Assembly (NCBI GenBank): GCA_020432045.1
Contig: JAGQHB010000015.1
Span: forward strand, 1-64,000
Source: Dehalococcoidia bacterium
GTDB taxonomy: Bacteria; Chloroflexota; Dehalococcoidia; Tepidiformales; Tepidiformaceae
Direction: 5' to 3'
Length of the DNA stretch: 64,000 nt
How positions within the stretch are numbered: position 1 is the first letter of the stretch; each line of letters opens with the position of its first letter. Shown piece after piece: positions 1 to 64,000 of the stretch. The notes below the pieces were generated by a model. That model ran no database searches. It was not told where the DNA came from and saw only the letters and a list, made by a program, of their open reading frames with translations. Made by a program: the position numbers and the translations under genes.

Positions 1-890
1 CCCGCCGCTGCCCCCGCGGCCGCTCCCGCCCCGGCACCAGCGATCGCACCCGTGCCCGCCGCCAGCCCGATCCCGCCGGCAACCGTCGCCCAAACTCCTG
101 CTTTGAACGCGCCGGCCGCCACCACCGGTGCGAGTGCACCGAACACAACCTCCGGCGTCATCAGTCCTGCCTGCGTCGATTGGCAGGTGATGCAACTCCG
201 TGAGTGCCGCCCAATCGCTGCCGCCAGGTCCGGTGTCAGCGTTCCGCCGTGGCTGGCGCCGACCTCATGCCGGAGCTGTTCACAACGGCCGCTCCCCTCG
301 CGCAACAGGAATAAGGCCGACGTGCTCGATCGCAACGACGCCTTCGCCCGGTTTAGCAGGACCGCGGCGTGGTTTCGCGTGACCCCGATCGCCTCGGCAA
401 TCTCCGGTGATTCGAGCCCCTGGCGCACGTTCAGGTCCAGTACCGCGTACTGCCGCTCCTCCAGGCCCGCCGCCGCTTCCCATACCAGCTGTGCGGTCGC
501 CGCGATTCCCAGCGCTTGCTCCGGCTGCGTCAGCCGGTCGGCATCGGCGACATCGAAGATCCCCGACCCGCCATCGCCGTCCCCGCCGCCGCGCGAATCA
601 TCCGGGAACGGCACTTCGCGGCCCTTTCGCCGCAGCTGTGTCATCGCCGTGTTGTGCGCGATAGAAAATAGCCAGCTCTTGAACCGCTCCGGCTGCTCCA
701 GCCCCGGCAGCCCGCGAAACGCCTTCACGAACGTATCCTGGGCCGCGTCTTCCGCGTCCTGCTGGTTCCGCAACATGCGCGCCAGGAAGTCGTACACGCC
801 ATCGAAATACTGCGTGTAGAGCTCCGCCATCGCCCCGGCATCGCCGCTGGCCGCTCGCGAAATGACGTCGGTTTGCGCTGTTTCCATCAT
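1..890 (-). CDS. ECF sigma factor fused to a zinc-finger (anti-sigma-like) tail, C-terminus cut by window edge
   Basis: Read directly from the minus strand, this frame is open from ATG at 890 (a second ATG at 887) to the window edge, 296 codons without a stop. Residues about 20-90 are sigma region 2 (AELYTQYFDGVYDFLARML, then QDTFVKAF and SWLFSIAHN), and 130-187 are region 4 with a helix-turn-helix (SPEIAEAIGVTRNHAAVLLNR). Residues 203-236 look like a zf-HC2 anti-sigma zinc site: Cys203 and H229-x3-C233-x2-C236. From about 248 the chain is hydrophobic, then Ala/Gly-rich, suggesting a membrane segment. Sigma and ZAS anti-sigma factors are normally separate, neighbouring genes; here they appear in one polypeptide. 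The C-terminus and anything downstream are unseen. No clear ribosome site precedes the start. Confidence 0.85.
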   Translation of the reverse strand, partial: MMETAQTDVISRAASGDAGAMAELYTQYFDGVYDFLARMLRNQQDAEDAAQDTFVKAFRGLPGLEQPERFKSWLFSIAHNTAMTQLRRKGREVPFPDDSRGGGDGDGGSGIFDVADADRLTQPEQALGIAATAQLVWEAAAGLEERQYAVLDLNVRQGLESPEIAEAIGVTRNHAAVLLNRAKASLRSSTSALFLLREGSGRCEQLRHEVGASHGGTLTPDLAAAIGRHSRSCITCQSTQAGLMTPEVVFGALAPVVAAGAFKAGVWATVAGGIGLAAGTGAIAGAGAGAAAGAAA

Positions 891-1088
891 GCTGCCGACC
901 CATCGCAATCCCGTTGCGGGATAGCGTGGGCAACGAGTGTAGCCGTTTGCACGGTCATCGCGCCGGTTGCACGGGCACAGCTGCCCTCACGCTGGCTGCC
1001 CCTCCCTCGTTTGTACACCGGGCACAGGTGCCACTAATAGGACGCACGAACCCCACCAGGATTACGGCAAAGGCCAATTGGACTGCGT

Positions 1089-1105
1089 GCGAAGAATTTC
1101 TTCGC
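1089..1105. promoter_or_regulatory. 17-bp near-perfect palindrome, possible operator
   Basis: The arms gcgaagaa and ttcttcgc are exact inverted repeats around a single central t. It lies in the 531-nt space between the divergent sigma-factor and racemase genes, so it could be a repressor or activator site for either. No known operator consensus is recognised. Confidence 0.35.
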
Positions 1106-1160
1106 GCACCCTGTAATTGTCCCCGGCTCTCCGCGTCTCACCAATGAGCGCCCCCAGGCC

Positions 1161-1347
1161 GCGCGGACCGCTTCGATTCTGCGAGGCGGTCCGCGCAGAC
1201 AAACGCCCGAGCCGGTGTCCGTCCAAGAGCGCCCCGGACGGCACACCGGCAAGGGCCCCAGGGTTCGGTGCCGGGTGGTTCTCCCTCCGCCCGGAGACCG
1301 GCCCGGCTAGTGGATGTGGTGGCGGCGGTGCCCGACGCCGCCACTAC
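1161..1347. other. Four consecutive GC-rich hairpins upstream of the racemase gene
   Basis: Four inverted repeats follow each other. (1) 1161-1171 pairs perfectly with 1186-1196 and can extend inward by three pairs. (2) 1211-1224 pairs with 1236-1250 with one bulged base. (3) 1270-1284 pairs imperfectly with 1293-1307. (4) 1316-1327 pairs with 1336-1347 with one G-T wobble. None carries a T-run. They fill most of the leader ahead of the TTG start at 1422. This could be a structured 5' leader, an unrecognised small RNA on either strand, or protein-binding sites. I tried RNase P, tmRNA, SRP RNA and tRNA landmarks and found none. The rest of 891-1421 shows no convincing gene. Confidence 0.45.
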
Positions 1348-1421
1348 ATCATCCGCACCACCACCACCCACTGGCATCTCGCCCGCTAGACTTGTGCCTC
1401 CACCAAAAGGAGGCTCAACAC

Positions 1422-2567
1422 TTGGCAGGACCACTCACTGGTACACGGATCATCGAAGTAGCCGGCATCGGCCCCGGCCCTTTCTGCGTCATGATGCTCG
1501 CCGACATGGGGGCGGAGATCATCCGCGTCGACCGCGCCTCGAATGTGCGCCCCGGCAGCGAGCGCCGCACCGATATCCTCGGCCGCAGCCGGCGCTCCAT
1601 CGCCATCGACCTCACGAAGCCTGAGGGCGTCGAAACGCTCCTTCGCCTCGCCGAAACGGCCGATGGCCTCACCGAAGGCTTCCGCCCCGGCGTCATGGAG
1701 CGTCTCGGGGTCGGCCCCGATGAGTGCCTCGCGCGCAATCCAAAGCTCGTTTACGGCCGTATGACCGGCTGGGGCCAGGAAGGCCCCTACGCCTCAACGG
1801 CCGGCCACGATATTAACTACATCTCCCTCGCTGGGGCCCTCGCCCATATCGGCCGCAAGGGCGAAGCTCCCGCGCCCCCGCTCAACCTCGTTGGCGACAA
1901 CGGTGGCGGCGGCATGCTCCTCGCCTTCGGCATGGCCTGCGGCCTCTTCGAATCCCAGCGCAGCGGCAAGGGCCAGGTCATTGATGCCGCAATGGTCGAC
2001 GGCGCTGCGCTCCTCATGGCGCCCTTCTATTCCATGCTCGCCAGCGGCATGTGGAAAGAGGAACGGGGCTCGAACCTGCTCGATTCTGGCGCCCACTTCT
2101 ACGACGCCTACGAGTGCGCCGATGGCCAGTACGTTTCCCTCGGATCCATTGAGCCGCAGTTCTACGCTTTGCTGCTCAAGCACACCGGTCTCGACAACGA
2201 GCCTGAGTTCGCCGGGCAGATGGACCGAGCGCAGTGGCCGGCGCTCAAGGAGCGCGTCACCGCCGTTATGAAGACGAAAACCCGCGCCGAATGGTGCGCC
2301 ATCATGGAAGGCACCGACATTTGCTTCGCACCGGTCCTCACGATGAGCGAGGCCATGAAGCACCCACATAACATCCACCGCAACACCTTTGTCGAATCGG
2401 CGGGCGTCAGCCAGCCCGGTCCCGCCCCGCGCTTCAGCCGTACCACGCCCGAGATCGCCGGACCCCCGTCCATCCCGGGTGAACACAGCGACGCCATCCT
2501 CGGTGAACTGCTCGGTTCCTCCGCCGCCGAGATCGCCGCCCTCCGCGCCAGCGGTGCTATCGGTTAA
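1422..2567 (+). CDS. Alpha-methylacyl-CoA racemase (CaiB/BaiF family III CoA-transferase fold)
   Basis: 381 residues, the usual length of the family. It would interconvert R and S 2-methylacyl-CoA esters for beta-oxidation of branched chains. The catalytic set of mycobacterial MCR is present: His129 (in TAGHDINY), Asp159 (in LVGDNGGGG) and a Glu in GSIEPQFY, so racemase is favoured over CoA transfer. The start is taken as TTG at 1422, because aaaaggagg lies just upstream and the family N-terminus (GTRIIEVAGIGPGPFC) begins here. The frame stays open upstream to 1314, but that part is His/Pro-rich and unlike the family. It heads a run of lipid-catabolism genes with the BVMO 81 nt downstream. 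Confidence 0.88.
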   Translation: MAGPLTGTRIIEVAGIGPGPFCVMMLADMGAEIIRVDRASNVRPGSERRTDILGRSRRSIAIDLTKPEGVETLLRLAETADGLTEGFRPGVMERLGVGPDECLARNPKLVYGRMTGWGQEGPYASTAGHDINYISLAGALAHIGRKGEAPAPPLNLVGDNGGGGMLLAFGMACGLFESQRSGKGQVIDAAMVDGAALLMAPFYSMLASGMWKEERGSNLLDSGAHFYDAYECADGQYVSLGSIEPQFYALLLKHTGLDNEPEFAGQMDRAQWPALKERVTAVMKTKTRAEWCAIMEGTDICFAPVLTMSEAMKHPHNIHRNTFVESAGVSQPGPAPRFSRTTPEIAGPPSIPGEHSDAILGELLGSSAAEIAALRASGAIG

Positions 2568-2648
2568 CCACACCCGAACTTTCCTGGTTGGACATCGCTT
2601 GGGGACGGATGACAGAATCCGCTCCCAGGTGATACCAGGAGGCTTTCC

Positions 2649-4310
2649 ATGACTGCCATTTCAGACGCGCCAGCCGAGATTCGTAGGACTTCCGCGAAGG
2701 AGTTCGATTGTGTCGTTGTGGGCGCCGGATTCGCCGGCATGTACATGCTCCACAAGCTCCGCGAATTCGGATTCTCTGCGATCGTCGTGGAGGCCGGGAC
2801 CGGCGTCGGTGGTACCTGGTACTGGAACCGCTACCCCGGTGCCCGCTGCGACGTCGAGAGCCTCGACTACCAGTACTCCTTCTCCGATGAACTTCAGCGC
2901 GAATGGAACTGGTCCGAGCGCTACGCCACCCAACCGGAAATCCTCCGCTACGCCAACTTCGTCGCCGACAAGTTCGACCTTCGCCGGGACATGCAATTCG
3001 AAACGCGTGTCACATCGTCCGTCTGGGATGATGCCCGCGCCCGTTGGACCGTCGGTACGGACCGCGGCGACTCCCATTCAGCGAAATTCCTCATCGCTGG
3101 CACCGGCTGCCTCTCCGCATCCCGTCTCCCCGACTACGAAGGAATCGACGATTTCAAGGGAAACTGGTACCACACCGGCCAGTGGCCCCACGAGGGCGTC
3201 GATTTCACCGGAAGGCGCGTCGCTGTTATCGGCACAGGTTCTTCCGGCATCCAATCGATCCCACTGATCGCCGAACAGGCGTCTCAACTCTTTGTCTTCC
3301 AGCGAACTCCCAACTTCAGCCTCCCCGCCAACAATGCTGCCCTCACGCCGGAACGGGTGAGCGACCATAAGTCGAATTTCCAGGCCATCAAAGCTCAGGC
3401 CCGCCAAACGGCAGGTGGCGTGATCGCCAACCCGAACATGACCTCCGCACTCGAGGTCGACCCGGCTGAGCGTGAGAGCGAATTCGAAACCCGCTGGGGC
3501 CAGGGTGGCTTCCAGGTCATCCAGGCCTACGCCGACCTCCTGGTCACCAATCAGGCAAATGAGACGATCGCCGAATTCGTCCGCAACAAGATCCGCCAGA
3601 CCGTGAAGGACCCGAAGATCGCTGAGGCGTTGGCACCCAGGGACCACCCCCTCGGCACCAAGCGCATCTGCATCGATACCAACTACTACGACACCTACAA
3701 CCGCGACAATGTCGCACTCATAAACATCCGCGAGAACCCCATTGAACGCATCATCCCCACGGGTGTCCGCACAAAGGAGGGCGACTTCGAAGTCGACGCC
3801 ATCGTCTTCGCAACGGGGTTCGATGCTATGACCGGCGCCCTCCTCAGCATGGGAATCGAAGGGCAGGCCGGTGTGAAGCTCAAAGACAAGTGGGCGGCTG
3901 GTCCGCGGACCTTCCTCGGTCTCCAGGCTGCCGGTTTCCCCAACCTCTTCACGATCACCGGCCCCGGCAGTCCCTCTGTCCTCAGCAACATGATCATCTC
4001 TATCGAACAACACGTGGAGTGGATCGCCGACTGCCTCGCCTATCTGCGTGAGCATGGCCTCGACACGATCGAAGCCAACCTCGATGCCGAGGACGCATGG
4101 GTCGACCACGTGAACGAACTCGCCGATAAGACGCTCTACCCCCAGGCGAACTCCTGGTACCTCGGAGCGAATGTCCCCGGCAAGCCGCGTGTCTTTATGC
4201 CTTACGTGGGCGGCGTCGGCGCCTATGCCGATCGCTGTCGGGAGATCGCCGCCGATGGCTACGAAGGCTTCACTCTCGGTACCTCAGCGAAGGCTGGTGC
4301 ACCTGCATAG
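2649..4310 (+). CDS. Baeyer-Villiger flavin monooxygenase (cyclohexanone/phenylacetone monooxygenase type)
   Basis: 553 residues. It is expected to insert oxygen next to a ketone using FAD, NADPH and O2. There are two Rossmann motifs, GAGFAG at 25-30 (FAD) and GTGSSG at 195-200 (NADPH), and between them the type I BVMO fingerprint FKGNWYHTGQWP at 169-180 matching FxGxxxHxxxWP. GTWYWNRYPG near residue 55 is also typical of the family. A strong ribosome site (aggagg) precedes ATG 2649. Substrate cannot be read from sequence; the surrounding acyl-CoA genes suggest ketones or cyclic compounds feeding beta-oxidation. Confidence 0.9.
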   Translation: MTAISDAPAEIRRTSAKEFDCVVVGAGFAGMYMLHKLREFGFSAIVVEAGTGVGGTWYWNRYPGARCDVESLDYQYSFSDELQREWNWSERYATQPEILRYANFVADKFDLRRDMQFETRVTSSVWDDARARWTVGTDRGDSHSAKFLIAGTGCLSASRLPDYEGIDDFKGNWYHTGQWPHEGVDFTGRRVAVIGTGSSGIQSIPLIAEQASQLFVFQRTPNFSLPANNAALTPERVSDHKSNFQAIKAQARQTAGGVIANPNMTSALEVDPAERESEFETRWGQGGFQVIQAYADLLVTNQANETIAEFVRNKIRQTVKDPKIAEALAPRDHPLGTKRICIDTNYYDTYNRDNVALINIRENPIERIIPTGVRTKEGDFEVDAIVFATGFDAMTGALLSMGIEGQAGVKLKDKWAAGPRTFLGLQAAGFPNLFTITGPGSPSVLSNMIISIEQHVEWIADCLAYLREHGLDTIEANLDAEDAWVDHVNELADKTLYPQANSWYLGANVPGKPRVFMPYVGGVGAYADRCREIAADGYEGFTLGTSAKAGAPA

Positions 4311-4331
4311 TCGGTGCCACGGAACAAGACA

Positions 4332-4361
4332 AACGGCCGCAGGCTGTGTTGTGCGGCCGTT
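4332..4361. terminator. Bidirectional terminator hairpin
   Basis: A 10-bp perfect stem (aacggccgca with tgcggccgtt) and 10-nt loop sit between the convergent BVMO and methyltransferase-fold genes. The trailing sequence is only modestly T-rich. Confidence 0.6.
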
Positions 4362-4385
4362 CGCTCTATCCCGCGAATTCTGGCC

Positions 4386-5039
4386 CTATCGCCTGTGCCC
4401 GACGTACACCGAATGGCGCGTGTGATGTGACGTCACGCGTTCGCCAGAAGCGTTGAACCCCGCCGCCCGCAGTTGGTGCAGAAATGCCGGGTACTCTTCC
4501 ACCGACCACACCGCCACGGCCCCGCCCCTCCGCAGTGCTCGCCTGATCGCATCGAGTCCCCCCGGCGTGTACAGCCACGAATTGTTCCGCTGTGTCGGTG
4601 CATGCGGCCCGTTGTCCACATCCAGAAGAATCACATCGAACTGCCCTTCGCCCGCGAGGATCACCCGCCGAACGTCGTCCACTACCAGTTTTGTCCGGGC
4701 ATCGTCCAACGGATTCCCGGCCAGCGGCCCGAGGTACTCGCGGTTCCACTCCACCACGGCCTCCACCAGTTCCGCGACAACCACCTGCCCGTCCTCTGGC
4801 ACAAAATCCAGCGCCGCCCGCGCTGTGTACCCCATGCCGAGCCCCCCGACGAGTACCCGCATGCCCGCCGTAGGGCTCGCACAGGCAAGCGCCATCATTG
4901 ACTCTTCGGACCCGTGAGCGCGGCTAATCATCAGGTCGTACCCATCTGCCCTGATGACATAATCCCCATCGTGTCTCCGCAGTTCGAGGCTGTTGCCATC
5001 CGGCATCGTCGCTTTCGCCAGTATCTCCGTCGGCTTCAT
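4386..5039 (-). CDS. Spermidine-synthase-like / class I methyltransferase-fold protein
   Basis: 217 residues from ATG 5039. The motif VLVGGLGMGYTARAAL is the nucleotide-binding glycine loop, followed by an acidic strand end (VVVAELVEAVVEWNRE) and FDVILLDVDNGP, the arrangement in polyamine synthases and their orphan relatives. It is shorter than true SpeE (about 280) and lacks the usual N-terminal strand domain, so the substrate is uncertain. Two further in-frame ATGs lie upstream (5048, 5057). A TACGAT box 7 nt before 5039 favours the shorter start on a leaderless transcript. The gene converges on the BVMO gene. Confidence 0.7.
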   Translation of the reverse strand: MKPTEILAKATMPDGNSLELRRHDGDYVIRADGYDLMISRAHGSEESMMALACASPTAGMRVLVGGLGMGYTARAALDFVPEDGQVVVAELVEAVVEWNREYLGPLAGNPLDDARTKLVVDDVRRVILAGEGQFDVILLDVDNGPHAPTQRNNSWLYTPGGLDAIRRALRRGGAVAVWSVEEYPAFLHQLRAAGFNASGERVTSHHTRHSVYVGHRR

Positions 5040-5046
5040 CCACCCC

Positions 5047-5052
5047 ATCGTA
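5047..5052 (-). promoter_or_regulatory. -10 box (TACGAT), leaderless-type
   Basis: TACGAT on the minus strand, 7 nt from ATG 5039. One of the recurring near-start -10 boxes of this window; no good -35 is seen. Confidence 0.45.
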
Positions 5053-5122
5053 GCCACAGGCCCCGGTGCGCGCTGGCGGCTTGCACCCGTATCGTGCGCA
5101 GCATCACTCGTGGAGGATGGGA

Positions 5123-5893
5123 ATGACTGGATTGAGTGGGCGCACTGCCCTCGTTACCGGCGGCAGCCGTGGTATCGGACGTGCCATCTGCCTTCGCCTC
5201 GCGGAGGATGGCGCCGATGTCGCCGTGAACTACCGTGGCAATCAGCAGGACGCCGAAGCAGTCGTCTCCAAGATTCGCGCCATGGGTCGTCATGCTGAGG
5301 CCTACCAGGCCGATGTCTCTGATCCCGTGGCCTGCGACATCATGGTCCAGCACCTCGTCGCCGATTTCCCCGGCCTCGACATCCTCGTGAACAACGCCGG
5401 GATCGGCAGTAGCGGTATCGGCCGCCCGACGATCACGGAAGCCACACCCGAGCAGGTCAATCTTCTCGTCGGCGCCAACCTTCTCGGCCCTATTCACCTC
5501 TGCCGCAACCTCGTGCCTCACATGCGAAAGGCCGACCGCAGCGACATCATCATGATCTCGTCCGTCGCCACGCAGACGATGAGTGCCCGCATGGGTGTCT
5601 ATTCCATCACCAAGGCCGGACTTGAAGCCCTCGCCCACACGCTCGCGAAGGAGGAACGCGAACACGGCATGCGCGTCAACATCGTCGCTCCAGGCCTCGT
5701 CGAAACCGACATGGGCCGCAATCTCATCCGCCAGCTCCCCGGTCCCGACGACATGCGGGAGCGCGACGCCATGTCGCCCTTTGGGTTCGTTTGCCAGCCG
5801 GACGACATAGCCAACGCCGTCGCCTTTCTTGTCTCCGAACAGGGCCGCTATATCACGAACCAGCGCCTCACCGTCAACGGCGGAGGGTTCTGA
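5123..5893 (+). CDS. Short-chain dehydrogenase/reductase (FabG-like)
   Basis: 256 residues. It shows the NAD(P) motif TGGSRGIG near the N-terminus, NNAG (VNNAGIG), and the Ser-Tyr-Lys catalytic set (SSVATQ... then YSITK). It ends in the FabG-like TVNGGGF. It probably oxidises or reduces a hydroxy/keto acyl substrate. Of two close ATGs (5117, 5123), the second has ggagg at 6-nt spacing and is chosen. The enoyl-CoA hydratase starts 4 nt after its stop, so the two are co-transcribed and likely act in one beta-oxidation-type route. Confidence 0.87.
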   Translation: MTGLSGRTALVTGGSRGIGRAICLRLAEDGADVAVNYRGNQQDAEAVVSKIRAMGRHAEAYQADVSDPVACDIMVQHLVADFPGLDILVNNAGIGSSGIGRPTITEATPEQVNLLVGANLLGPIHLCRNLVPHMRKADRSDIIMISSVATQTMSARMGVYSITKAGLEALAHTLAKEEREHGMRVNIVAPGLVETDMGRNLIRQLPGPDDMRERDAMSPFGFVCQPDDIANAVAFLVSEQGRYITNQRLTVNGGGF

Positions 5894-5897
5894 CGGC

Positions 5898-6713
5898 ATG
5901 CCTGGAGACCCTCGTATCCGCTACGAAACCCGTCATGAAGGCACTATCGCCGTCGTAAGCCTCTCTCGTGAGCGCTATCGCAACGCCCTTAGTCAGCAGT
6001 TGATGACTGAACTCGAATCCGCCTTCGACGAGGCCGAGGCGGACGACGCCGTTCGCGTCATCATCCTTCGTGGCGATGGCCCGGTGTTCTCCGCCGGACA
6101 CGACCTCGGTTCTCCCGATGCCATCGAGTCCCGCGCGCTTACCGGCGGGGAGAGCATGGGCCACCGCTATCCCCGGACGCGCGCAATGGACGTTGACCCG
6201 CATCTCCGTTTTCGCAACATCCCCAAGCCCACGATCGCCATGATCCACGGCCACTGCATCTATGCAGCCTGGATGCTCGCTTCGTCCATGGACGTCATCT
6301 TTGCGGCGGAGGACGCCCAGTTTCTCGCCACCAACTTCGCCTACTTCTCCGTCCCCTGGGACGTAGGTGCTCGGCGTGCCAAGCATCTGCTTTTCGACGA
6401 CCGCTTCCTTACCGCTCGCGAAGCGATGGAATGCGGATTCGTCCAGGACGTCTTCCCGCCCGACCGCCTCGAAGCCGAAACCATGGCCTATGCCGAACGC
6501 GTCGCCGCCAAGGATCCGTTCCAGCTCCGCATGATTAAGCACTCCGTCCACCAGATGCAGGAGATGCAGGGCTTCACTGCGCACATCATGTCGTCCTACT
6601 CGGACCGTATGGTCCGTGCCGCGAATACCGATGCGCCAATCACCCAGGAGCAATCCGAGCCCGGAAAACGCCGCCTCTACACCAGCGTTGAACGGGCTCG
6701 TGCCAACCGCTGA
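5898..6713 (+). CDS. Enoyl-CoA hydratase/isomerase family protein
   Basis: 271 residues of crotonase fold. The first oxyanion-hole segment is recognisable (VFSAGHDLGS), and IAMIHGHCIYAAWMLASSMD corresponds to the second, normally HGxxxGGG; here the glycines are largely replaced by Tyr-Ala-Ala, so the chemistry may differ from simple hydration. The start ATG 5898 follows the SDR stop by 4 nt. It is translationally close to the SDR and part of the acyl-CoA catabolism block. Confidence 0.83.
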   Translation: MPGDPRIRYETRHEGTIAVVSLSRERYRNALSQQLMTELESAFDEAEADDAVRVIILRGDGPVFSAGHDLGSPDAIESRALTGGESMGHRYPRTRAMDVDPHLRFRNIPKPTIAMIHGHCIYAAWMLASSMDVIFAAEDAQFLATNFAYFSVPWDVGARRAKHLLFDDRFLTAREAMECGFVQDVFPPDRLEAETMAYAERVAAKDPFQLRMIKHSVHQMQEMQGFTAHIMSSYSDRMVRAANTDAPITQEQSEPGKRRLYTSVERARANR

Positions 6714-6832
6714 TCCCACCCGGTCTGCTTCCGCCACCGATCACGCATGAGCCCAATTGCCACCCGTCGTCACCGGACCGAAACGCCCATCGCCTCCCAC
6801 GGAGCGCACGCTGGAAACACGGAGCGTCCAGC

Positions 6833-7231
6833 GTGCCTCTTGCCGACCGCAACTTCCTTGAACGCCGCGCCCACACCCGCTACCCGGTCTCGATCCCGGC
6901 TGTGATCGACGCCGCGCCCGGGGCTGAGCCATTGCCCGCGACCGTGGTCGACATCTCGCTCGGTGGCGCCCTCCTTGTCACGCCCCAACAGCTGGAGCCC
7001 GGGTCAACCGTCTCCATCGAGCTACACGCATCGCCTCACTTCCTCTGGCTCTTTGCGCGTGTCGTCGCGACCTCAGAGGAGGGACCCAGCATCCGCGTGC
7101 ATGTCGCCTTCACGTCCACAGATAAATCAACGCTCATGTCCCTCATCGATCAGCTCGCATCGCGCTCCGGTACGCCGCACGACCGTGCCCGCCGGGCAGC
7201 AGTCGCCAGCCCGCGCACGTTTCGGCTGTGA
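6833..7231 (+). CDS. PilZ domain protein (c-di-GMP binding)
   Basis: 132 residues. The N-terminal RRAHTRYPVSIPAVI supplies the RxxxR motif and VVDISLGGALL the D/NxSxxG motif that together bind cyclic di-GMP in PilZ proteins. There is no other recognisable domain, and the C-terminal 20 residues are basic and probably disordered. The start is GTG 6833 with ggag 8 nt upstream. It stands alone between the enoyl-CoA hydratase and acyl-CoA dehydrogenase genes, so its target cannot be inferred. Confidence 0.8.
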   Translation: MPLADRNFLERRAHTRYPVSIPAVIDAAPGAEPLPATVVDISLGGALLVTPQQLEPGSTVSIELHASPHFLWLFARVVATSEEGPSIRVHVAFTSTDKSTLMSLIDQLASRSGTPHDRARRAAVASPRTFRL

Positions 7232-7355
7232 TCGCCCCGTCGCTGCATCGGACGGTTGGCAGCCACTAACCATCCGCCGGAGATCGGCGTAGACTCCCGG
7301 CCATACGCACTCGACCGGGTGAGCTGCGCTCCCGGGCGAAGCAAAGGAGCCCGCT

Positions 7356-8510
7356 ATGGAATTCCGTGACAACGCCGCAATCGCTTCGTTCCGCGATGAA
7401 GTTCGCGACTGGATCAACAACGACCTCTCCGCCGAGGAACGTGAATTCGACGATTTCGGCATGTCCCCTGACGACAGCTATCAGCGCGTCCTCGCCGTCC
7501 GGAAGAAGCTCTCTGCCAAGGGCTGGGCTGCTCCTGCATGGCCAAAGGAATACGGCGGTATGGGCGCCTCAGTCCGCCAGCAGGCCGTCTTCAACGAGGA
7601 GCTCTCTTACAACCGTGTCCCCGGCCCCGACTTCATCGGGATCAACTATGTCGGTCCCACGCTCATGCTTTACGGCACGCCCGAGCAGAAGAGCCGCTTC
7701 CTTCCCAAGATCCTCTCCGGCGATGAGAAGTGGTGCCAGGGCTACAGCGAGCCCGGCTCCGGCAGTGACCTCGCCTCTCTCCAGACCCGTGCCGTCCTCG
7801 ATGGGGACGAATTCGTCGTTAATGGCCAGAAGATCTGGACCTCCGGTGCCCACCGCGCTGACTGGATCTTCCTCCTCGTCCGCACCGATCCGGACGCCCC
7901 CAAACATCGCGGCATCAGCTACCTGCTCGCCGACATGAAGTCTCCCGGCATCCAGGTGCGCCCGCTCGTGAACATGGCAGGCTCGCACGAATTCAACGAA
8001 GTCTTCTTTGAAGATCTCCGCATCCCGCGCGACCAGCTTGTCGGCGAAATGAACCGCGGCTGGTACGTTGGCATGGCTACCATGGACTTCGAACGCTCGG
8101 CCATCGGCGGGGTTGCCGGCAACCGCCGCGACCTCGAAGACATCGTCGATGAGGTGAAGGCACGCGGCCAGGCGGTCACGCCGGCCGCCCGCATGGAGGT
8201 CGCCGACCGCCGCGTAGAGGTCGATGTCACGCGGATGCTTTCCCAGCGCATCATCTCCATCCAGGAATCTGGCAATGTCCCCAACTACGAAGCATCCATC
8301 GCCAAGCTCTTCACCAGCGAGCTGAACCAGCGTATGGCCCGCACGGCGATGCATGTCCTCGGACTCGATGGTCAGGCGCCTCGAAACTCCGTCCAGACCC
8401 GCTGGATGCAGACATACTCCCGCAGCGTTTCGGCCACGATCGCCGGCGGCACCAGCGAAATCCAGCGCAACATCGTCGCCACCCGCGGCCTTGGCCTTCC
8501 GCGCGGCTAG
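7356..8510 (+). CDS. Acyl-CoA dehydrogenase family protein
   Basis: 384 residues, full length. FAD-binding segments WCQGYSEPGSGSDLAS (126-141) and GQKIWTSGAH (about 157) are clear. The C-terminal motif that usually reads YEGTxxIQ and carries the catalytic Glu here reads IAGGTSEIQRN, with Gly in the Glu position. That variant is known from ACAD subgroups with the base elsewhere or with paired subunits, for example mycobacterial sterol enzymes. The ribosome site aaaggag precedes ATG 7356. A strong hairpin follows the stop. Confidence 0.9.
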   Translation: MEFRDNAAIASFRDEVRDWINNDLSAEEREFDDFGMSPDDSYQRVLAVRKKLSAKGWAAPAWPKEYGGMGASVRQQAVFNEELSYNRVPGPDFIGINYVGPTLMLYGTPEQKSRFLPKILSGDEKWCQGYSEPGSGSDLASLQTRAVLDGDEFVVNGQKIWTSGAHRADWIFLLVRTDPDAPKHRGISYLLADMKSPGIQVRPLVNMAGSHEFNEVFFEDLRIPRDQLVGEMNRGWYVGMATMDFERSAIGGVAGNRRDLEDIVDEVKARGQAVTPAARMEVADRRVEVDVTRMLSQRIISIQESGNVPNYEASIAKLFTSELNQRMARTAMHVLGLDGQAPRNSVQTRWMQTYSRSVSATIAGGTSEIQRNIVATRGLGLPRG

Positions 8511-8528
8511 CCCTCCGCCAACCCCGAC

Positions 8529-8576
8529 GCACACAAGGGAGGCCCGTAGCCCACGCTCCGGGCCTCCCTTGTGTGC
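8529..8576. terminator. Strong 18-bp perfect hairpin after the acyl-CoA dehydrogenase
   Basis: 8529-8546 pairs perfectly with 8559-8576 around a 12-nt loop. There is no T-tract on either side, so it may terminate by another mechanism or protect the mRNA end. Confidence 0.55.
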
Positions 8577-8656
8577 CAGAGCTGGGTCGCCGCATGGAGC
8601 CGGCGCGCTTCAGCTTTGCGTGGCGATGGTTCCCGCCACAAACCGCTGACGGCCCC

Positions 8657-8662
8657 TATAGT
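8657..8662 (+). promoter_or_regulatory. -10 box (TATAGT), leaderless-type
   Basis: TATAGT lies 10 nt ahead of ATG 8673, with no ribosome site between. It supports the short start of the CaiB fusion. Confidence 0.45.
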
Positions 8663-8672
8663 TCAATCGCCT

Positions 8673-11105
8673 ATGTCCGAGTCCGTCCGCTCACTTACTG
8701 GTCTTCGCGTCCTCGAACTACCCGGCGTCGCACCGCTCTTCTGCGGCAAGTTCTTCGCAGATCTCGGCGCCGAGGTGGTCAAAGTCGAGCCACCGGAAGG
8801 AGATCCGGCCCGCTTCCTCGATCCCCTCTTGCCCGTGCAGGGTGGCCTCGTGAGTGCCACCTGGCTCTCGTACTCGCTCGGCAAACGTAGCTGGGTCGTT
8901 GACTTCCGCGATCCCCCGTCAGTCGAACGCCTCTGCGCTGCCATCGCCTCGGCGGATGTGGTCCTCCACGGCCTGCTCTCCCCCGAAGTTTCACGGCTGG
9001 GACTCGATCCGGCCGCGTTCGCCCGTGCGAACCCATCAGGCATCGTCGTCAGCATCACGCCCTTCGGCGCCGAAGGCCCCTTGTCCGGCTGGCTCGGCGA
9101 CGACCTCGTCCACATCGCCATGGGGGGCTACCTGCAGATGACGGGGGAAGCAGAGGGCCGGCCAATCCGGCCCTCTGTCCCCATTCAGAGCTACCTCCAT
9201 GCTGGAAACCATGCCTTCGTCGCGTCGCTCCTCGCCCTGCGCCGCCGCAATCTCACGGGCCGCGGCGCCGCCATAGATCAGGCCATCCGTGACACCGCCA
9301 GCTGGCAGCTGACCCACACCTATCAGCACTGGGACATGAACCGCGTCAACCTCAAGCGCCAGGGCCAGGGCCGCGACATGGGCGGTCGCAAGCGGCTCAA
9401 GATGGTCTACCGCTCCGCCGACGGATTCGTTGTTCTCATGTTCACGACGGGCCACCTCGGTATCCGCTCGAATACTGCCCTCGTTCAGCGCATGGACGAA
9501 GACGGCCTCGCACCGTCCTGGCTCAAGGCTATCGATTGGATGGAAACTGACCTGCTCAATACCGAGCCGGACCTTGTCGAACGCCTCGAATCGGCACTAT
9601 CCGCCTTCTTCGCACGTCATACTGGCCAGGAACTGCTCGACTGGGCCATTGGTTCAGGTCTCATGCTCGCCCCGGTCAACACGGTCGCTGATGTCGCCGT
9701 CGACCCGCAGCTCGCCCACCGGCAGTCATGGGTGACCATCGAACAACCGGGTATTGGGCCCATCCGGGTCCCCGGTCCGCCGATTCGCCTTCGCGGCGTG
9801 GAATGGTCGCCCACCGGCCCGTCGCCAGCTCTTGGCTCCGGTGCGGCACCCGATTGGCCCGCCCGGCCCGTCGCTCCTGTTCGCGGCGACCCTGCCATGT
9901 TGCCGCTGGCTGGCGTCCGTGTCCTTGATCTGGGATCCACCATCGCCGCGCCAACGGCCGCCCGTCACATGGCTGATTTCGGCGCCGAAGTCATCAAGGT
10001 CGAGTCACTCACCCATCCCGATACGCTCAGGGTTGGCACCCCGTACGCAGGCGGCGAGGCGGGCGTCGATCGTTCGGGATACTTCGGCGGCTACAACGCG
10101 GGCAAGCGTTCCTTTGCGCTCAACCTTCGCACGCCGGGCGCGGCCGACGTCATCCGTCGCCTCGTGCAGAACGCGGATGTCCTCGTCGAAAACTTTGCTC
10201 CCGGCGTCATGGACAGGCTCGGCCTCCCCCCGGATCGCCTCTACGAATGGAATCCCAGGCTCGTTGTCGCCAGTCACAGCCTCCAGGGTCAGGTTGGCCC
10301 CCGCTCGCGCCATCGCGGCTACGGCCAGATCGCCAGCGCCATGACCGGTTGGTACGACCTCACGGGCGAGGCTGGCGGCGAGCCCCTCGGCCCGTACTCC
10401 GCCTACACCGACTTTCTCTCCTGGCCCTTCCTACTATCGGCCATCCTCCTTGCACTCGAAGAACGCGACCGAACCGGCGAGGGCCAGTACATCGATCATG
10501 CCCAGGTCGAATCCTCCCTCCACTTCCTGGCGCCATTGCTACTCGATCACGAGATTACGGGCGCCGTCGCTACCCGCCGTGGCAATGCCGAATCGCTTCA
10601 CGCTCCCGTGAATACCTACCGCTGTGCCACCGGCGAGCCCTGGCTCGCTATCGCTGTCCGTTCAGACGACGCATGGTTCGGACTCTGTTCAGTGCTTGGA
10701 GAGCCTGAACGTGCCGCCGACCCCCGCTTCGCGACCGCGACCGAGCGCGTTGCCAACGCGCCCGAACTCGACGCCTGGCTCGATAAGCGCCTCTCCGAAC
10801 GCGATGCGCACGAATGGGCCTACCGCCTCCAGGAGGCCGGCGTGCCGGCCGGTCCAGTAGCTCGTGCCAGTGACCTCTTCTCTGACCCGCAGTACTCTCA
10901 CCGCCAATTCTTCCGGCGGCTCCAACATCCAATCCTCGGCGATCACGCCGTTGTTACACAGACGTTCCGAATCCATGGCCTTGAGCCCGGCCCACACCGT
11001 GCTGCACCGCTCCTCGGCGAGCATACGTTCGAAATCGCGACGCAACTCCTCGGCATCCCCGAGGGCGAGGTCGCCCGGCTCGTCGAAGCGCAGGTCCTCC
11101 AGTAG
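8673..11105 (+). CDS. Double CaiB/BaiF CoA-transferase fusion protein
   Basis: 810 residues, twice a normal CaiB/BaiF chain. Domain 1 starts LTGLRVLELPGVAPLFCGK and domain 2, about residue 410, restarts LAGVRVLDLGSTIAAPTAA. Family III CoA-transferases use an Asp nucleophile. In domain 2 it is present (AYTDFLSW). In domain 1 the aligned position, fixed by comparison with the upstream racemase, is Ser (VPIQSYLHAG). So one active site looks intact and one degenerate. The start ATG 8673 is supported by a near-start -10 box. The stop is 6 nt from the converging MBL gene. Substrate unknown. Confidence 0.88.
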   Translation: MSESVRSLTGLRVLELPGVAPLFCGKFFADLGAEVVKVEPPEGDPARFLDPLLPVQGGLVSATWLSYSLGKRSWVVDFRDPPSVERLCAAIASADVVLHGLLSPEVSRLGLDPAAFARANPSGIVVSITPFGAEGPLSGWLGDDLVHIAMGGYLQMTGEAEGRPIRPSVPIQSYLHAGNHAFVASLLALRRRNLTGRGAAIDQAIRDTASWQLTHTYQHWDMNRVNLKRQGQGRDMGGRKRLKMVYRSADGFVVLMFTTGHLGIRSNTALVQRMDEDGLAPSWLKAIDWMETDLLNTEPDLVERLESALSAFFARHTGQELLDWAIGSGLMLAPVNTVADVAVDPQLAHRQSWVTIEQPGIGPIRVPGPPIRLRGVEWSPTGPSPALGSGAAPDWPARPVAPVRGDPAMLPLAGVRVLDLGSTIAAPTAARHMADFGAEVIKVESLTHPDTLRVGTPYAGGEAGVDRSGYFGGYNAGKRSFALNLRTPGAADVIRRLVQNADVLVENFAPGVMDRLGLPPDRLYEWNPRLVVASHSLQGQVGPRSRHRGYGQIASAMTGWYDLTGEAGGEPLGPYSAYTDFLSWPFLLSAILLALEERDRTGEGQYIDHAQVESSLHFLAPLLLDHEITGAVATRRGNAESLHAPVNTYRCATGEPWLAIAVRSDDAWFGLCSVLGEPERAADPRFATATERVANAPELDAWLDKRLSERDAHEWAYRLQEAGVPAGPVARASDLFSDPQYSHRQFFRRLQHPILGDHAVVTQTFRIHGLEPGPHRAAPLLGEHTFEIATQLLGIPEGEVARLVEAQVLQ

Positions 11106-11111
11106 CCGTCT

Positions 11112-12095
11112 CTACTGGCCCGTTGGCGCCCACAGGTCGCCGTTCTGCACGGCACGGCCCTCATCCACCAACACATCCAGGTGCCCGAGGACCGTGGGTA
11201 CTATCTGCCAGAAACGCCGCCGCAGTGCCCTCGGATACAACTGTTCGCAGAGCGCATAAAGCGATGTCGCCCCCGCCACCGAAAGCCCCTCCAGTACCCG
11301 TTCGGTTCTGCTGTCGATGGCGGCAATGTTCGCTTCAATCGTTTCCGCCACCGTGTCGAACGGCTCGCCATGGCCTGGCAAACAGCGCGAGAACGATTCG
11401 CTTCGGAGTGTCGCCAGGGATGCGCGAAATGCCGGCAGGCTCCGGAACCGCGCGTGCGTCGGCGAATCCGGGTCGACCTGCAACCCCGGTGTCGGGGTGA
11501 TGTCCGGTAGCAGCTGATCTCCGGAAAAGAGCCACCCTTCCGCTGCGTGAACCACCACGCAGTTTCCGGGCGTGTGCCCTGGCAACAGCTCCACACGAAG
11601 CCCCGCCCCAACCAGTCCGTCCTCGCTCGGCGCCGAGGGCTCGTATCGCTGGTACATCAGGCCCGTCGGCCAGTGTGGATGATTCCCCGCCGGCGGATAG
11701 CTCTTCCGCGCCAGCTTGTGCGAGGACATTCGGCGGTCGAGTCCCGCCAGTGCATCGGAAACGACCGCCTCGGGCGCGCCACAGGCCTCGACAACTCCTG
11801 CCAGCAGTGTGTGTTCCGCGTCGATTTCCTCGTCGCTCTCGGCCGTGTAGCGCCAGTCCGCTCGCCCAAGCGTCACCGGCACTCCGGCCGCCTGCCACCG
11901 CGCACCCAGCCCAGCATGGTCATGATGTCCGTGTGTTGCCACCACGCGGTCGGGTGTCCTCCCTCGAAGTGCCGCCTGAAGCTCTGTCCACGCGCCCACG
12001 TAATCGGGCCCGGCGTCAATGAGCACGCGCTCGTTGCCGTCCTCGACCAGATAGAGGGTGTTGTAGTGCAGCCGGATAGGTTCGACTTTCGCCAC
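11112..12095 (-). CDS. Metallo-beta-lactamase fold hydrolase
   Basis: 327 residues. It has the two-metal signature: HGHHDHAG (HxHxDH), PGHTPGN, FSGDQLL and PGHGEP. An insertion of about 80 residues between the first two motifs and a C-terminal helical region resemble lactamase-like (LACTB2/glyoxalase II-like) thioester hydrolases, which would suit the acyl-CoA neighbourhood, but the substrate is not known. The start is GTG 12095 with TAGACT 7 nt upstream and no ribosome site. It is divergent from the MoxR operon. Confidence 0.83.
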   Translation of the reverse strand: MAKVEPIRLHYNTLYLVEDGNERVLIDAGPDYVGAWTELQAALRGRTPDRVVATHGHHDHAGLGARWQAAGVPVTLGRADWRYTAESDEEIDAEHTLLAGVVEACGAPEAVVSDALAGLDRRMSSHKLARKSYPPAGNHPHWPTGLMYQRYEPSAPSEDGLVGAGLRVELLPGHTPGNCVVVHAAEGWLFSGDQLLPDITPTPGLQVDPDSPTHARFRSLPAFRASLATLRSESFSRCLPGHGEPFDTVAETIEANIAAIDSRTERVLEGLSVAGATSLYALCEQLYPRALRRRFWQIVPTVLGHLDVLVDEGRAVQNGDLWAPTGQ

Positions 12096-12102
12096 GCCCC
12101 CG

Positions 12103-12164
12103 AGTCTATTGCCGCCGCCCGGTAAAGGCTTTCTGTGGCCCGCGATCAGACCCCCGCGTACGAT
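12103..12164. promoter_or_regulatory. Divergent pair of leaderless-type -10 boxes
   Basis: Minus-strand TAGACT (12103-12108) stands 7 nt from GTG 12095, and plus-strand TACGAT (12159-12164) stands 7 nt from GTG 12172. The ATG at 12163 is inside the second box, which argues that MoxR begins at GTG 12172. Confidence 0.45.
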
Positions 12165-12171
12165 GCGCCCC

Positions 12172-13167
12172 GTGGACCCTCAAACCAAGAACCGCCCCGC
12201 AGAGGGCCGCCTGTCACCCGAAGATGTCGCCTTCATCCGCAGTGCCGCCGATCGCCTCCAGGAGAGCGTCGAACGCGTGATCGTTGGCAAACCCGACATC
12301 GTCCGCCTCGCCCTTGTCGCACTTCTTTGCGAAGGGCACATCCTCCTCGAAGACGTTCCCGGCACCGGTAAGACGATGCTCGCCCGGACCATCGCGCGGT
12401 CGCTCGGCTGCTCGTTCCGGCGCATCCAGTTTACGCCGGACCTCATGCCTTCGGACGTAACGGGCATCAACTACTTCAACCAGAAGCTCGGCGAATTTGT
12501 CTTCCGCGAAGGCCCCCTCATCGCCCAGGTCGTCCTCGCCGATGAGATCAACCGCGCCACCCCACGCACGCAGGCGGCGTTGCTGGAGGCCATGGAGGAA
12601 AAGCAGCTCACCGTTGAAGGTGTCACGGTGCAGCTGCCCCGCCCTTTTCTTGTCCTCGCCACGCAAAACCCCGTCGAACTTGAGGGCACATTCCCGCTGC
12701 CGGAAGCACAGCTCGATCGCTTCCTGCTTCGCCTCAAGCTCGGCTACCCGGACGAAGACGGCGAAGACGAGATCCTCTCTCGCTTTGAAGACCACAGTCC
12801 GCTCGGGGATGTCGAACCCGTGCTGGAGGCCGCCGAACTCGTCCGCCTTGCCGCCGCCCTCGGCCATCTTCATGTTGACCCTTCCATCCGCCGCTACTGC
12901 GTCCAGATCGTCCGCGAAACCCGCAACGATGCCTCGTTCGAGCTCGGTGCCAGCCCTCGCGCCAGCCTTGCCCTCTTCCGGGCATCCCGGGCTCATGCGG
13001 CCATCAACGGCCGCGACTTCGTTCTCCCGGACGATGTGAAGACCATGGCCCGCCACGTCCTTCCCCATCGCCTCATCCTTTCCACGCAGTCCCGGCTCCG
13101 TGGCCGCGATACCGGCGACATTCTCGACGAAGTCCTTCGCCGTGTGCCCGTCCCCATCGAGGAGTAG
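12172..13167 (+). CDS. MoxR family AAA+ ATPase
   Basis: 331 residues from GTG (334 if ATG 12163 is used). It has Walker A EDVPGTGKT, Walker B VVLADEINRA, sensor 1 LATQNP and the C-terminal lid. MoxR ATPases act as chaperones that mature or activate partner complexes, typically encoded with DUF58 (VWA-like) proteins, as here. The next gene starts 2 nt after the stop and the third overlaps it, giving a tight three-gene MoxR-DUF58-DUF4129 operon. Confidence 0.9.
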   Translation: MDPQTKNRPAEGRLSPEDVAFIRSAADRLQESVERVIVGKPDIVRLALVALLCEGHILLEDVPGTGKTMLARTIARSLGCSFRRIQFTPDLMPSDVTGINYFNQKLGEFVFREGPLIAQVVLADEINRATPRTQAALLEAMEEKQLTVEGVTVQLPRPFLVLATQNPVELEGTFPLPEAQLDRFLLRLKLGYPDEDGEDEILSRFEDHSPLGDVEPVLEAAELVRLAAALGHLHVDPSIRRYCVQIVRETRNDASFELGASPRASLALFRASRAHAAINGRDFVLPDDVKTMARHVLPHRLILSTQSRLRGRDTGDILDEVLRRVPVPIEE

Positions 13168-13169
13168 TT

Positions 13170-14381
13170 GTGCCTTTTCGTGACGCCTGGCTGCTCGTTG
13201 GTGGGGCGTTGGCTATCATCGGCTTCGGCGTCGCCGAACCCGTTGTCTCTGCCGTAGGCTTCGTGATCATCCTCATCGGCGGCGTCAGCCGGTACTGGCA
13301 TCGTCACCTCTTCACGCGCACCGTCTTCACTACGTCGCTCTCGGAGCACCGGGCGTTCATCGATGAGCCCGTAAACCTTGACGTCGAACTCGTGAACCGG
13401 AAGGCCCTCCCCCTCCCCTGGTACGAATGGCGCATGGCCCTGTCCGATGCTATTCACATCAACGGCGAGCCCCTCGCCGCCGCCGTCGTACCCGGGCTCA
13501 GCTGGCTCTATCGCAAAGGCGCTATGGGCTGGTACGAGCGCCGCGCCTGGCGGTTCACCCTCACCGCGACCGAACGCGGTCACTTCCAGGTCGGGCCAAC
13601 TTCGCTGAAGTCCGCCGACCTCTTCGGTATCTTCCCCGGCCAAAAGGAGTTCGGCTCCACTGAGTACATCACGGTCTATCCGAAGGTCTTTGGCCTGGAA
13701 GACCTTGGATTTCCCGCAGACCGTCCATTCGGCGAAATCCGCGGCGGCTCGCCTGTCTTCGAAGATCCATTGCGTGTTGCCGGCCTTCGCGAATACCGCC
13801 CCGGCGACCCCCTCCGCCGCATCGATTGGAAGGCTACTGCCCGGACTGGTGACCTCACCTCTCGTGTCTACGAACCGTCCGCCACCCGCCAGCTGTACCT
13901 CTGCCTCAATATCGACACGATGGAGCACGCCTGGGAGGGATACCTAAAGGCCGAGCTCGAACGCGCTGTCTCCACCACTGCCAGTGTCGCGATCTGGGCC
14001 GCCGAACAGAAATACGCCGTCGGCCTCCTCGCGAACGGGTCTTTTCCCGAGGCCGACCGTCCCATCCGCCTCCCGCCATCTCGCTCCCGGGACCAGGTCA
14101 TCCGTATCCTCGAAGCGCTCGCCGTCATTCAGCCCCTGACCCTCGGCGACCTCGCAGGCGCCCTCATGCGAGAAAGCGGCCGCATGCCGGCCGGATCCAC
14201 TGTTGTCTGTATCGCATCGCTCATCCCGGAGGCGCTTGCCGGAGCTCTTCTTCGCCTCCACCAGGAGGGCCACCGCGTCCACGTCATCGGCACGTCCGAA
14301 CGGGTGTCAGGCGCCGTCCCGGTCGAAATCCCGTTGAAGCTCCTCGGCCGTGGCTACGAGCGGCGGGAGGCCAGCACGTGA
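13170..14381 (+). CDS. DUF58 domain protein (MoxR partner)
   Basis: 403 residues. Two N-terminal membrane helices (about 7-40) are followed by a beta-rich region and then the DUF58 signature YRPGDPLRRIDWKATAR, with a degenerate VWA-like fold after it. The family is found next to MoxR ATPases and is thought to be their client or scaffold. Start GTG 13170 follows gaggag in the end of moxR. Its TGA overlaps the GTG of the next gene by 4 nt, indicating translational coupling. Confidence 0.85.
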   Translation: MPFRDAWLLVGGALAIIGFGVAEPVVSAVGFVIILIGGVSRYWHRHLFTRTVFTTSLSEHRAFIDEPVNLDVELVNRKALPLPWYEWRMALSDAIHINGEPLAAAVVPGLSWLYRKGAMGWYERRAWRFTLTATERGHFQVGPTSLKSADLFGIFPGQKEFGSTEYITVYPKVFGLEDLGFPADRPFGEIRGGSPVFEDPLRVAGLREYRPGDPLRRIDWKATARTGDLTSRVYEPSATRQLYLCLNIDTMEHAWEGYLKAELERAVSTTASVAIWAAEQKYAVGLLANGSFPEADRPIRLPPSRSRDQVIRILEALAVIQPLTLGDLAGALMRESGRMPAGSTVVCIASLIPEALAGALLRLHQEGHRVHVIGTSERVSGAVPVEIPLKLLGRGYERREAST

Positions 14382-15718
14382 TCGGACGCGTTGCAATCGC
14401 CACTGCCGTCGCCAGCGAAGCCCTCGCGTTCTACACCGTTGCCGAATGGTTCGCCGCCGGTTTCCCCGAGGGTCGCAACGAGACCTTCCCCGCGCTCACC
14501 CTCGTGGCCCTCGCCCTCATCGCCTTTTCGCTCCCCCGCGCGGTCCAGGCGCTTGAACTGAAGCCGGGCCCGTCTGCCGCCGTCATCGGCATCGTGGCCT
14601 ACGTCGTCCTCTACGGACTGATCCGCCTCCAGTTCTCCGGCGACTTCGCCATCTGGAATCTCTCCTGGATGGCCGACTTCGTCCGCGATCCAGGCGCAAC
14701 ACTGGAAAACCGCGGCTCTGTCGTTGCTGGCGTGCTCATTGCTATCGCCGTCTGGGCGCGAGCGTCCCTCCGTTCGGGTCAGGACATCGAACTCGCGGTG
14801 CTGGTCCGTTCAGTAACGGTGCCGTTTGTCATCGTCACTGCCGTCGTTGCACTTTCCGCCTATAGCGACCGTGTCGGCATCGTCGCCCGAGGTGGTGCGG
14901 CCTACTACGTTGTCGCGATCGTCTCGCTCGCGTTTGCGCAGCTGTCACTGAGCGGCGCGACCTTTGGCGAACTCCGTGCCGGCGGCACGGTCGTCACGCT
15001 CCTTGCCGCGACACTCGGTGCCGCCGCAGCCTGCGTGGTCGTGTTCTGGCTCGTCTTCGGCATCGTCGGCCCCATCATCGGACCGATTATCGAGGAGACG
15101 ATCTTCATCGTTCTCACTGCCATCCTCACGCCGATCGCGTGGGTGCTTGAATTTATTCTCTCGCGGCTCCTCGGTGACGCCACCGCCATTCCCGATATCA
15201 CGGTCCCCGATGCAATCAAAGAGAGAGCTGGGGAAGACCCGCACTCTGCCGCCAGCCCGGCAGAGCGCGGCGGAATCTATGCCGCCCGGATCTTCATGCT
15301 CGTCCTTGGCCTCGTCATCCTTGCTGGTGTCGTCGCGTTCCACACCCGGCTTCGCCGTCGCATGGCTGCGCCGGCCGTGGAAGGAGATGCCTCGTCGCTC
15401 GGCGGCGCCTTCACGGATGACCTCTCCGGCCTCCTGCGGTCTATGTTCCGGCGCGGGCATGCAACGCCCAGCGGCACTGCTTCAAGTGAGGCCCGCCGCC
15501 TCTACCTTGCGATGGTCGAGCAGGCCCGCAAAGACGGTATCGATCGTGACCCTGCCGATACTCCGGAAGAAATCGTCCCCCGTGTCGCCGCCGTCTATGA
15601 GCCGCTCGTCGCTCGCGAAATCACCGATGCGTTTATCCAGTCCCGCTACGCTGGCCGTGAACCCGACCCAGCCCGTCTCGCAGAGTTACAGCGCCGCTGG
15701 GCCCAGCGCCGCTCCTGA
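14378..15718 (+). CDS. Polytopic membrane protein with DUF4129 C-terminal domain
   Basis: 446 residues. About seven hydrophobic helices occupy the first 290 residues and one more lies near 305-322. The cytoplasmic C-terminus has the DUF4129 pattern (RRLYLAMVEQARKDGI, TPEEIVPRV, FIQSRYAG). Proteins of this kind usually close MoxR-DUF58 operons, sometimes fused to a transglutaminase domain, which is absent here. Start GTG 14378 overlaps the previous stop. Function of the complex is not established; envelope maturation is an inference from relatives. Confidence 0.8.
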   Translation: MIGRVAIATAVASEALAFYTVAEWFAAGFPEGRNETFPALTLVALALIAFSLPRAVQALELKPGPSAAVIGIVAYVVLYGLIRLQFSGDFAIWNLSWMADFVRDPGATLENRGSVVAGVLIAIAVWARASLRSGQDIELAVLVRSVTVPFVIVTAVVALSAYSDRVGIVARGGAAYYVVAIVSLAFAQLSLSGATFGELRAGGTVVTLLAATLGAAAACVVVFWLVFGIVGPIIGPIIEETIFIVLTAILTPIAWVLEFILSRLLGDATAIPDITVPDAIKERAGEDPHSAASPAERGGIYAARIFMLVLGLVILAGVVAFHTRLRRRMAAPAVEGDASSLGGAFTDDLSGLLRSMFRRGHATPSGTASSEARRLYLAMVEQARKDGIDRDPADTPEEIVPRVAAVYEPLVAREITDAFIQSRYAGREPDPARLAELQRRWAQRRS

Positions 15719-15733
15719 TATCTCGCTGCCCCC

Positions 15734-16456
15734 TTAAGCGCGGCGAAGGTCCTCCAGCACCGCCCATCCATCCCCATGAGCTGTAACGGTTGGTATGGCC
15801 CTCGAAGAATTCGGCCGGAACGCAAACACCACGTCCCGCGACAGGTCCAGCTCTTCGAGTAGCCTCGCATGCGTCGACCCACGTGCCGATGACCGAAGCT
15901 TCACGGGGTCTGATGCCAGTAAGAGCCGCCCTGCATCTCCAACGACCAGGCCCGGTGCCACACCGGCAATGTGCTGCGCGATCTCCGCGGCCCCATAGGC
16001 GTCCTCCAGCGAGAACGTTGTCCCGCCCGCATTCCCTGAACACACGATCAATACCGAATCAAAGGCGCGTGCTCCGGCGGCAACGGCTGATACGTTCGTC
16101 AGCGATCCCGCGATCGTTCGCCCCTGGCGTGCGGCCATGCAGAGGGCTGCCGTGCCATTCGTCGTGAACATCACGCCCGACTTCCCCTGAAGGTCCAGCT
16201 CCGAGGCTTCCACCGGCGAGTTCCCGTGGTCGAAATCTGCCGGCGGCATCCCTCCAACCTCGCCGAAGAGGATCGCCCCCGTTTCGTCCCGCAGTCTCCG
16301 TGCGTAGTCGATGTCCTGTGCCACCGTCAGCGTTCGCAGTCCGCGCTCGAACAGCGTTGCGATTGTCGTTGTCGCTCGCAGCAGGTCGACGACCACGAGG
16401 CAATCGGCGGTCCTTCCTGGTTCCGGCAGGAGCAGCACATCAAGCGTCGCGACCAT
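15734..16456 (-). CDS. ComB-like 2-phosphosulfolactate phosphatase family protein
   Basis: 240 residues. Family motifs are visible: VVVDLLRATTT near the N-terminus, GEVGG, GNSP, TTNGT, and CSGNAGGTTFSLEDAYGA. ComB removes phosphate in coenzyme M synthesis in methanogens, but homologs are common in bacteria without coenzyme M, so the substrate here is uncertain. The start ATG 16456 has GATAGT 6 nt upstream. It is divergent from murI with 53 nt between them, and converges on the DUF4129 gene. Confidence 0.82.
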   Translation of the reverse strand: MVATLDVLLLPEPGRTADCLVVVDLLRATTTIATLFERGLRTLTVAQDIDYARRLRDETGAILFGEVGGMPPADFDHGNSPVEASELDLQGKSGVMFTTNGTAALCMAARQGRTIAGSLTNVSAVAAGARAFDSVLIVCSGNAGGTTFSLEDAYGAAEIAQHIAGVAPGLVVGDAGRLLLASDPVKLRSSARGSTHARLLEELDLSRDVVFAFRPNSSRAIPTVTAHGDGWAVLEDLRRA

Positions 16457-16462
16457 CGCGGC

Positions 16463-16502
16463 ACTATCCCCGCGCAGGCTCTAACGCGCACCGTGCTACG
16501 CT
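16463..16502. promoter_or_regulatory. Divergent leaderless-type -10 boxes for comB-like and murI
   Basis: Minus-strand GATAGT (16463-16468) is 6 nt from ATG 16456; plus-strand TACGCT (16497-16502) is 7 nt from ATG 16510. No ribosome site precedes either gene. Confidence 0.45.
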
Positions 16503-16509
16503 ACGCCGG

Positions 16510-17292
16510 ATGGATTCTCGTCCCGTTGGGATGTTCGATTCCGGCGTCGGTGGCCTCAGTGTGCTGGCTGCCCTTCAGGCCATGGCCCCTGCCGAACACG
16601 TCCTCTATTTCGCAGATACGGCCTACTTTCCCTACGGACCGCGGCCCGCTGCGGAGGTCCGCAAACGCGCATTCAGCATCGCCCATCGCCTCCAACAGGC
16701 ACGTGCCAAGCTCGTCGTGGTCGCCTGCAACACCGCTTCGGCAGCAGCAATCGAAGACCTCCGCCAGATGTTTGATATCCCCTTCGTTGGGATGGTGCCC
16801 GGCCTCAAGCCCGCAGCCGTGCATTCGAAGTCTGGCGTCGTCGCCATCCTCGCGACGCCCGGTACTCTCGATGGCGCCCTCTATGCCCGCGTCACCCAGG
16901 AGTTTGGCAAAGGCGTTACTGTCCTCGATGTGCCTGGCCACGGCCTCGCCGAACTCGTTGAGCATGCCGCACACGACAGCCCCGCTGCCCACGCTGCAAT
17001 CCGCGATGTGCTGCGCCCGGCCGTCTCGCGGGGCGCCGACACCGTCGTCCTCGGGTGCACGCACTATCACTTCCTCACGCCTGTAATCGCGGCCGAGTTC
17101 CCCGGCCTTGCTGTCGTCGACACCGCCGAACCGGTCGCACGCAGGTCTCTCAACGTGCTCGCTGAGCACGCCCTCGAAGCACCGGCTGGCCAGGCGGGCC
17201 ACCTTGACCTCATCGTTAGCGCTGATCCGGCCGGCTTCCGCGCACGCATGCGCCGTCTCGGGTTTGCCCCATCCGCCGAGGTTTCGCCATGA
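16510..17292 (+). CDS. murI: Glutamate racemase
   Basis: 260 residues. It makes D-glutamate for peptidoglycan. FDSGVGGLSVL at the N-terminus, ACNTASA (first catalytic Cys) and LGCTHYHFL (second catalytic Cys) are all present. ATG 16510 is preceded by TACGCT rather than a ribosome site. Its stop overlaps pyrF by 4 nt (ATGA), so cell-wall and pyrimidine genes are coupled here. Confidence 0.92.
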   Translation: MDSRPVGMFDSGVGGLSVLAALQAMAPAEHVLYFADTAYFPYGPRPAAEVRKRAFSIAHRLQQARAKLVVVACNTASAAAIEDLRQMFDIPFVGMVPGLKPAAVHSKSGVVAILATPGTLDGALYARVTQEFGKGVTVLDVPGHGLAELVEHAAHDSPAAHAAIRDVLRPAVSRGADTVVLGCTHYHFLTPVIAAEFPGLAVVDTAEPVARRSLNVLAEHALEAPAGQAGHLDLIVSADPAGFRARMRRLGFAPSAEVSP

Positions 17293-18077
17293 CCAGCTTC
17301 TTCGAACAGCTCCGCGCCCGGAGCATCAGTACGAATTCGCTCCTTTGCGTCGGACTCGACCCCGACTTTCGCAAGCACAAGCCTGGCGAAATCGCCGCCT
17401 ATAACCAGGCGATTATCGAAGCGACCGTACCCTTCGTTGCCTGCTACAAGCCCAACATCGCCTTCTACGAACAGCACGGCATCGAAGGCCTCCGCCAGCT
17501 TGAAAAGACCCTCGCCTACATCCCCTCTGACGTCCCCGTGATTGGGGATGTCAAGCGTGGCGACATGGGCAACACCGCCGAGGCTTACGCCCGTGCCATG
17601 TTCGAATCCTGGGGATTCGGCGCAGTCACCGTGAACGGCTACCAGGGCCTCGACGCCGTTGCACCCTTCCTCGCCTACGAAGGTCGTGGCGTCTTTGTCC
17701 TCTGCCGTACGTCGAATCCCTCGTCGGCCGACCTCCAGGAGCTCCGCCTCGCCTCCGGCGAAATGGTCTTCGAACGCATGGCCGTTACCGCCAGTGCCTG
17801 GAGTCCCAACGTCGGCCTCGTCGTGGGTGCTACCGCCCCGGCAGAACTCGGCCGGGTCCGCGAACTCCTGCCCTCCACGCCCATCCTGGTGCCCGGAATC
17901 GGTGCCCAGGGTGGCAGTCCAACCGAGGTCCTCGCTGCCGCGGGTGCTCAACCGGGCAGCGTTGTCGTGAGCAGCAGCCGCGCAATCCTCTACGCTGGTG
18001 AAGGACCCGGCTTTGCTGCCGCCGCCGGAGAAGCCGCCCGTTCGGCTGCGGCACAGCTTCGACCGGCCCTGCCATGA
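17289..18077 (+). CDS. pyrF: Orotidine 5'-phosphate decarboxylase
   Basis: 262 residues, the longer (type 2) form. It converts OMP to UMP in pyrimidine synthesis. The signature [18 protein letters not shown] carries the catalytic Asp-Lys-Asp array; LCVGLDPD and [10 protein letters not shown] are the ligand loops. It overlaps murI and the DUF951 gene by 4 nt each (ATGA), giving a compact operon. The other pyrimidine gene in the window, pyrD, lies 30 kb away. Confidence 0.93.
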
Positions 18078-18271
18078 CAAGCGTGCCGGTCATCGAGGTC
18101 GGTGAGGTCTATGAGATGCGGAGAAAACATCCCTGCGGTGGCCTCCAATTCCGAGTCTGGCGTATTGGTGCTGATATCGGCGTCGAGTGCCTCACGTGTG
18201 GAAGGCGAGCGATGCTAGAACGGAGGCGCTTCGAGTCCCGTGCCCGCCGACGTGTTAGTCCAGCCCTCTAG
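18074..18271 (+). CDS. DUF951 small protein
   Basis: 65 residues. It matches the DUF951 pattern VGxxxxxRxxHPCGG...W...[19 protein letters not shown]. The two Cys pairs suggest a small metal-binding or nucleic-acid-binding fold. The family is widespread in Firmicutes and Chloroflexi and has no established function. It begins in the pyrF stop (ATGA) and overlaps the MFS gene by 32 nt at its basic C-terminus. Confidence 0.8.
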
Positions 18272-19571
18272 CCCGGCCCTCGGCCTCCTCCAGCGCCGCT
18301 CCTTCCGCATGTACTCCTACGCGCGGTTCTGGTCCCGCGTCGCCCAGAACGGGGTCAACTTCGCGCTCGTTCTTCTGATTGTAGAAAAGACCGGGCTCGC
18401 TGCGATGAGCAGCCTGCTGGTTCTCGCCCTCGTCATCCCCTCCACCGTGGCCGGGATCGTTGCAGGCGCCGCTGCCGATCGCTTTCCGAAACGCCTCGTC
18501 TCTTCCCTGGGCGATGCTGCGCGTGGCGCCATCTGCATCGTCTTCGCCCAGGGCACCGGTGGCGTCGTCTCCTTCTATATCGTCGCCGTGATCCTCTCGA
18601 CTGCCACGCAATTCGCAACGGCTGCACAGGGAGCCATGGGCCCCCTCATCGTTGAGCGCCATGAACTTACCCGGGCCAACGCGATCAACCAGGCTGTCGG
18701 TGGTGCTGCCCAGCTCGCCGGACTCGGCATCCTCACTCCTATTCTTTTGCGCCTCTTCGATAGCCCGGCACTCCTGTTCTGGACTGCCGGCGCCCTCTTC
18801 TTTCTCTCCGCTATCCAGATCCAGTTCGTCGGCCGTGTGCGGTCGGTGCGCACGGAAGAAGTCGGCGAACCTCCTGACGTGGGTGGATTCTGGACAGTCG
18901 GGTGGCGTGCAATACAGCGCGACCCCGCCGTCTGGCACGCCATCGTCGAACTGACGCTGATCGGCGCCACGCTCATCATTCTCGGCGGTCTCCTCCCGAC
19001 ATATATCTCCGAGGTTCTCGATCTGCCCGTGGACATCGGCGCATTGATCCTCTCGCCAGCCGCCGCCGGCGTGGCACTCGGGCTTCGCGTCGCTGGCTTT
19101 CTCGCCCGTCGCGTCCCCCATGCCGCGCTGAGCACCGCCGGCTTTGCGTCGTTCGTCGTGCTGCTCCTCGCCCTGACCTTTGTCCAACCGGAGGCAAGCT
19201 TCCTCGCCGGCTTCGGAATGTTCGCCTGGCTCGATAAGGTCCACATCGGCAGCTTCGATGGCACCGGTGTCCTCGCCATGGCCATCACCGCGCCGCTCGG
19301 CTTCTCCTTTGCCATCGTCAGTGTTGCCGGGAACACCGTCGTCAACGACCGCATCCCCATGCATCTCCAGGGCCGCGTCCAGGCCACCCAGGGGGCGCTC
19401 GCAGCCATCGCTTCTTCCTTGCCCGTGCTCGTCGCTGGCTTCCTTGCGGATCTCCTCACAGTCGTACCCGTCATGGCCATGGTCGCCCTCGGCATCGGCG
19501 CTGCAGCAGTCGTCAACCTTCGTGCTGCCCTCCGCGAGCGGTCCGAAGGGTCCACCGAAGCTCCCGTCTAG
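18240..19571 (+). CDS. MFS transporter (MFS_3 / EntS-like)
   Basis: 443 residues with about 12 hydrophobic segments. [17 protein letters not shown] is typical of the start of this subfamily, [11 protein letters not shown] is the loop 2-3 motif, and [15 protein letters not shown] is the equivalent conserved loop in the second half. It probably exports a small molecule; specificity is unknown. The GTG at 18240 lies inside the DUF951 gene; another GTG at 18252 is possible. It is the last gene of the murI-pyrF operon. Confidence 0.82.
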
Positions 19572-19637
19572 TGCATTGACTGCCCGATCCGGCGGAACCT
19601 ATCATCAAAAACAGATGAGGGGACGGAGGTGTTCGGC

Positions 19638-20168
19638 GTGCGTGAGCTATCGATCGAAAGCATCCGCCTCAGCCTGATGAACTACCAGCGAGTCGTCATC
19701 CTTCGTGAAAAGGATGCCGACCGCTACCTGCCGATCTGGATCGGGCCGGCGGAAGCCGATGCCATCGCCGTCCGCCTTCAGGACGTATCCGTTGCCAGGC
19801 CCCTCACCCACGACCTTCTCCGCAACATGATCGAAACCCTCGGCGCCCGCGTCGCCTACATCCTCGTGAGTGACCTCTCCAACGACACCTTCTTCGCCCG
19901 TATCGTGCTCGATGTGAATGGCGAAACTGTCGAAATAGACTCCCGTCCCTCCGATGCCATCGCACTCGCCGTCCGCGTCGATGTCCCTATCTACGCCGAT
20001 GAAGGCGTCCTCGACCGCGCAGGCGTCCTCCTCGACGAAGAAGTCGAATCGCCCGGAGCCGATGAAGGCGCCGGCAAGGCCGTCGATCCCGCTGAGCTCG
20101 AACGGCTCGGTGCATTTAAGGACTTCATCGAAGGTCTCGATCTTTCCGATTTCGACAAGCGCAAATAA
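19638..20168 (+). CDS. Bifunctional nuclease (DUF151) family protein
   Basis: 176 residues. The DUF151 core is clear: VVILREKDADRYLPIWIGPAEADAI, LTHDL, and IDSRPSDAIALAVR, followed by an acidic C-terminal region. Homologs (plant BFN, mycobacterial and Thermotoga proteins) have been described as nucleases. GTG 19638 is chosen because ggagg at 19625-19629 has an 8-nt spacing; a GTG at 19629 would overlap that ribosome site. It precedes the ATP synthase operon by 48 nt. Confidence 0.82.
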   Translation: MRELSIESIRLSLMNYQRVVILREKDADRYLPIWIGPAEADAIAVRLQDVSVARPLTHDLLRNMIETLGARVAYILVSDLSNDTFFARIVLDVNGETVEIDSRPSDAIALAVRVDVPIYADEGVLDRAGVLLDEEVESPGADEGAGKAVDPAELERLGAFKDFIEGLDLSDFDKRK

Positions 20169-20204
20169 GCATCGTCAGCTGCCTGCTTCGCTTGCGCTTT
20201 TCGT

Positions 20205-20210
20205 CACAAT
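20205..20210 (+). promoter_or_regulatory. -10 box (CACAAT) before the ATP synthase operon
   Basis: CACAAT is 6 nt ahead of ATG 20217, the first gene of the atp operon. There is no ribosome site in the space, so leaderless transcription is possible. Confidence 0.4.
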
Positions 20211-20216
20211 CCCACT

Positions 20217-20498
20217 ATGATGCGCCGGGTCAAGAGCCCGGGCGCTGAGGAGGCGACCGTGGGCAGTTGGGTAGGCCCTGCGGCCTCCCTGCTCGGCATC
20301 GGGTGGTTCTTCGCGACCGCCATCCTCCTCGGTGTTGGCGTCGGCCTCTGGGTCGATAGCCTCACTGGTCTTGAACCCACGTTCACGATCGTCGGCATCG
20401 TCGCCGGCCTGGGCATTGCCCTCGTCGGCGGGTTCCGTATGCTGCAGCAGGTGTTGCGGCGTCTCAGCGATGAGTCGCCGCCGAAAGGTTCGACGTGA
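20217..20498 (+). CDS. AtpZ/AtpI-like membrane protein
   Basis: 93 residues with two transmembrane segments (about 20-42 and 53-72). GVGLWVDSLTGLEPTFTIVGIVAGLG resembles the AtpZ family, which is encoded first in many atp operons and is linked to ATP synthase assembly or metal supply. Its TGA overlaps the GTG of atpB by 4 nt. The exact start is uncertain; there are two adjacent ATG codons. Confidence 0.75.
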   Translation: MMRRVKSPGAEEATVGSWVGPAASLLGIGWFFATAILLGVGVGLWVDSLTGLEPTFTIVGIVAGLGIALVGGFRMLQQVLRRLSDESPPKGST

Positions 20499-21847
20499 AG
20501 CGCACCTACTTACTCGTCGGCTTGCTTGTCGCCGTCGGCCTCATCGTGGCCGGCCTCTTCGTTGCAAAGGGCCCGCAGCCCGAGATCGTCGTTCCCGCCG
20601 AAGTCATCACCAAGGTCGGCTTCCTCAATATCACCAACACGATGATCACCGCCTGGGTGGTTATGGCGGTCCTTATCCTCCTCGGGTTCTTCGCCACGCG
20701 GACCATGTCGCTGGCACCGTCTGGCTTCCAGAACTTCATGGAAGCCGCCATCGGCTTTCTTTTTGACCAGATGTCTGACATTGCGGGAGAAACGGCCGCA
20801 CGCCGTTTCTTCCCCGTGATCGCCACCATCTTCCTCTTCGTGCTCGCGTCGAACTGGATGGGGCTCCTGCCCTTCTTCAACGCTATCGGCAAGGTCGAAG
20901 ACGTGAACCACCTAATCTTCGAAAACCTTGCCTCCGAGGACCCCGGCAAACTCACGCTCGGCGAGGATGGCCACTACATTGAAGGCCATAAGTTTGCCGG
21001 CACGAAAATGGGCGGTGGCGGTTCGTTCTTCACGATTAAGCCCGGTGCGAGCGCCATCGACTTCCATGTCGAAGTCGGCGAAACGCCCGGCGAAGCCGTT
21101 GACCGCTACATCGTCTTCATTGCAAACAAGTTCAGCGGCTTCGAAGCGACAGCGGACGAACTCGCGCATCCCTCTGCCGAAACGGTAGCAGCAGCCGCTG
21201 CGGCTCTCGATGGCAGCGACCCTGATGCGCCCCTGCTCGTCCTCGCATCCGCCGACAGCCACGGTGCCGGTGAGGAGGAAGGCGGCGAGGGCCACCATGC
21301 CATCGCCAGCCCCGCCCTCCACGCGGACGTGGAAGGAATCGACTTTTCGGATGCCAGCCAGCGCTTTGGGCTTGTCATCCCGTTCTTCCGCGGCGTCTAT
21401 AGCGACGTCAACAATACGCTCGCACTTGGACTCATCGCCTTCGTCATGATCGAGTTCTGGGGATTCCAGTCGCTCGGCTTCGGCTACCTCAAGAAGTTCT
21501 TCAACTTCAGCAGCCCCATCGCCGCATTTGTCGGCCTCCTGGAGCTTCTCTCAGAGTTCATCCGCGTCATCAGCTTCGCCTTCCGCCTTTTCGGCAACAT
21601 TTTCGCCGGCGAAGTTCTCGTGCTCATGCTCACGTTCCTCATGCCGTTCCTGCTTGTCGACATCATCTACGGCCTTGAGCTCTTTGTCGGCTTCATCCAG
21701 GCAGCCGTCTTCGCCCTGCTCACCCTCGTCTTCGGCGTCATGGCTATCGAAGCCCACGGCGACGACGATCACCACGACGGCAGCGATGCCGGCGATGCGC
21801 ATCATGCTGCGCACCCCACCACATCGGGAGCTGCACAGGCCCACTAA
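20495..21847 (+). CDS. atpB: ATP synthase subunit a, with a large hydrophilic insertion
   Basis: 450 residues, against about 240-300 usually. The proton-path Arg is present as R364 in FAFRLFGN, with E373 following (NIFAGEVLV). ASNWMGLLPF (118-127) and SDVNNTLALGL (303-313), normally close together, are separated by about 150 extra, mostly hydrophilic residues (about 140-295) rich in Gly, Ala and acidic residues with a His/Glu patch. The C-terminal 30 residues are His/Asp-rich (HGDDDHHDGSD). The start is GTG 20495 inside the atpZ stop. The insertion lies on one side of the membrane and may be a lineage-specific domain. Confidence 0.9.
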   Translation: MKRTYLLVGLLVAVGLIVAGLFVAKGPQPEIVVPAEVITKVGFLNITNTMITAWVVMAVLILLGFFATRTMSLAPSGFQNFMEAAIGFLFDQMSDIAGETAARRFFPVIATIFLFVLASNWMGLLPFFNAIGKVEDVNHLIFENLASEDPGKLTLGEDGHYIEGHKFAGTKMGGGGSFFTIKPGASAIDFHVEVGETPGEAVDRYIVFIANKFSGFEATADELAHPSAETVAAAAAALDGSDPDAPLLVLASADSHGAGEEEGGEGHHAIASPALHADVEGIDFSDASQRFGLVIPFFRGVYSDVNNTLALGLIAFVMIEFWGFQSLGFGYLKKFFNFSSPIAAFVGLLELLSEFIRVISFAFRLFGNIFAGEVLVLMLTFLMPFLLVDIIYGLELFVGFIQAAVFALLTLVFGVMAIEAHGDDDHHDGSDAGDAHHAAHPTTSGAAQAH

Positions 21848-21905
21848 CGGCCCGTTTACAGTCATCCATAACATTCCGGGAGAGGCCGGACGGAGGAAGA
21901 CCACT

Positions 21906-22172
21906 ATGAATCCCCTGAGCATTTTGCCGTTCTTGTTGGCATTGGATGTCGATGGCGCGAAGGCCATCGGCGCCGGTTTGGCCATGGGCCTCGGCGCCAT
22001 CGGCCCGGCCCTCGCCATCGGCAACCTCGTTGGCAAGGCCATGGAAGCCCTCGGCCGCAACCCTGAAGCCCGCGCGGCCATCCAGACGAACATGATTCTC
22101 GGCGTTGCGTTCGCAGAAGCCATCGGCATCTACGCCCTGCTTACCGCCATCATCATCGCATTCGTCATCTAG
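21906..22172 (+). CDS. atpE: ATP synthase subunit c
   Basis: 88 residues forming two helices and a polar loop (GRNPEA). Helix 1 carries the glycine repeat (GAGLAMGLGAIG) and helix 2 the ion-carrying Glu71 (AFAEAIGIY). The residues around Glu71 lack the Gln/Ser-Thr set of sodium-binding rings, so proton coupling is inferred. The ribosome site ggagga precedes ATG 21906. Confidence 0.93.
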   Translation: MNPLSILPFLLALDVDGAKAIGAGLAMGLGAIGPALAIGNLVGKAMEALGRNPEARAAIQTNMILGVAFAEAIGIYALLTAIIIAFVI

Positions 22173-22222
22173 GCTCCCGCCGGGCGGGGCGCCTGCCCCC
22201 ACCCGAGGGACGGAGGTTCGCT

Positions 22223-22732
22223 ATGTCCGAGGCGCTCACTGCCCTTGGCATCAATCTGCCCCAGCTCATCGCGCAGATCGTCAACTTCACGATCCTGCTC
22301 GTCGTGCTTCGCCTCGTCCTCTACAAGCCGATCCTCAAAATGCTTGATGATCGAAAGGCGAGGATCAGCGAAGGGCTGAATGCTGCCGAGATCGCCAGGG
22401 CGGAGGCCGCGCAGGCCCAGTCCAACATCGAAGCCCAGTTGCAACAGGCTCGCAGAGATGGACAGGAAGTCGTCGCCGGCGCCCAGCAAATCGCCACGCG
22501 CATCCAGGCGGAAGCCCGCGAACAGGCGACTCGCGATCGCGAAGCTGCGCTCGAACGTGCCCGCACGGAGATCCAGCTCGAACGTGACCGTGCAATCGCC
22601 GAACTTCGCGGAGAGTTTGCAGACCTCACCGTCTCAGCCGCTGAACGCGTCATCGGTCAATCACTTGACCGCGACGGCCACCAGCGGGTCATCGACGAGG
22701 TGCTAACCGAGTCGAACTTCAGCGGGAATTAG
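22223..22732 (+). CDS. atpF: ATP synthase subunit b
   Basis: 169 residues: one N-terminal membrane helix (about 15-33) and then a long charged coiled coil rich in Ala, Glu, Arg and Gln, ending in a delta-binding region (LTVSAAERVIGQSLD). It is the peripheral stalk. Only one b gene is seen, so the stalk is probably a homodimer. A ribosome site (ggacggagg) precedes ATG 22223; atpH follows after 6 nt. Confidence 0.92.
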   Translation: MSEALTALGINLPQLIAQIVNFTILLVVLRLVLYKPILKMLDDRKARISEGLNAAEIARAEAAQAQSNIEAQLQQARRDGQEVVAGAQQIATRIQAEAREQATRDREAALERARTEIQLERDRAIAELRGEFADLTVSAAERVIGQSLDRDGHQRVIDEVLTESNFSGN

Positions 22733-22738
22733 GCCGGC

Positions 22739-23272
22739 ATGGCTGATTTGCAAGTTGGCAGGCGCTACGCACAGGCGGTGTTCGCCATCGCTCGGGATCA
22801 GGGCACCATCACCCAGTGGCGCAGCGACCTCGACGACATCGCCGTCGTCCTGGCGGAGTCCGGGCTTGCCCAGGGCTTCGCCGATGACCGCGTCGCCGTC
22901 GATCAGCGTCAGGCTCTCGCTCGACGCGTGCTTGACGTCAGCCCGCTCGCTCTGAACCTCGCCAGCATTTTGATTGCCAAGGGCCGCTCGGATTCCGCCC
23001 GCGCGATTTCGAACGCGTTTTCGGCACTCGCCGATGCGCACGAAGGAATCGCCTACGCAGACGTTACAACCGCCGTTCCACTGGAGCCCGCTCAGGTCGA
23101 GCGTATTGCCGCCCAACTGGGCCAATCCCTTGACGCCCGTGTGAACGTACGGACATCCGTCGACCCGTCCATCGTCGGTGGAATGGTCGTCCGCATCGGC
23201 GACCGCATGGTCGATGGAAGTGTGAAAACGCGGCTACGGGAGCTGCGAAAAGACCTAGTGCGGGTCCGCTGA
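22739..23272 (+). CDS. atpH: ATP synthase subunit delta
   Basis: 177 residues of typical length. The N-terminal helical domain begins VGRRYAQAVFAIA, and the C-terminal signature is VDPSIVGGMVVRIGDRMVDGSVKTRL. It joins the top of F1 to the b stalk. It lies between atpF and atpA in the standard order. Confidence 0.92.
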   Translation: MADLQVGRRYAQAVFAIARDQGTITQWRSDLDDIAVVLAESGLAQGFADDRVAVDQRQALARRVLDVSPLALNLASILIAKGRSDSARAISNAFSALADAHEGIAYADVTTAVPLEPAQVERIAAQLGQSLDARVNVRTSVDPSIVGGMVVRIGDRMVDGSVKTRLRELRKDLVRVR

Positions 23273-23301
23273 CACGGCCCAACCCATAAGAGGAGCGTTC
23301 C

Positions 23302-24804
23302 ATGGCTGTACGCGCTGAAGAAATCGCCTCGATCCTTCGAGAGCAAATCGAAGGATTTTCGACCCGGGTCGTCTCAACCGACGTCGGCCGCGTCATCGAC
23401 GCGGGTGCTGGCGTCTGCCGCATCCACGGCCTTTCCGGCGCAATGTTCTCCGAGTTGTTGGAGTTCTCGAACGGCAGCATGGGCATCGCCCTCAACCTTG
23501 AAGAAGAGTCCGTCAGCGCCGTCATCCTCGGCGACTACCTCGGCATCAAGGAAGGCGACGAGGCCCGCTCCACCGGTCGCATTATCGAAGTCCCCGTCGG
23601 CGATGACCTGCTCGGTCGCGTTGTCGACCCGCTCGGCAATCCGCTTGATGGAAAGGGTCCCATCAGTGGCGCCATGACCCGGCCAATCGAGCGCATCGCC
23701 CCCGGCGTGACGCTTCGCAAGAGCGTTACCGAACCGGTCCAGACCGGCATCAAGACCATCGACGCGATGTTCCCCATCGGCCGTGGTCAGCGCGAACTCA
23801 TCATCGGTGACCGCTCAACCGGCAAGACCGCCATCGCCCTCGACACCATCATCAACCAGAAGGGCGGCGACCTGATCTGCATCTACGTCGCCATTGGCCA
23901 GAAGGCCGGCAAAGTTGCCCAGGTCGTCGGCATCCTCGAAGAGTACGGCGCGATGGACCACACCATCGTCGTCGCCGCGAATGCCTCCGATAATGCTGCA
24001 CTCCAGTATCTCGCCCCCTACGGTGGCTGCACCATCGGCGAGCAGATCATGGAGAGCGGACGCGACGCCCTCATCGTCTATGACGACCTGAGCAAGCACG
24101 CGTGGGCCTATCGCGAAATCTCGCTCCTTCTCCGCCGCCCGCCGGGCCGCGAGGCCTATCCCGGCGACGTCTTCTACCTCCACAGCCGGTTGCTGGAACG
24201 CTCTGCCCGGCTCGAAGCCGGCGGCTCGCTCAGCGCGCTTCCGATCATCGAGACGCAGGCGAACGACGTTTCGGCCTACATCCCGACCAACGTCATCTCC
24301 ATCACCGACGGCCAGATCTACCTTGAAAGCGACCTCTTCAACGCTGGTATTCGCCCGGCCATCAACGTCGGCCTTTCCGTAAGCCGCGTCGGTTCTGCCG
24401 CGCAGACCAAGGTCATGAAATCGGTCTCCGGCCGCCTTAAGGGCGAAATGTCGCAGTACCGTGAACTCCAGGCCTTCGCCCAGTTCGGCACCAGTGACCT
24501 CGACGCTTCGACGCGCCGCCAGCTCGAACGCGGCCAGCGCGCGACAGAACTGCTCAAGCAGCCCCAGTTCGCGCCGCTCTCTATGTCGGAAGAAGTCGTT
24601 GTCCTTTTCGCACTGTCGAATGGGATGATGGACGACATCGAAGTTTCCCGGATTCAGCCGTTCGAGGCCGAGATTCGAAAGTTCCTCGCCAGCAACCACC
24701 CCGATCTGCTCAACGACATCGCCGAACGGGGCGTGCTCGACGACGACCTCAGCACACGGATTCGTTCAGTGATCGAAACCTTCAAGCAGACGGTTCCGTT
24801 CTAA
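23302..24804 (+). CDS. atpA: ATP synthase subunit alpha
   Basis: 500 residues, full length. The P-loop is [10 protein letters not shown], and the family signature [17 protein letters not shown] is present with the Arg that reaches the beta catalytic site. Ribosome site aagaggag precedes ATG 23302. It is part of the F1 hexamer. Confidence 0.96.
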
Positions 24805-24852
24805 GCCCCTGGTCATCCCCACCAGGACGAACCGGAAGCCAAAGAGGACAGC

Positions 24853-25731
24853 ATGCCGAATATCCGCCAGCTCAAGCGCCGAATCGGGACCGTCAAAAAC
24901 ACGGCCAAGATCACCAACGCGCTCCAGCTCGTTGCCGCGTCCAAGATGCGCCGTGCCCAGGACAGGGCGCTGCAGTCCCGTCCGTACGCCGACAAGCTCA
25001 GCTTCGTCCTCGCTGGGCTTGCGACCAAAGGCTCGGATTCCGAGGAAGCGGCCCATCCTCTGCTCATTAGCCGTCCGGTGGAAAACGTCGCCGTGCTCCA
25101 CATCACGCCCAACCGCGGCCTCTGTGGCGGGCTGAACTCCAACCTCAACCGCGCCGCGGGCACGTTCGTTGCAGCGCAGGAACAGCCAGTCAACCTGGTC
25201 GCCGTCGGCAAAAAGGGCCGCGATTTCTTCGTCCGTGCCCGGGCCTCCGTCGTCGCCGAGTTTGTCGACCTGGGCGATTACCCGACCCAGTCCGATACAC
25301 TTGGCATCAGCCGTCTCGTAATCGACGACTACCTCGCTGGTGTTGTTGACCGCGTCTACCTCAGCTACGCCAGCTTCGTCTCCACGGCCGTCCAGCGTCC
25401 CGTGGTCAAGCAACTTCTCCCGCTGGAGCCGCCCAAGCTCGATACGGCCGACGAAGGCTCCGCCTATCGCGCCGACTACATCTTCGAGCCCGGCCCCGAA
25501 GTTGTCCTTGAGAGGCTCCTTCCTCGTTACATCGAGATGGTGATCTACTCGGCCATTCTGGAGTCTGCCGCCAGCGAGCAGTCCGCCCGTATGGTCGCCA
25601 TGAAGAATGCATCCGACAACGCATCTGAGATCGAACGCGAGCTAACCCTCACATACAACAAAGCCCGCCAGGAGCAGATTACTACGGAGCTCCTCGACAT
25701 TATCGGCGGCGCCGCCGCCCTGGAGGACTGA
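24853..25731 (+). CDS. atpG: ATP synthase subunit gamma
   Basis: 292 residues. The N-terminal helix (RQLKRRIGTVKNTAKITNAL) and the C-terminal helix (SEIERELTLTYNKARQEQIT) form the rotor coiled coil; ITPNRGLCGGLN is the conserved middle segment. The end of the gene carries ggagga, which can serve the HAD gene starting 1 nt after the stop. Confidence 0.95.
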   Translation: MPNIRQLKRRIGTVKNTAKITNALQLVAASKMRRAQDRALQSRPYADKLSFVLAGLATKGSDSEEAAHPLLISRPVENVAVLHITPNRGLCGGLNSNLNRAAGTFVAAQEQPVNLVAVGKKGRDFFVRARASVVAEFVDLGDYPTQSDTLGISRLVIDDYLAGVVDRVYLSYASFVSTAVQRPVVKQLLPLEPPKLDTADEGSAYRADYIFEPGPEVVLERLLPRYIEMVIYSAILESAASEQSARMVAMKNASDNASEIERELTLTYNKARQEQITTELLDIIGGAAALED

Positions 25732-25732
25732 C

Positions 25733-26386
25733 CTGGCACAGATTGCAGCAGTCATTTTCGATATGGACGGCGTCCTCGTGGACGGCGAGCCGCTGCATTT
25801 TCGTGCCGTAAACCAGCTTCTCGCGGATGAAGGACGGGCCATAACCCTGGATCAGTACCGGCCATACATGGGGACCAAGGCAGGCTGGGCCGAGTTCGTT
25901 ACCGACTTCGGTCTTCAGCATTCGCGTGAGCACTACGCCCCGCGCTACAACGAACTCATCCTTGAGCAGTACCGCTCCGAACTGGAGCCACTCCCCGGTG
26001 CCGTTGAAGCAGTGCGAACGTTGCAACAGGCCCGCGTCCCGCTCGCGCTTGCGTCGTCGTCGGCCCGGCCCTGGGTCGATGCCTGCCTCATGAGCATCGG
26101 CCTCGCCGGTGCGTTTCCCGTGACGGTCACGGGCAGCGACATCGTCAACGGCAAGCCCGATCCGGAGATATATCTGGCGGCAGCCGCTGCACTCGATATC
26201 CCTTCCGAACGCTGCCTTGCCGTCGAAGATGCACCTGCAGGAATCGCCTCCGCCATTGCTGCCGGTATGACTTGCTGGGCTGTCCGCACCGAATACACGC
26301 TCGGCCTTGATCTCGGGCATCCCACGCGCGTATTCAACTCGCTGACTGAAGCGCCATTCCACGAAATTGCTGGAGCGGCTGCATGA
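25733..26386 (+). CDS. HAD-IA hydrolase (beta-phosphoglucomutase-like) inside the atp operon
   Basis: 217 residues if begun at CTG 25733. All four HAD motifs are intact: AAVIFDMDGVLVDGE (Asp nucleophile and acid), LASSSARP, NGKPDPEIY (Lys) and AVEDAPAGIASA. The first in-frame ATG (25763) lies inside motif I and would delete the nucleophile, so the true start must be upstream. No ATG, GTG or TTG is available nearby; CTG 25733, 5 nt after ggagga, is the best candidate (ATT 25742 is another). It separates atpG from atpD, which are normally adjacent. It is probably a sugar-phosphate or nucleotide phosphatase/mutase. Confidence 0.82.
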   Translation: MAQIAAVIFDMDGVLVDGEPLHFRAVNQLLADEGRAITLDQYRPYMGTKAGWAEFVTDFGLQHSREHYAPRYNELILEQYRSELEPLPGAVEAVRTLQQARVPLALASSSARPWVDACLMSIGLAGAFPVTVTGSDIVNGKPDPEIYLAAAAALDIPSERCLAVEDAPAGIASAIAAGMTCWAVRTEYTLGLDLGHPTRVFNSLTEAPFHEIAGAAA

Positions 26387-26463
26387 CCAGTGTCTCGTTC
26401 CAACGCCGGGCCGCCCACGTGTCCCGTCCCGCCCCCGGGCTTCACCTGCCCGCAAACCTGTAA

Positions 26464-27900
<1,437 letters not shown>

Positions 27901-27902
27901 CC

Positions 27903-28349
27903 ATGGCCCTCACGATCGAGATTGTTACCGTCGAACGCGTCGTCCGCACGGAGAAGGACGTCGAGGTCCTCATCGCTCCCGGGAGCGAAGGGCAGCTCGC
28001 CATACTCCCCCGTCACGCGGCGCTCATGACGACCATCGTGCCTGGAATTCTCACCTTTCGTCGTGCAGGTGTTGAAGAGGACTTCATGCTCGCCGGTGGC
28101 TTTATGGAGGTTCGGGACGATCGCGTGACCATCCTCGCAGACGCCGCCGAGGCCGCGGACGAAATCGATGCTGAACGGGCCGAGGCCGCACGCCACCGCG
28201 CCCAGGAGCGTCTGAGGCAGGCAATGGAAAATCCGTCCCTCGGCCTCGACCTTGCACGCGCCCAGGCCTCCCTGCAACGTTCGTTGATGCGCCTCCGTGC
28301 CGTCGATAGGGTGCGCCGCCGGCGTACGGATGGCCGCCCTCGCATGTAG
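27903..28349 (+). CDS. atpC: ATP synthase subunit epsilon
   Basis: 148 residues: a beta-sandwich N-terminal domain (EVLIAPGSEGQLAILPRHAAL, FMLAGGFMEVRDDRVTILAD) and a two-helix C-terminal domain (DAERAEAARHRAQERLRQA). It begins 2 nt after atpD. It ends the operon and is followed by a terminator. Confidence 0.92.
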   Translation: MALTIEIVTVERVVRTEKDVEVLIAPGSEGQLAILPRHAALMTTIVPGILTFRRAGVEEDFMLAGGFMEVRDDRVTILADAAEAADEIDAERAEAARHRAQERLRQAMENPSLGLDLARAQASLQRSLMRLRAVDRVRRRRTDGRPRM

Positions 28350-28378
28350 TGGCTGGCCTTTTCCTCCGCTCATACAAC

Positions 28379-28408
28379 GGCGGCCGTTGCCACAGTGCTA
28401 CGGCCGCC
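28379..28408 (+). terminator. Terminator of the ATP synthase operon
   Basis: A 9-bp perfect stem (ggcggccgt with acggccgcc), a 12-nt loop, then the T-rich tctattctcatt. It lies between atpC and the murA start. Confidence 0.7.
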
Positions 28409-28428
28409 TCTATTCTCATTGGTACCGC

Positions 28429-29715
28429 ATGACAACCGCGCGCGACCGAGGGACGCGACTGAGCGTGCAAGGCCCCGTGCGCCTGCATGGGTCTGTCCGC
28501 GTGTCCGGCGCCAAGAATGCCGCCCTCGCCATGATGTGCGCGGCCCTTCTCACCACCGACGACGTCGTCCTCCAGAACGTTCCACGGATAAGTGACGTTG
28601 CGTCGCTCAGCCAGCTCCTCCGCGAACTTGGGGCCAGCGTCGATGAGGAAGTGCGCGACGACGCCCTCGCGCTCCGCATCAACGGCTCCGGCGTAGCCAC
28701 AAGCGACGCCCCGGCGGAACTGATCAACGAGAACCGGGCATCATTCCAGGTTATCGGCCCGCTGCTGACCCGTTTCGGCCGCGCCTCTGCCCCACCTCCC
28801 GGTGGAGACTCAATTGGTCAGCGTCCCATCGACGTCCACCTCTGGGGTTTCTCCCAGCTGGGTGCCGACGTTGTTCGCCAGGACAACCGCCACGTGGTGC
28901 TTGCACCGACCGGCCTCCGCGGCGCTCGCATCTTCATGGACTATCCGTCGGTCTCCGGGACGCAGAACGTCCTCATGGCTGCCGTCCGCGCGTCGGGCCG
29001 TACGACCATTGTCAACGCCGCCACCGAGCCTGAAGTCCAGGAACTCGGCGGCCTCCTGAACGCCATGGGCGCCCGCATCAAGGGCCTTGGTACCCAGTGC
29101 CTTGAGATCGTCGGCGTAGACAACCTCCATGGCACCACCTGGCGAGTCCTCGCCGACCGCATCGAGAGCGGCACCTACGCCATTGCAGCCGCGATGTCGG
29201 GTGGTGATGTCTTTATCGAAGACGCTCCCGTGACTGTGATGGACGCCCTGCTCGCCAAGCTCCGAGCTTCGGGAGTCGAGACGCTCGTCGAGCCCGGCGG
29301 GATTCGCATTCGTGCCATGCGGCCGCTGAAGCCGTTTAACTTCCAGGCACTTCCCTACCCCGGTCTTCCTACCGACCTTCAGGCGCCGCTCGCAACCCTG
29401 CTCACACAGGCAGTCGGCACTTCAACGGTCCACGAACGCGTCTTCGACAATCGCCTGCTTTATATCCCCGAACTCTTGAAAATGGGTGCGGAGATCCAGG
29501 GTTCCGGCTCAGTCGCCTACATCCACGGCCCAAGCGAACTGCACGGCGCCAAGGTGCGTGCGCTCGACATTCGCGCTGGAGTTGCCGTCCTCCTCGCCGC
29601 GCTGGTGGCCAAGGGCACCACCGTGGTCGAAGATGTCTACCATCTGGAACGCGGTTACGATCATCTCGAAGAAAAGCTGCGGACGCTGGGCGCGCGGGTG
29701 GAACGGATTGACTGA
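28429..29715 (+). CDS. murA: UDP-N-acetylglucosamine 1-carboxyvinyltransferase with Asp at the catalytic Cys position
   Basis: 428 residues. It transfers enolpyruvate from PEP to UDP-GlcNAc, the first committed step of peptidoglycan synthesis. SGAKNAAL carries Lys29-Asn30 of the active site. The loop that in most bacteria contains the catalytic Cys (Cys115 of E. coli) reads [16 protein letters not shown], so Asp127 replaces Cys. The same replacement occurs naturally in Mycobacterium and Chlamydia and gives fosfomycin resistance. ATG 28429 is chosen over an upstream start at 28297 that would overlap atpC. Its stop overlaps mreB by 1 nt. Confidence 0.93.
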
Positions 29716-30776
29716 TGGCATTTGAGTTTCTCAATCCCAAGCGTGCCGGTATCGACCTCGGGACTGCCAACATCCTCGTCTACGTCAAAGGCCAGGGAAT
29801 CGTTGTCAACGAGCCCTCTGTGGTCGCCCGCCATAACCGCGACAATGCCATCATGGCCGTTGGCAACGAAGCCCGCGCTATGCAGGGCCGTACCCCCGGC
29901 TCCATCAGCGTCGTCCGGCCCATGCGCGAAGGCGTAATCGCCGACTACCTCACCACCGAAGCCATGCTGCGTTACTTCATCAGCCTCATCGCCGGACGCT
30001 TCAACATCGTCCGGCCCGAGGTCATGGTGACTGTTCCGGCAGGCGTGACGAGCGTCGAAATGCGCGCCGTCCGTGATGCCTCTGAACAGGCCGGGGCACG
30101 AAAACCGGCCCACCTCATCCCCGAGCCCCTCGCAGCAGCAATCGGCGCCCAGCTGCCGATCGCCTCCGCTCGCGGCACCATGGTCGTCAATATCGGCGGG
30201 GGCCGTACCGAGGCCGCCGTCATCTCCCTCTACGGCCTCGTCGTGAGCGATTCCGTTCGTGTCGCCGGCGACCGCATTGACGAGGCAATCATCGCCTACG
30301 TCCGTCGCCGCCATAACCTCGTGATCGGCGAGCGCACTGCCGAAGAGATCAAGATCGCCATCGGCAGTGCCATCCCGATCGACGAAGGACTCACCACGCA
30401 GGTGCGTGGTCGCGACCAACTCAGTGGCCTTCCCAAGACCATCGTCCTCAACAGCGTCGAGGTTGCCCAGGCGATGCAGGACGCCCTTGGCGCCATCGTC
30501 CAGACCGTCCGCACTGTGCTTGAGCGCACGCCCCCGGAGCTCGCTGCGGATGTGATCGATCGCGGTATCTCGCTCACCGGCGGCGGCGCACTGCTACGCC
30601 ACCTCGATGAACTGCTGACTGAGGAGACTGGCGTTCCGTGCTACGTCACTGATAACCCGCTCGAATGTGTCGCCATCGGCGCCGGGATCGCCATGGACCA
30701 CCTCGACATCATCGAGCGCAGCCTGCCGACCGAGGAAGAATCCCTCATCAATCTCTTCCCCCAACCCGACCGCTGA
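29715..30776 (+). CDS. mreB: Rod shape-determining protein MreB (actin-like)
   Basis: 353 residues. Actin-fold motifs: [13 protein letters not shown] (phosphate 1), [28 protein letters not shown] (phosphate 2; canonical Asp of DIGGGT is Asn here) and [14 protein letters not shown] (adenosine). It begins in the murA stop (TGATG), so cell-wall precursor synthesis and shape are coupled. No mreC/mreD follow; the next gene is a HAD-like protein. A variant MreB/Mbl role is possible. Confidence 0.9.
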
Positions 30777-30778
30777 CA

Positions 30779-31453
30779 ATGCCCCCCAGGGCACTGCTTT
30801 TTGCGATCGATGACTGCCTCGTCGACTGGTCAGATGCCATCCAGGCAGCAGTTGCGAATGCGCTTGCAGTACTCAACCTTTCCAGCGAGCCCTTGGCTGC
30901 CAGGAGCCTCGGTGAAGAGATCACTTCCTACACCTGGCGTATGCGCGAAGGTCGCGTGGTCGAGCGTGCGCACTGGCGTCTGTTCTTTGAACCAGGCGAG
31001 CCGATCGACCGCGCATTCCCCGGTTATCCGCCCTCCATGCGGCGCGAGGCCGCACGAATGTTCCACGCCGCGCTCAAACCAGCACTCTTTGCGGATGTGC
31101 TTCCGTCCCTGAGCGCGCTCTCGTCTCGCCCCCTTGGGGTGCTTAGTAACAGCTCACTTGCCCGCGTTACGTTGCGTCGGCTTGGTGTCCTCGATCGCTT
31201 TGCCGTCGTCGCCATCGCCGAAGACCCCCACCGGAAACCGCACAAAGACGCTTTTGCGCGGGCCTGCGGTGTGCTTGGGCTCCCTCCCGGCGACGTTGCC
31301 TTTGTCGGTAGTAGCCTCGCCAACGACGTCGAAGGTGCTATCAACGCCGGACACGCACCCGTGTTCTGGATAGACCGCTTCAGCGAACGACGTCCGGTGC
31401 CCCGCGGGGCCACCCGTATTCGGTCCCTGAGCGACCTGCCGGCCCTACTCTGA
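30779..31453 (+). CDS. HAD-fold protein lacking the catalytic nucleophile
   Basis: 224 residues, starting 2 nt after mreB. The fold is HAD-IA: LGVLSNSSLARVTLRRLG (motif II), HRKPHKDAF (motif III Lys) and AFVGSSLANDVEGA (motif IV). But motif I reads LLFAIDDCLVDW, where the nucleophilic Asp is Ala9 (Asp11 is kept), and the first Asp of motif IV is Ser. Phosphotransfer through an aspartyl intermediate is therefore unlikely. It may be a regulatory or binding pseudoenzyme. Its 3' end overlaps the converging AlkD gene by 9 nt. Confidence 0.8.
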   Translation: MPPRALLFAIDDCLVDWSDAIQAAVANALAVLNLSSEPLAARSLGEEITSYTWRMREGRVVERAHWRLFFEPGEPIDRAFPGYPPSMRREAARMFHAALKPALFADVLPSLSALSSRPLGVLSNSSLARVTLRRLGVLDRFAVVAIAEDPHRKPHKDAFARACGVLGLPPGDVAFVGSSLANDVEGAINAGHAPVFWIDRFSERRPVPRGATRIRSLSDLPALL

Positions 31454-32158
31454 TTGTGACTGCGATCTCATGCGTCTACCGTTGATTGCCAGTAGCGCTT
31501 CTCGCTTCGAAAGCGGCGAAAGCAGCGCCCCATTCGCTACGACGAACTCACGGACTGCGGTTGGGTCGGTCCACGAATACTGGCGGAGCGCCCATCCGAT
31601 CGCCTTCCGGATGAAGAAATCCTTGTCGCTCGCCATCAAGAGGCAGTAGTGAAATAGGCGGTCCGTATCGGTCCGTTCCTTGAACTTCAACTGGTGGATG
31701 AGCGCAGAACGCCGCAGCCACAGGTGCGGGCTTTCAATCCAAAGGTCCATCCGGGCCACTTCTTCCGGGTGACCAAGCACGATGATTCCCACCACCTGTG
31801 CCGCCAACGCATCCACCGTGTCCCACCAGGATTTCAAAACAATCAGGTCGTGACACAGTTCGAGTGACGCCGGGCTCAACCGTTTCGCAGCGCGACCCAG
31901 TAGCGCCAACGCCGTGTACTGGTATTCGCGCTCGGGGAGTTCCCATAAATAACGCGCCACCACGGTCAGCTCCGGCTCATCCGCTCGTCGCAGCTTTGCC
32001 AGCAGTTCTCGCTCAAGCGAACGTCGTAACGGTGATGCGATGCCGAGGAAGAGAAACTGGTTGCGCATGTACCGCGACATTGCGGCCGCCGCGCTGGGAT
32101 CAGCGTGGGCCTCAAACTGCGTTCGGAGTTCTTCGACGAGCTCGTAATTCATGGCCAT
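31445..32158 (-). CDS. AlkD-like DNA alkylation repair glycosylase
   Basis: 237 residues of HEAT-like helical repeats. By alignment to Bacillus AlkD the key residues are conserved with a +3 offset: Trp112 and Asp116 (KSWWDTVD), Arg151 and Trp190 (KAIGWALRQYS). AlkD excises bulky or charged N3/N7-alkyl bases without base flipping. An in-frame ATG at 32152 is an alternative start. It overlaps the converging HAD gene. Confidence 0.88.
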   Translation of the reverse strand: MAMNYELVEELRTQFEAHADPSAAAAMSRYMRNQFLFLGIASPLRRSLERELLAKLRRADEPELTVVARYLWELPEREYQYTALALLGRAAKRLSPASLELCHDLIVLKSWWDTVDALAAQVVGIIVLGHPEEVARMDLWIESPHLWLRRSALIHQLKFKERTDTDRLFHYCLLMASDKDFFIRKAIGWALRQYSWTDPTAVREFVVANGALLSPLSKREALLAINGRRMRSQSQSE

Positions 32159-32196
32159 TTGCGGAAGACACGTCGCCTTTGTCGCCTGTACTGGCC

Positions 32197-32898
32197 CTAC
32201 TCTAATGTTGTTTCGCCACGCTTGACGTAATACGTCATGCTCTGCATCGCCAGCACGGGATCGACGTTGCGGATCGTTACCATCGCCGGGACCAGCGGGC
32301 TTGTTGGTGCGTAGTTGAGGATGGCACGAACACCACCCGCGACCATCCGGTCCACCACCTCCTGTGCTGCCACCGCCGGCACCGCTACGATCCCGATGTC
32401 CACTGGAGTCGCCTGCAGGTAACCGTCGAGCTCAGCCGAATCGCGGACCGTCGTCCCGGCAATGGCCTTGCCAAACAGTTCCGGGTTTTCGTCGAAGACC
32501 GCGACCACGTGGAAGCCCTGTGGTCCGAATCCGTTGTATTCCGCGATTGCCTGGCCCAACCGCCCCACCCCGACCAGCGCCACGCGCCAGTGCCGGTTGA
32601 GCCCGAGGATCTCGCGTAGTCGCGTCAGCAGGCTCGGCACGTGGTACCCGCGACCCTGCTTCCCGAACCGTCCGAAGTAGCTCAGGTCTTTTCGAATCTG
32701 CGCCGGCGTCACGTCCAGCATCTCGCCAAGCGTGTGCGAACTCACAACCGTTTCGCCCTGCGAATCCAGGTCTGCAAGCGCTCGGGCGTACACCGGCAAC
32801 CGGTTGATGACGACCTCAGGGATCTCAAGGGTCATTTGTGAAATCCGTAACAGCTCGACTATATCCCCGGGGATCTGCAGCGAGCAATCCTCCCGCAT
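32197..32898 (-). CDS. rex: Redox-sensing transcriptional repressor Rex
   Basis: 233 residues. The N-terminal winged helix (VVSSHTLGEMLDVTPAQIRKDLSYFG) and the Rossmann domain (VALVGVGRLGQAIAEY) fit Rex, which senses NADH/NAD+ and represses fermentation and respiration genes. The C-terminal swap helix is present (QSMTYYVKRG). ATG 32898 is used; M22 (32835) is the shorter alternative and closer to usual Rex N-termini. It begins 1 nt after the selA stop and is transcribed from the selA side. Confidence 0.92.
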   Translation of the reverse strand: MREDCSLQIPGDIVELLRISQMTLEIPEVVINRLPVYARALADLDSQGETVVSSHTLGEMLDVTPAQIRKDLSYFGRFGKQGRGYHVPSLLTRLREILGLNRHWRVALVGVGRLGQAIAEYNGFGPQGFHVVAVFDENPELFGKAIAGTTVRDSAELDGYLQATPVDIGIVAVPAVAAQEVVDRMVAGGVRAILNYAPTSPLVPAMVTIRNVDPVLAMQSMTYYVKRGETTLE

Positions 32899-32899
32899 G

Positions 32900-34243
32900 T
32901 TACGAATGGAATTCCACTACGGCAGCGCTGATAGCGGCCTCCACCAGCCGATCGTCTTTGGGCTCCACTGTCCGAGGGTCCAACAGGACGGCGCCGCGTT
33001 CGATCCGGGCGATCACAGGTGGCACGTTCTGTCGAAGCCGTGCCGCTACCTGCTCCGCATCACCGGTCATGCGGCAGCACCACGTCGTCACCCCCTGACC
33101 AGGTAACGAACCGCCTCCCATCATCGAGAGGGACTGGACAACCTCGCCGCCGCAAGCGCGGGCCCACCGTCGCGCGCGCCGCCGCACCGTGGCTTCCGGT
33201 GCCCTCGCCATCTTCCAAACGGGGAGTTCGTCCAATGCCGTCCCCGCTGCGTACGATCCAAGCGTGGCGTTGAGCGCGGCGATCGTCATGCGGTCCACCC
33301 TCAGCGCTCGTGCCAACGGGTGACGCCGCAATTCCGCCACCAGCGGCCCCCGCCCTGCGATGATCCCGCACTGCGGTCCGCCCAGCAGCTTGTCGCCGCT
33401 AAACATCACGAGGTCCACACCCGCGCCAATGCTCTCCTGCACGGTCGGCTCGTGCGTCATCCCGAACCGCGTCGTGTCTACGAGGCACCCGCTTCCCAGG
33501 TCGTCGAAAAGTAGTACGCCTCGCTCCCGCGCAACCAGGACCAGCTCCGCGGCGGTTGGCTCGGTCGTGAACCCCACCACCTGGAAGTTCGACGAATGCA
33601 CCCTCAGGATCGCGGCCGTCTCTGGGCCCGAAGCTGCTGCATAGTCCCGTGCATAGGTCCGGTTCGTCGTCCCAACTTCCACCAATCGTGCCCCGCTCTG
33701 CACCAGGACATCGGGAATTCGGAACCCTCCACCGATTTCAACCGCCTGGCCGCGCGAAACGATCACCTCGCGCCCGCGCGCCAACACCTGTAGCACCATT
33801 AGCAGCGCTGCCGCATTGTTGTTCACTACGAGGCCATCTTCGGCGCCGGTTGTTCGCCGGATCAGCTCGCGGACATGCTCATGCCTGCTTCCGCGCTCGC
33901 CAGGCGCCACGTCGTACTCGAGATTGCTGTATCCGGCCGCTACCTCGGCCATCGCGGCCACGGCTCGTTCACTCAACGGAGCTCGGCCAAGGTTCGTTTG
34001 GAGGATCACGCCGGTCGCGTTGATCACCCGCTTTAAGGACGGCCGTAGCGTGCGCTCCACCCGGCCGAGAGTCCGGCTTACCAGAACCTCGAACTCAGGC
34101 ACGGGCTCGCCGTGCAGGACGGCGGCCCGTGTTTCCTCCACCTCTGCGCGTGCCGCTTCCACAACCAGCACGTGTGGTCCGTCTCCAACGGCTGCCGCCA
34201 ACCGGTCCACTGATGGCAGGCTGCGTACTGCGTCGTTGGACAT
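32900..34243 (-). CDS. selA: L-seryl-tRNA(Sec) selenium transferase
   Basis: 447 residues. It converts seryl-tRNA(Sec) to selenocysteyl-tRNA(Sec) with PLP and selenophosphate. VINATGVILQTNLGRAPLS and the PLP lysine K285 (VMFSGDKLLGGPQCG) are family signatures; the N-terminal tRNA-binding region (LPSVDRL) is also recognisable. This implies a selenoprotein-making genome, but selB, selD and tRNA(Sec) are not in the window. TACAAT lies 6 nt before ATG 34243. It shares an operon with rex. Confidence 0.93.
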   Translation of the reverse strand: MSNDAVRSLPSVDRLAAAVGDGPHVLVVEAARAEVEETRAAVLHGEPVPEFEVLVSRTLGRVERTLRPSLKRVINATGVILQTNLGRAPLSERAVAAMAEVAAGYSNLEYDVAPGERGSRHEHVRELIRRTTGAEDGLVVNNNAAALLMVLQVLARGREVIVSRGQAVEIGGGFRIPDVLVQSGARLVEVGTTNRTYARDYAAASGPETAAILRVHSSNFQVVGFTTEPTAAELVLVARERGVLLFDDLGSGCLVDTTRFGMTHEPTVQESIGAGVDLVMFSGDKLLGGPQCGIIAGRGPLVAELRRHPLARALRVDRMTIAALNATLGSYAAGTALDELPVWKMARAPEATVRRRARRWARACGGEVVQSLSMMGGGSLPGQGVTTWCCRMTGDAEQVAARLRQNVPPVIARIERGAVLLDPRTVEPKDDRLVEAAISAAVVEFHS

Positions 34244-34249
34244 TTCTCG

Positions 34250-34255
34250 ATTGTA
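34250..34255 (-). promoter_or_regulatory. -10 box (TACAAT) of selA-rex, leaderless-type
   Basis: A near-consensus TACAAT on the minus strand, 6 nt from ATG 34243, with no ribosome site between. Confidence 0.5.
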
Positions 34256-34379
34256 CGGCGGCAGCGCTCTCCTAGCCGGGATAGAACAAACGGCACCCTG
34301 ACATCGAAGCTGGGCGCACCATGTTGACCCCCATCCCGGCCCGTTCGACCATGGGCAAACATCACCCGGAGTCCCTCAC

Positions 34380-35468
34380 TTGAACCTGCGTATCCCCGGC
34401 CCGACGCCCTGCCCGGAGGAAGTCCTCCAGGCCATGGCACAGCAGATGGTCAACCATCGTGGTCCTGAGTTTGCCGCCACGCTTCGACGCGTCACCGACG
34501 GCCTCAACTGGGCGTTCGGCACATCGTCCGACGTGCTCAGCTTCACGACATCGGGTACCGGGGGCCTCGAAGTCGCAATCGTCAACACGCTCAGCCCTGG
34601 CGACCGCGTGCTCTCCATCTCGATCGGCCAGTTCGGCGACCGCCTCCGCACCATCGCGAAGACCTACGGCGCGGAGACCGTCAACTATGCCCCCGAATGG
34701 GGCGAAGCCGCTGATCCCGCGGAGGTCGCGCGCCTCCTTGACGAGGACAAGACGCTCAAAGCCGTGCTCGTCACCCATAACGAGACATCCACTGGCGTCA
34801 CGAACCCCCTCGAAGCTATCGCCCGCGAAGTCCGGGCCCGCGATCGCCTCCTCATCGTCGACGCCGTCAGCAGCATGAGTTCCGTACCCTGCTGGCCCGA
34901 ACGCTGGGGTTGCGATGTCGTCGTCAGCGGCTCCCAAAAGGGCTGGATGGTGCCACCGGGACTTGCCTTCGTCTGGTTCAGCGAGCGTGCCTGGGAAGCC
35001 AACGCTTCCGCCACCATGCCTCGCTTCTACTTCGACGCAGCCAAGACACGTGATTCCCTCGCCAAGCTCCAGACTCCCTGGACGCCCGCGCTCTCGCTCT
35101 ACTACGGCATGGATAAGGCCTTCCAGTTGATGCGTGCCGAGGGCCTCGAAGGCATCTTCACGCGCCACGAGTCAGTCGCCTCCTACTGCCGCAGCCGCGT
35201 GAAATCCATGGGCCTCAATCTCGTCCCCGTTGATGAGCAGTTCGCCTCGAATACGGTCACTGCTGTCTGGTGGCCCGAGGGCGTCGATGGCAAGGCGATC
35301 AGCAAGAAGGCCCGCGAAGAGCACGGCATCGTTCTCGGCGGCGGCCAGGGTAAGCTCGATGGCAAGATCTTCCGTGTCGGCCACCTCGGCTGGTTCAACC
35401 AGGAAGATGTAGCCGGCGCCCTCGACGTCGTCGAGTCCCTGCTCGCCGCCGCACCCCGGAGCCTTTAG
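34380..35468 (+). CDS. Class V aminotransferase (alanine/serine-glyoxylate type)
   Basis: 362 residues. The start is LRIPGPTPCPEEVL, typical of alanine-glyoxylate/serine-pyruvate aminotransferases, with PLP lysine K187 in VVSGSQKGWM and GTGGLEVAIVN for phosphate binding. The start is TTG 34380, with ggag 8 nt upstream. Its stop is 2 nt from serA, so it probably works in serine metabolism, either as serine-glyoxylate aminotransferase or replacing SerC for phosphohydroxypyruvate. Confidence 0.88.
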   Translation: MNLRIPGPTPCPEEVLQAMAQQMVNHRGPEFAATLRRVTDGLNWAFGTSSDVLSFTTSGTGGLEVAIVNTLSPGDRVLSISIGQFGDRLRTIAKTYGAETVNYAPEWGEAADPAEVARLLDEDKTLKAVLVTHNETSTGVTNPLEAIAREVRARDRLLIVDAVSSMSSVPCWPERWGCDVVVSGSQKGWMVPPGLAFVWFSERAWEANASATMPRFYFDAAKTRDSLAKLQTPWTPALSLYYGMDKAFQLMRAEGLEGIFTRHESVASYCRSRVKSMGLNLVPVDEQFASNTVTAVWWPEGVDGKAISKKAREEHGIVLGGGQGKLDGKIFRVGHLGWFNQEDVAGALDVVESLLAAAPRSL

Positions 35469-35470
35469 CC

Positions 35471-37057
35471 ATGGCCCGGCCCCGCATTCTCGTTGCCGAC
35501 CCCGTTGCTCGCGAGGGCATCGATTACCTTGAACGCGCCGGCGCTGTCGACGTAAAAACCGGCCTTTCCGCGGACGAGCTGATTGCCATCATCCCTGACT
35601 ATGATGCGCTCGTTGTCCGTAGCGAAACCAGGGTCACTCGCCCCGTCATCGCCGCTGCGGACCGCCTCCAGGTTGTCGGTCGTGCCGGTGTTGGCGTCGA
35701 TAACATCGATATCCCGGCCGCTACCGAGCGCGGAATCATCGTCGTGAATGCGCCCCAGGGCAACACGATCGCTGCCACCGAACACACGATTGCGCTGCTT
35801 CTCTCCCTCGCCCGGCACGTCCCACAGGCCGACGCGTCAATGCGTGGCGGACGCTGGGACCGCAAGTCCTTCGTTGGCACGGAGTTGCGCGGCAAGAAAC
35901 TCGGCATCGTCGGCCTTGGGAAGATCGGCATCGAGGTTGCCCGGCGTGCCATTGGCCTCGAAATGGAGGTCATCGGTTTCGATCCCTTCGTGCCGGACGA
36001 TCGTGCCCGCGCCCTTGGTATCGAACCTGCTGATTTCGATTCCCTGGTCCAGCAGTGCGACTTCATCACGGTCCATGTGCCCCTCACAGCCACCAGCACG
36101 GGCATGATTGGCGCTGCGCAAATGGCTCGGATGAAGGACGGCGTCCGCCTCATAAATGTTGCCCGCGGAGGCATCATCGACGAAGCAGCCCTCGCGGCGG
36201 CTGTCGCTGCCGGGAAAGTCGCCGGCGCTGCGATCGACGTGTTCACTGCCGAACCGCCCCCCGACGCCGCACTGCTGCACGACCCGCGCATCATCCTCAC
36301 ACCTCACCTCGGTGCATCGACCACCGAGGCGCAGGAGCGAGTCGCGATCGACGTTGCCGAACAGATTGTCGACGTCCTCGAAGGCCGCCCTGCCCGGTAC
36401 GCGGTCAACGCGCCGTTGCTCGCGCCGGAAACGCTAAAGGTCGTCGGCCCCTACATGGCCGTCGCGGAACTCGCCGGCTCTGTCGCTACCCAGCTCGCCA
36501 GTGGCACGCTCGAAGCGATCGATATCGACTACTACGGCGAGATCGCTGAATACGACGTCACTCCCCTGCGCGCCTCCGTCATTCGTGGCCTCCTCAAGCC
36601 AATCAGCGTTGAGAACGTCAACATCGTCAACGCCTCCCACGTTGCCCAGGGCCGCGGCTGGAAGGTCGAGGAACACCTCCGCTCCAGCCACGAAGTCTTT
36701 GTGAACCTCGTAGAAGTCCGCCTCAAGACATCCGAGACTGAGGTGACCGTCGGCGGCACCGTTGAACACGGCCAGCCGCACCTGGTCGCGATCAATGGCC
36801 TCGATGTCGATCTTCTGTCTGACCCGGGCGCGTATCTCCTCGCTTGCCACAACGAGGATCGGCCCGGAATGATCGGCCGCATCGGCACCCTTCTCGGTGG
36901 CTTCGACATCAACATTCGTTCGATGCAGGTCGGCCGCCGCCGTGCCCGGGAACGCGCCCTCATGTTCCTCACGGTCGACGAATGCCCCACCGACGAACAG
37001 CTAGAGCAGATCAAAGCCGTCGACGGTATCCACGACGTCCGGCTGATTCGGTTCTAG
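35471..37057 (+). CDS. serA: D-3-phosphoglycerate dehydrogenase
   Basis: 528 residues, the long form. Substrate domain, NAD domain (LGIVGLGKIGIEVARRA), catalytic Arg/Glu/His set (NVARGGIIDE and HLGASTTEAQ), then an intervening ASB domain and a C-terminal ACT domain (NEDRPGMIGRIGTLLGGFDINI) for serine feedback. First step of serine synthesis from 3-phosphoglycerate. Coupled to the aminotransferase 2 nt upstream; no serB is adjacent. Confidence 0.95.
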   Translation: MARPRILVADPVAREGIDYLERAGAVDVKTGLSADELIAIIPDYDALVVRSETRVTRPVIAAADRLQVVGRAGVGVDNIDIPAATERGIIVVNAPQGNTIAATEHTIALLLSLARHVPQADASMRGGRWDRKSFVGTELRGKKLGIVGLGKIGIEVARRAIGLEMEVIGFDPFVPDDRARALGIEPADFDSLVQQCDFITVHVPLTATSTGMIGAAQMARMKDGVRLINVARGGIIDEAALAAAVAAGKVAGAAIDVFTAEPPPDAALLHDPRIILTPHLGASTTEAQERVAIDVAEQIVDVLEGRPARYAVNAPLLAPETLKVVGPYMAVAELAGSVATQLASGTLEAIDIDYYGEIAEYDVTPLRASVIRGLLKPISVENVNIVNASHVAQGRGWKVEEHLRSSHEVFVNLVEVRLKTSETEVTVGGTVEHGQPHLVAINGLDVDLLSDPGAYLLACHNEDRPGMIGRIGTLLGGFDINIRSMQVGRRRARERALMFLTVDECPTDEQLEQIKAVDGIHDVRLIRF

Positions 37058-37083
37058 CCTCCCAGTCGCTCGCCTCGTTGCGC

Positions 37084-37089
37084 TACTAT
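37084..37089 (+). promoter_or_regulatory. -10 box (TACTAT), leaderless-type
   Basis: TACTAT is 2 nt from ATG 37092 but 8 nt from the in-frame GTG 37098, matching the spacing at other genes here and favouring the GTG start. Confidence 0.4.
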
Positions 37090-37097
37090 CCATGGCA

Positions 37098-37505
37098 GTG
37101 ACCACCGCGAGGCTCTTTCGTGTCGTTTTGCCGGTGTCTGACGTAGAACGGGCCGTCTTCTTCTACGCCACCGTCCTCAACGATCCCGGAGAGCGTGTCT
37201 CGGCCAATCGCCACTATTTTGATTGTGGCGGCACGATCCTCGCACTCGTACAGCCCACCGGCGTCGAAGGCACGTTTGCCCGCCCGAACCCGGACCATGT
37301 CTACCTTGCCGTACCTGATCTTGAATCCGTCCTCGATCGCTGCCGGCGTGCCGGCGCCACGTCTTTCGACGCCCAGGACCAACAGCCGGGCATTGCTGAT
37401 CGTCCCTGGGGTGAGCGCTCGTTCTACCTGCGCGACCTCGACGGCAATCCACTCTGCTTCGTCGAGCAGACGACGGAGTTCACTGGCGGCGCCTTTGTGC
37501 CCTAA
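37098..37505 (+). CDS. VOC family (glyoxalase/bleomycin resistance-like) protein
   Basis: 135 residues, or 137 from ATG 37092. A single-chain VOC fold: RVVLPVSDVERAVFFYATVL opens module 1 and VYLAVPDLESVLDRCRRAG module 2, ending YLRDLDGNPLCFVEQ with the metal-binding Glu. Likely metal-binding positions are few, so it could be a lyase, dioxygenase or binding protein. Substrate unknown. It converges on the DUF1015 gene. Confidence 0.78.
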   Translation: MTTARLFRVVLPVSDVERAVFFYATVLNDPGERVSANRHYFDCGGTILALVQPTGVEGTFARPNPDHVYLAVPDLESVLDRCRRAGATSFDAQDQQPGIADRPWGERSFYLRDLDGNPLCFVEQTTEFTGGAFVP

Positions 37506-37518
37506 AGGCCGTCGTGTC

Positions 37519-38805
37519 TTATGGGTTCAGCGCGTAGAACACGAGCCCCGTCCCGATCTTCGGGTGGAAAAAGGTCGATTTCTGCGGCATGCGCTCGTGC
37601 TTTTCGGCCAGCAACAGCGTGTCTGCCACGCTCACCGGGCTCAGCAGGAATCCAACGGCGTCGCCCGCCTCCACGCGTTCCACCACCTCTCCCGTCAGGT
37701 GAGTGTACTCCACGGCGCCCGCGCGAAGCGCATCATCGTCAATGCCCCACAAAGGCTCCAGGACGCCGTAACGCAACACATTGGAACCGAGTGCTGCCCA
37801 CGTTTCGCTGTGCCCGGTGGGTGACAGCCCGGCCACATCCATCGGCACCAGCCAATGCTTGGAATCCGGGCCATCCAGGCCGAGGCCGATCACGAACCCT
37901 GGATGGTGCTTCACCAGTTCGCCCAACTCCGCCGCGTCAGGGTTCCCCACCAGCGGCTCAATCGCGAACTGCGCGGAAAGCGTTCCAAGCCAGTCTGAAG
38001 GTGCCTTCCGTGGCACGATCCTGTGGATCGGCCGGATCACGAGGCCGGGGTCGTCCGCTGCCACGATCGCGGTCAGTGCGAACCGCGCCGGATGGTCACG
38101 AGGCAGCGACCCTTCGGCATCCAATCGCCCCTGTTTGTACGTCACTGCCGTCTCATAACGGTGATGTCCGTCTGCGATCGTGAATGTCTCCGAGAGCAAA
38201 GGCGCGATCCGGTGCATCTCAAACCGGCTGGCCTCGATCAGCCAGAGCCGGTGATGGTCGCCGTCCGCGGTTTTCGCCTCCTGGTCCGCTGGCCGGCTCG
38301 CCATCGTCTCCTCCAGGAATTGGCGCAGCTGCCCGGCCCTGTCGCGCGCCAACATGAAAACCGGGCTGAACTGCACGCCCGTGGCCTGCAGCAACTTCAG
38401 CCGGTCCTCCTTCGGACCCGACATCGTGTACTCATGCGGAAGGATCGCTCCTTCTTCCCACGGCTGCGCTTCGACCGCGGCCAGCAGCGCGCGCCGCCGG
38501 AACGTCTCGCCTTCCTCGACGAATTCCTGCTCATAGGCGTACAGCATCGGCAGCTCGTCCTGTGCCAGCGCACCCTCCTCCGTCCACGACCTCACCAGGT
38601 TCGCAACGCGCTCGTAGCGCTCGTCGCCGCCCTCGGCCAACTCCAGCCGCACGGCGTTGTGCTCGTTGCGCGCTGCCAGGGCTGCCTGTTGAGCGGGCGA
38701 GATCACGTCGTACGGTGGCGCCAGGAGGTCCGAAAACTCCCCGGCGCGAGGCGTGTAGCGAATACCGCGGAACGGAAGAATCTGTGGCACAGGCGAGTTC
38801 TCCAT
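37519..38805 (-). CDS. DUF1015 family protein
   Basis: 428 residues, full length. Family landmarks: PFRGIRYTP at the start, LLAPPYDVI, GAILPHEYTMSGPKEDRL, and the central TIADGHHRYETA. The family is widespread in anaerobes and Chloroflexi, is sometimes labelled SerC-like, and has no proven activity. ATG 38805 is used; a GTG at codon 6 is possible. It diverges from the HIT gene with 59 nt between. Confidence 0.82.
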   Translation of the reverse strand: MENSPVPQILPFRGIRYTPRAGEFSDLLAPPYDVISPAQQAALAARNEHNAVRLELAEGGDERYERVANLVRSWTEEGALAQDELPMLYAYEQEFVEEGETFRRRALLAAVEAQPWEEGAILPHEYTMSGPKEDRLKLLQATGVQFSPVFMLARDRAGQLRQFLEETMASRPADQEAKTADGDHHRLWLIEASRFEMHRIAPLLSETFTIADGHHRYETAVTYKQGRLDAEGSLPRDHPARFALTAIVAADDPGLVIRPIHRIVPRKAPSDWLGTLSAQFAIEPLVGNPDAAELGELVKHHPGFVIGLGLDGPDSKHWLVPMDVAGLSPTGHSETWAALGSNVLRYGVLEPLWGIDDDALRAGAVEYTHLTGEVVERVEAGDAVGFLLSPVSVADTLLLAEKHERMPQKSTFFHPKIGTGLVFYALNP

Positions 38806-38848
38806 CGTGCAAAGGACGCCGCTCGTTGTTCGGCTGCAGGGGCCAACC

Positions 38849-38854
38849 TAGAAT
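38849..38854 (+). promoter_or_regulatory. -10 box (TAGAAT), leaderless-type
   Basis: TAGAAT lies 10 nt ahead of ATG 38865 of the HIT gene, with no ribosome site. Confidence 0.42.
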
Positions 38855-38864
38855 CCCCAGACCA

Positions 38865-39191
38865 ATGCGTCCCTACTGCGTCTTCTGCAACATCGTCGCA
38901 CGGAAAGAGCCCGCGAACATCCTCTACGAAGACGATGACATCATCGTCATCCAGAACGTCCTCCGCTGGGTGCCCATCATGCTTCTGGCAATGCCGAAGG
39001 AGCACAAGACGCAGTCAGAGATGTGGGAAGACGTCTCACGCATCGGCAAGGTCGCAGCCGAGGTCGGCCGTCAGATGTGTCCCGGGGGATTCCGCCTGCT
39101 CTCGAACTTCGGATACGACGCCATGCAGAGCCAGGAGCACGCCCACCTCCATGTGCTCGGCGGCACATTCCTTGGCCACTACGTCGGCTAA
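38865..39191 (+). CDS. HIT family nucleotide-binding protein
   Basis: 108 residues. CVFCNIVARKEP at the N-terminus and the histidine triad SQEHAHLHVLGG near the C-terminus are diagnostic. HIT proteins hydrolyse or transfer nucleotides from AMP-linked substrates. The helix ahead of the triad (MWEDVSRIGKVAAEVG) matches the PKCI/Hint group. The frame is open upstream to 38562 but that part is antisense to DUF1015 and is rejected. Confidence 0.87.
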   Translation: MRPYCVFCNIVARKEPANILYEDDDIIVIQNVLRWVPIMLLAMPKEHKTQSEMWEDVSRIGKVAAEVGRQMCPGGFRLLSNFGYDAMQSQEHAHLHVLGGTFLGHYVG

Positions 39192-39392
39192 TCGTCGCTA
39201 CAACCCTTCGCGTGCTCACCGCATTCGCGGGAAGCAAATCCTGGAAAGCGATGGAAAGTACGTTGCGGCACCCCCGTCGTTCGCTCCCCGGTAAGCCGCC
39301 AGAAGGCGGTGCTTCGCCATCCCCGCGTCCTGAAGACACCACTCGCGCCACACCAGTAGGATTGGGCCAAAATCCAGAACTGGAGACACCGC

Positions 39393-40448
39393 GTGAAACT
39401 CGGAATCTCAATGGCGATCCTCGGCGACCGCCAGGTAAACGTGCCCGTCGAATATGTCCAGAATGCCGAGCGTCTCGGCTACGACTCTGTCTGGACGGGC
39501 GAAGCATACGGCGCCGACGCCATGACGCCCCTCGCGTACATTGCCGGGTTCACCAGCCGCATCAGGCTCGGTACGTCCATCATCCAGCTCGCCGCGCGGA
39601 CCCCCGCGAACGCTGCGATGCAAGCAGCAACCATCGATGGCATGTCCAACGGCCGCTTCATCTGCGGCATCGGCGTCTCCGGCCCGCAGATCGTCGAAGG
39701 CTGGTACGGACAGCCCTGGGGTGACCCCACCGAACGCATCCGTGACTACGTCACGATTATGAAGAAGATCATCCAGCGTGAAGCGCCAGTCACATACGAT
39801 GGCTCGGAGATCCAGCTCCCATATCGGGGCCCAGGCTCCTCCGGCCTTGCGAAGCCGCTCCGTTCAATCCTCCATATGCGGCCCGACCTTCCGATCTGGC
39901 TGGGGAGCTGGACCCCGAAGAACTTGCGCCTCGCAGGCGAGATTGCAGACGGCGTGAACGCCGGATTCCTCCCTTCCGAACTGGCGGCCGCGCGTGCCCA
40001 AATCCAGAAGGGCTTTGACAAGGCCGGTAATGGCAAGTCTTTCAAGGACTTCGAAATCCAGTCCTCCGTCCGCGTCATCGTTACGAACGACGTCAAGGCA
40101 GCATTTGAGAGCATCAAGCCCCATCGCGCCCTTTACATCGGTGGCATGGGTGCCCGCTCCAAGAACTTCCACAACGAACGCATGGTGAAGCGCGGATACC
40201 CGGATGAGGCGAAGCGCATCCAGGAGCTCTTTCTGGCCGGCCGAAAAGATGAAGCTGCCGCCACCATCCCCGACGAATTCATCGACGAAGAGACACTCGT
40301 CGGGCCACCGGACCGCATCCGCGAAAAGTTCAAAGCCTGGCTCGACGCTGGCGAAAACGGGCTCGACGGCCTGACGATCGGCACGCAGCAGCCGGAGGCA
40401 CTTGAACTCATGGCCCGGCTCGCCGGCATCCGGCCCGTCCCGGTGTAG
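39393..40448 (+). CDS. Luciferase-like flavin monooxygenase (paralog 1)
   Basis: 351 residues of LLM TIM barrel. GISMAILGDR opens the barrel; WTGEAYGADAMTPLAYIAG, IRLGTSIIQL and FICGIGVSGPQIVEGWYG are typical of F420- or FMN-dependent members. It is a close relative of the gene at 52523: both share LYIGGMGAR followed by KNFHN. Start GTG 39393 with ggag upstream. Whether the cofactor is F420H2 or FMNH2 cannot be read from sequence. Confidence 0.87.
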   Translation: MKLGISMAILGDRQVNVPVEYVQNAERLGYDSVWTGEAYGADAMTPLAYIAGFTSRIRLGTSIIQLAARTPANAAMQAATIDGMSNGRFICGIGVSGPQIVEGWYGQPWGDPTERIRDYVTIMKKIIQREAPVTYDGSEIQLPYRGPGSSGLAKPLRSILHMRPDLPIWLGSWTPKNLRLAGEIADGVNAGFLPSELAAARAQIQKGFDKAGNGKSFKDFEIQSSVRVIVTNDVKAAFESIKPHRALYIGGMGARSKNFHNERMVKRGYPDEAKRIQELFLAGRKDEAAATIPDEFIDEETLVGPPDRIREKFKAWLDAGENGLDGLTIGTQQPEALELMARLAGIRPVPV

Positions 40449-40458
40449 CAGAGTCGCG

Positions 40459-40496
40459 GGCGGGGAGAGAGCGCACAGATGTTGTTCTCCCCCGCC
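40459..40496. terminator. Terminator between convergent monooxygenase and rph
   Basis: ggcggggaga pairs with tctcccccgcc with one bulged base; 17-nt loop. It sits in the 59 nt between the two convergent stops. Confidence 0.55.
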
Positions 40497-40507
40497 TCCA
40501 AGGTCCC

Positions 40508-41239
40508 CTACGTTGCCGCGCGCCCCAGTGCCTCTTCTTGAGCCGCGAACAATTCGCCAATCCCCTTCCGGCCCAATCGCAGCAGTTCGTCCAGCCCTGC
40601 CTGGCTGAACGGTTCCCGCTCCGCCGTGCCCTGCACCTCTACGAAGGAATCGGTGCCTGTCATCACGACGTTGAAATCGACCTCGGCGGTCGAGTCCTCC
40701 TCGTAGCAGAGGTCGAGCATCGCGACGCCGCGAACCATGCCCACGGAAACCGCAGCCACCGCCGGACGAACTGTCGCCGGCGAGATCCCCTTCGTCGCCG
40801 CGATCTTTCGCACCGCGATCTGGAGTGCGACGTACGCTCCCGTGATCGATGCCGTTCGCGTGCCGCCGTCTGCTTGAAGCACGTCGCAGTCTACGGTTAT
40901 TGTCCGTGGCCCGAGCAGTTCCATGTCTGCCACGGCACGGAGTGATCGCCCGATCAGCCGCTGGATCTCCTGTGTGCGACCGCCAGGGCGGCCGCGCTCC
41001 ACTTCACGCTGACTGCGCGTGTGCGTCGCTCGCGGCAGCATCGCGTATTCCCCGGTTACCCAGCCACTCTGCGTCCCGCGCAGGAAGGGCGGCTGACGGT
41101 CCTCCACGCTAGCGGCGCACAACACCCTTGTCCGGCCGAACTCCACAAGACAGCTGCCCTCGGCAAAGTCCAGCACATCCGGCGTCAGTCGCACGTGCCG
41201 CAGTTCATCCGCCGCTCGTCCATCGCTTCGAAGACCCAT
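40508..41239 (-). CDS. rph: Ribonuclease PH
   Basis: 243 residues. It trims tRNA 3' ends using phosphate. [33 protein letters not shown], and [24 protein letters not shown] are family signatures. The start ATG 41239 has an excellent ribosome site (aggaggtga, 5 nt). The frame is open upstream to 41332 but that segment lacks family similarity and overlaps comEC. Confidence 0.94.
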
Positions 41240-41307
41240 CTCGTCACCTCCTGCACACGCGCAGAACGCCCACCGTACCGCGAGGGGCCGCTCATGCAAA
41301 CGCGAGC

Positions 41308-43650
41308 CTACCGTTCGGTGCGCACCGTCCATATCTTGCCGTCTGAGCGGAACCGAATGCGTCCGTCCTCGTCCGTCCGGTACACCGCCGCACCGGCCAG
41401 GTCACTCAAGGTCTCGTCTGCCGGATGTCCGTACGGGTTCCCGGCGCCCACCGAAATAGCCGCGGCCTTCGGCCCAACCACCGGGGAAAATCCAGCCAGT
41501 GATGTGCCGCCACCGTGGTGTGGCACTTTCAAGACATCCGCTGCCAGCGTCACACCGGACGCCATCAGTGCTGCCTCTCCCGGCGCCTCGATGTCTCCCG
41601 TGAGCAGGACGCTCGTCTCCCCGTAGGTCACCCGTAGTACGACCGAGGCATCGTTGCCGCTGATATCTGGCGAGCCCGCGGGAGGCCAAAGCACCGTGAA
41701 CTGAACTCCATCCACAACGAACTCCTGGCCCGCCCCCAGCAGCGCGGTCGATCCTGCCCTCGCTCGAAACAGGCTGGCCGCGTTGGTTGTTCTCACAACA
41801 CCGTTCGATGCGGTCTGGCCCACCGAGAATCGCTGCAGCAATCCCGCCAGTCCCGCTACGTGGTCTTCGTCGGAATGACTGAGCACTACAAGGTCGAGCC
41901 GCCGCTCCCAGTGCGGCAACACCGCACCAAGTTCTCGTGCCAGCACGATGTCGCTTGGTCCGCCGTCGATCAGCACATTGCGTCCTCCCGGTGTACGGAT
42001 GAGTGTCGCGTCACCCTGGCCGACATCAAGTACTACCACTTCCAGCACACCTGGCCCGCCCATCGGCCCGAGCGACGAAGCCCCAACCCACACCGCCACC
42101 GCTCCCGCCGTGATTGCAGTGATGGCACGCCGTGTCAGCACGTTGCAGCGCGTGGGCGGGGTCCACCGGACCTCAGGTGGGAACCGCCGGTACAGGAACC
42201 ATCCAAGGACTACGTATGCGCTATATGACAACGCGGCCCAGGTGCTCCCCACCCCTCCCGTATCAGTCGAGGCACCGGGAAGTGCCGCCGCTCTGTCGGC
42301 CAGGACCAGCACAAACCGGAGCGGGTAGTACGATCCAAGCCCCACCGCCCAACCGATGTCGGAATGCAGCCATCCGGCCGCCCCGGTCGCGACGCTCAGC
42401 GGGAAGGCCACTACGAACACCGGTTCCGCTATGACATTTGCCCACAACCCGGCGATGGAGACGCGTCCGAAGGTAGTCGCCACCACCGGCAGCGTCGCAA
42501 TTGTGGCAGCCGTCGTGAAGGAGAACGCCTGGACCGGCAACCGGCCCACGAATCCCGCCAGGCTCGCGCGCGTGACGGCCACCATCAGCCAGTAATCGAT
42601 CCACGGCGCGAGCACGATCAGTCCCGCAGTTGCCGTCAGACTCAGCTGGAACCCGACATCCTGTGCCAGTCTTGGGTCGTGTGCCGTCATCACGATGGCG
42701 GCCAGGCCAAGTGCGGCGAGCCCGCTCTGCGGCCGTCCCATCGCCACACCTCCGAGCAATGCCCAGGCCATAATCGTCGATCGCACCACAGTCGGTGCGA
42801 GCCCAGCCGCGATCAAGTACAGGGCAAGAACGGCTGCGGCTGGCAAAATCGCCCACCTCCGTCCAACCACCGGGGTGGCGACGAGGAAGACCAGCGCCGC
42901 CAGGATCGCCACGTTGCTGCCCGATACCGCGGTCAGGTGGGCCAGGCCGCTCGCCCGGAACGCATCGACCACGTCCTGGGGCAGCGCGTCGTCCCGCCCG
43001 ATTGCGATGCCCGCCGCCAGCGATGCCTCCGGCTCCGGCAACGAACGCCGCAGTGCGTGTTCCATCCGCAGCTGCAAGCTTGTGGACGCACGCTCCGGGC
43101 TGAAGCCACCCCGCTCCACCAGGTCGGCCTTCGGAAACGCCATCGTCGACACGATTCCGCGCCCCAGCAAATACGCCCGGTAATCGAATCCGTTCAGGTC
43201 GTCGGTCGGCAGGTCGAGCTGGCCCTCCAGCCGCACCACATCCCCCGGCAGCCATTCGGTGTACTGGCTCACCGTGACCAGCACCGCTCCGTGAGGCGGT
43301 ATCGTCGCCGGCGGCTCAATTGAGACGACATCAATCCGGTACCGCACTGTCCGCAGGCCCGGGTCAGGTGGAGAGGCCACGTGTCCGACCAGCACCACAT
43401 CAGCACCGGCATGCTCCTCGGCGAGCGACGACGTTGGCGTTGTCCCCAGCGCCTGGACCATAAGAGCCGAGCTTGTCAGTGCAAGGACACAGCCAATGAC
43501 GGCCATGCCAGCGCCACGCCTGCCTCCAACCACGTACGCCGCCGGGACCGCCGCCAGGAACCACGTCCCCGCCATCCACGAGGGACTCGACCACACTCCG
43601 GCGGCCGCGAGGCCCACGATCCAGGCAAGCGCGAAATATGGCAGCAGCAC
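41308..43650 (-). CDS. comEC: ComEC/Rec2 DNA internalisation protein
   Basis: 780 residues, full three-part architecture: N-terminal membrane helices with a soluble DUF4131-type domain, the central Competence membrane domain ([18 protein letters not shown]), and a C-terminal metallo-beta-lactamase domain ([39 protein letters not shown]). It forms the inner-membrane channel for transformation and may degrade the non-imported strand. The start is GTG 43650 with TAGAAT 9 nt upstream. No comEA or pilus genes are adjacent. The rph start lies downstream without overlap. Confidence 0.93.
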
Positions 43651-43659
43651 GGCCCGCGG

Positions 43660-43665
43660 ATTCTA
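43660..43665 (-). promoter_or_regulatory. -10 box (TAGAAT) of comEC, leaderless-type
   Basis: TAGAAT on the minus strand, 9 nt from GTG 43650. Confidence 0.42.
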
Positions 43666-43702
43666 CGCCTGCTATCTGGCCCGCTGGATACTGGCTGTGT
43701 GG

Positions 43703-44380
43703 TTACGCGACGAAGCGGTAGCCCTTGCCCCGGATCGTCTGGATCGACGCGTCGTCCCCGTGTACTTCGCGGATCTTCCGGCGCAGGTTGCTAACGTGCG
43801 CGCGGATCAACGTGTTCGCTCCCGTTGAATCCGTGTACTGCCACACGTCCACGAGCAGTTCCTGCGGGTGCATCACCTCACCCTCGTGCTGCATCAGGTA
43901 CGCCAGCAACGTCGCCTCGATATTCGTCAGGTGGGCTTCGCCGTTTGGGCCCTTCACGGTATTCGTTTTCAGGTCCAGGTCGAGGTCCGACTGCTCGCCG
44001 TCCTTGAGCGACCGCCCGACCAGCTGCCGCAACGCAGCGCCCACGGCTTCCAGCGGGAATGGCTTCTTCACCACCGGCCCCTGGATGCGGAAATGCGGCC
44101 GCCGCGTACCTTTCCGAAGGAGATAAATCACGGCCGGCGGGTTCGAGCGGTACGTCGTCTCCAGCCACTGGCTGAATCCGGCGAACGATGCGCCTGATTC
44201 GCCCCGCGGGATACCCTGCACATCAACGATCAATGCACCAGGCTCTTCGCCGTTCGAAAGCGTCTCCATCGCGTCGTCGTAGCTCGCGGCCCCGGTCGGC
44301 AGGTATCCCCGCTCCTCAAGGTAGTTCATGACGCTGGTGCGGGTGCGGGAGTCGCGGGTAATGACAACTATCGATAGCAC
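43703..44380 (-). CDS. OmpR/PhoB-type response regulator with altered receiver
   Basis: 225 residues from GTG 44380. The C-terminal winged helix is standard (NTLIRAHVSNLRRKI, IQTIRGKGYRF). The N-terminal receiver is divergent: the usual acidic pair reads VVITRDS, the phospho-acceptor candidate is Asp53 (ALIVDVQG), and Lys105/106-Pro is kept. Phosphorylation is therefore uncertain. The frame extends to TTG 44485, but a promoter-like pair (44420-44448) sits in that extension, so the shorter start is chosen. No sensor kinase is adjacent. Confidence 0.78.
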   Translation of the reverse strand: MLSIVVITRDSRTRTSVMNYLEERGYLPTGAASYDDAMETLSNGEEPGALIVDVQGIPRGESGASFAGFSQWLETTYRSNPPAVIYLLRKGTRRPHFRIQGPVVKKPFPLEAVGAALRQLVGRSLKDGEQSDLDLDLKTNTVKGPNGEAHLTNIEATLLAYLMQHEGEVMHPQELLVDVWQYTDSTGANTLIRAHVSNLRRKIREVHGDDASIQTIRGKGYRFVA

Positions 44381-44419
44381 AGACAAGTACCGATCTGGAG
44401 ACTGCGGGGGCGTTGAGGC

Positions 44420-44448
44420 ATCTTCACCACGGCCGAACCCCCTGTCAA
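44420..44448 (-). promoter_or_regulatory. Promoter-like TTGACA-17-GAAGAT for the response regulator
   Basis: On the minus strand, TTGACA (44443-44448) and GAAGAT (44420-44425) are 17 nt apart, about 40 nt ahead of GTG 44380. One of the few good -35 boxes in the window. Confidence 0.4.
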
Positions 44449-44594
44449 GGAAAAGATCGCTGACCAAGCACATAAGGCGCGTCAAGGAATCCGCTCACTC
44501 GTTTCATCCCCATGTGCCAGATTGTAGATTCGAATCTGGCGTAATGAATAGATCTCCTGCCCTCTCGGCCAGTCTCTGGCTCCCGTAACCGGCA

Positions 44595-45368
44595 TCACTG
44601 GCTGGTCGCAGAATACTCGATCAGTTCGTAGTTCCAACTCTCGATGCGTGCCTGCACAACTTCCCGGTTGCCCTCAGAGTTCACCCAGAGAAAGAACACA
44701 GTGTTATCACGTTCGACTCGAACTTTCCATGCGGTAAACGTCCCCGCGGGCACTTCTACCGTCTCTTTTCCCTCAACCCTCACATCAACGGGCAGTATCC
44801 GGGGCTGCCCTGCGTTGATCACGTAAATGTATGTCGCCTCATAGCCGCTCTCCAGTGCAATACCACGGATCAGCCAGAACAGCGATTTGTCGTCGTACCA
44901 CGCCGGGTCCGGATGATCTTCCGTAGCCCTGGGAAGTTCTCGTGTCGTTTCGCGTCGGTCGCTGCCGTCGTCGGTCGAAAAGGTCGCAGTGGCGTCGTCA
45001 TAAACGACCGTATGCGTTACCTGTTTGTCGTCCTTCGTATTGCTGATGACGCGTTCACTGCGGATTGGCGCCAGCGTCGCCGCCTCGACATCGACGAATC
45101 CTTCATCGCCGAACTCATCCCGTGTGCACCGCTCTTGCAGCCGCAGCACCCCGTTGGTGGGCGTCCCGGTTGTCGTCTCGCAGCGCCCCTCGCCGTCGAC
45201 TCCGCGGTCGAAGAGCCGGTACACGGCGTGCTCGCCCGTATCTGGCCATGGCCCCGCCACGAAGATCCTGTCACCGCCCTCGGGCGTAGACGCGCCTCCG
45301 CACCCCGCTGTAATTGCCGCGATGGCTCCAAGCCCGGCACAAAGCCATACCCTCGTCGGTATGTTCAA
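44595..45368 (-). CDS. Lipoprotein of unknown function (beta-rich)
   Basis: 257 residues from TTG 45368. A signal peptide ends in a lipobox with Cys23 (AITAGCGG), so it should be a membrane-anchored exported lipoprotein. The mature part looks like an all-beta DUF3108-type domain (VPAGTFTAWKVRVERDNTVFFLWVN), a family implicated in envelope binding roles; this is tentative. The start overlaps the threonine aldolase stop by 4 nt, so it is translated from that operon. Confidence 0.72.
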   Translation of the reverse strand: MNIPTRVWLCAGLGAIAAITAGCGGASTPEGGDRIFVAGPWPDTGEHAVYRLFDRGVDGEGRCETTTGTPTNGVLRLQERCTRDEFGDEGFVDVEAATLAPIRSERVISNTKDDKQVTHTVVYDDATATFSTDDGSDRRETTRELPRATEDHPDPAWYDDKSLFWLIRGIALESGYEATYIYVINAGQPRILPVDVRVEGKETVEVPAGTFTAWKVRVERDNTVFFLWVNSEGNREVVQARIESWNYELIEYSATSQ

Positions 45369-46396
45369 GCGCGGTCAGCCACGCGTGCGACGCGCTTCAG
45401 TGCTTCGTCGATGTCGCCGGCATTGACGTCGAGGTTCGCAACCATTCGCAGGCGCGTCTCGCTCATCGTGGTGGCAAGCACGCCAGCCTCTGCCAGCGCC
45501 GGCGCCCAGGTCGACGCCGTCCCTCCCGTGAGGTCGACCATGACAATGTTCGTATCCGGTTGGTTCGTCCGGAATGGGCCTATCGAACGCAAACCCTCCG
45601 CCAGCTTCCGCGCGTTTGCATGGTCTTCCGCGAGCCGTCCTACGTTGTGTGCCAGCGCATAAAGTCCCGCTGCCGCCAGTACACCAGCCTGCCGCATGCC
45701 CCCACCAAGAATCTTGCGGTTTCGCCGCGCTTCCATCACGAAATCTGCCGGCCCGCATAACAGAGACCCGACGGGGCACCCAAGGCCCTTCGAAAGGCAG
45801 AACGACACCGTGTCACACGACTTCGCGATCGTCGCCGCCGGCGTTTCCAGCGCCACCTGCGCGTTGAAAATGCGTGCACCGTCGAGGTGGACCCGCGCGC
45901 CATGTTGGTGGGCGACGCCCGCCAGCGCATCGACCTCGTCCACCGGCAGTGCCGTCCCGCCGCAGCGGTTGTGTGTGTTTTCCAGGCAGAGTAGCGATGT
46001 CGCGGGCGTGTGCAGTCCGCGTTGCCGGAACGATCCGGCAACCTCGTCGAGGTTCAAGCTGCCGTCTTCCCGGTTCCTCAACGTATGCGTCATCACGTTC
46101 GCGATTCGCGCCGCCCCCGCCACTTCGTAAACGAAGATGTGCGAGTGGTCGCCCAGGACAATCTCGTCGCCCGGGCGCGTATGACTCATCAGCGCCACCA
46201 GGTTCGCCATCGTCCCGCTGGCGACGAATACAGCCGCTTCCTTGCCGAGCAACTCCGCTGCCGTCCGCTCCAGGCGGTTTACGGTCGGGTCGTCGCCGAA
46301 GACATCGTCCCCAACCTCTGCCGTCGCCATCGCCTGCCGCATCGCGGCGCCCGGCCGCGTCACCGTGTCGCTTCGGAGGTCGATCGTCTTCGTCAT
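45365..46396 (-). CDS. ltaE: Low-specificity L-threonine aldolase
   Basis: 343 residues. It cleaves threonine or allo-threonine to glycine and acetaldehyde with PLP. IDLRSDTVTRP at the N-terminus, VFVASGTMANLVAL, ARVHLDGARIFNA and PLP lysine K203 in FCLSKGLGCPVGS are diagnostic. It overlaps both neighbours (4 nt each), forming an operon: unknown gene, threonine aldolase, lipoprotein. With the serine genes at 34-37 kb it points to active glycine/serine exchange. Confidence 0.92.
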   Translation of the reverse strand: MTKTIDLRSDTVTRPGAAMRQAMATAEVGDDVFGDDPTVNRLERTAAELLGKEAAVFVASGTMANLVALMSHTRPGDEIVLGDHSHIFVYEVAGAARIANVMTHTLRNREDGSLNLDEVAGSFRQRGLHTPATSLLCLENTHNRCGGTALPVDEVDALAGVAHQHGARVHLDGARIFNAQVALETPAATIAKSCDTVSFCLSKGLGCPVGSLLCGPADFVMEARRNRKILGGGMRQAGVLAAAGLYALAHNVGRLAEDHANARKLAEGLRSIGPFRTNQPDTNIVMVDLTGGTASTWAPALAEAGVLATTMSETRLRMVANLDVNAGDIDEALKRVARVADRA

Positions 46397-46836
46397 GCGC
46401 GTTGCCGTTCCCAGAGCGTTTGATAGGTTTCAGCGCCACGGATGGCGCTTGCTACTTCTGATTTCTCCTCCGCTTCCATATCCCTCAGCACTTCTGCCGC
46501 CACCGCTTCGCCCTCGGCGCCCGCGAGCGTCGCCAGCCGGTCTGTCACGCGCTGCCAGACGCCGCTCGACACCATTACTCCCACCGAGCGCGGCCATGCG
46601 AACGACATCACCTTCTCTGGGAACCCGAAGTCTGGCCGCATTCGCTTGATTGACCGGAACCGGTCCTCCACGGACTCAGCCCGCGGCACAACCGCCGCGA
46701 ACGGCCCAATCCCAGGCTTCGTCCGGAAGTCGACCAACAGCCGCTGCTGGATGATCTGAAATCGCACAACCAGCACATCGGCGGCATCGATAACCTTGTA
46801 GACCTCGTCGAGATCCACGCCATAATCATCGTTCAT
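46393..46836 (-). CDS. Conserved-looking protein of unknown function
   Basis: 147 residues; not recognised. It begins acidic (NDDYGVDLDEVYKVIDAADV), continues with a beta-rich stretch (LVVRFQIIQQRLLVDFRTK) and ends in charged helices (AAEVLRDMEAEEKSEVASA). There is no signal peptide or membrane segment. It is the first gene of the threonine aldolase operon (ATGA overlap). Codon use and GC match the neighbours, so it looks like a real resident gene. Confidence 0.7.
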   Translation of the reverse strand: MNDDYGVDLDEVYKVIDAADVLVVRFQIIQQRLLVDFRTKPGIGPFAAVVPRAESVEDRFRSIKRMRPDFGFPEKVMSFAWPRSVGVMVSSGVWQRVTDRLATLAGAEGEAVAAEVLRDMEAEEKSEVASAIRGAETYQTLWERQRA

Positions 46837-46932
46837 TGGTCATCCCTGCGGACGTGCTCGGAATTTGCATGGTATGGCAGCGCCCTGAGGGGCGCAAAAC
46901 GACGTTGTCTACCATCTAGCCCCGCCTCATGC

Positions 46933-46938
46933 CACGAT
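46933..46938 (+). promoter_or_regulatory. -10 box (CACGAT), leaderless-type
   Basis: CACGAT is 6 nt ahead of GTG 46945, without a ribosome site. Confidence 0.35.
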
Positions 46939-46944
46939 CCGCCT

Positions 46945-47334
46945 GTGCGTGCCATCTCTCCTCAAGCCGTGCTTCGCGCCGATGCCGTCGTCTACGCGCT
47001 GATGGGTGTCCTCCTCCTCCTCGCCCCCAACCGCGACCTCTTCGACGCAATCGGCCTCCCCCAGCCAGACCCCGAGATCTTCACGCAGCTGGCTGGCGCC
47101 CTCCTCGTCGTTTTTGCCATCCTCCTCTGGGAAGCCCCCACGGACCCGACCCTCGAACTCCACGTCGGGCGCGCCGCAGCCATCGCCAACACCCTTGGCG
47201 CCGTCATCGTCCTCCCCTGGCTTCTCTCCGGCCAAATCGACTCGTCAGGAGCGGGCACCGTCCTGCTCTGGCTCGCCGCCGCCACATCCGCCATCTTCGC
47301 CGCCCTCGAATCCCGCTACCTCCGCCCGTCGTAA
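46945..47334 (+). CDS. Small four-helix membrane protein
   Basis: 129 residues with four hydrophobic segments (about 15-30, 45-63, 74-93, 102-121) and short polar loops. No enzymatic motif is visible; such proteins are usually annotated as hypothetical membrane proteins. Start GTG 46945. It converges on the low-GC zinc-ribbon gene with 11 nt between the stops. Confidence 0.65.
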   Translation: MRAISPQAVLRADAVVYALMGVLLLLAPNRDLFDAIGLPQPDPEIFTQLAGALLVVFAILLWEAPTDPTLELHVGRAAAIANTLGAVIVLPWLLSGQIDSSGAGTVLLWLAAATSAIFAALESRYLRPS

Positions 47335-47345
47335 GGAATGCGGCG

Positions 47346-47972
47346 CTAAGAGACCGGTCGGGCGAGGTTCCAGCGCTGATCGAATCTGGAGATGATTTCT
47401 TCGGCGAGTTCTTGGACTCGGACGAGCACCGACTCTCGCTTGCCAACGTCTTTGAGTGACGCACCGCTGACGTAACATACGTCATCGGTTAGCACATACC
47501 GGTCGTGCTGGTCGTCTAAACCGTCCCGCACCTGACACGTTCGAGATCCTTCTTGGTTGAACAACTGCAGTTCTTTCGCGAAGTCCCTCGGCAAGTGAGC
47601 GCCTCGAGTCAGGACTCGAACTTCAATCCGAGGATCCACGTTCGACAGCAGATCGAAGATCGTCCTGTCCAGATACGGGTCAGCGATCCAGATGCGTTCA
47701 TCCGCTTGCTCCAGGAGACGGCGAACGTGTCGGTAGGCCGTGTGCGGTGTGCCAGCCTCAATCACGTCTCCTACGGGAGGAAACGAATCAAAATCGCCCT
47801 CGTTGCGGATTACGAACACGACGATCCGTTCGCAGTACGGGCAGACGGTAGCTAGCACCGTGCCAATAGAGGCGCCGGCGCTGTCAGTGGCGTTGCCGCT
47901 GTGCTGCTGTTGGAATCTCACGAACGTTCCGCAGTGCGGACAGTGCCCTGACTCGCCGCCGAACCTCGACAT
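47346..47972 (-). CDS. Zinc-ribbon and PLD-like domain protein, low GC
   Basis: 208 residues. An N-terminal zinc ribbon has two CxxC knuckles (C11-C14 and C44-C47). The C-terminal half resembles a single phospholipase D-type unit: IWIADPYLDRTIFDLL, then HDRYVLTDD and VSGASLKDVGKRES, where HxR replaces the HxK of the HKD motif. It could be a nuclease, nucleic-acid-binding or defence-type protein; no partner is nearby. Sample lines are about 52-58% GC against about 68% just upstream, and it lies at the 3' side of tRNA-Pro, both hints of acquisition. AGGAGA supports ATG 47972. Confidence 0.65.
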   Translation of the reverse strand: MSRFGGESGHCPHCGTFVRFQQQHSGNATDSAGASIGTVLATVCPYCERIVVFVIRNEGDFDSFPPVGDVIEAGTPHTAYRHVRRLLEQADERIWIADPYLDRTIFDLLSNVDPRIEVRVLTRGAHLPRDFAKELQLFNQEGSRTCQVRDGLDDQHDRYVLTDDVCYVSGASLKDVGKRESVLVRVQELAEEIISRFDQRWNLARPVS

Positions 47973-48035
47973 CGAGGACTTCTCCTAAGCCGCGTCAGGG
48001 CCCTGCGCCTCATGCTCGGCCGTACTGCGTCAGAC

Positions 48036-48112
48036 TGGTCGGGGTGCCGCGATTCGAACGCGGGGCCTCTTGCTCCCAAAGCAAGCGCTCTACCAGGCTG
48101 AGCTACACCCCG
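48036..48112 (-). tRNA. tRNA-Pro (UGG)
   Basis: The cloverleaf is complete on the minus strand: 7-bp acceptor (CGGGGTG/CACCCCG), D arm with GCTC/GAGC, anticodon stem CTTGC/GCAAG with loop TTTGGGA (anticodon UGG), and T arm CCGCG-TTCGAAT-CGCGG. The 3' CCA is encoded (48036-48038). Confidence 0.97.
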
Positions 48113-48152
48113 GACTCCCTCAGACTACGTCCACCCGCCCAACCGGAATAGA

Positions 48153-49091
48153 TCAGCCCGGCAGCCGCGCACAGCCGATAATCTCGTTCACATCGGACAC
48201 GCGGTTCTTCCGCAGCCACGCCCGCAGCCCGTCCAGCACGTCCAGCGGCGCCCGTGGGTTCGCAAACGTTGCCGTCCCAACCTGCACCGCAGTCGCCCCG
48301 GCCATCAAGAACTCGATCGCATCCTCGCCCGTGCTGATGCCGCCGCAGCCGATCACCGGTACCGGCACTGCCCGCGCCACATCGTGCACGATCCGCAGCG
48401 CAACCGGCTTGATTGCAGGGCCGCTCAGCCCACCACGGCCGCGCGGCAGTACCGGCCGCCGCCGGTCGATATCGATCCGCATCCCGAGTACCGTGTTGAT
48501 CGCGCAGATCGCTGCCGCACCCTCGTCCGCGCACGCCCGTGCGAGTGCCACGGGGTCGGTCACATTTGGCGTCAGCTTAACGACCACCGGCAGGTCCGTC
48601 TTTCGGACCGCCGCACGCGTCACGCGGCCCGCTGCCACGGGGTCCTGTCCGAACTCCATGCCGCCTACGTCCACGTTCGGGCAGGAGATGTTCAACTCCA
48701 GCGCCGCCACGCCGGGCACTCCATCGAGCGCAGCTGCCATCTCGCCGAACTCGTCGATGCTGTCCCCCGCGATGTTCACCACCACCGGCACGTCCCATGC
48801 CGCCCACTGCGGCGCCAGTTCGTCGATCACCTTGTAGAGACCGACGTTCTGCAGCCCGATGGAGTTCAACATCCCCGCTGGCGTCTCCGCCACCCGTGGC
48901 TGCTGGTTTCCAGCACGCGAATGCACCGTCACGCCCTTCGAAAGCACGCCGCCGAGTGCATTGATGTCAAAGTGCCGCGCGAACTCGAACCCCCAGCTGA
49001 ACGTCCCGGAAGCCGTCATCACCGGGTTCTTCAGCAGCAGGCCAGTCTTGTGCCCCGGTGCCAGGTCTACTTCCAGCAGCGCGTCCTTCAT
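48153..49091 (-). CDS. pyrD: Dihydroorotate dehydrogenase, class 1B catalytic subunit
   Basis: 312 residues. It oxidises dihydroorotate to orotate with FMN. ASGTFSWGFEF, NSIGLQNVG and the catalytic-base Cys137 in LELNISCPNV mark class 1, and the sequence is closest in style to the NAD-linked PyrDB form. Class 1B normally needs PyrK, which is not in this window. TAGACT lies 6 nt before ATG 49091. It ends 40 nt before tRNA-Pro. Confidence 0.92.
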   Translation of the reverse strand: MKDALLEVDLAPGHKTGLLLKNPVMTASGTFSWGFEFARHFDINALGGVLSKGVTVHSRAGNQQPRVAETPAGMLNSIGLQNVGLYKVIDELAPQWAAWDVPVVVNIAGDSIDEFGEMAAALDGVPGVAALELNISCPNVDVGGMEFGQDPVAAGRVTRAAVRKTDLPVVVKLTPNVTDPVALARACADEGAAAICAINTVLGMRIDIDRRRPVLPRGRGGLSGPAIKPVALRIVHDVARAVPVPVIGCGGISTGEDAIEFLMAGATAVQVGTATFANPRAPLDVLDGLRAWLRKNRVSDVNEIIGCARLPG

Positions 49092-49097
49092 GCGCTC

Positions 49098-49103
49098 AGT
49101 CTA
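49098..49103 (-). promoter_or_regulatory. -10 box (TAGACT) of pyrD, leaderless-type
   Basis: TAGACT on the minus strand, 6 nt from ATG 49091; identical to the box of the MBL gene. Confidence 0.45.
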
Positions 49104-49131
49104 CCCCCGCGTCCCGCAGCAGAAATGAAGA

Positions 49132-49157
49132 CTGGCCAGCCCCTTCGGGCTGGCCAG
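49132..49157 (-). terminator. Intrinsic terminator after the small zinc-ribbon gene
   Basis: An 11-bp perfect stem (ctggccagccc) with a 4-nt loop, followed on the minus strand by the T-rich TCTTCATTTCT. It lies 25 nt beyond the zinc-ribbon stop and just ahead of the pyrD promoter. Confidence 0.75.
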
Positions 49158-49182
49158 CAGTGTGTCTTCGCCAGTCGCTAGG

Positions 49183-49410
49183 TTAGCGGACCGGCGCGGT
49201 GTCCGATTTGCGCCCGCGATAGCGAGAGCCGTTCAGGCTGAAGCTGTCGCTGTCCCACATCAGGTCCTCGCTCGAATTGCGGAACGCCTTTGCTTCTCCG
49301 CAGCGCTTGCAACGTCCACCGCTCGTGGAACCGTTCGGCGTTTCAATGACCCAGTGATGACGGCAAACCGGCGATAAGCCGTTCGTGTCGTGTAGTTCGT
49401 TTGCGTTCAT
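49183..49410 (-). CDS. Small zinc-ribbon protein
   Basis: 75 residues. CRHHWVIETPNGSTSGGRCKRCGEAKAF arranges one Cys/His pair and a CxxC, a likely single zinc site, followed by a Ser/Arg-rich disordered tail. Similar tiny proteins (H-W-I-x-P-G-x-C-x-x-C-G) occur in Chloroflexi and Actinobacteria without known role. The ribosome site aaaggaag precedes ATG 49410; it has its own terminator. Confidence 0.75.
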   Translation of the reverse strand: MNANELHDTNGLSPVCRHHWVIETPNGSTSGGRCKRCGEAKAFRNSSEDLMWDSDSFSLNGSRYRGRKSDTAPVR

Positions 49411-49644
49411 GATCTTCCTTTATCTCACTTACCGTTCGGTAGCGTACCCGCGCCACCCGCTCGAAACTAGCCTCTCCTCGAATAAGATGCCGTAAACAGT
49501 ATCGACGTATACGTGCGTTCGATAAGCCCACGGTGTCCCTGCGAATCGCCAAGGCCTGTGTCATACTTGTCAACGAGACCGGCTGCTCTCCGGTTAACGC
49601 ACCGGTGCCGCGATGTGTCGGTGCCTTCACAGAAAGGCGTGTCC

Positions 49645-50712
49645 ATGGCAGCACCCCAGGCCGTCTCGCACGACGCGGTGATGGCCGCTCTTGCGACCGT
49701 GAACGATCCCGAACTCCATGCCAGCATCGTCCGCCTCGGCATGGTCAAAGACGTGGCGACCGAAGGGTCCACCGTCCGCCTCACGATCGAACTCACGACG
49801 CCGGCCTGCCCGCTGAAAGAGACCATTCAAACCGATATCGAATCCGCGCTGCAGGCGATCGGTGTCGAGGATGTTCAGCTTTCCTGGGGTGCAAACGTCC
49901 GCGCTTCCAACCCGAAAGAAGGTCAGAAGCCGGTCGAAGGGGTCCGCAACATCATCGCCATCGCGAGCAATAAGGGCGGTGTCGGCAAGTCCACGGTCTC
50001 GTCCAACCTCGCCGTCGCACTTGCAAAGACAGGCGCTCGCGTCGGCATCGTCGATGCAGACATCACGGGGCCAAATCTTCCCACCATGTTTGGCTTGCAG
50101 GCCGGCGTGCAGCGGGATTCAGCCGATGGGTTGCGGCCCGTAGAGCGGTTTGGGGTCAAGGTGGTCTCCATCGGGTTCCTCCTCCCGCGCGGGACGCCCG
50201 TTGTCTGGCGAGGCCCAATGATCGGCAGTGCCGTCCGCCAGATGCTGCACGACGTCCCCTGGGAAGATCTCGATTACCTCCTGATTGACCTTCCCCCCGG
50301 TACGAGCGATGCGGCCATGAGCATGGCCCAGGACGCCCCAATTGCTGGCGTCGTTATCGTCTCTACCCCCCAGGCGGTCTCCGTCGAAGACGCGATGAAA
50401 GCCGTAGCAATGTTCGAAAAACTCGACGTGCCCGTGTTTGGCATGGTTGAAAACATGAGCTACTTCATCGCCCCCGACACCGGAACCCGCTACGACATCT
50501 TCGGGCATGGAGGGGCCGAGGCCGCCGCGGACGAACTCGGCATCGACTTCCTTGGCGCTATCCCCATTGAACCCGCCGTTCGCGAAGGCGCGGACAGCGG
50601 CGTTCCTGTGGTGTTCGCCCACCCCGAAACCGAGAGCGCAAAAGCGTTCAACCGCATCGCCGGCGCAGTGGCAGCACGCATCAGCGTCCTCCAGCGCATG
50701 AGCGGTATCTGA
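49645..50712 (+). CDS. Mrp/NBP35 family Fe-S carrier ATPase without the CxxC motif
   Basis: 355 residues. An N-terminal DUF59/MIP18 domain (NDPELHASIVRLGMVKDV, Cys55 in TPACPLKE) is followed by a deviant Walker A (SNKGGVGKST, 108-117) and the Mrp signature VVWRGPMIGSAVRQML and LIDLPPGTSD. The Cys-x-x-Cys that holds the transient cluster in most Mrp/ApbC proteins is missing: NMSYF is followed by IAPDTGTRYDIFG. The cluster role is thus uncertain. ATG 49645 follows agaaagg. Confidence 0.88.
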   Translation: MAAPQAVSHDAVMAALATVNDPELHASIVRLGMVKDVATEGSTVRLTIELTTPACPLKETIQTDIESALQAIGVEDVQLSWGANVRASNPKEGQKPVEGVRNIIAIASNKGGVGKSTVSSNLAVALAKTGARVGIVDADITGPNLPTMFGLQAGVQRDSADGLRPVERFGVKVVSIGFLLPRGTPVVWRGPMIGSAVRQMLHDVPWEDLDYLLIDLPPGTSDAAMSMAQDAPIAGVVIVSTPQAVSVEDAMKAVAMFEKLDVPVFGMVENMSYFIAPDTGTRYDIFGHGGAEAAADELGIDFLGAIPIEPAVREGADSGVPVVFAHPETESAKAFNRIAGAVAARISVLQRMSGI

Positions 50713-50738
50713 TAGACAAGGACGGCATTTCCAACTCA

Positions 50739-51860
50739 ATGGTTTTGAATCTAGGTTCCAGCCGTGGCAAGAAGCCCGCGGCCCCCAAAAGCGACGACCC
50801 CGTCGAACTCGAACAACAGCCCGTGCCTTCCGAGCCGGCAGCTGAAGTGACCGAGACCCCTGAGCCGCCAAAGCGCGCTCGCCGCCCCTCCACTCGGACC
50901 CGCCGAAAGCCCGCCGAGACCGAAGCTTCGGCCGCCGAATCCGAGGCGCCCGCTGCCGAGGCTCCTGCGGTCCTCGCTCCCGAAGCACCGGCCGGGGAAC
51001 CCGCTGCTGAGCCAGAGCCGGCCACCGCCGTCGAGACGCCTGAGACAGCAGGCGATTCCACGGAGGCATCTCCCGAGGGCGGTGACGAATCCGAATCGTC
51101 TGAAGATCGCCCTCGTCGCTCGCGCTCACGCCGCGGCCGTCGCGGAGGCTCCGGGCGCTCCGACGAATCGCGCGCGAACGGCGATGACGACGCTCCTCGC
51201 GAATCGGCTGACGAAAGCTCAGATTCCTCCGCGACTCCAGAGCTTCGCCCCATCCTCCGCGCTCTCGAACAGCAGGCCCGCCAGGTCGACCGGCTCGCCC
51301 GCGTCACCGAGGACCTCGCCGGTCGCGTCGATCGGCCCCGCTCCGGCGGCACTGCCGGAGTAGCCGCCCCGGCCGCTCGCGTCGGTGTCTTTGTTGACAC
51401 CGCGAACATCGAGCTCGCTACGGATCGCCTCCGAGTCCGATTCGACTGGGGCAAGATCATGCGGCTCCTCCTCCACGATCGTCAGCTCGTCCGGGCCGTC
51501 GCCTACTCACCCATCCATGACGATCCGGCAGTCAGTATCGAAACCCAGCGGTTCGTTGAACCGTTCCTCGACAAAGGCTTCAAGATCGTCACCAAGCCAT
51601 TTCGGCGCTTCCAGGACGGTTCGATCAAAGCCAACCTTGATATCGAGCTCGCCCTCGACGTGGTCGCCATGCTCGACCGCCTCGACGTCGTCATCCTCGT
51701 CTCCGGCGATGGCGACTTCCAACGGCTTGTCGAAATGGCCCAGGGCAAGGGTGTCCGTGTCGAAGTCGCCTCGGTCGGCATGAGCACGGCATCCAACCTT
51801 CGCCACGCCGCCGACGAATTCATCGACCTTGGCAGTCGCGTCCGCGATATCCGCGTCTAA
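50739..51860 (+). CDS. NYN domain (LabA/DUF88-like) protein with long disordered N-terminus
   Basis: 373 residues. The first 160 are low-complexity: Ala/Glu/Pro-rich, then Arg/Ser/Gly-rich ([14 protein letters not shown]). A short helical stretch (160-195) leads to a NYN/PIN-like domain (213-end) with acidic metal-binding residues in VFVDTANIE, NLDIELALDVV and LVSGDGDFQRLVE. NYN domains are ribonucleases; the basic tail may bind RNA. It lies 26 nt after mrp and is closed by a terminator. Confidence 0.85.
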   Translation: MVLNLGSSRGKKPAAPKSDDPVELEQQPVPSEPAAEVTETPEPPKRARRPSTRTRRKPAETEASAAESEAPAAEAPAVLAPEAPAGEPAAEPEPATAVETPETAGDSTEASPEGGDESESSEDRPRRSRSRRGRRGGSGRSDESRANGDDDAPRESADESSDSSATPELRPILRALEQQARQVDRLARVTEDLAGRVDRPRSGGTAGVAAPAARVGVFVDTANIELATDRLRVRFDWGKIMRLLLHDRQLVRAVAYSPIHDDPAVSIETQRFVEPFLDKGFKIVTKPFRRFQDGSIKANLDIELALDVVAMLDRLDVVILVSGDGDFQRLVEMAQGKGVRVEVASVGMSTASNLRHAADEFIDLGSRVRDIRV

Positions 51861-51869
51861 TCAGTTCTA

Positions 51870-51900
51870 ACGGGGGGTGGGGAGAACTTCTGCCCCCCGT
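51870..51900 (+). terminator. Terminator after the NYN gene
   Basis: acgggggg pairs perfectly with ccccccgt around a 15-nt loop, 10 nt after the stop. An alternative pairing (51863-51868 with 51883-51888) is also possible. Confidence 0.6.
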
Positions 51901-51935
51901 GGAACCTTTCAAGCTACCCCGTCGTCTTGTGGCGT

Positions 51936-52445
51936 ATGACACGGCTGCTTTTCTTTGCGATCACGCTGCTCGCGCCAATTTCCGTTGCCTGCGCGATGCC
52001 GGCCGCTTCCGCCACTCCGCCATCTCAAACGCCGACGCCAACGAATGCGCCCCCACCGCTCACCGAGCCGCCTCCCGCTGTGCTCATCTACGGTACCACC
52101 GTCGTGGAAGGAGCGGCCGGGACTCGCTGCTGGGTGAATGTCTGCCTCGATTACGTCGGACCGGTCACGCCGGAAGCACCGTTGAGCGTCGAAGCCGGGC
52201 GTGGCTTCACACTCAACTTCGCGGCCGGTGACCCCACCGAAACCGCCGTCAGCTGGTATGCCGTCAGTGGTCCGCCGGCAGCCGCCAGGAATGGTCAGCG
52301 CCTCTGGTCCATCGCCCCGACTGCCAGCCGCCCTGTTTCCGTCGTCGAAATCCCAGCAGAACCGGGCCAGTACGTCCTCTCGGTGTTTGCTCGCTGGGAG
52401 GGCCGCGGCGATGTCAGCTACGGCTGGTACCTCGAAGTGAAGTAA
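51936..52445 (+). CDS. Small lipoprotein with Pro/Thr-rich linker
   Basis: 169 residues from ATG 51936 (TTG 51927 would add three). The signal peptide ends in a lipobox with Cys19 (ISVACAMP). A Pro/Thr linker (TPTPTNAPPPLTEPPP) then spaces a compact beta-type domain of about 120 residues (LSVEAGRGFTLNFAAGDP, EIPAEPGQYVLSVFARWEG) away from the membrane. The domain resembles periplasmic or surface beta-sandwiches; function unknown. Confidence 0.72.
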   Translation: MTRLLFFAITLLAPISVACAMPAASATPPSQTPTPTNAPPPLTEPPPAVLIYGTTVVEGAAGTRCWVNVCLDYVGPVTPEAPLSVEAGRGFTLNFAAGDPTETAVSWYAVSGPPAAARNGQRLWSIAPTASRPVSVVEIPAEPGQYVLSVFARWEGRGDVSYGWYLEVK

Positions 52446-52460
52446 GCCGCCTCTGGACGC

Positions 52461-52466
52461 TACAAT
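52461..52466 (+). promoter_or_regulatory. -10 box (TACAAT) for monooxygenase paralog 2
   Basis: A near-consensus TACAAT 56 nt ahead of ATG 52523, giving a normal-length leader in this case. No convincing -35. Confidence 0.35.
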
Positions 52467-52522
52467 CCCAACCGGCCGGCGGGACTCATGCGATCCGGCA
52501 CGTTTGCACGGGAGCGCTGACC

Positions 52523-53563
52523 ATGAAGCTCGGCATCGGTATCGGATACTCCGGGGCCCGGATGGGCCTGCCCATCGACCTCGTCCTCGAAGTGGAAAAG
52601 CTGGGCTTCGATTCTATCTGGACGGCCGAGGCCTACGGCTCCGATGCCATCACGCCGCTCGCCTACATCGCCGCTCTCACCACCAGGATCAAGCTCGGCA
52701 CCAGCATCATGCAGATCCCGGGCCGTACTCCCGCGATGTGCGCGATGACCACATCTACGTTGGATGCCCTGTCCGGCGGCCGTATGCTCGTCGGCCTTGG
52801 CCTTTCTGGCCCCCAGGTCGTCGAAGGCTGGCACGGTGTCCCCTATGGAAGCCCTGCGAAGCGCACGCGTGAATACGTCGAGATCCTCCGCAAGATCTGG
52901 GCGCGCGAAGAACCCGTCGAATACCACGGGGCCGAATACGAAATGCCCTACTCTGGCCCCCGCGCCAGCGGTCTCGGAAAGCCCCTGAAGAGCATCCTGC
53001 ATGGCCGTCAGCTTCCCGTGTACCTCGCAACCATGGGCCCCGTGAACATCCGCGCCACCGGCGAACTCGCCGATGGCTGGCTTCCCATCTGGTTCTCCCC
53101 ACAGCGGATGGGCATGTTCCTGCCCGACCTCCAGGCTGGGTTCAAGAAGCGCACCGATGGCAAGCGCTGGGAAGATTTCGACATCGCTTCTGGCTGTACA
53201 GTCCACATAACGGATGACGTCAAGGCTGGCCTCGTCCTCCGTAAGCCCATGCTGGCCCTCTACATCGGCGGCATGGGCGCACGTGAAAAGAATTTCCATA
53301 ACGACATGATGAAGCGATACGGCTACACCGAAGCCGCCGAACGCATCCAGGATCTCTACCTCGCCGGGCGCAAGGAAGAAGCCACCGCTGCCGTCCCCGA
53401 TGAGCTGGTCGACGAGATGTCGCTGATCGGCCCTGAAGCCCGCATCCGCGAACGCTACCGGGCCTGGGAAGACGCTGGCGTCACCAGCATGCACGTCAAT
53501 TCACCCACAAAAGAAGGCCTCTACCTCATGGCCGACATTACCGGCGCTAACCGCGGCGCTTGA
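52523..53563 (+). CDS. Luciferase-like flavin monooxygenase (paralog 2)
   Basis: 346 residues, clearly a duplicate of the protein at 39393: the same start (MKLGI), WTAEAYGSDAITPLAYIAA, LGLSGPQVVEGWHG, and LYIGGMGAREKNFHND. LLM barrel for an F420- or FMN-dependent oxidation or reduction. The two paralogs differ in the active-site loop after the first strand, so substrates probably differ. It is followed by a membrane protein 2 nt after its stop. Confidence 0.87.
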   Translation: MKLGIGIGYSGARMGLPIDLVLEVEKLGFDSIWTAEAYGSDAITPLAYIAALTTRIKLGTSIMQIPGRTPAMCAMTTSTLDALSGGRMLVGLGLSGPQVVEGWHGVPYGSPAKRTREYVEILRKIWAREEPVEYHGAEYEMPYSGPRASGLGKPLKSILHGRQLPVYLATMGPVNIRATGELADGWLPIWFSPQRMGMFLPDLQAGFKKRTDGKRWEDFDIASGCTVHITDDVKAGLVLRKPMLALYIGGMGAREKNFHNDMMKRYGYTEAAERIQDLYLAGRKEEATAAVPDELVDEMSLIGPEARIRERYRAWEDAGVTSMHVNSPTKEGLYLMADITGANRGA

Positions 53564-53565
53564 GC

Positions 53566-54123
53566 ATGGCCGCAAACGCTGAGTCGCAACCCAGGGTCAT
53601 CTGGGCCAGGTCTGTTGACCGGCACAAGCAGCGGCTGCGCTGGAAGCGATTCGGACTCTGGTACTGCGCCCCCGTCCTGCTGTTGCTCGTCCCCATGGCC
53701 GTTTTCGCAGGCCCCTGGGAAGCACTTGGCGCGTTCATCCTCCTCGGTGGCTTCGGCCTCCTCGTCGCATGCTGGATCTTCTTCAAGAATCTCGGACAAC
53801 GCGTCAACCCCGAGGTCCGTTCCGATGGCATCACGCTGTTCTGGGCCAGGCGCCGCGTGCCTCTCGCCGAAGTCCAGCGGTACTCCACATTCATGTCCTC
53901 GGTCGAGGGCGCGCCAGCTTTTGTCGGAGGCGACTCCGCGGCGCAAATCCGGCATTCGGTGGAGATCGGCGTAGTCCGCTTCGCGCTCCCCGACGGTAAA
54001 GAAGTCGAATTCAAATGGCCAGAACTCCCCGAGGCCGAACTCGATACCCTCCGCGCCGCACTCGATTCACTCCTCCCCGGCCGCTGGCGACAGGTCAAAG
54101 GTTGGTACGATCCACAAAGCTGA
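53566..54123 (+). CDS. Membrane protein with PH-like cytoplasmic domain
   Basis: 185 residues. Two adjacent membrane helices (about 31-48 and 54-75) are followed by a soluble beta-rich part (VRSDGITLFWARRRVPLAEVQRY) resembling bacterial PH-like domains. No catalytic motif. It starts at ATG 53566, 2 nt after the monooxygenase stop, so the two are co-transcribed. Function unknown. Confidence 0.68.
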   Translation: MAANAESQPRVIWARSVDRHKQRLRWKRFGLWYCAPVLLLLVPMAVFAGPWEALGAFILLGGFGLLVACWIFFKNLGQRVNPEVRSDGITLFWARRRVPLAEVQRYSTFMSSVEGAPAFVGGDSAAQIRHSVEIGVVRFALPDGKEVEFKWPELPEAELDTLRAALDSLLPGRWRQVKGWYDPQS

Positions 54124-54141
54124 TGCGGCACCGTCGGTTCC

Positions 54142-54561
54142 TCAGCTCACCGCCACGATGATCGTCCCCGCGACGATCAGGCTCACCCCTGCCGCTACAC
54201 CCCAGCTGATCGATTCGCCCAGGAACACCGCCGCGAAGATCACTGTCAGCACCAGCGAAAACTTGTCCACGGGCGCCACCTGCGATGCTTTCCCGAGCTG
54301 CAACGCGCGGAAATAAAACAGCCACGACATCCCCGTCGCCACGCCCGAGAGCCCGAGGAACACCAACGTTTGGTTTGAGAGCTTTGGGATCCCCCTGTGT
54401 GCACCCGTGGCGAACACGATCCCCCAGGCGAACACCAGCACAACTAGCGTTCTGATCGCTGTTGCAAGGTTCGAGTTGACGTCCTTCACGCCTATCTTCG
54501 CCAGGATCGCCGTCGCTGCCGCCGCCAATGCCGAAAGGGCCGCATACGCGAACCAGTTCAT
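54142..54561 (-). CDS. EamA-type small drug/metabolite transporter
   Basis: 139 residues with about five hydrophobic helices: a single EamA unit, half of a normal ten-helix transporter, so it would work as a dimer. GLSGVATGMSWLFYFRALQLGKAS and FSLVLTVIFAAVFLGE are typical. The ribosome site aggtga precedes ATG 54561. It diverges from prfC; the 211-nt gap shows no further gene. Confidence 0.85.
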   Translation of the reverse strand: MNWFAYAALSALAAAATAILAKIGVKDVNSNLATAIRTLVVLVFAWGIVFATGAHRGIPKLSNQTLVFLGLSGVATGMSWLFYFRALQLGKASQVAPVDKFSLVLTVIFAAVFLGESISWGVAAGVSLIVAGTIIVAVS

Positions 54562-54772
54562 TGCCCGTCACCTGCTTCCGCCGCGTTCGGCGGACGCACC
54601 GCTCTTTTCGCGCGGCTGCGTGAACATTCGTACTCCCCGGGTGGCCTTCACGCGACCTTCGTGGTTCAGTTAACAGGCGGACCGTTGCGGTGCGCCCTCC
54701 CGGCTCGCCGCCCTGGTGCTCCGGACGCAAGCCAATACCGGCGAACGAAACCGGATCTGACAGGGGAAACGA

Positions 54773-56377
54773 TTGACGCACCCAACTGCCACGGTCTCCG
54801 CTGCCCTGCTGCAGGCCGAGGTCGCGCGCCGGCGCACCTTCGCGATCATCTCGCACCCCGACGCCGGCAAAACGACCCTTACCGAAAAGTTCCTCTTGTA
54901 TGGGGGTGCCGTTGAGGAGGCCGGCTCAGTCCGCGCGCGCAAGAATGCCCGTCGCTCCACCTCTGACTGGATGGCGATGGAGCGTGATCGCGGCATCTCC
55001 ATCAGCTCCACTGCCCTCCAATTTGACTACCTTGGTTGCCGCTTCAACCTCCTCGATACGCCCGGCCACCAGGACTTTAGCGAAGACACCTACCGCACGC
55101 TCATGGCCGTCGATGCCGCGATCATGGTGCTCGACGCCGCGCGCGGCATCGAACCCCAGACCCGCAAGCTCTTCGATGTCTGCCGCCAGCGACGCATCCC
55201 CATCCTCACGTTTATCAACAAGCTCGACCGGCCCGGCCAGGACCCGCTCGACCTCCTCGATGAGATCGAACGAACCCTCGGCATCCAGGCCGTGCCCATG
55301 AACTGGCCCATTGGCGATGGCCCCAACTTCCAGGGCGTCTTCGACCTCGCCAATCGCTCCGTCCTTCGCTTCGAACGGACCGAAGGTGGACGCCACCGCG
55401 CTCCGGTCACTGTGAGCGATATCGAAGATCCCGCCCTCACCCGTTTGCTCGGGGACCGTGGCCACGTACTCCTCCGAGAACAGGTCCAGCTGGTCGAAGG
55501 CGCCGTCGCCAGCTTTGACGATGACGCCTTTCTCAGCGGGGACATGTCTCCCGTCTACTTCGGCAGCGCCCTCAACAACTTTGGAGTTGAGCCGTTCCTC
55601 GAAGCCCTTCGCGACCTCGCTCCCCCGCCCGGCCCTCGCCTCACCTCCGACGGAGCTGTGCTCGAACCCGGCGACGAACAGTTCTCTGGCTTCATCTTTA
55701 AGATCCAGGCCAACATGGACCCGCAGCATCGCGACCGCATGGCCTTCCTCCGCGTCTGCTCCGGCCGGTTCGAGAAGGACATGACCGTCTACCATCCCCG
55801 GCTCGACCGCACCGTTCGCGTCACCCGCCCCCACCGCCTCTTTGCCCAGGAGCGCGAAACCGTCGAAGAAGCCTACGCCGGCGACGTCGTTGGCCTGGTC
55901 AACCCGGGTCTCTTCATCATCGGCGACACCCTCACCACTGGCCGTTCCATCCGCTTCGACCCCATCCCCCGCTTCGAACCTGAATGCTTCGCCACGATCG
56001 AGGTCGAGAGCATCGCCAAGTCCAAGCAGTTCCACCGCGGCCTTGAACAACTCGAGGAAGAAGGCGCCGTCCGCGTCCTCTATCCCGTCGTCGGCACGCG
56101 CAGCGCGCCCATCCTTGCCGCATGCGGCATGCTCCAGTTCGAAGTGGTCGCTGCGCGTCTGGAGTCCGAATACGGCGTCGTCGCCCGCACTACCGCTCTC
56201 CCCTACGTCTCCGCGCGTCGCGTCACCGCTGGCCTCGAAGGTGATGGCTACCTCCCGCGTGGAGCCCTCCGCGCCGAAGACGGCCACGGCCACCCCATCG
56301 TCCTCTTCTCCTCCCAGTGGGAAGAAGGCTATGCCCGCGAACAAAACCCCGCCCTAAAGCTCGAACCCCTCGGCTAA
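54773..56377 (+). CDS. prfC: Peptide chain release factor 3
   Basis: 534 residues. GTPase motifs: HPDAGKTT (G1), DRGISISS (switch I), DTPGHQDFSEDTYR (G3) and NKLDR (G4); RF3-specific ARRSTSDWMAMERDRG separates it from EF-G. It recycles RF1/RF2 after termination. The start is TTG 54773 with caggggaa upstream. It is followed by the tandem repeat array with no clear terminator. Confidence 0.93.
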   Translation: MTHPTATVSAALLQAEVARRRTFAIISHPDAGKTTLTEKFLLYGGAVEEAGSVRARKNARRSTSDWMAMERDRGISISSTALQFDYLGCRFNLLDTPGHQDFSEDTYRTLMAVDAAIMVLDAARGIEPQTRKLFDVCRQRRIPILTFINKLDRPGQDPLDLLDEIERTLGIQAVPMNWPIGDGPNFQGVFDLANRSVLRFERTEGGRHRAPVTVSDIEDPALTRLLGDRGHVLLREQVQLVEGAVASFDDDAFLSGDMSPVYFGSALNNFGVEPFLEALRDLAPPPGPRLTSDGAVLEPGDEQFSGFIFKIQANMDPQHRDRMAFLRVCSGRFEKDMTVYHPRLDRTVRVTRPHRLFAQERETVEEAYAGDVVGLVNPGLFIIGDTLTTGRSIRFDPIPRFEPECFATIEVESIAKSKQFHRGLEQLEEEGAVRVLYPVVGTRSAPILAACGMLQFEVVAARLESEYGVVARTTALPYVSARRVTAGLEGDGYLPRGALRAEDGHGHPIVLFSSQWEEGYAREQNPALKLEPLG

Positions 56378-56390
56378 CCCGTCTACTTCC

Positions 56391-56903
56391 CCGGAAGTCG
56401 TGGGCGCCCTGGCCACGGGACGTCCGGAGCGTGTCGGGCTTTCAAGGTCCGGCTCCCCTCGCCCTCGTCAGAGGGAGAGGGGCCGGGGGTGAGGGTCGCC
56501 CAGCCCCGGCAACAGCAGCCCGAACCCCGGAAGTCGCGGCCGCCCCTGGCCACGGGATGTCCGAAGCGTGTCGGGCTTTCAAGGTCCGGCTCCCCTCGCC
56601 CTCGGCAGAGGGAGAGGGGCCGGGGGTGAGGGTCGCCCAGCCCGGGCAACAGCAGCCCAATTCCCGGAAGTCGCGGCCTCCACGGCCCCGGGATCTCCCA
56701 AGCACGGCACGCTTTCACGGTCCGGCTCCCCTCGCCCTCGGCAGAGGGAGAGGGGCCGGGAGTGAGGGTCGCTCAGCCCCGGCAACAGCAGCCCAATTCC
56801 CGGAAGTCGCGGCCTCCCCGGCCGCGGGATGTCCGAAGCACGGCACGCTTTCACGGTCCCCTCGCCCTCGGCAGAGGGAGAGGGGCCGGGGGTGAGGGTC
56901 GCC
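56391..56903. repeat. Tandem array of about 3.75 copies of a 136-137 bp unit
   Basis: Units begin with ccggaagtcg at 56391, 56527, 56664 and 56800. Each carries an internal inverted repeat (cccctcgccctc / gagggagagggg) of the REP-like type widespread in high-GC genomes, followed by ggccgggggtgagggtcgc. The last unit is slightly shortened. Short ORFs across it are repeats of one another and not credible genes. It fills most of the gap between prfC and the next monooxygenase. Confidence 0.9.
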
Positions 56904-56993
56904 AGTCATGGTCAGCCGCAATTCCCCATGCGCCCCCTCGCGCTGCCACCCCCAATCCCCCACACTTTCCATCCACTACAGGAGTTCTCCACC

Positions 56994-57920
56994 ATGCACC
57001 TCGGACTCAGCGGTACTGGCCTCATCCGCCACGCCTCCATCGAACGAATCACCACCGACCTCCGCCAGGCGGCCCACGAAGGCTTCACCAGCTACTGGAT
57101 CGCCGACCACCCGAGCGGCGGCTTCGATGCCCTCACCGCCCTTGCCATCGCCGGACAATCCGTCCCCGGCATCGAACTCGGCACGGCCATCGTGCCGACG
57201 TTCCCTCGCCACCCTATGGCCCTTGCCGCCCAGGCACTCACCGTCGCCCAGGCGCTCGATGGCCGTCTCACTCTCGGAATCGGCCTCTCCCACATCTCGA
57301 TGATGGCTGAGCTCGGCATCCCTTTCGAGAAGCCCATCCGTCATTTGCGCGAATACCTCTCCGTCCTAATCCCGCTCCTCAACGACGGTCAGGTCGACTT
57401 CCACGGCGAGCTCTACTCCACCACCGCCACGATCTTCCAGAGGGCAGAAAATCCGCCCTCGGTGCTGGTTGCAGCGCTTGGCCCGCAGGCGCTCAAAGTC
57501 GCCGGCCGTATGGCTGCTGGCACCACCCTCGCCTGGGTCGGCCCAAAGACCATCCGCGAACACATCGTCCCGACGATTACCGCGGCAGCCGAGGCCGCCG
57601 GCCGCCCCGCGCCACGCATCGCCGCCAGTCTCCCAATCTGCGTCACCAGCCATTCCGATGCTGTCCGCGCGTCAATCGCCACGAATATGGGCTACTACGG
57701 CTCACTCCCGTCCTACCGCGCGATGTTCGACCGCGAAGGCGTCGATGGTCCCGCAGACGTCGCCATCGTCGGGTCGCGCGCTGAGGTCACCGATCGAATC
57801 CACAGCATGGCCGCCGCCGGTGTTACCGACTTCTCGCCGAACATCTTCGGCGTCGACCCTGATGAGCGCGCCGCTACGCGCGAACTCCTCCGAAGCTTGC
57901 TGCCAGCCGTTTCCGCTTAA
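56994..57920 (+). CDS. Luciferase-like flavin monooxygenase (paralog 3)
   Basis: 308 residues of LLM fold but a different subgroup from the two others: GLSGTGLIRHASIERI, YWIADHPSGGFDALTALA, LTLGIGLSHI and an F420-type C-terminus (VAIVGSRAEVTDRI). The family includes F420-dependent reductases and dehydrogenases. ATG 56994 has caggag upstream. The open frame continues upstream into the repeat array and was trimmed. Confidence 0.85.
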   Translation: MHLGLSGTGLIRHASIERITTDLRQAAHEGFTSYWIADHPSGGFDALTALAIAGQSVPGIELGTAIVPTFPRHPMALAAQALTVAQALDGRLTLGIGLSHISMMAELGIPFEKPIRHLREYLSVLIPLLNDGQVDFHGELYSTTATIFQRAENPPSVLVAALGPQALKVAGRMAAGTTLAWVGPKTIREHIVPTITAAAEAAGRPAPRIAASLPICVTSHSDAVRASIATNMGYYGSLPSYRAMFDREGVDGPADVAIVGSRAEVTDRIHSMAAAGVTDFSPNIFGVDPDERAATRELLRSLLPAVSA

Positions 57921-57940
57921 AAGCCGGCTGGCCGCCGGTT
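57921..57940. terminator. Bidirectional terminator between convergent genes
   Basis: A 7-bp stem with one bulge and a 5-nt loop in the 28 nt between the monooxygenase and guanylate-kinase-like stops; the minus-strand exit is TTTTAAGC. Confidence 0.55.
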
Positions 57941-57948
57941 CTGCCTCT

Positions 57949-58584
57949 CTATACCAGCCGGGGAGATATCCTGGACACGTTCGCCCGCTCGTACGCCACG
58001 ATCGCGAGCAGTTCCGCTATGGCCGAGTCGAGCCCGTTGTGGTGGTTCACGACGACGTAGTCGTTGTTGTCCGCGTCGGCCAGCTCGTCGTCCACCTCGT
58101 CCAGCCGCGTCTGCAGTTTCGCCAGCGAGATGTGGGGCTCGCGATTCACGATGCGCGCTCGCGTGATCGTCTTGTGGTATTCGGCCGGCGTCTTGTGCCC
58201 TGCCGCGATAATCACGACCGTAACCGCGCCTTCCAACGTCCTCCGCCAGTGCCGGACTCCATTCACGTCGGTGCGGATGATCACATCCTGCCCGCGACGC
58301 AATGGGCGCTCGATTTCGCTCCGCTCCAGGCCCTTCCAGTCCTCGTACACACGCGCGTACTCGGCGAACGCCCCTGCCTTTATCATCTGCTCGAACCTGG
58401 CCGTGCTCACGAAGTGATAGTCGACTCCGTCGCGCTCGCCATCGCGCGGCTCCCGGTCCGTTGTGCTCGTTGCGCGGTGGATCCCAAGGGCCTTTTGCAA
58501 GCCCTCGATCACGCTCTCCTTGCCGACACCCGATGGCCCGTGCAGCACCAGGACCAGTGGTTTCCGCCCCTCGCTGACCGCCAC
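57949..58584 (-). CDS. Guanylate kinase-like protein
   Basis: 211 residues, the usual length. P-loop GPSGVGKESVI and the GMP-loop motif REPRDGERDGVDYHFVS match guanylate kinase (Gmk). However, the segment that normally reads GNYYGT after FLE and contacts GMP here reads YEDWKGLERSEIE. It may be a divergent Gmk or a relative with another substrate. It is the last gene of the M50-HD-tyrA operon, 2 nt after tyrA. Confidence 0.78.
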   Translation of the reverse strand: MAVSEGRKPLVLVLHGPSGVGKESVIEGLQKALGIHRATSTTDREPRDGERDGVDYHFVSTARFEQMIKAGAFAEYARVYEDWKGLERSEIERPLRRGQDVIIRTDVNGVRHWRRTLEGAVTVVIIAAGHKTPAEYHKTITRARIVNREPHISLAKLQTRLDEVDDELADADNNDYVVVNHHNGLDSAIAELLAIVAYERANVSRISPRLV

Positions 58585-58586
58585 TC

Positions 58587-59618
58587 TTAATCGTCCCGCG
58601 CAGCCATTTGGCGGCGCCGCTCACTACCGTCGTCGTCGGTCTTGCCCAGCCGGTCCGACATCTCTTTCAGCTTCCAATAGGCGCCGCCCCCGAGCAGTTG
58701 CCCAATCTGATCCTGGGCTGAGGGTGCGGCGGGCCCGTCCGGCATGCGCCGCTGTGGCGGATTCAGGATGAACGTATCCCGGTCCAGCGCCGTGCTCTTG
58801 AACAGGTCGCCGACGGCATCACCGCCTTCGACGATGGCATGGCGGATGAGCGAAAGCTCTTCCTGGAACCGGTCCAGCCAGTGCAGAACCGCATCGCGGT
58901 TGGTCGCCATGATGTCCCGCGACATCGTCGGTTCTCCACTCGCCAGACGCGTTACGTCCCGGAACCCCGGTCCCGCCAGCAGCGAAGCGTCTTCCCAGCC
59001 CCGGCTGTCCCGGATCATCCGGAAGAGGCCCACCGATACGAGGATTGGCAGGTGGCTCACGGCTGCCACGTACGTGTCATGCTCTGCCGGGTCGATGTAA
59101 AGCGGGTTCGCACCCAGCGATTCGACCATCCCGAGGACAGTGCTTACGGCGCTCTCGTCGGCTCTCGGCGAAGGCGTGATCGCCCACGTTGCGCCACGGA
59201 ATAGGTCGCCTGCGGCTGCACCCGGGCCGCTCTTCTCTTTGCCGGCCATCGGGTGGCCACCGACGAACTGCACGTGGTCCGGAAGATGTTCGGCTGCCCA
59301 CCGCAGGATGTCGCTCTTCGTACTGCACGTGTCGGTCACAACCGCGCCGTCGGCGAAGTAGCGCCCGCCCTCCTGTAGTATGTGTCGAGCCGCCTGCACG
59401 GGGACGGCAATGATCACCAGCCCGGCGGAATCGAACGCCTCTTCCAACGAACCAGCGATGCGGTCGATCGCGCCCGCTTTCTTCGCGTCGCGCAGGTGCC
59501 GTTGCTCCCGGTCCACGCCGACAATTTCATAGTTGCGGTCGGTCCGTGCGGCCAATCCCAGGCCAACGGACGTCCCGATCAGGCCCGTCCCAACGATGGT
59601 GATCCGAGGGCGGCTCAT
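58587..59618 (-). CDS. tyrA: Prephenate dehydrogenase
   Basis: 343 residues from ATG 59618 (GTG 59630 would add four). NAD motif IVGTGLIGTSVGLGL, VTDTCSTKSDIL, FVGGHPMAGKEKSGP (the His/Lys active site) and YVAAVSHLP are diagnostic. It makes 4-hydroxyphenylpyruvate for tyrosine. The C-terminal 60 residues are not an ACT domain and look disordered and charged. ggag lies 6 nt ahead of ATG 59618. Confidence 0.92.
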   Translation of the reverse strand: MSRPRITIVGTGLIGTSVGLGLAARTDRNYEIVGVDREQRHLRDAKKAGAIDRIAGSLEEAFDSAGLVIIAVPVQAARHILQEGGRYFADGAVVTDTCSTKSDILRWAAEHLPDHVQFVGGHPMAGKEKSGPGAAAGDLFRGATWAITPSPRADESAVSTVLGMVESLGANPLYIDPAEHDTYVAAVSHLPILVSVGLFRMIRDSRGWEDASLLAGPGFRDVTRLASGEPTMSRDIMATNRDAVLHWLDRFQEELSLIRHAIVEGGDAVGDLFKSTALDRDTFILNPPQRRMPDGPAAPSAQDQIGQLLGGGAYWKLKEMSDRLGKTDDDGSERRRQMAARDD

Positions 59619-59631
59619 GGCGTTCTCCACA

Positions 59632-60114
59632 TCACGACGCAGCGTCGGCTTCTTGCAGTAAGGCTAGCACACGATCGCCTCCGGGCGGTCCGTGGTGCAG
59701 AGCCGTTAACTCGGCCACCCGCGCGCTCGCCCCTGCCTTCAACAGCATCGCCGCCCCGCGCTCGCTGTGCCGCCTCGTGCGGTCCATTGCGCGCCGAATC
59801 TCCAGTCGTGACTCCTCGTTTGCTGCCCATCCCGCGACGCCCGTTCGCGAACAGAGGACGAACGCCGCCCGGTCCCAGCGCCGCTGAAAGCCCTTGGCCA
59901 CGTCATGCACAAACCCGGCGATCACGAGGTCCGGCTCCTCGTAGCCCCGTTCCACCAGCCAGCGGGCGGTTGCCGCGCCGTGTACCATGTCCCGCGGATG
60001 CTGAGAGCGGAATAGCGAGAATAGGTCCGGCTGAAGATACCGCCGTGCGAACGCAAGATCTGCCTCCGATGGCGTCCGTCCGGCCTCCAGAAACTGCCTC
60101 AGCCGCTGCCGCAT
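59632..60114 (-). CDS. HD domain phosphohydrolase
   Basis: 160 residues. Metal ligands of the HD fold are visible: His45 (MVHGAATARWL), His-Asp (GFVHDVAKG) and later His residues (RRHSERGA, LHHGPPGG). Probably a small nucleotide phosphohydrolase of the YqeK/HDIG kind. Its ATG overlaps the M50 stop (TAATG), so it is co-translated with the protease. Confidence 0.8.
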   Translation of the reverse strand: MRQRLRQFLEAGRTPSEADLAFARRYLQPDLFSLFRSQHPRDMVHGAATARWLVERGYEEPDLVIAGFVHDVAKGFQRRWDRAAFVLCSRTGVAGWAANEESRLEIRRAMDRTRRHSERGAAMLLKAGASARVAELTALHHGPPGGDRVLALLQEADAAS

Positions 60115-60806
60115 TAGCCGATCAGGTCAAAGACGAAGTCGGAAAGCCCGCCAATGACCCATCCGAGAGGATCGATTGCTCCTCCGGTCGCAAACGAAAT
60201 CACGATCAACCCGATGAGCAGCGCTGGGCCCCACGGCCGAACCTGTTGAAGCTGCAGCCGGACTTCGCGCGGCAGAAGCGGTTGAATCACGTCAAAGCCG
60301 TCAAGCGGCGGGATCGGGATCATATTGAAGACACCCAGCAGCACGTTCCAGAACACGAGGAAGACCAGGAACAGGCCCACGATTTCCGATCCGCTGGCGT
60401 CGCCGATCGCGTCGAAACTGGCCACGGAGTCAATCAGCCCCGCTTTTAGTGGTAGCGCCGCCACCGCTGCGATAAAGAAGTTACTGAGGGGTCCGGCTGC
60501 AGAAACGATCGCGCCACCCTTGATCGGTCCGTAGCGAAGCCGCATCGGGTTCACTGGTGTTGGTTTTGCGAACCCGAATCCGACGAGCAGCAAGAGCGCG
60601 CTGCCGATTGGATCAAGGTGTTTCAGCGGGTTGAGCGTCAACCGCCCCTGGCGCGCAGCGAGGTCGTCTCCGAGCTGATAGGCCGACCACGCATGGCAAA
60701 ATTCATGAAACGCGAGGCCCGTCACCATGGCGACGCCAGCAGCCGCCAGGAATGCAACCAGCGCCGCCGGATTGTCCTGGAACTGGTTGAGCACCGTGAA
60801 AATCAT
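60114..60806 (-). CDS. Site-2 protease-like membrane metalloprotease (M50)
   Basis: 230 residues with about six hydrophobic segments. The zinc motif HEFCH is at about residue 34-38, NPLKHLDPIG follows, and the third ligand is in FNMIPIPPLDGFDV. It is the short, PDZ-less form common in bacteria, with possible roles in intramembrane cleavage. ATG 60806 is chosen because TACGAT lies 8 nt ahead. It heads the M50-HD-tyrA-gmk operon. Confidence 0.88.
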   Translation of the reverse strand: MIFTVLNQFQDNPAALVAFLAAAGVAMVTGLAFHEFCHAWSAYQLGDDLAARQGRLTLNPLKHLDPIGSALLLLVGFGFAKPTPVNPMRLRYGPIKGGAIVSAAGPLSNFFIAAVAALPLKAGLIDSVASFDAIGDASGSEIVGLFLVFLVFWNVLLGVFNMIPIPPLDGFDVIQPLLPREVRLQLQQVRPWGPALLIGLIVISFATGGAIDPLGWVIGGLSDFVFDLIG

Positions 60807-60814
60807 GCCGCGCG

Positions 60815-60820
60815 ATCGTA
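60815..60820 (-). promoter_or_regulatory. -10 box (TACGAT) of the M50 operon, leaderless-type
   Basis: TACGAT on the minus strand, 8 nt from ATG 60806. Confidence 0.45.
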
Positions 60821-60873
60821 CCACGTCGCCCGTTCGGCCCCCCCAACTCCTGTTCACTCTCTGAACGGCGACA

Positions 60874-60903
60874 TTGACGCGCCCGTTCCAGCATTGGTAC
60901 GTT
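60874..60903 (+). promoter_or_regulatory. Promoter-like TTGACG-18-TACGTT for the propeller operon
   Basis: TTGACG (60874-60879) and TACGTT (60898-60903) are 18 nt apart. A small hairpin (60992-60998 with 61003-61009) lies between this and GTG 61028. Confidence 0.35.
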
Positions 60904-61027
60904 CGCTCTAGTTCAGGCCATTCTGCCCGGCATTGCGGGGTGCCCGGGCGCGCCCAGGCCCGGCCGTCAATGCCCCGGGCCATCAACGGCTGACCGCCGT
61001 CTGGCGGTCTTGTGAAAAGGGGGCCAG

Positions 61028-62143
61028 GTGTACGCACCCCGGGTCCGCCATGGATTTGATGTCCCGCGACCGCTGATCACAGCGCTCACGGTTCTCTTTG
61101 CCGTCCTCACGGCGGTCCTCGCCGCTGCCCTCTTTGTCCGCTCCACCTCCGACGACGAGCCCATCGGTCTTCCCGGCGCAGCCATCTTCGCTCCCGTCAC
61201 CGCGATAGCCTATGCCGTCCGCGAAGGCGGCTTTGACTCCATCTATGTGCGCTCCCTTGAACGTACTGACAGTCCCCGGTTGCTCGAATCCTTCCCGGTC
61301 CTCTTCAACCTTCGCGTGCGTGGGTCGGCCGCGCCCTCCGGCGACACGCTCGCCATCCTCCATATCGAAAGCGGCCTCGGCGCTGCAGCTCGCCTCACCC
61401 TCCTGGATGTCGCATCTGGCGACACTCGCGAGGTGGATAGCGGGTTCGACTATCTCTCCTCGATTGCCTGGCATCCCTCTGGCCTGGCATTGGCCGTTAC
61501 GCGGCCCACTGTTCCCGGCGAGCCGGCCCGCGGCGCGACGCTTGTCGAGGTTGATACCCGGACCCTCACTGCCACGGACCGTTACACGTTTGCCGGCGCG
61601 AGTCGCGTCCATCCAATCGGCTATAGCGCCGATGGGTCACGTATCTTCGTCGTCGTCATCGACCAGGCTGGCTCAACGCTCTGGGCTGTCGCCAGCGGCG
61701 AGCCCGAGCGCATCGCCAGCCTCAGTCCCGGCCTGACGCGGGATTGGGCGTTGAGCCCTGACGGCAGCCGCCTTGCCTTCATTGATCGCCTCGGCGCCGG
61801 GGGCCGCTCGCAGGCCGGGCGCGTCCTCGTGATCGCTACCGGCGCGGTTCTCGACGTGGGCCTCGACGGTGACCAGTTCGGTACGGCCTGGCGTCCTGGC
61901 GCCGCTGTCCCCGACTTCGGTGGGCCCGAAGGTAGCGTCCGCCTTAGCGCCGCCGAAGAAGGCCAATACCTCTCGCCTATCACCTGGTCCCCGGATGGTG
62001 CCCATCTCGTGGCCAGTGTCTTTGTCCCAGGCGAGGGAGGGGCCCCATCGTCTGAGCGTGTCGAGATTCTGTCTGCCGCCGCGCGGGTTCGCCTCTCGGA
62101 TCAGGATTCCGCGGCATTCCTGGGGTTGGTCCGCAATGACTAG
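61028..62143 (+). CDS. Membrane-anchored TolB-like beta-propeller (1)
   Basis: 371 residues. One N-terminal membrane helix (about 15-37) and a large exterior part with repeated blades (IAWHPSGLALAV, IGYSADGSRIFV, WALSPDGSRLAFI, ITWSPDGAHLVA), the TolB/PD40 pattern. No catalytic residues are obvious. It overlaps the next gene by 8 nt. The trio with the second propeller and a lysozyme-like protein suggests a cell-surface assembly. Confidence 0.78.
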   Translation: MYAPRVRHGFDVPRPLITALTVLFAVLTAVLAAALFVRSTSDDEPIGLPGAAIFAPVTAIAYAVREGGFDSIYVRSLERTDSPRLLESFPVLFNLRVRGSAAPSGDTLAILHIESGLGAAARLTLLDVASGDTREVDSGFDYLSSIAWHPSGLALAVTRPTVPGEPARGATLVEVDTRTLTATDRYTFAGASRVHPIGYSADGSRIFVVVIDQAGSTLWAVASGEPERIASLSPGLTRDWALSPDGSRLAFIDRLGAGGRSQAGRVLVIATGAVLDVGLDGDQFGTAWRPGAAVPDFGGPEGSVRLSAAEEGQYLSPITWSPDGAHLVASVFVPGEGGAPSSERVEILSAAARVRLSDQDSAAFLGLVRND

Positions 62144-63221
62144 CCGCCGCCTCGTCGTCGGTATCGCCGCCGTTGCCGCCGTACTGTTGCTCGTATCCGC
62201 CCTGTTCGGGCAGTTCCAGGGTGGCCCCGGGACGCCCGTTCGCCGTGCCTTTGCAGAAGCAGGGCCAGGCTATTACGCCGTCGCCATTCGTAACGAGGGC
62301 TCCTTCGACACGATCCTTGCCGTGAATCCAGCGGACCCGGGTACCGTCCGCGAGGCTGCCACCATCTCGCATCTCAACGGGTATACATCGTTCGGCGCTG
62401 TCTCCCCCACGGGTGACGCCATCGCGCTCGTCGTCGCTGATTCCGGGTCGCAGGCTAACCCCATCGCCTCCCTCTACCGCGCCGACCTCGCGACCGGCGC
62501 CGTGACGCTTCTCGCGTCCGGCATTGATTACCTGCAGCAACCCATTTGGACCCCCGATGGCGCCTCGGTGCTCGTCAGCCGTTCAGACAGCCAGGACAGC
62601 CCTTCGGTCGGCATCTCCATCCTTCGTGCATCCGCAACCGGCAGCGGCACAGACGAACTGCTCAGGCTCGAGGCGGTTGCTGCCGCCTACCCGGTTGGAT
62701 TCGATGCCGGTGGAACGCCACTCATCGTTGCCATCGAGCAGCGTGGCTCTGTCCTCCACCGCCCCGGACGTCCTGATGTCATCCTCAGCCCGAATATCAC
62801 CCGCGATTGGCGGACGAGCCCAGGTGGCGGGCAGCTCGCGTTTATCGAAGCCGACCTTTCCAACGGCCTCCAGTACCGGCTTTCCGTCGTCGCACTTTCC
62901 GAATCCGCGGCAGTCGCCTCCGCACAGTCACTCCCTGCCGCCTCGTCTCAGCAACAGCTTGGCGTTGCATGGCCGCCGGCCGGCGATCGCCCCCTCACCG
63001 CGGAGGAGCCCCTCTCCGGGCAGGCGCGTGCAGCGTCCGGGCCGGCCGCCGGCTTCGATATTCCCCTCGGATTTTCGCCCGATGGCTCCAACCTCGTCGT
63101 TGAAGCCTGGACTGGGACGTCGTTCGAGAGTCCCGGCCTTGGCCGCCTTGAGATCACCGGGAATGGTGGCCGCCTCGCACTCGCTGGAGCCAACCGTTTC
63201 GCCGGGTGGGTTGTCAGATGA
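62136..63221 (+). CDS. Membrane-anchored TolB-like beta-propeller (2)
   Basis: 361 residues. An N-terminal membrane helix (about 6-24) is followed by blades in the same style (FGAVSPTGDAIALV, PIWTPDGASVLVS, DWRTSPGGGQLAFIE, LGFSPDGSNLVVE). It appears to be a duplicate of the previous gene, sharing GIDYL/GFDYL and TRDW positions. It begins inside the end of propeller 1 and its TGA overlaps the ATG of the next gene. Confidence 0.78.
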   Translation: MTSRRLVVGIAAVAAVLLLVSALFGQFQGGPGTPVRRAFAEAGPGYYAVAIRNEGSFDTILAVNPADPGTVREAATISHLNGYTSFGAVSPTGDAIALVVADSGSQANPIASLYRADLATGAVTLLASGIDYLQQPIWTPDGASVLVSRSDSQDSPSVGISILRASATGSGTDELLRLEAVAAAYPVGFDAGGTPLIVAIEQRGSVLHRPGRPDVILSPNITRDWRTSPGGGQLAFIEADLSNGLQYRLSVVALSESAAVASAQSLPAASSQQQLGVAWPPAGDRPLTAEEPLSGQARAASGPAAGFDIPLGFSPDGSNLVVEAWTGTSFESPGLGRLEITGNGGRLALAGANRFAGWVVR

Positions 63222-64000
63222 AGCATTTGCTCGCCCTGCTCGCGTTCGCGATTGCCGTTTCGCTGCCGCTCGTCTATCAACCGGCGCCTGCTAACGCCTG
63301 TGGCCCTGCCGGCCCGTTTGACTTCGACACCTATGAGGTCGAGGACTACGTAAGCGGCTATGCGCAGGCAATCGAGCTCGCTACGTCGGGCCGCGCCGTC
63401 ACGTCTACTATCACGCTTCCGGGCACCAACGAAGTCATTGACCTGCGCTTTCAGGGGCTTCGCCAGGGCCCGCGCGGCGCGCGCGCTGCGAACCCCAGCA
63501 CCTCGGCCACGATTCCCCCGACGCTTTACAAGTCCATCGTCTACGTCGAATCGAGCTACACAAACGCTTCGAGCGCCACGCCCTTCGGCGGCGTCGGTCC
63601 AATCCTCCGCTCGTTCGACTGTGGCTACGGCCTTGGACAGATCACCAGCGGCATGACGAACAGTGTCGGTTCCCCCACCGCCAAGCAGGCGATTATTGGC
63701 ACCCATTACCTCTTTAACCTGGCAGAAGGTGTCCGCATCCTCGCCGAAAAGTGGAACTCCGCTCCCCAGGCCCGTCCGATCGCGGGCACAGGAGATCCAT
63801 CCGCACTTGAGGACTGGTACTACGCCATCTGGAGCTACAACGGCTTCGCCTTCAGCAACCACCCCCTGAACCCCTTCCGCAACCCGTTACGCGGTGGCCT
63901 GTTCAATGACGCAGACACCGGCGGTGCGACACCCACGGCCACCCCAACCGCGACCGCGCCGGCAGGGACTCCCACTGCAACCCCGAGCATCACTGCGACG
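63218..64000 (+). CDS. Secreted lysozyme/transglycosylase-like protein, C-terminus cut by window edge
   Basis: 261 codons are visible, open to the window edge. A signal peptide (MKHLLALLAFAIAVSLPLVY, cleavage near ANA) precedes a domain with YVESSYTNAS and a likely catalytic Glu111, then CGYGLGQITSG, the xES...GxGLxQ pattern of SLT/goose-type lysozymes. Three cysteines are visible. From about residue 236 there is a Thr/Pro/Ala repeat linker (TPTATPTATAPAGTPTATP) typical of Chloroflexi surface proteins. It starts in the stop of propeller 2 (ATGA). Confidence 0.8.
   Translation, partial: MKHLLALLAFAIAVSLPLVYQPAPANACGPAGPFDFDTYEVEDYVSGYAQAIELATSGRAVTSTITLPGTNEVIDLRFQGLRQGPRGARAANPSTSATIPPTLYKSIVYVESSYTNASSATPFGGVGPILRSFDCGYGLGQITSGMTNSVGSPTAKQAIIGTHYLFNLAEGVRILAEKWNSAPQARPIAGTGDPSALEDWYYAIWSYNGFAFSNHPLNPFRNPLRGGLFNDADTGGATPTATPTATAPAGTPTATPSITAT

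Follow-up and report, generated by a model that had tools for sequence, protein, structure and literature searches.

Bacteria usually keep a sigma factor and its membrane inhibitor as two genes. In several described groups the two functions are instead found in one polypeptide. ECF48 and ECF53, both described from Actinobacteria, have a C-terminal zinc-finger (ZAS-like) extension and one or two transmembrane (TM) helices (PMC8999054, PMC10766802), and some ECF52 and ECF53 proteins are predicted to bear glycosyl hydrolase or carbohydrate-binding domains (PMC10766802). In ECF52, a group described as exclusive to Actinobacteria and represented by SCO4117 of Streptomyces coelicolor, the sigma domains, a zinc finger, a TM region, a proline-rich stretch and an outside domain follow one another in a single chain; there is no partner anti-sigma gene, and proteolytic release has been proposed (PMC5826349). 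Activation of the SCO4117 gene was seen in a strain that made a shortened protein lacking the zinc finger, the TM part and the carbohydrate module (PMC5826349). In IutY (ECF243) of Pseudomonas putida, a sigma factor and a membrane anti-sigma factor share one chain, and release of the sigma factor by Prc and RseP proteolysis has been shown experimentally (PMC8999054).

The gene considered here lies at the very edge of a contig. The window, i.e. the whole stretch of 64,000 nucleotides analyzed (G000:C69:1-64000), has as its base 1 the first base of contig C69 (64,790 bp), from a source genome (G000) of 3.48 Mb in 115 contigs, and leftward extension is therefore impossible. A minus-strand frame at 1..887 runs for 295 codons without a stop and is cut by the contig end; it is interpreted as the 5′ part of a fused sigma-ZAS-TM-sortase gene. 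The start was placed at ATG 887, with ATG 890 or TTG 908 as alternatives; two ATG codons stand in tandem here, which is why the residue numbers of a first-pass annotation of this DNA are one higher than those used below. Sigma region 2 (residues 23-90; 618..821, minus strand) is recognized by Pfam PF04542 (Sigma70_r2) with an E-value of 1.3e-16, above the cut-off, and sigma region 4 (residues 134-185; 333..488, minus strand) by PF08281 (Sigma70_r4_2) with an E-value of 4.3e-5, slightly under the curated cut-off. TIGR02937 spans residues 19-187 (E 5e-23, 81 bits against a cut-off of 42.9). The protein contains sigma regions 2 and 4, without regions 1 and 3, and is an ECF sigma factor; the Pfam and TIGR02937 matches thus bear out the two regions noticed in the first-pass annotation. 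Beyond this gene, at window positions 1314-6713, translations of the frames read as CoA-transferase-, flavin monooxygenase-, short-chain dehydrogenase- and enoyl-CoA hydratase-like, a run that is not kept beside the sigma gene in relatives.

Alignment with 37 homologues delimits a predicted ZAS-type anti-sigma domain directly after region 4, at residues 186-250 (138..332, minus strand; the end is approximate). Here, the putative zinc ligands are Cys202 (282..284), His228 (204..206), Cys232 (192..194) and Cys235 (183..185), all on the minus strand, numbered from ATG 887 and with their four codons confirmed by eye. Together they constitute the motif C202-x25-H228-x3-C232-x2-C235, and each is invariant in 38 of the 38 aligned sequences (the window protein plus the 37 homologues). 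Few other columns are invariant; among them are three sigma-domain positions and, within the ZAS domain, a single Leu. A wider search of the phylum found the H-x3-C-x2-C element kept in 15 further loci, two of which are copies of genes already included. Given that the ligands are invariant and that the motif recurs in these additional loci, it is not a chance occurrence, and the zf-HC2-type site that had been proposed in frame after the sigma domains (a Cys followed by H-x3-C-x2-C) is confirmed. The Pfam zf-HC2 model gave no match to the window protein itself; it matched 13 of the 37 homologues at E ≤ 0.01, and those displayed score below the curated cut-off. When the family profile was compared with solved structures, the anti-sigma factors DdvA, ChrR and RsiW were among the best matches, at weak E-values (0.03-0.35) that are insufficient alone. 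A single-sequence structure model of the window protein was uninformative (pLDDT 41). As judged from its conservation, the site is real and of the ZAS type.

The remainder of the frame, an Ala/Gly-rich stretch delimited by hydropathy that reaches the contig end (1..179, minus strand), had been described as a hydrophobic tail with a possible role in membrane attachment. The segment is real, and it is only weakly hydrophobic, the best 19-residue Kyte-Doolittle mean being 1.82. In homologues the TM helix comes after the Ala/Gly segment, i.e. past the contig edge for the window gene. Because of the weak hydropathy and the later position of the TM helix in orthologues, the segment is assigned as a linker and is ruled out as the membrane anchor, with the TM helix itself very probably falling on another contig.

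The architecture that would be expected downstream is seen in two relatives. The closest homologue (L003; 537 amino acids) is 52% identical to the window protein and matches the sortase family PF04203 at 74 bits; a second (L006; 536 amino acids) is 47% identical and matches it at 60 bits. In both, sigma, ZAS, TM, stalk and sortase segments follow one another on one contig (28.6 and 107 kb, respectively). When the C terminus of L003 was compared with the source genome of the window, one match stood out; it lies at one end of C42, a contig of 7,578 bp, and is 60% identical over its full length. The frame concerned (L124; G000:C42:7578-6847) runs uninterrupted from the terminal base of C42, encodes 243 residues and ends in a stop. 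An Ala/Gly linker is followed by a TM helix (hydropathy 2.34), a Pro/Thr stalk and a sortase domain (PF04203, 77 bits), and the catalytic His, Cys and Arg are present in this frame as in L003 and L006. The window half and the C42 half tile both homologues end to end, with overlaps of 18 and 12 bases, and their combined length of 538 residues (295 + 243) compares with 537 and 536. The window protein groups with L003 in the sigma tree (support 100/95), and the C42 frame groups with L003 in the sortase tree (support 97/88). No other match of the fused sigma-ZAS kind was found in this genome. The 3′ half of the window gene is thus very probably located at the end of C42, the join having been deduced from sequence comparison, and the sortase domain with its catalytic residues would belong to the window gene only if that join is right. 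Since L003 and L006 are intact on single contigs, the existence of the sortase-fusion architecture is independent of the join. The first-pass annotation had recognized the sigma and ZAS parts; the extracytoplasmic sortase, which is the unusual part, was out of its view.

The reading we consider probable is that of one chain of ∼538 residues in which an ECF sigma factor, a ZAS domain, a linker, a TM helix, a stalk and an outside sortase follow one another, and from which the sigma factor is released by proteolysis. At the membrane, the ZAS domain would inhibit the sigma domains in cis. A signal would be read by the ectodomain, most likely through the sortase engaging a wall or surface substrate, or through a change in the envelope, and by analogy with known systems would lead to site-1 and then intramembrane (site-2) proteolysis. 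The freed sigma-ZAS fragment would be processed to an active sigma factor, whose targets, as suggested by the relatives, are probably genes for exported or surface proteins. The earlier idea of a self-inhibited, perhaps membrane-tethered cis fusion is in this respect supported by conservation and by the relatives, which point to a ZAS domain in cis and a membrane-anchored chain. Site-2-type proteases (M50) are present, but M50 proteins also occur in all 14 control genomes, making their presence unspecific. A partial peptidase M50 match lies on the same contig, at window positions 60270-60386 (minus strand), in a frame of 320 residues.

Release by cleavage is the step against which the foremost alternative is directed, namely that the ZAS domain or ectodomain exerts control through metal, redox state or conformation, and that the sigma factor works while tied to the membrane. 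Precedent exists in ECF41 and CorE/ECF238, whose C-terminal extensions act by conformational change, in CorE via metal binding (PMC8999054), and Cys accounts for three of the four invariant ligands. However, no further conserved Cys that would suit a redox switch is found among the invariant columns, and a TM helix combined with a large outside domain is how ECF48/52/53 and IutY are built, for which proteolysis has been proposed or shown. Control of this type is considered unlikely.

Given somewhat less credence still is the explanation that the fused sigma-ZAS-TM protein is real and that the C42 sortase is a separate gene, possibly starting at a GTG at C42:7539, such that the window protein ends otherwise, in another ectodomain or a plain Pro/Thr tail. 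There is no overlap between the ends of C69 and C42, and no conserved gene order supporting the join was found, so that synteny is unusable as proof; stand-alone sortases with a TM helix and a Pro/Thr stalk are common in these genomes; and a nearby relative (L004) has no recognized ectodomain. Set against these points, 13 in-frame Ala/Gly residues precede the GTG and match the linker of L003. There is no charged residue before the C42 TM helix, and hence no basic one, as in L003 and unlike most of the stand-alone sortases listed. Moreover, the C42 sortase is sister to the fused sortase of L003, and the two halves add up to the length of the orthologues.

The final alternative, two genes joined through a frameshift or an assembly error, which the first-pass annotation had itself named as the finding that would overturn its reading, draws on the fact that the gene stops at a contig edge within a low-complexity stretch, and is most improbable: for the sigma-ZAS part it is ruled out by the intact sigma-ZAS-TM frame of ∼50 homologues, which represent many genera and some of which come from single-contig genome assemblies. 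Additionally, the source genome contains apparent ordinary split pairs, in which an ECF match is followed a few hundred bases downstream by a zf-HC2 match (C84, C68), and the fused state is therefore specific to the window gene. Fused and split sigma/ZAS forms thus probably coexist in this genome, as far as domain matches allow.

Returning to the single membrane-spanning chain, full-length homologues occur in the same taxonomic family, class and phylum. The window protein was strongly matched in 29 of 294 sampled genomes of the class, and sigma-ZAS-TM members are also present in other parts of the phylum; no fused homologue with the ZAS motif was present among the 80 matches listed from named genomes. 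In the homologues, a linker rich in Ala/Gly or Pro leads into a single TM helix, positioned at about residues 285-365 but further along in the two long proteins L138 and L188; the ectodomain follows, usually after a stalk rich in Pro/Thr. Across the family the sigma-ZAS-TM portion is constant and the outside part varies. It is a sortase in the window clade, a BACON/Ig-like domain in most members of the same taxonomic family, a PD40 β-propeller in L138, a cohesin domain in L135 and, by a weak match, a CAP-like domain in L134, and in some members, L004 being one, none is recognized. Other parts of the phylum have shorter homologues, with frames of about 260-345 residues (G467:C73, G481:C49, G589:C146 and similar), that match up to the zinc motif; judged by length, these may be soluble fused forms without a membrane part. 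Two long sortase frames (G001:C2, G149:C104) were considered as further fusions and rejected: neither includes a sigma domain, and both resemble stand-alone sortases within a long open frame. Five more sortase genes are present in the source genome, on C1, C24 (two, adjacent), C58 and C68. The occurrence of a sigma factor and its inhibitor in one chain across many genera, with the outside domain swapped, resembles one-component receptors. Much more tentatively, it is possible that the sortase is catalytically competent and serves as the receptor, such that substrate load or wall state switches on surface-protein genes directly, and that the family is a phylum-wide one-component sigma chassis with exchangeable sensory ectodomains. 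A sortase in this position would couple the anchoring of surface proteins directly to transcription.

Upstream regions of the family genes were consistent with autoregulation in part of the family. Of 53 family genes, 15 have the element GTAAGA-N15-18-GTC in their upstream region, against 0.11 expected from mononucleotide shuffling, a comparison in which close relatives are not independent; the genes it precedes include members of three taxonomic families. A stricter pattern, TGTAAGA-N16-GTC, noted before family genes among L005-L019 and L130-L133, was applied to ten relatives (loci L195-L224) and, besides those at sigma genes, gave 20 sites with a downstream ORF. Of these ORFs, 15 open with a signal or TM segment, the figure for background genes being 16 of 132 (p 1.3e-8, Fisher test). 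The enrichment is a rough figure, because the background is small and consists of heuristic gene calls that come mainly from other genomes, and because, across the ten genomes as a whole, the pattern exceeds its reversed control only modestly (31 against 25). The direction is nonetheless clear, and the element appears to point to autoregulation and to genes for exported proteins in the relatives. The sites there represent a candidate ECF regulon, and one concrete enough to test. At L130 (G132:C7) and L131 (G195:C165), the sigma gene is followed immediately by a gene for a small exported protein that is itself preceded by the element (sites in L206 and L196); the two exported proteins are 38% identical to each other. 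In G016:C21, a BACON-type sigma gene is directly preceded by an exported-protein ORF, and a copy of the element stands just ahead of that ORF. The element is absent before the window gene and from the window's clade, and in the source genome it is no commoner than the control. Some other promoter must therefore serve the sortase clade.

Among the described systems, the closest characterized cases are SCO4117 (ECF52) and IutY. The family and ECF52 have the same order of segments, no partner anti-sigma gene and a proposed proteolytic release, and the zinc finger, TM helix and proline-rich stretch of ECF52 are present in the orthologues and the C42 half. The outside domain differs, being a carbohydrate-binding module in ECF52 and a sortase here, and the likeness is one of architecture. 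The extension and TM helices of ECF48 and ECF53 likewise resemble those of the window family, and no sortase domain is mentioned for either group (PMC8999054, PMC10766802). IutY is similar in its single chain but acts in iron cell-surface signaling, is not described as a zinc ZAS protein and is without a sortase (PMC8999054). Split ECF/ZAS pairs of the ChrR, RsiW and DdvA type have the same zinc motif and a presumed inhibitory role, with two genes in place of the one chain found here. The first-pass annotation had held that ZAS factors are usually separate; the fusion is upheld, and fusions of this kind are already on record as ECF48/52/53 and IutY (PMC8999054, PMC5826349). A literature search found no ECF sigma-sortase fusion, which is weak evidence as the published ECF group classification lay outside the comparison. 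The C42 sortase resembles known sortases in that PF04203 is matched over its full length, the His, Cys and Arg are kept, and the TM helix and Pro/Thr stalk are like those of stand-alone enzymes from the same genomes; among solved structures, the only match of the C42-type sortase was 4d70 (class D). It is unlike known sortases in being attached to a cytoplasmic sigma factor. In summary, the transmembrane ECF sigma factor with a fused ZAS domain is already known, and the sortase ectodomain appears to be the new part.
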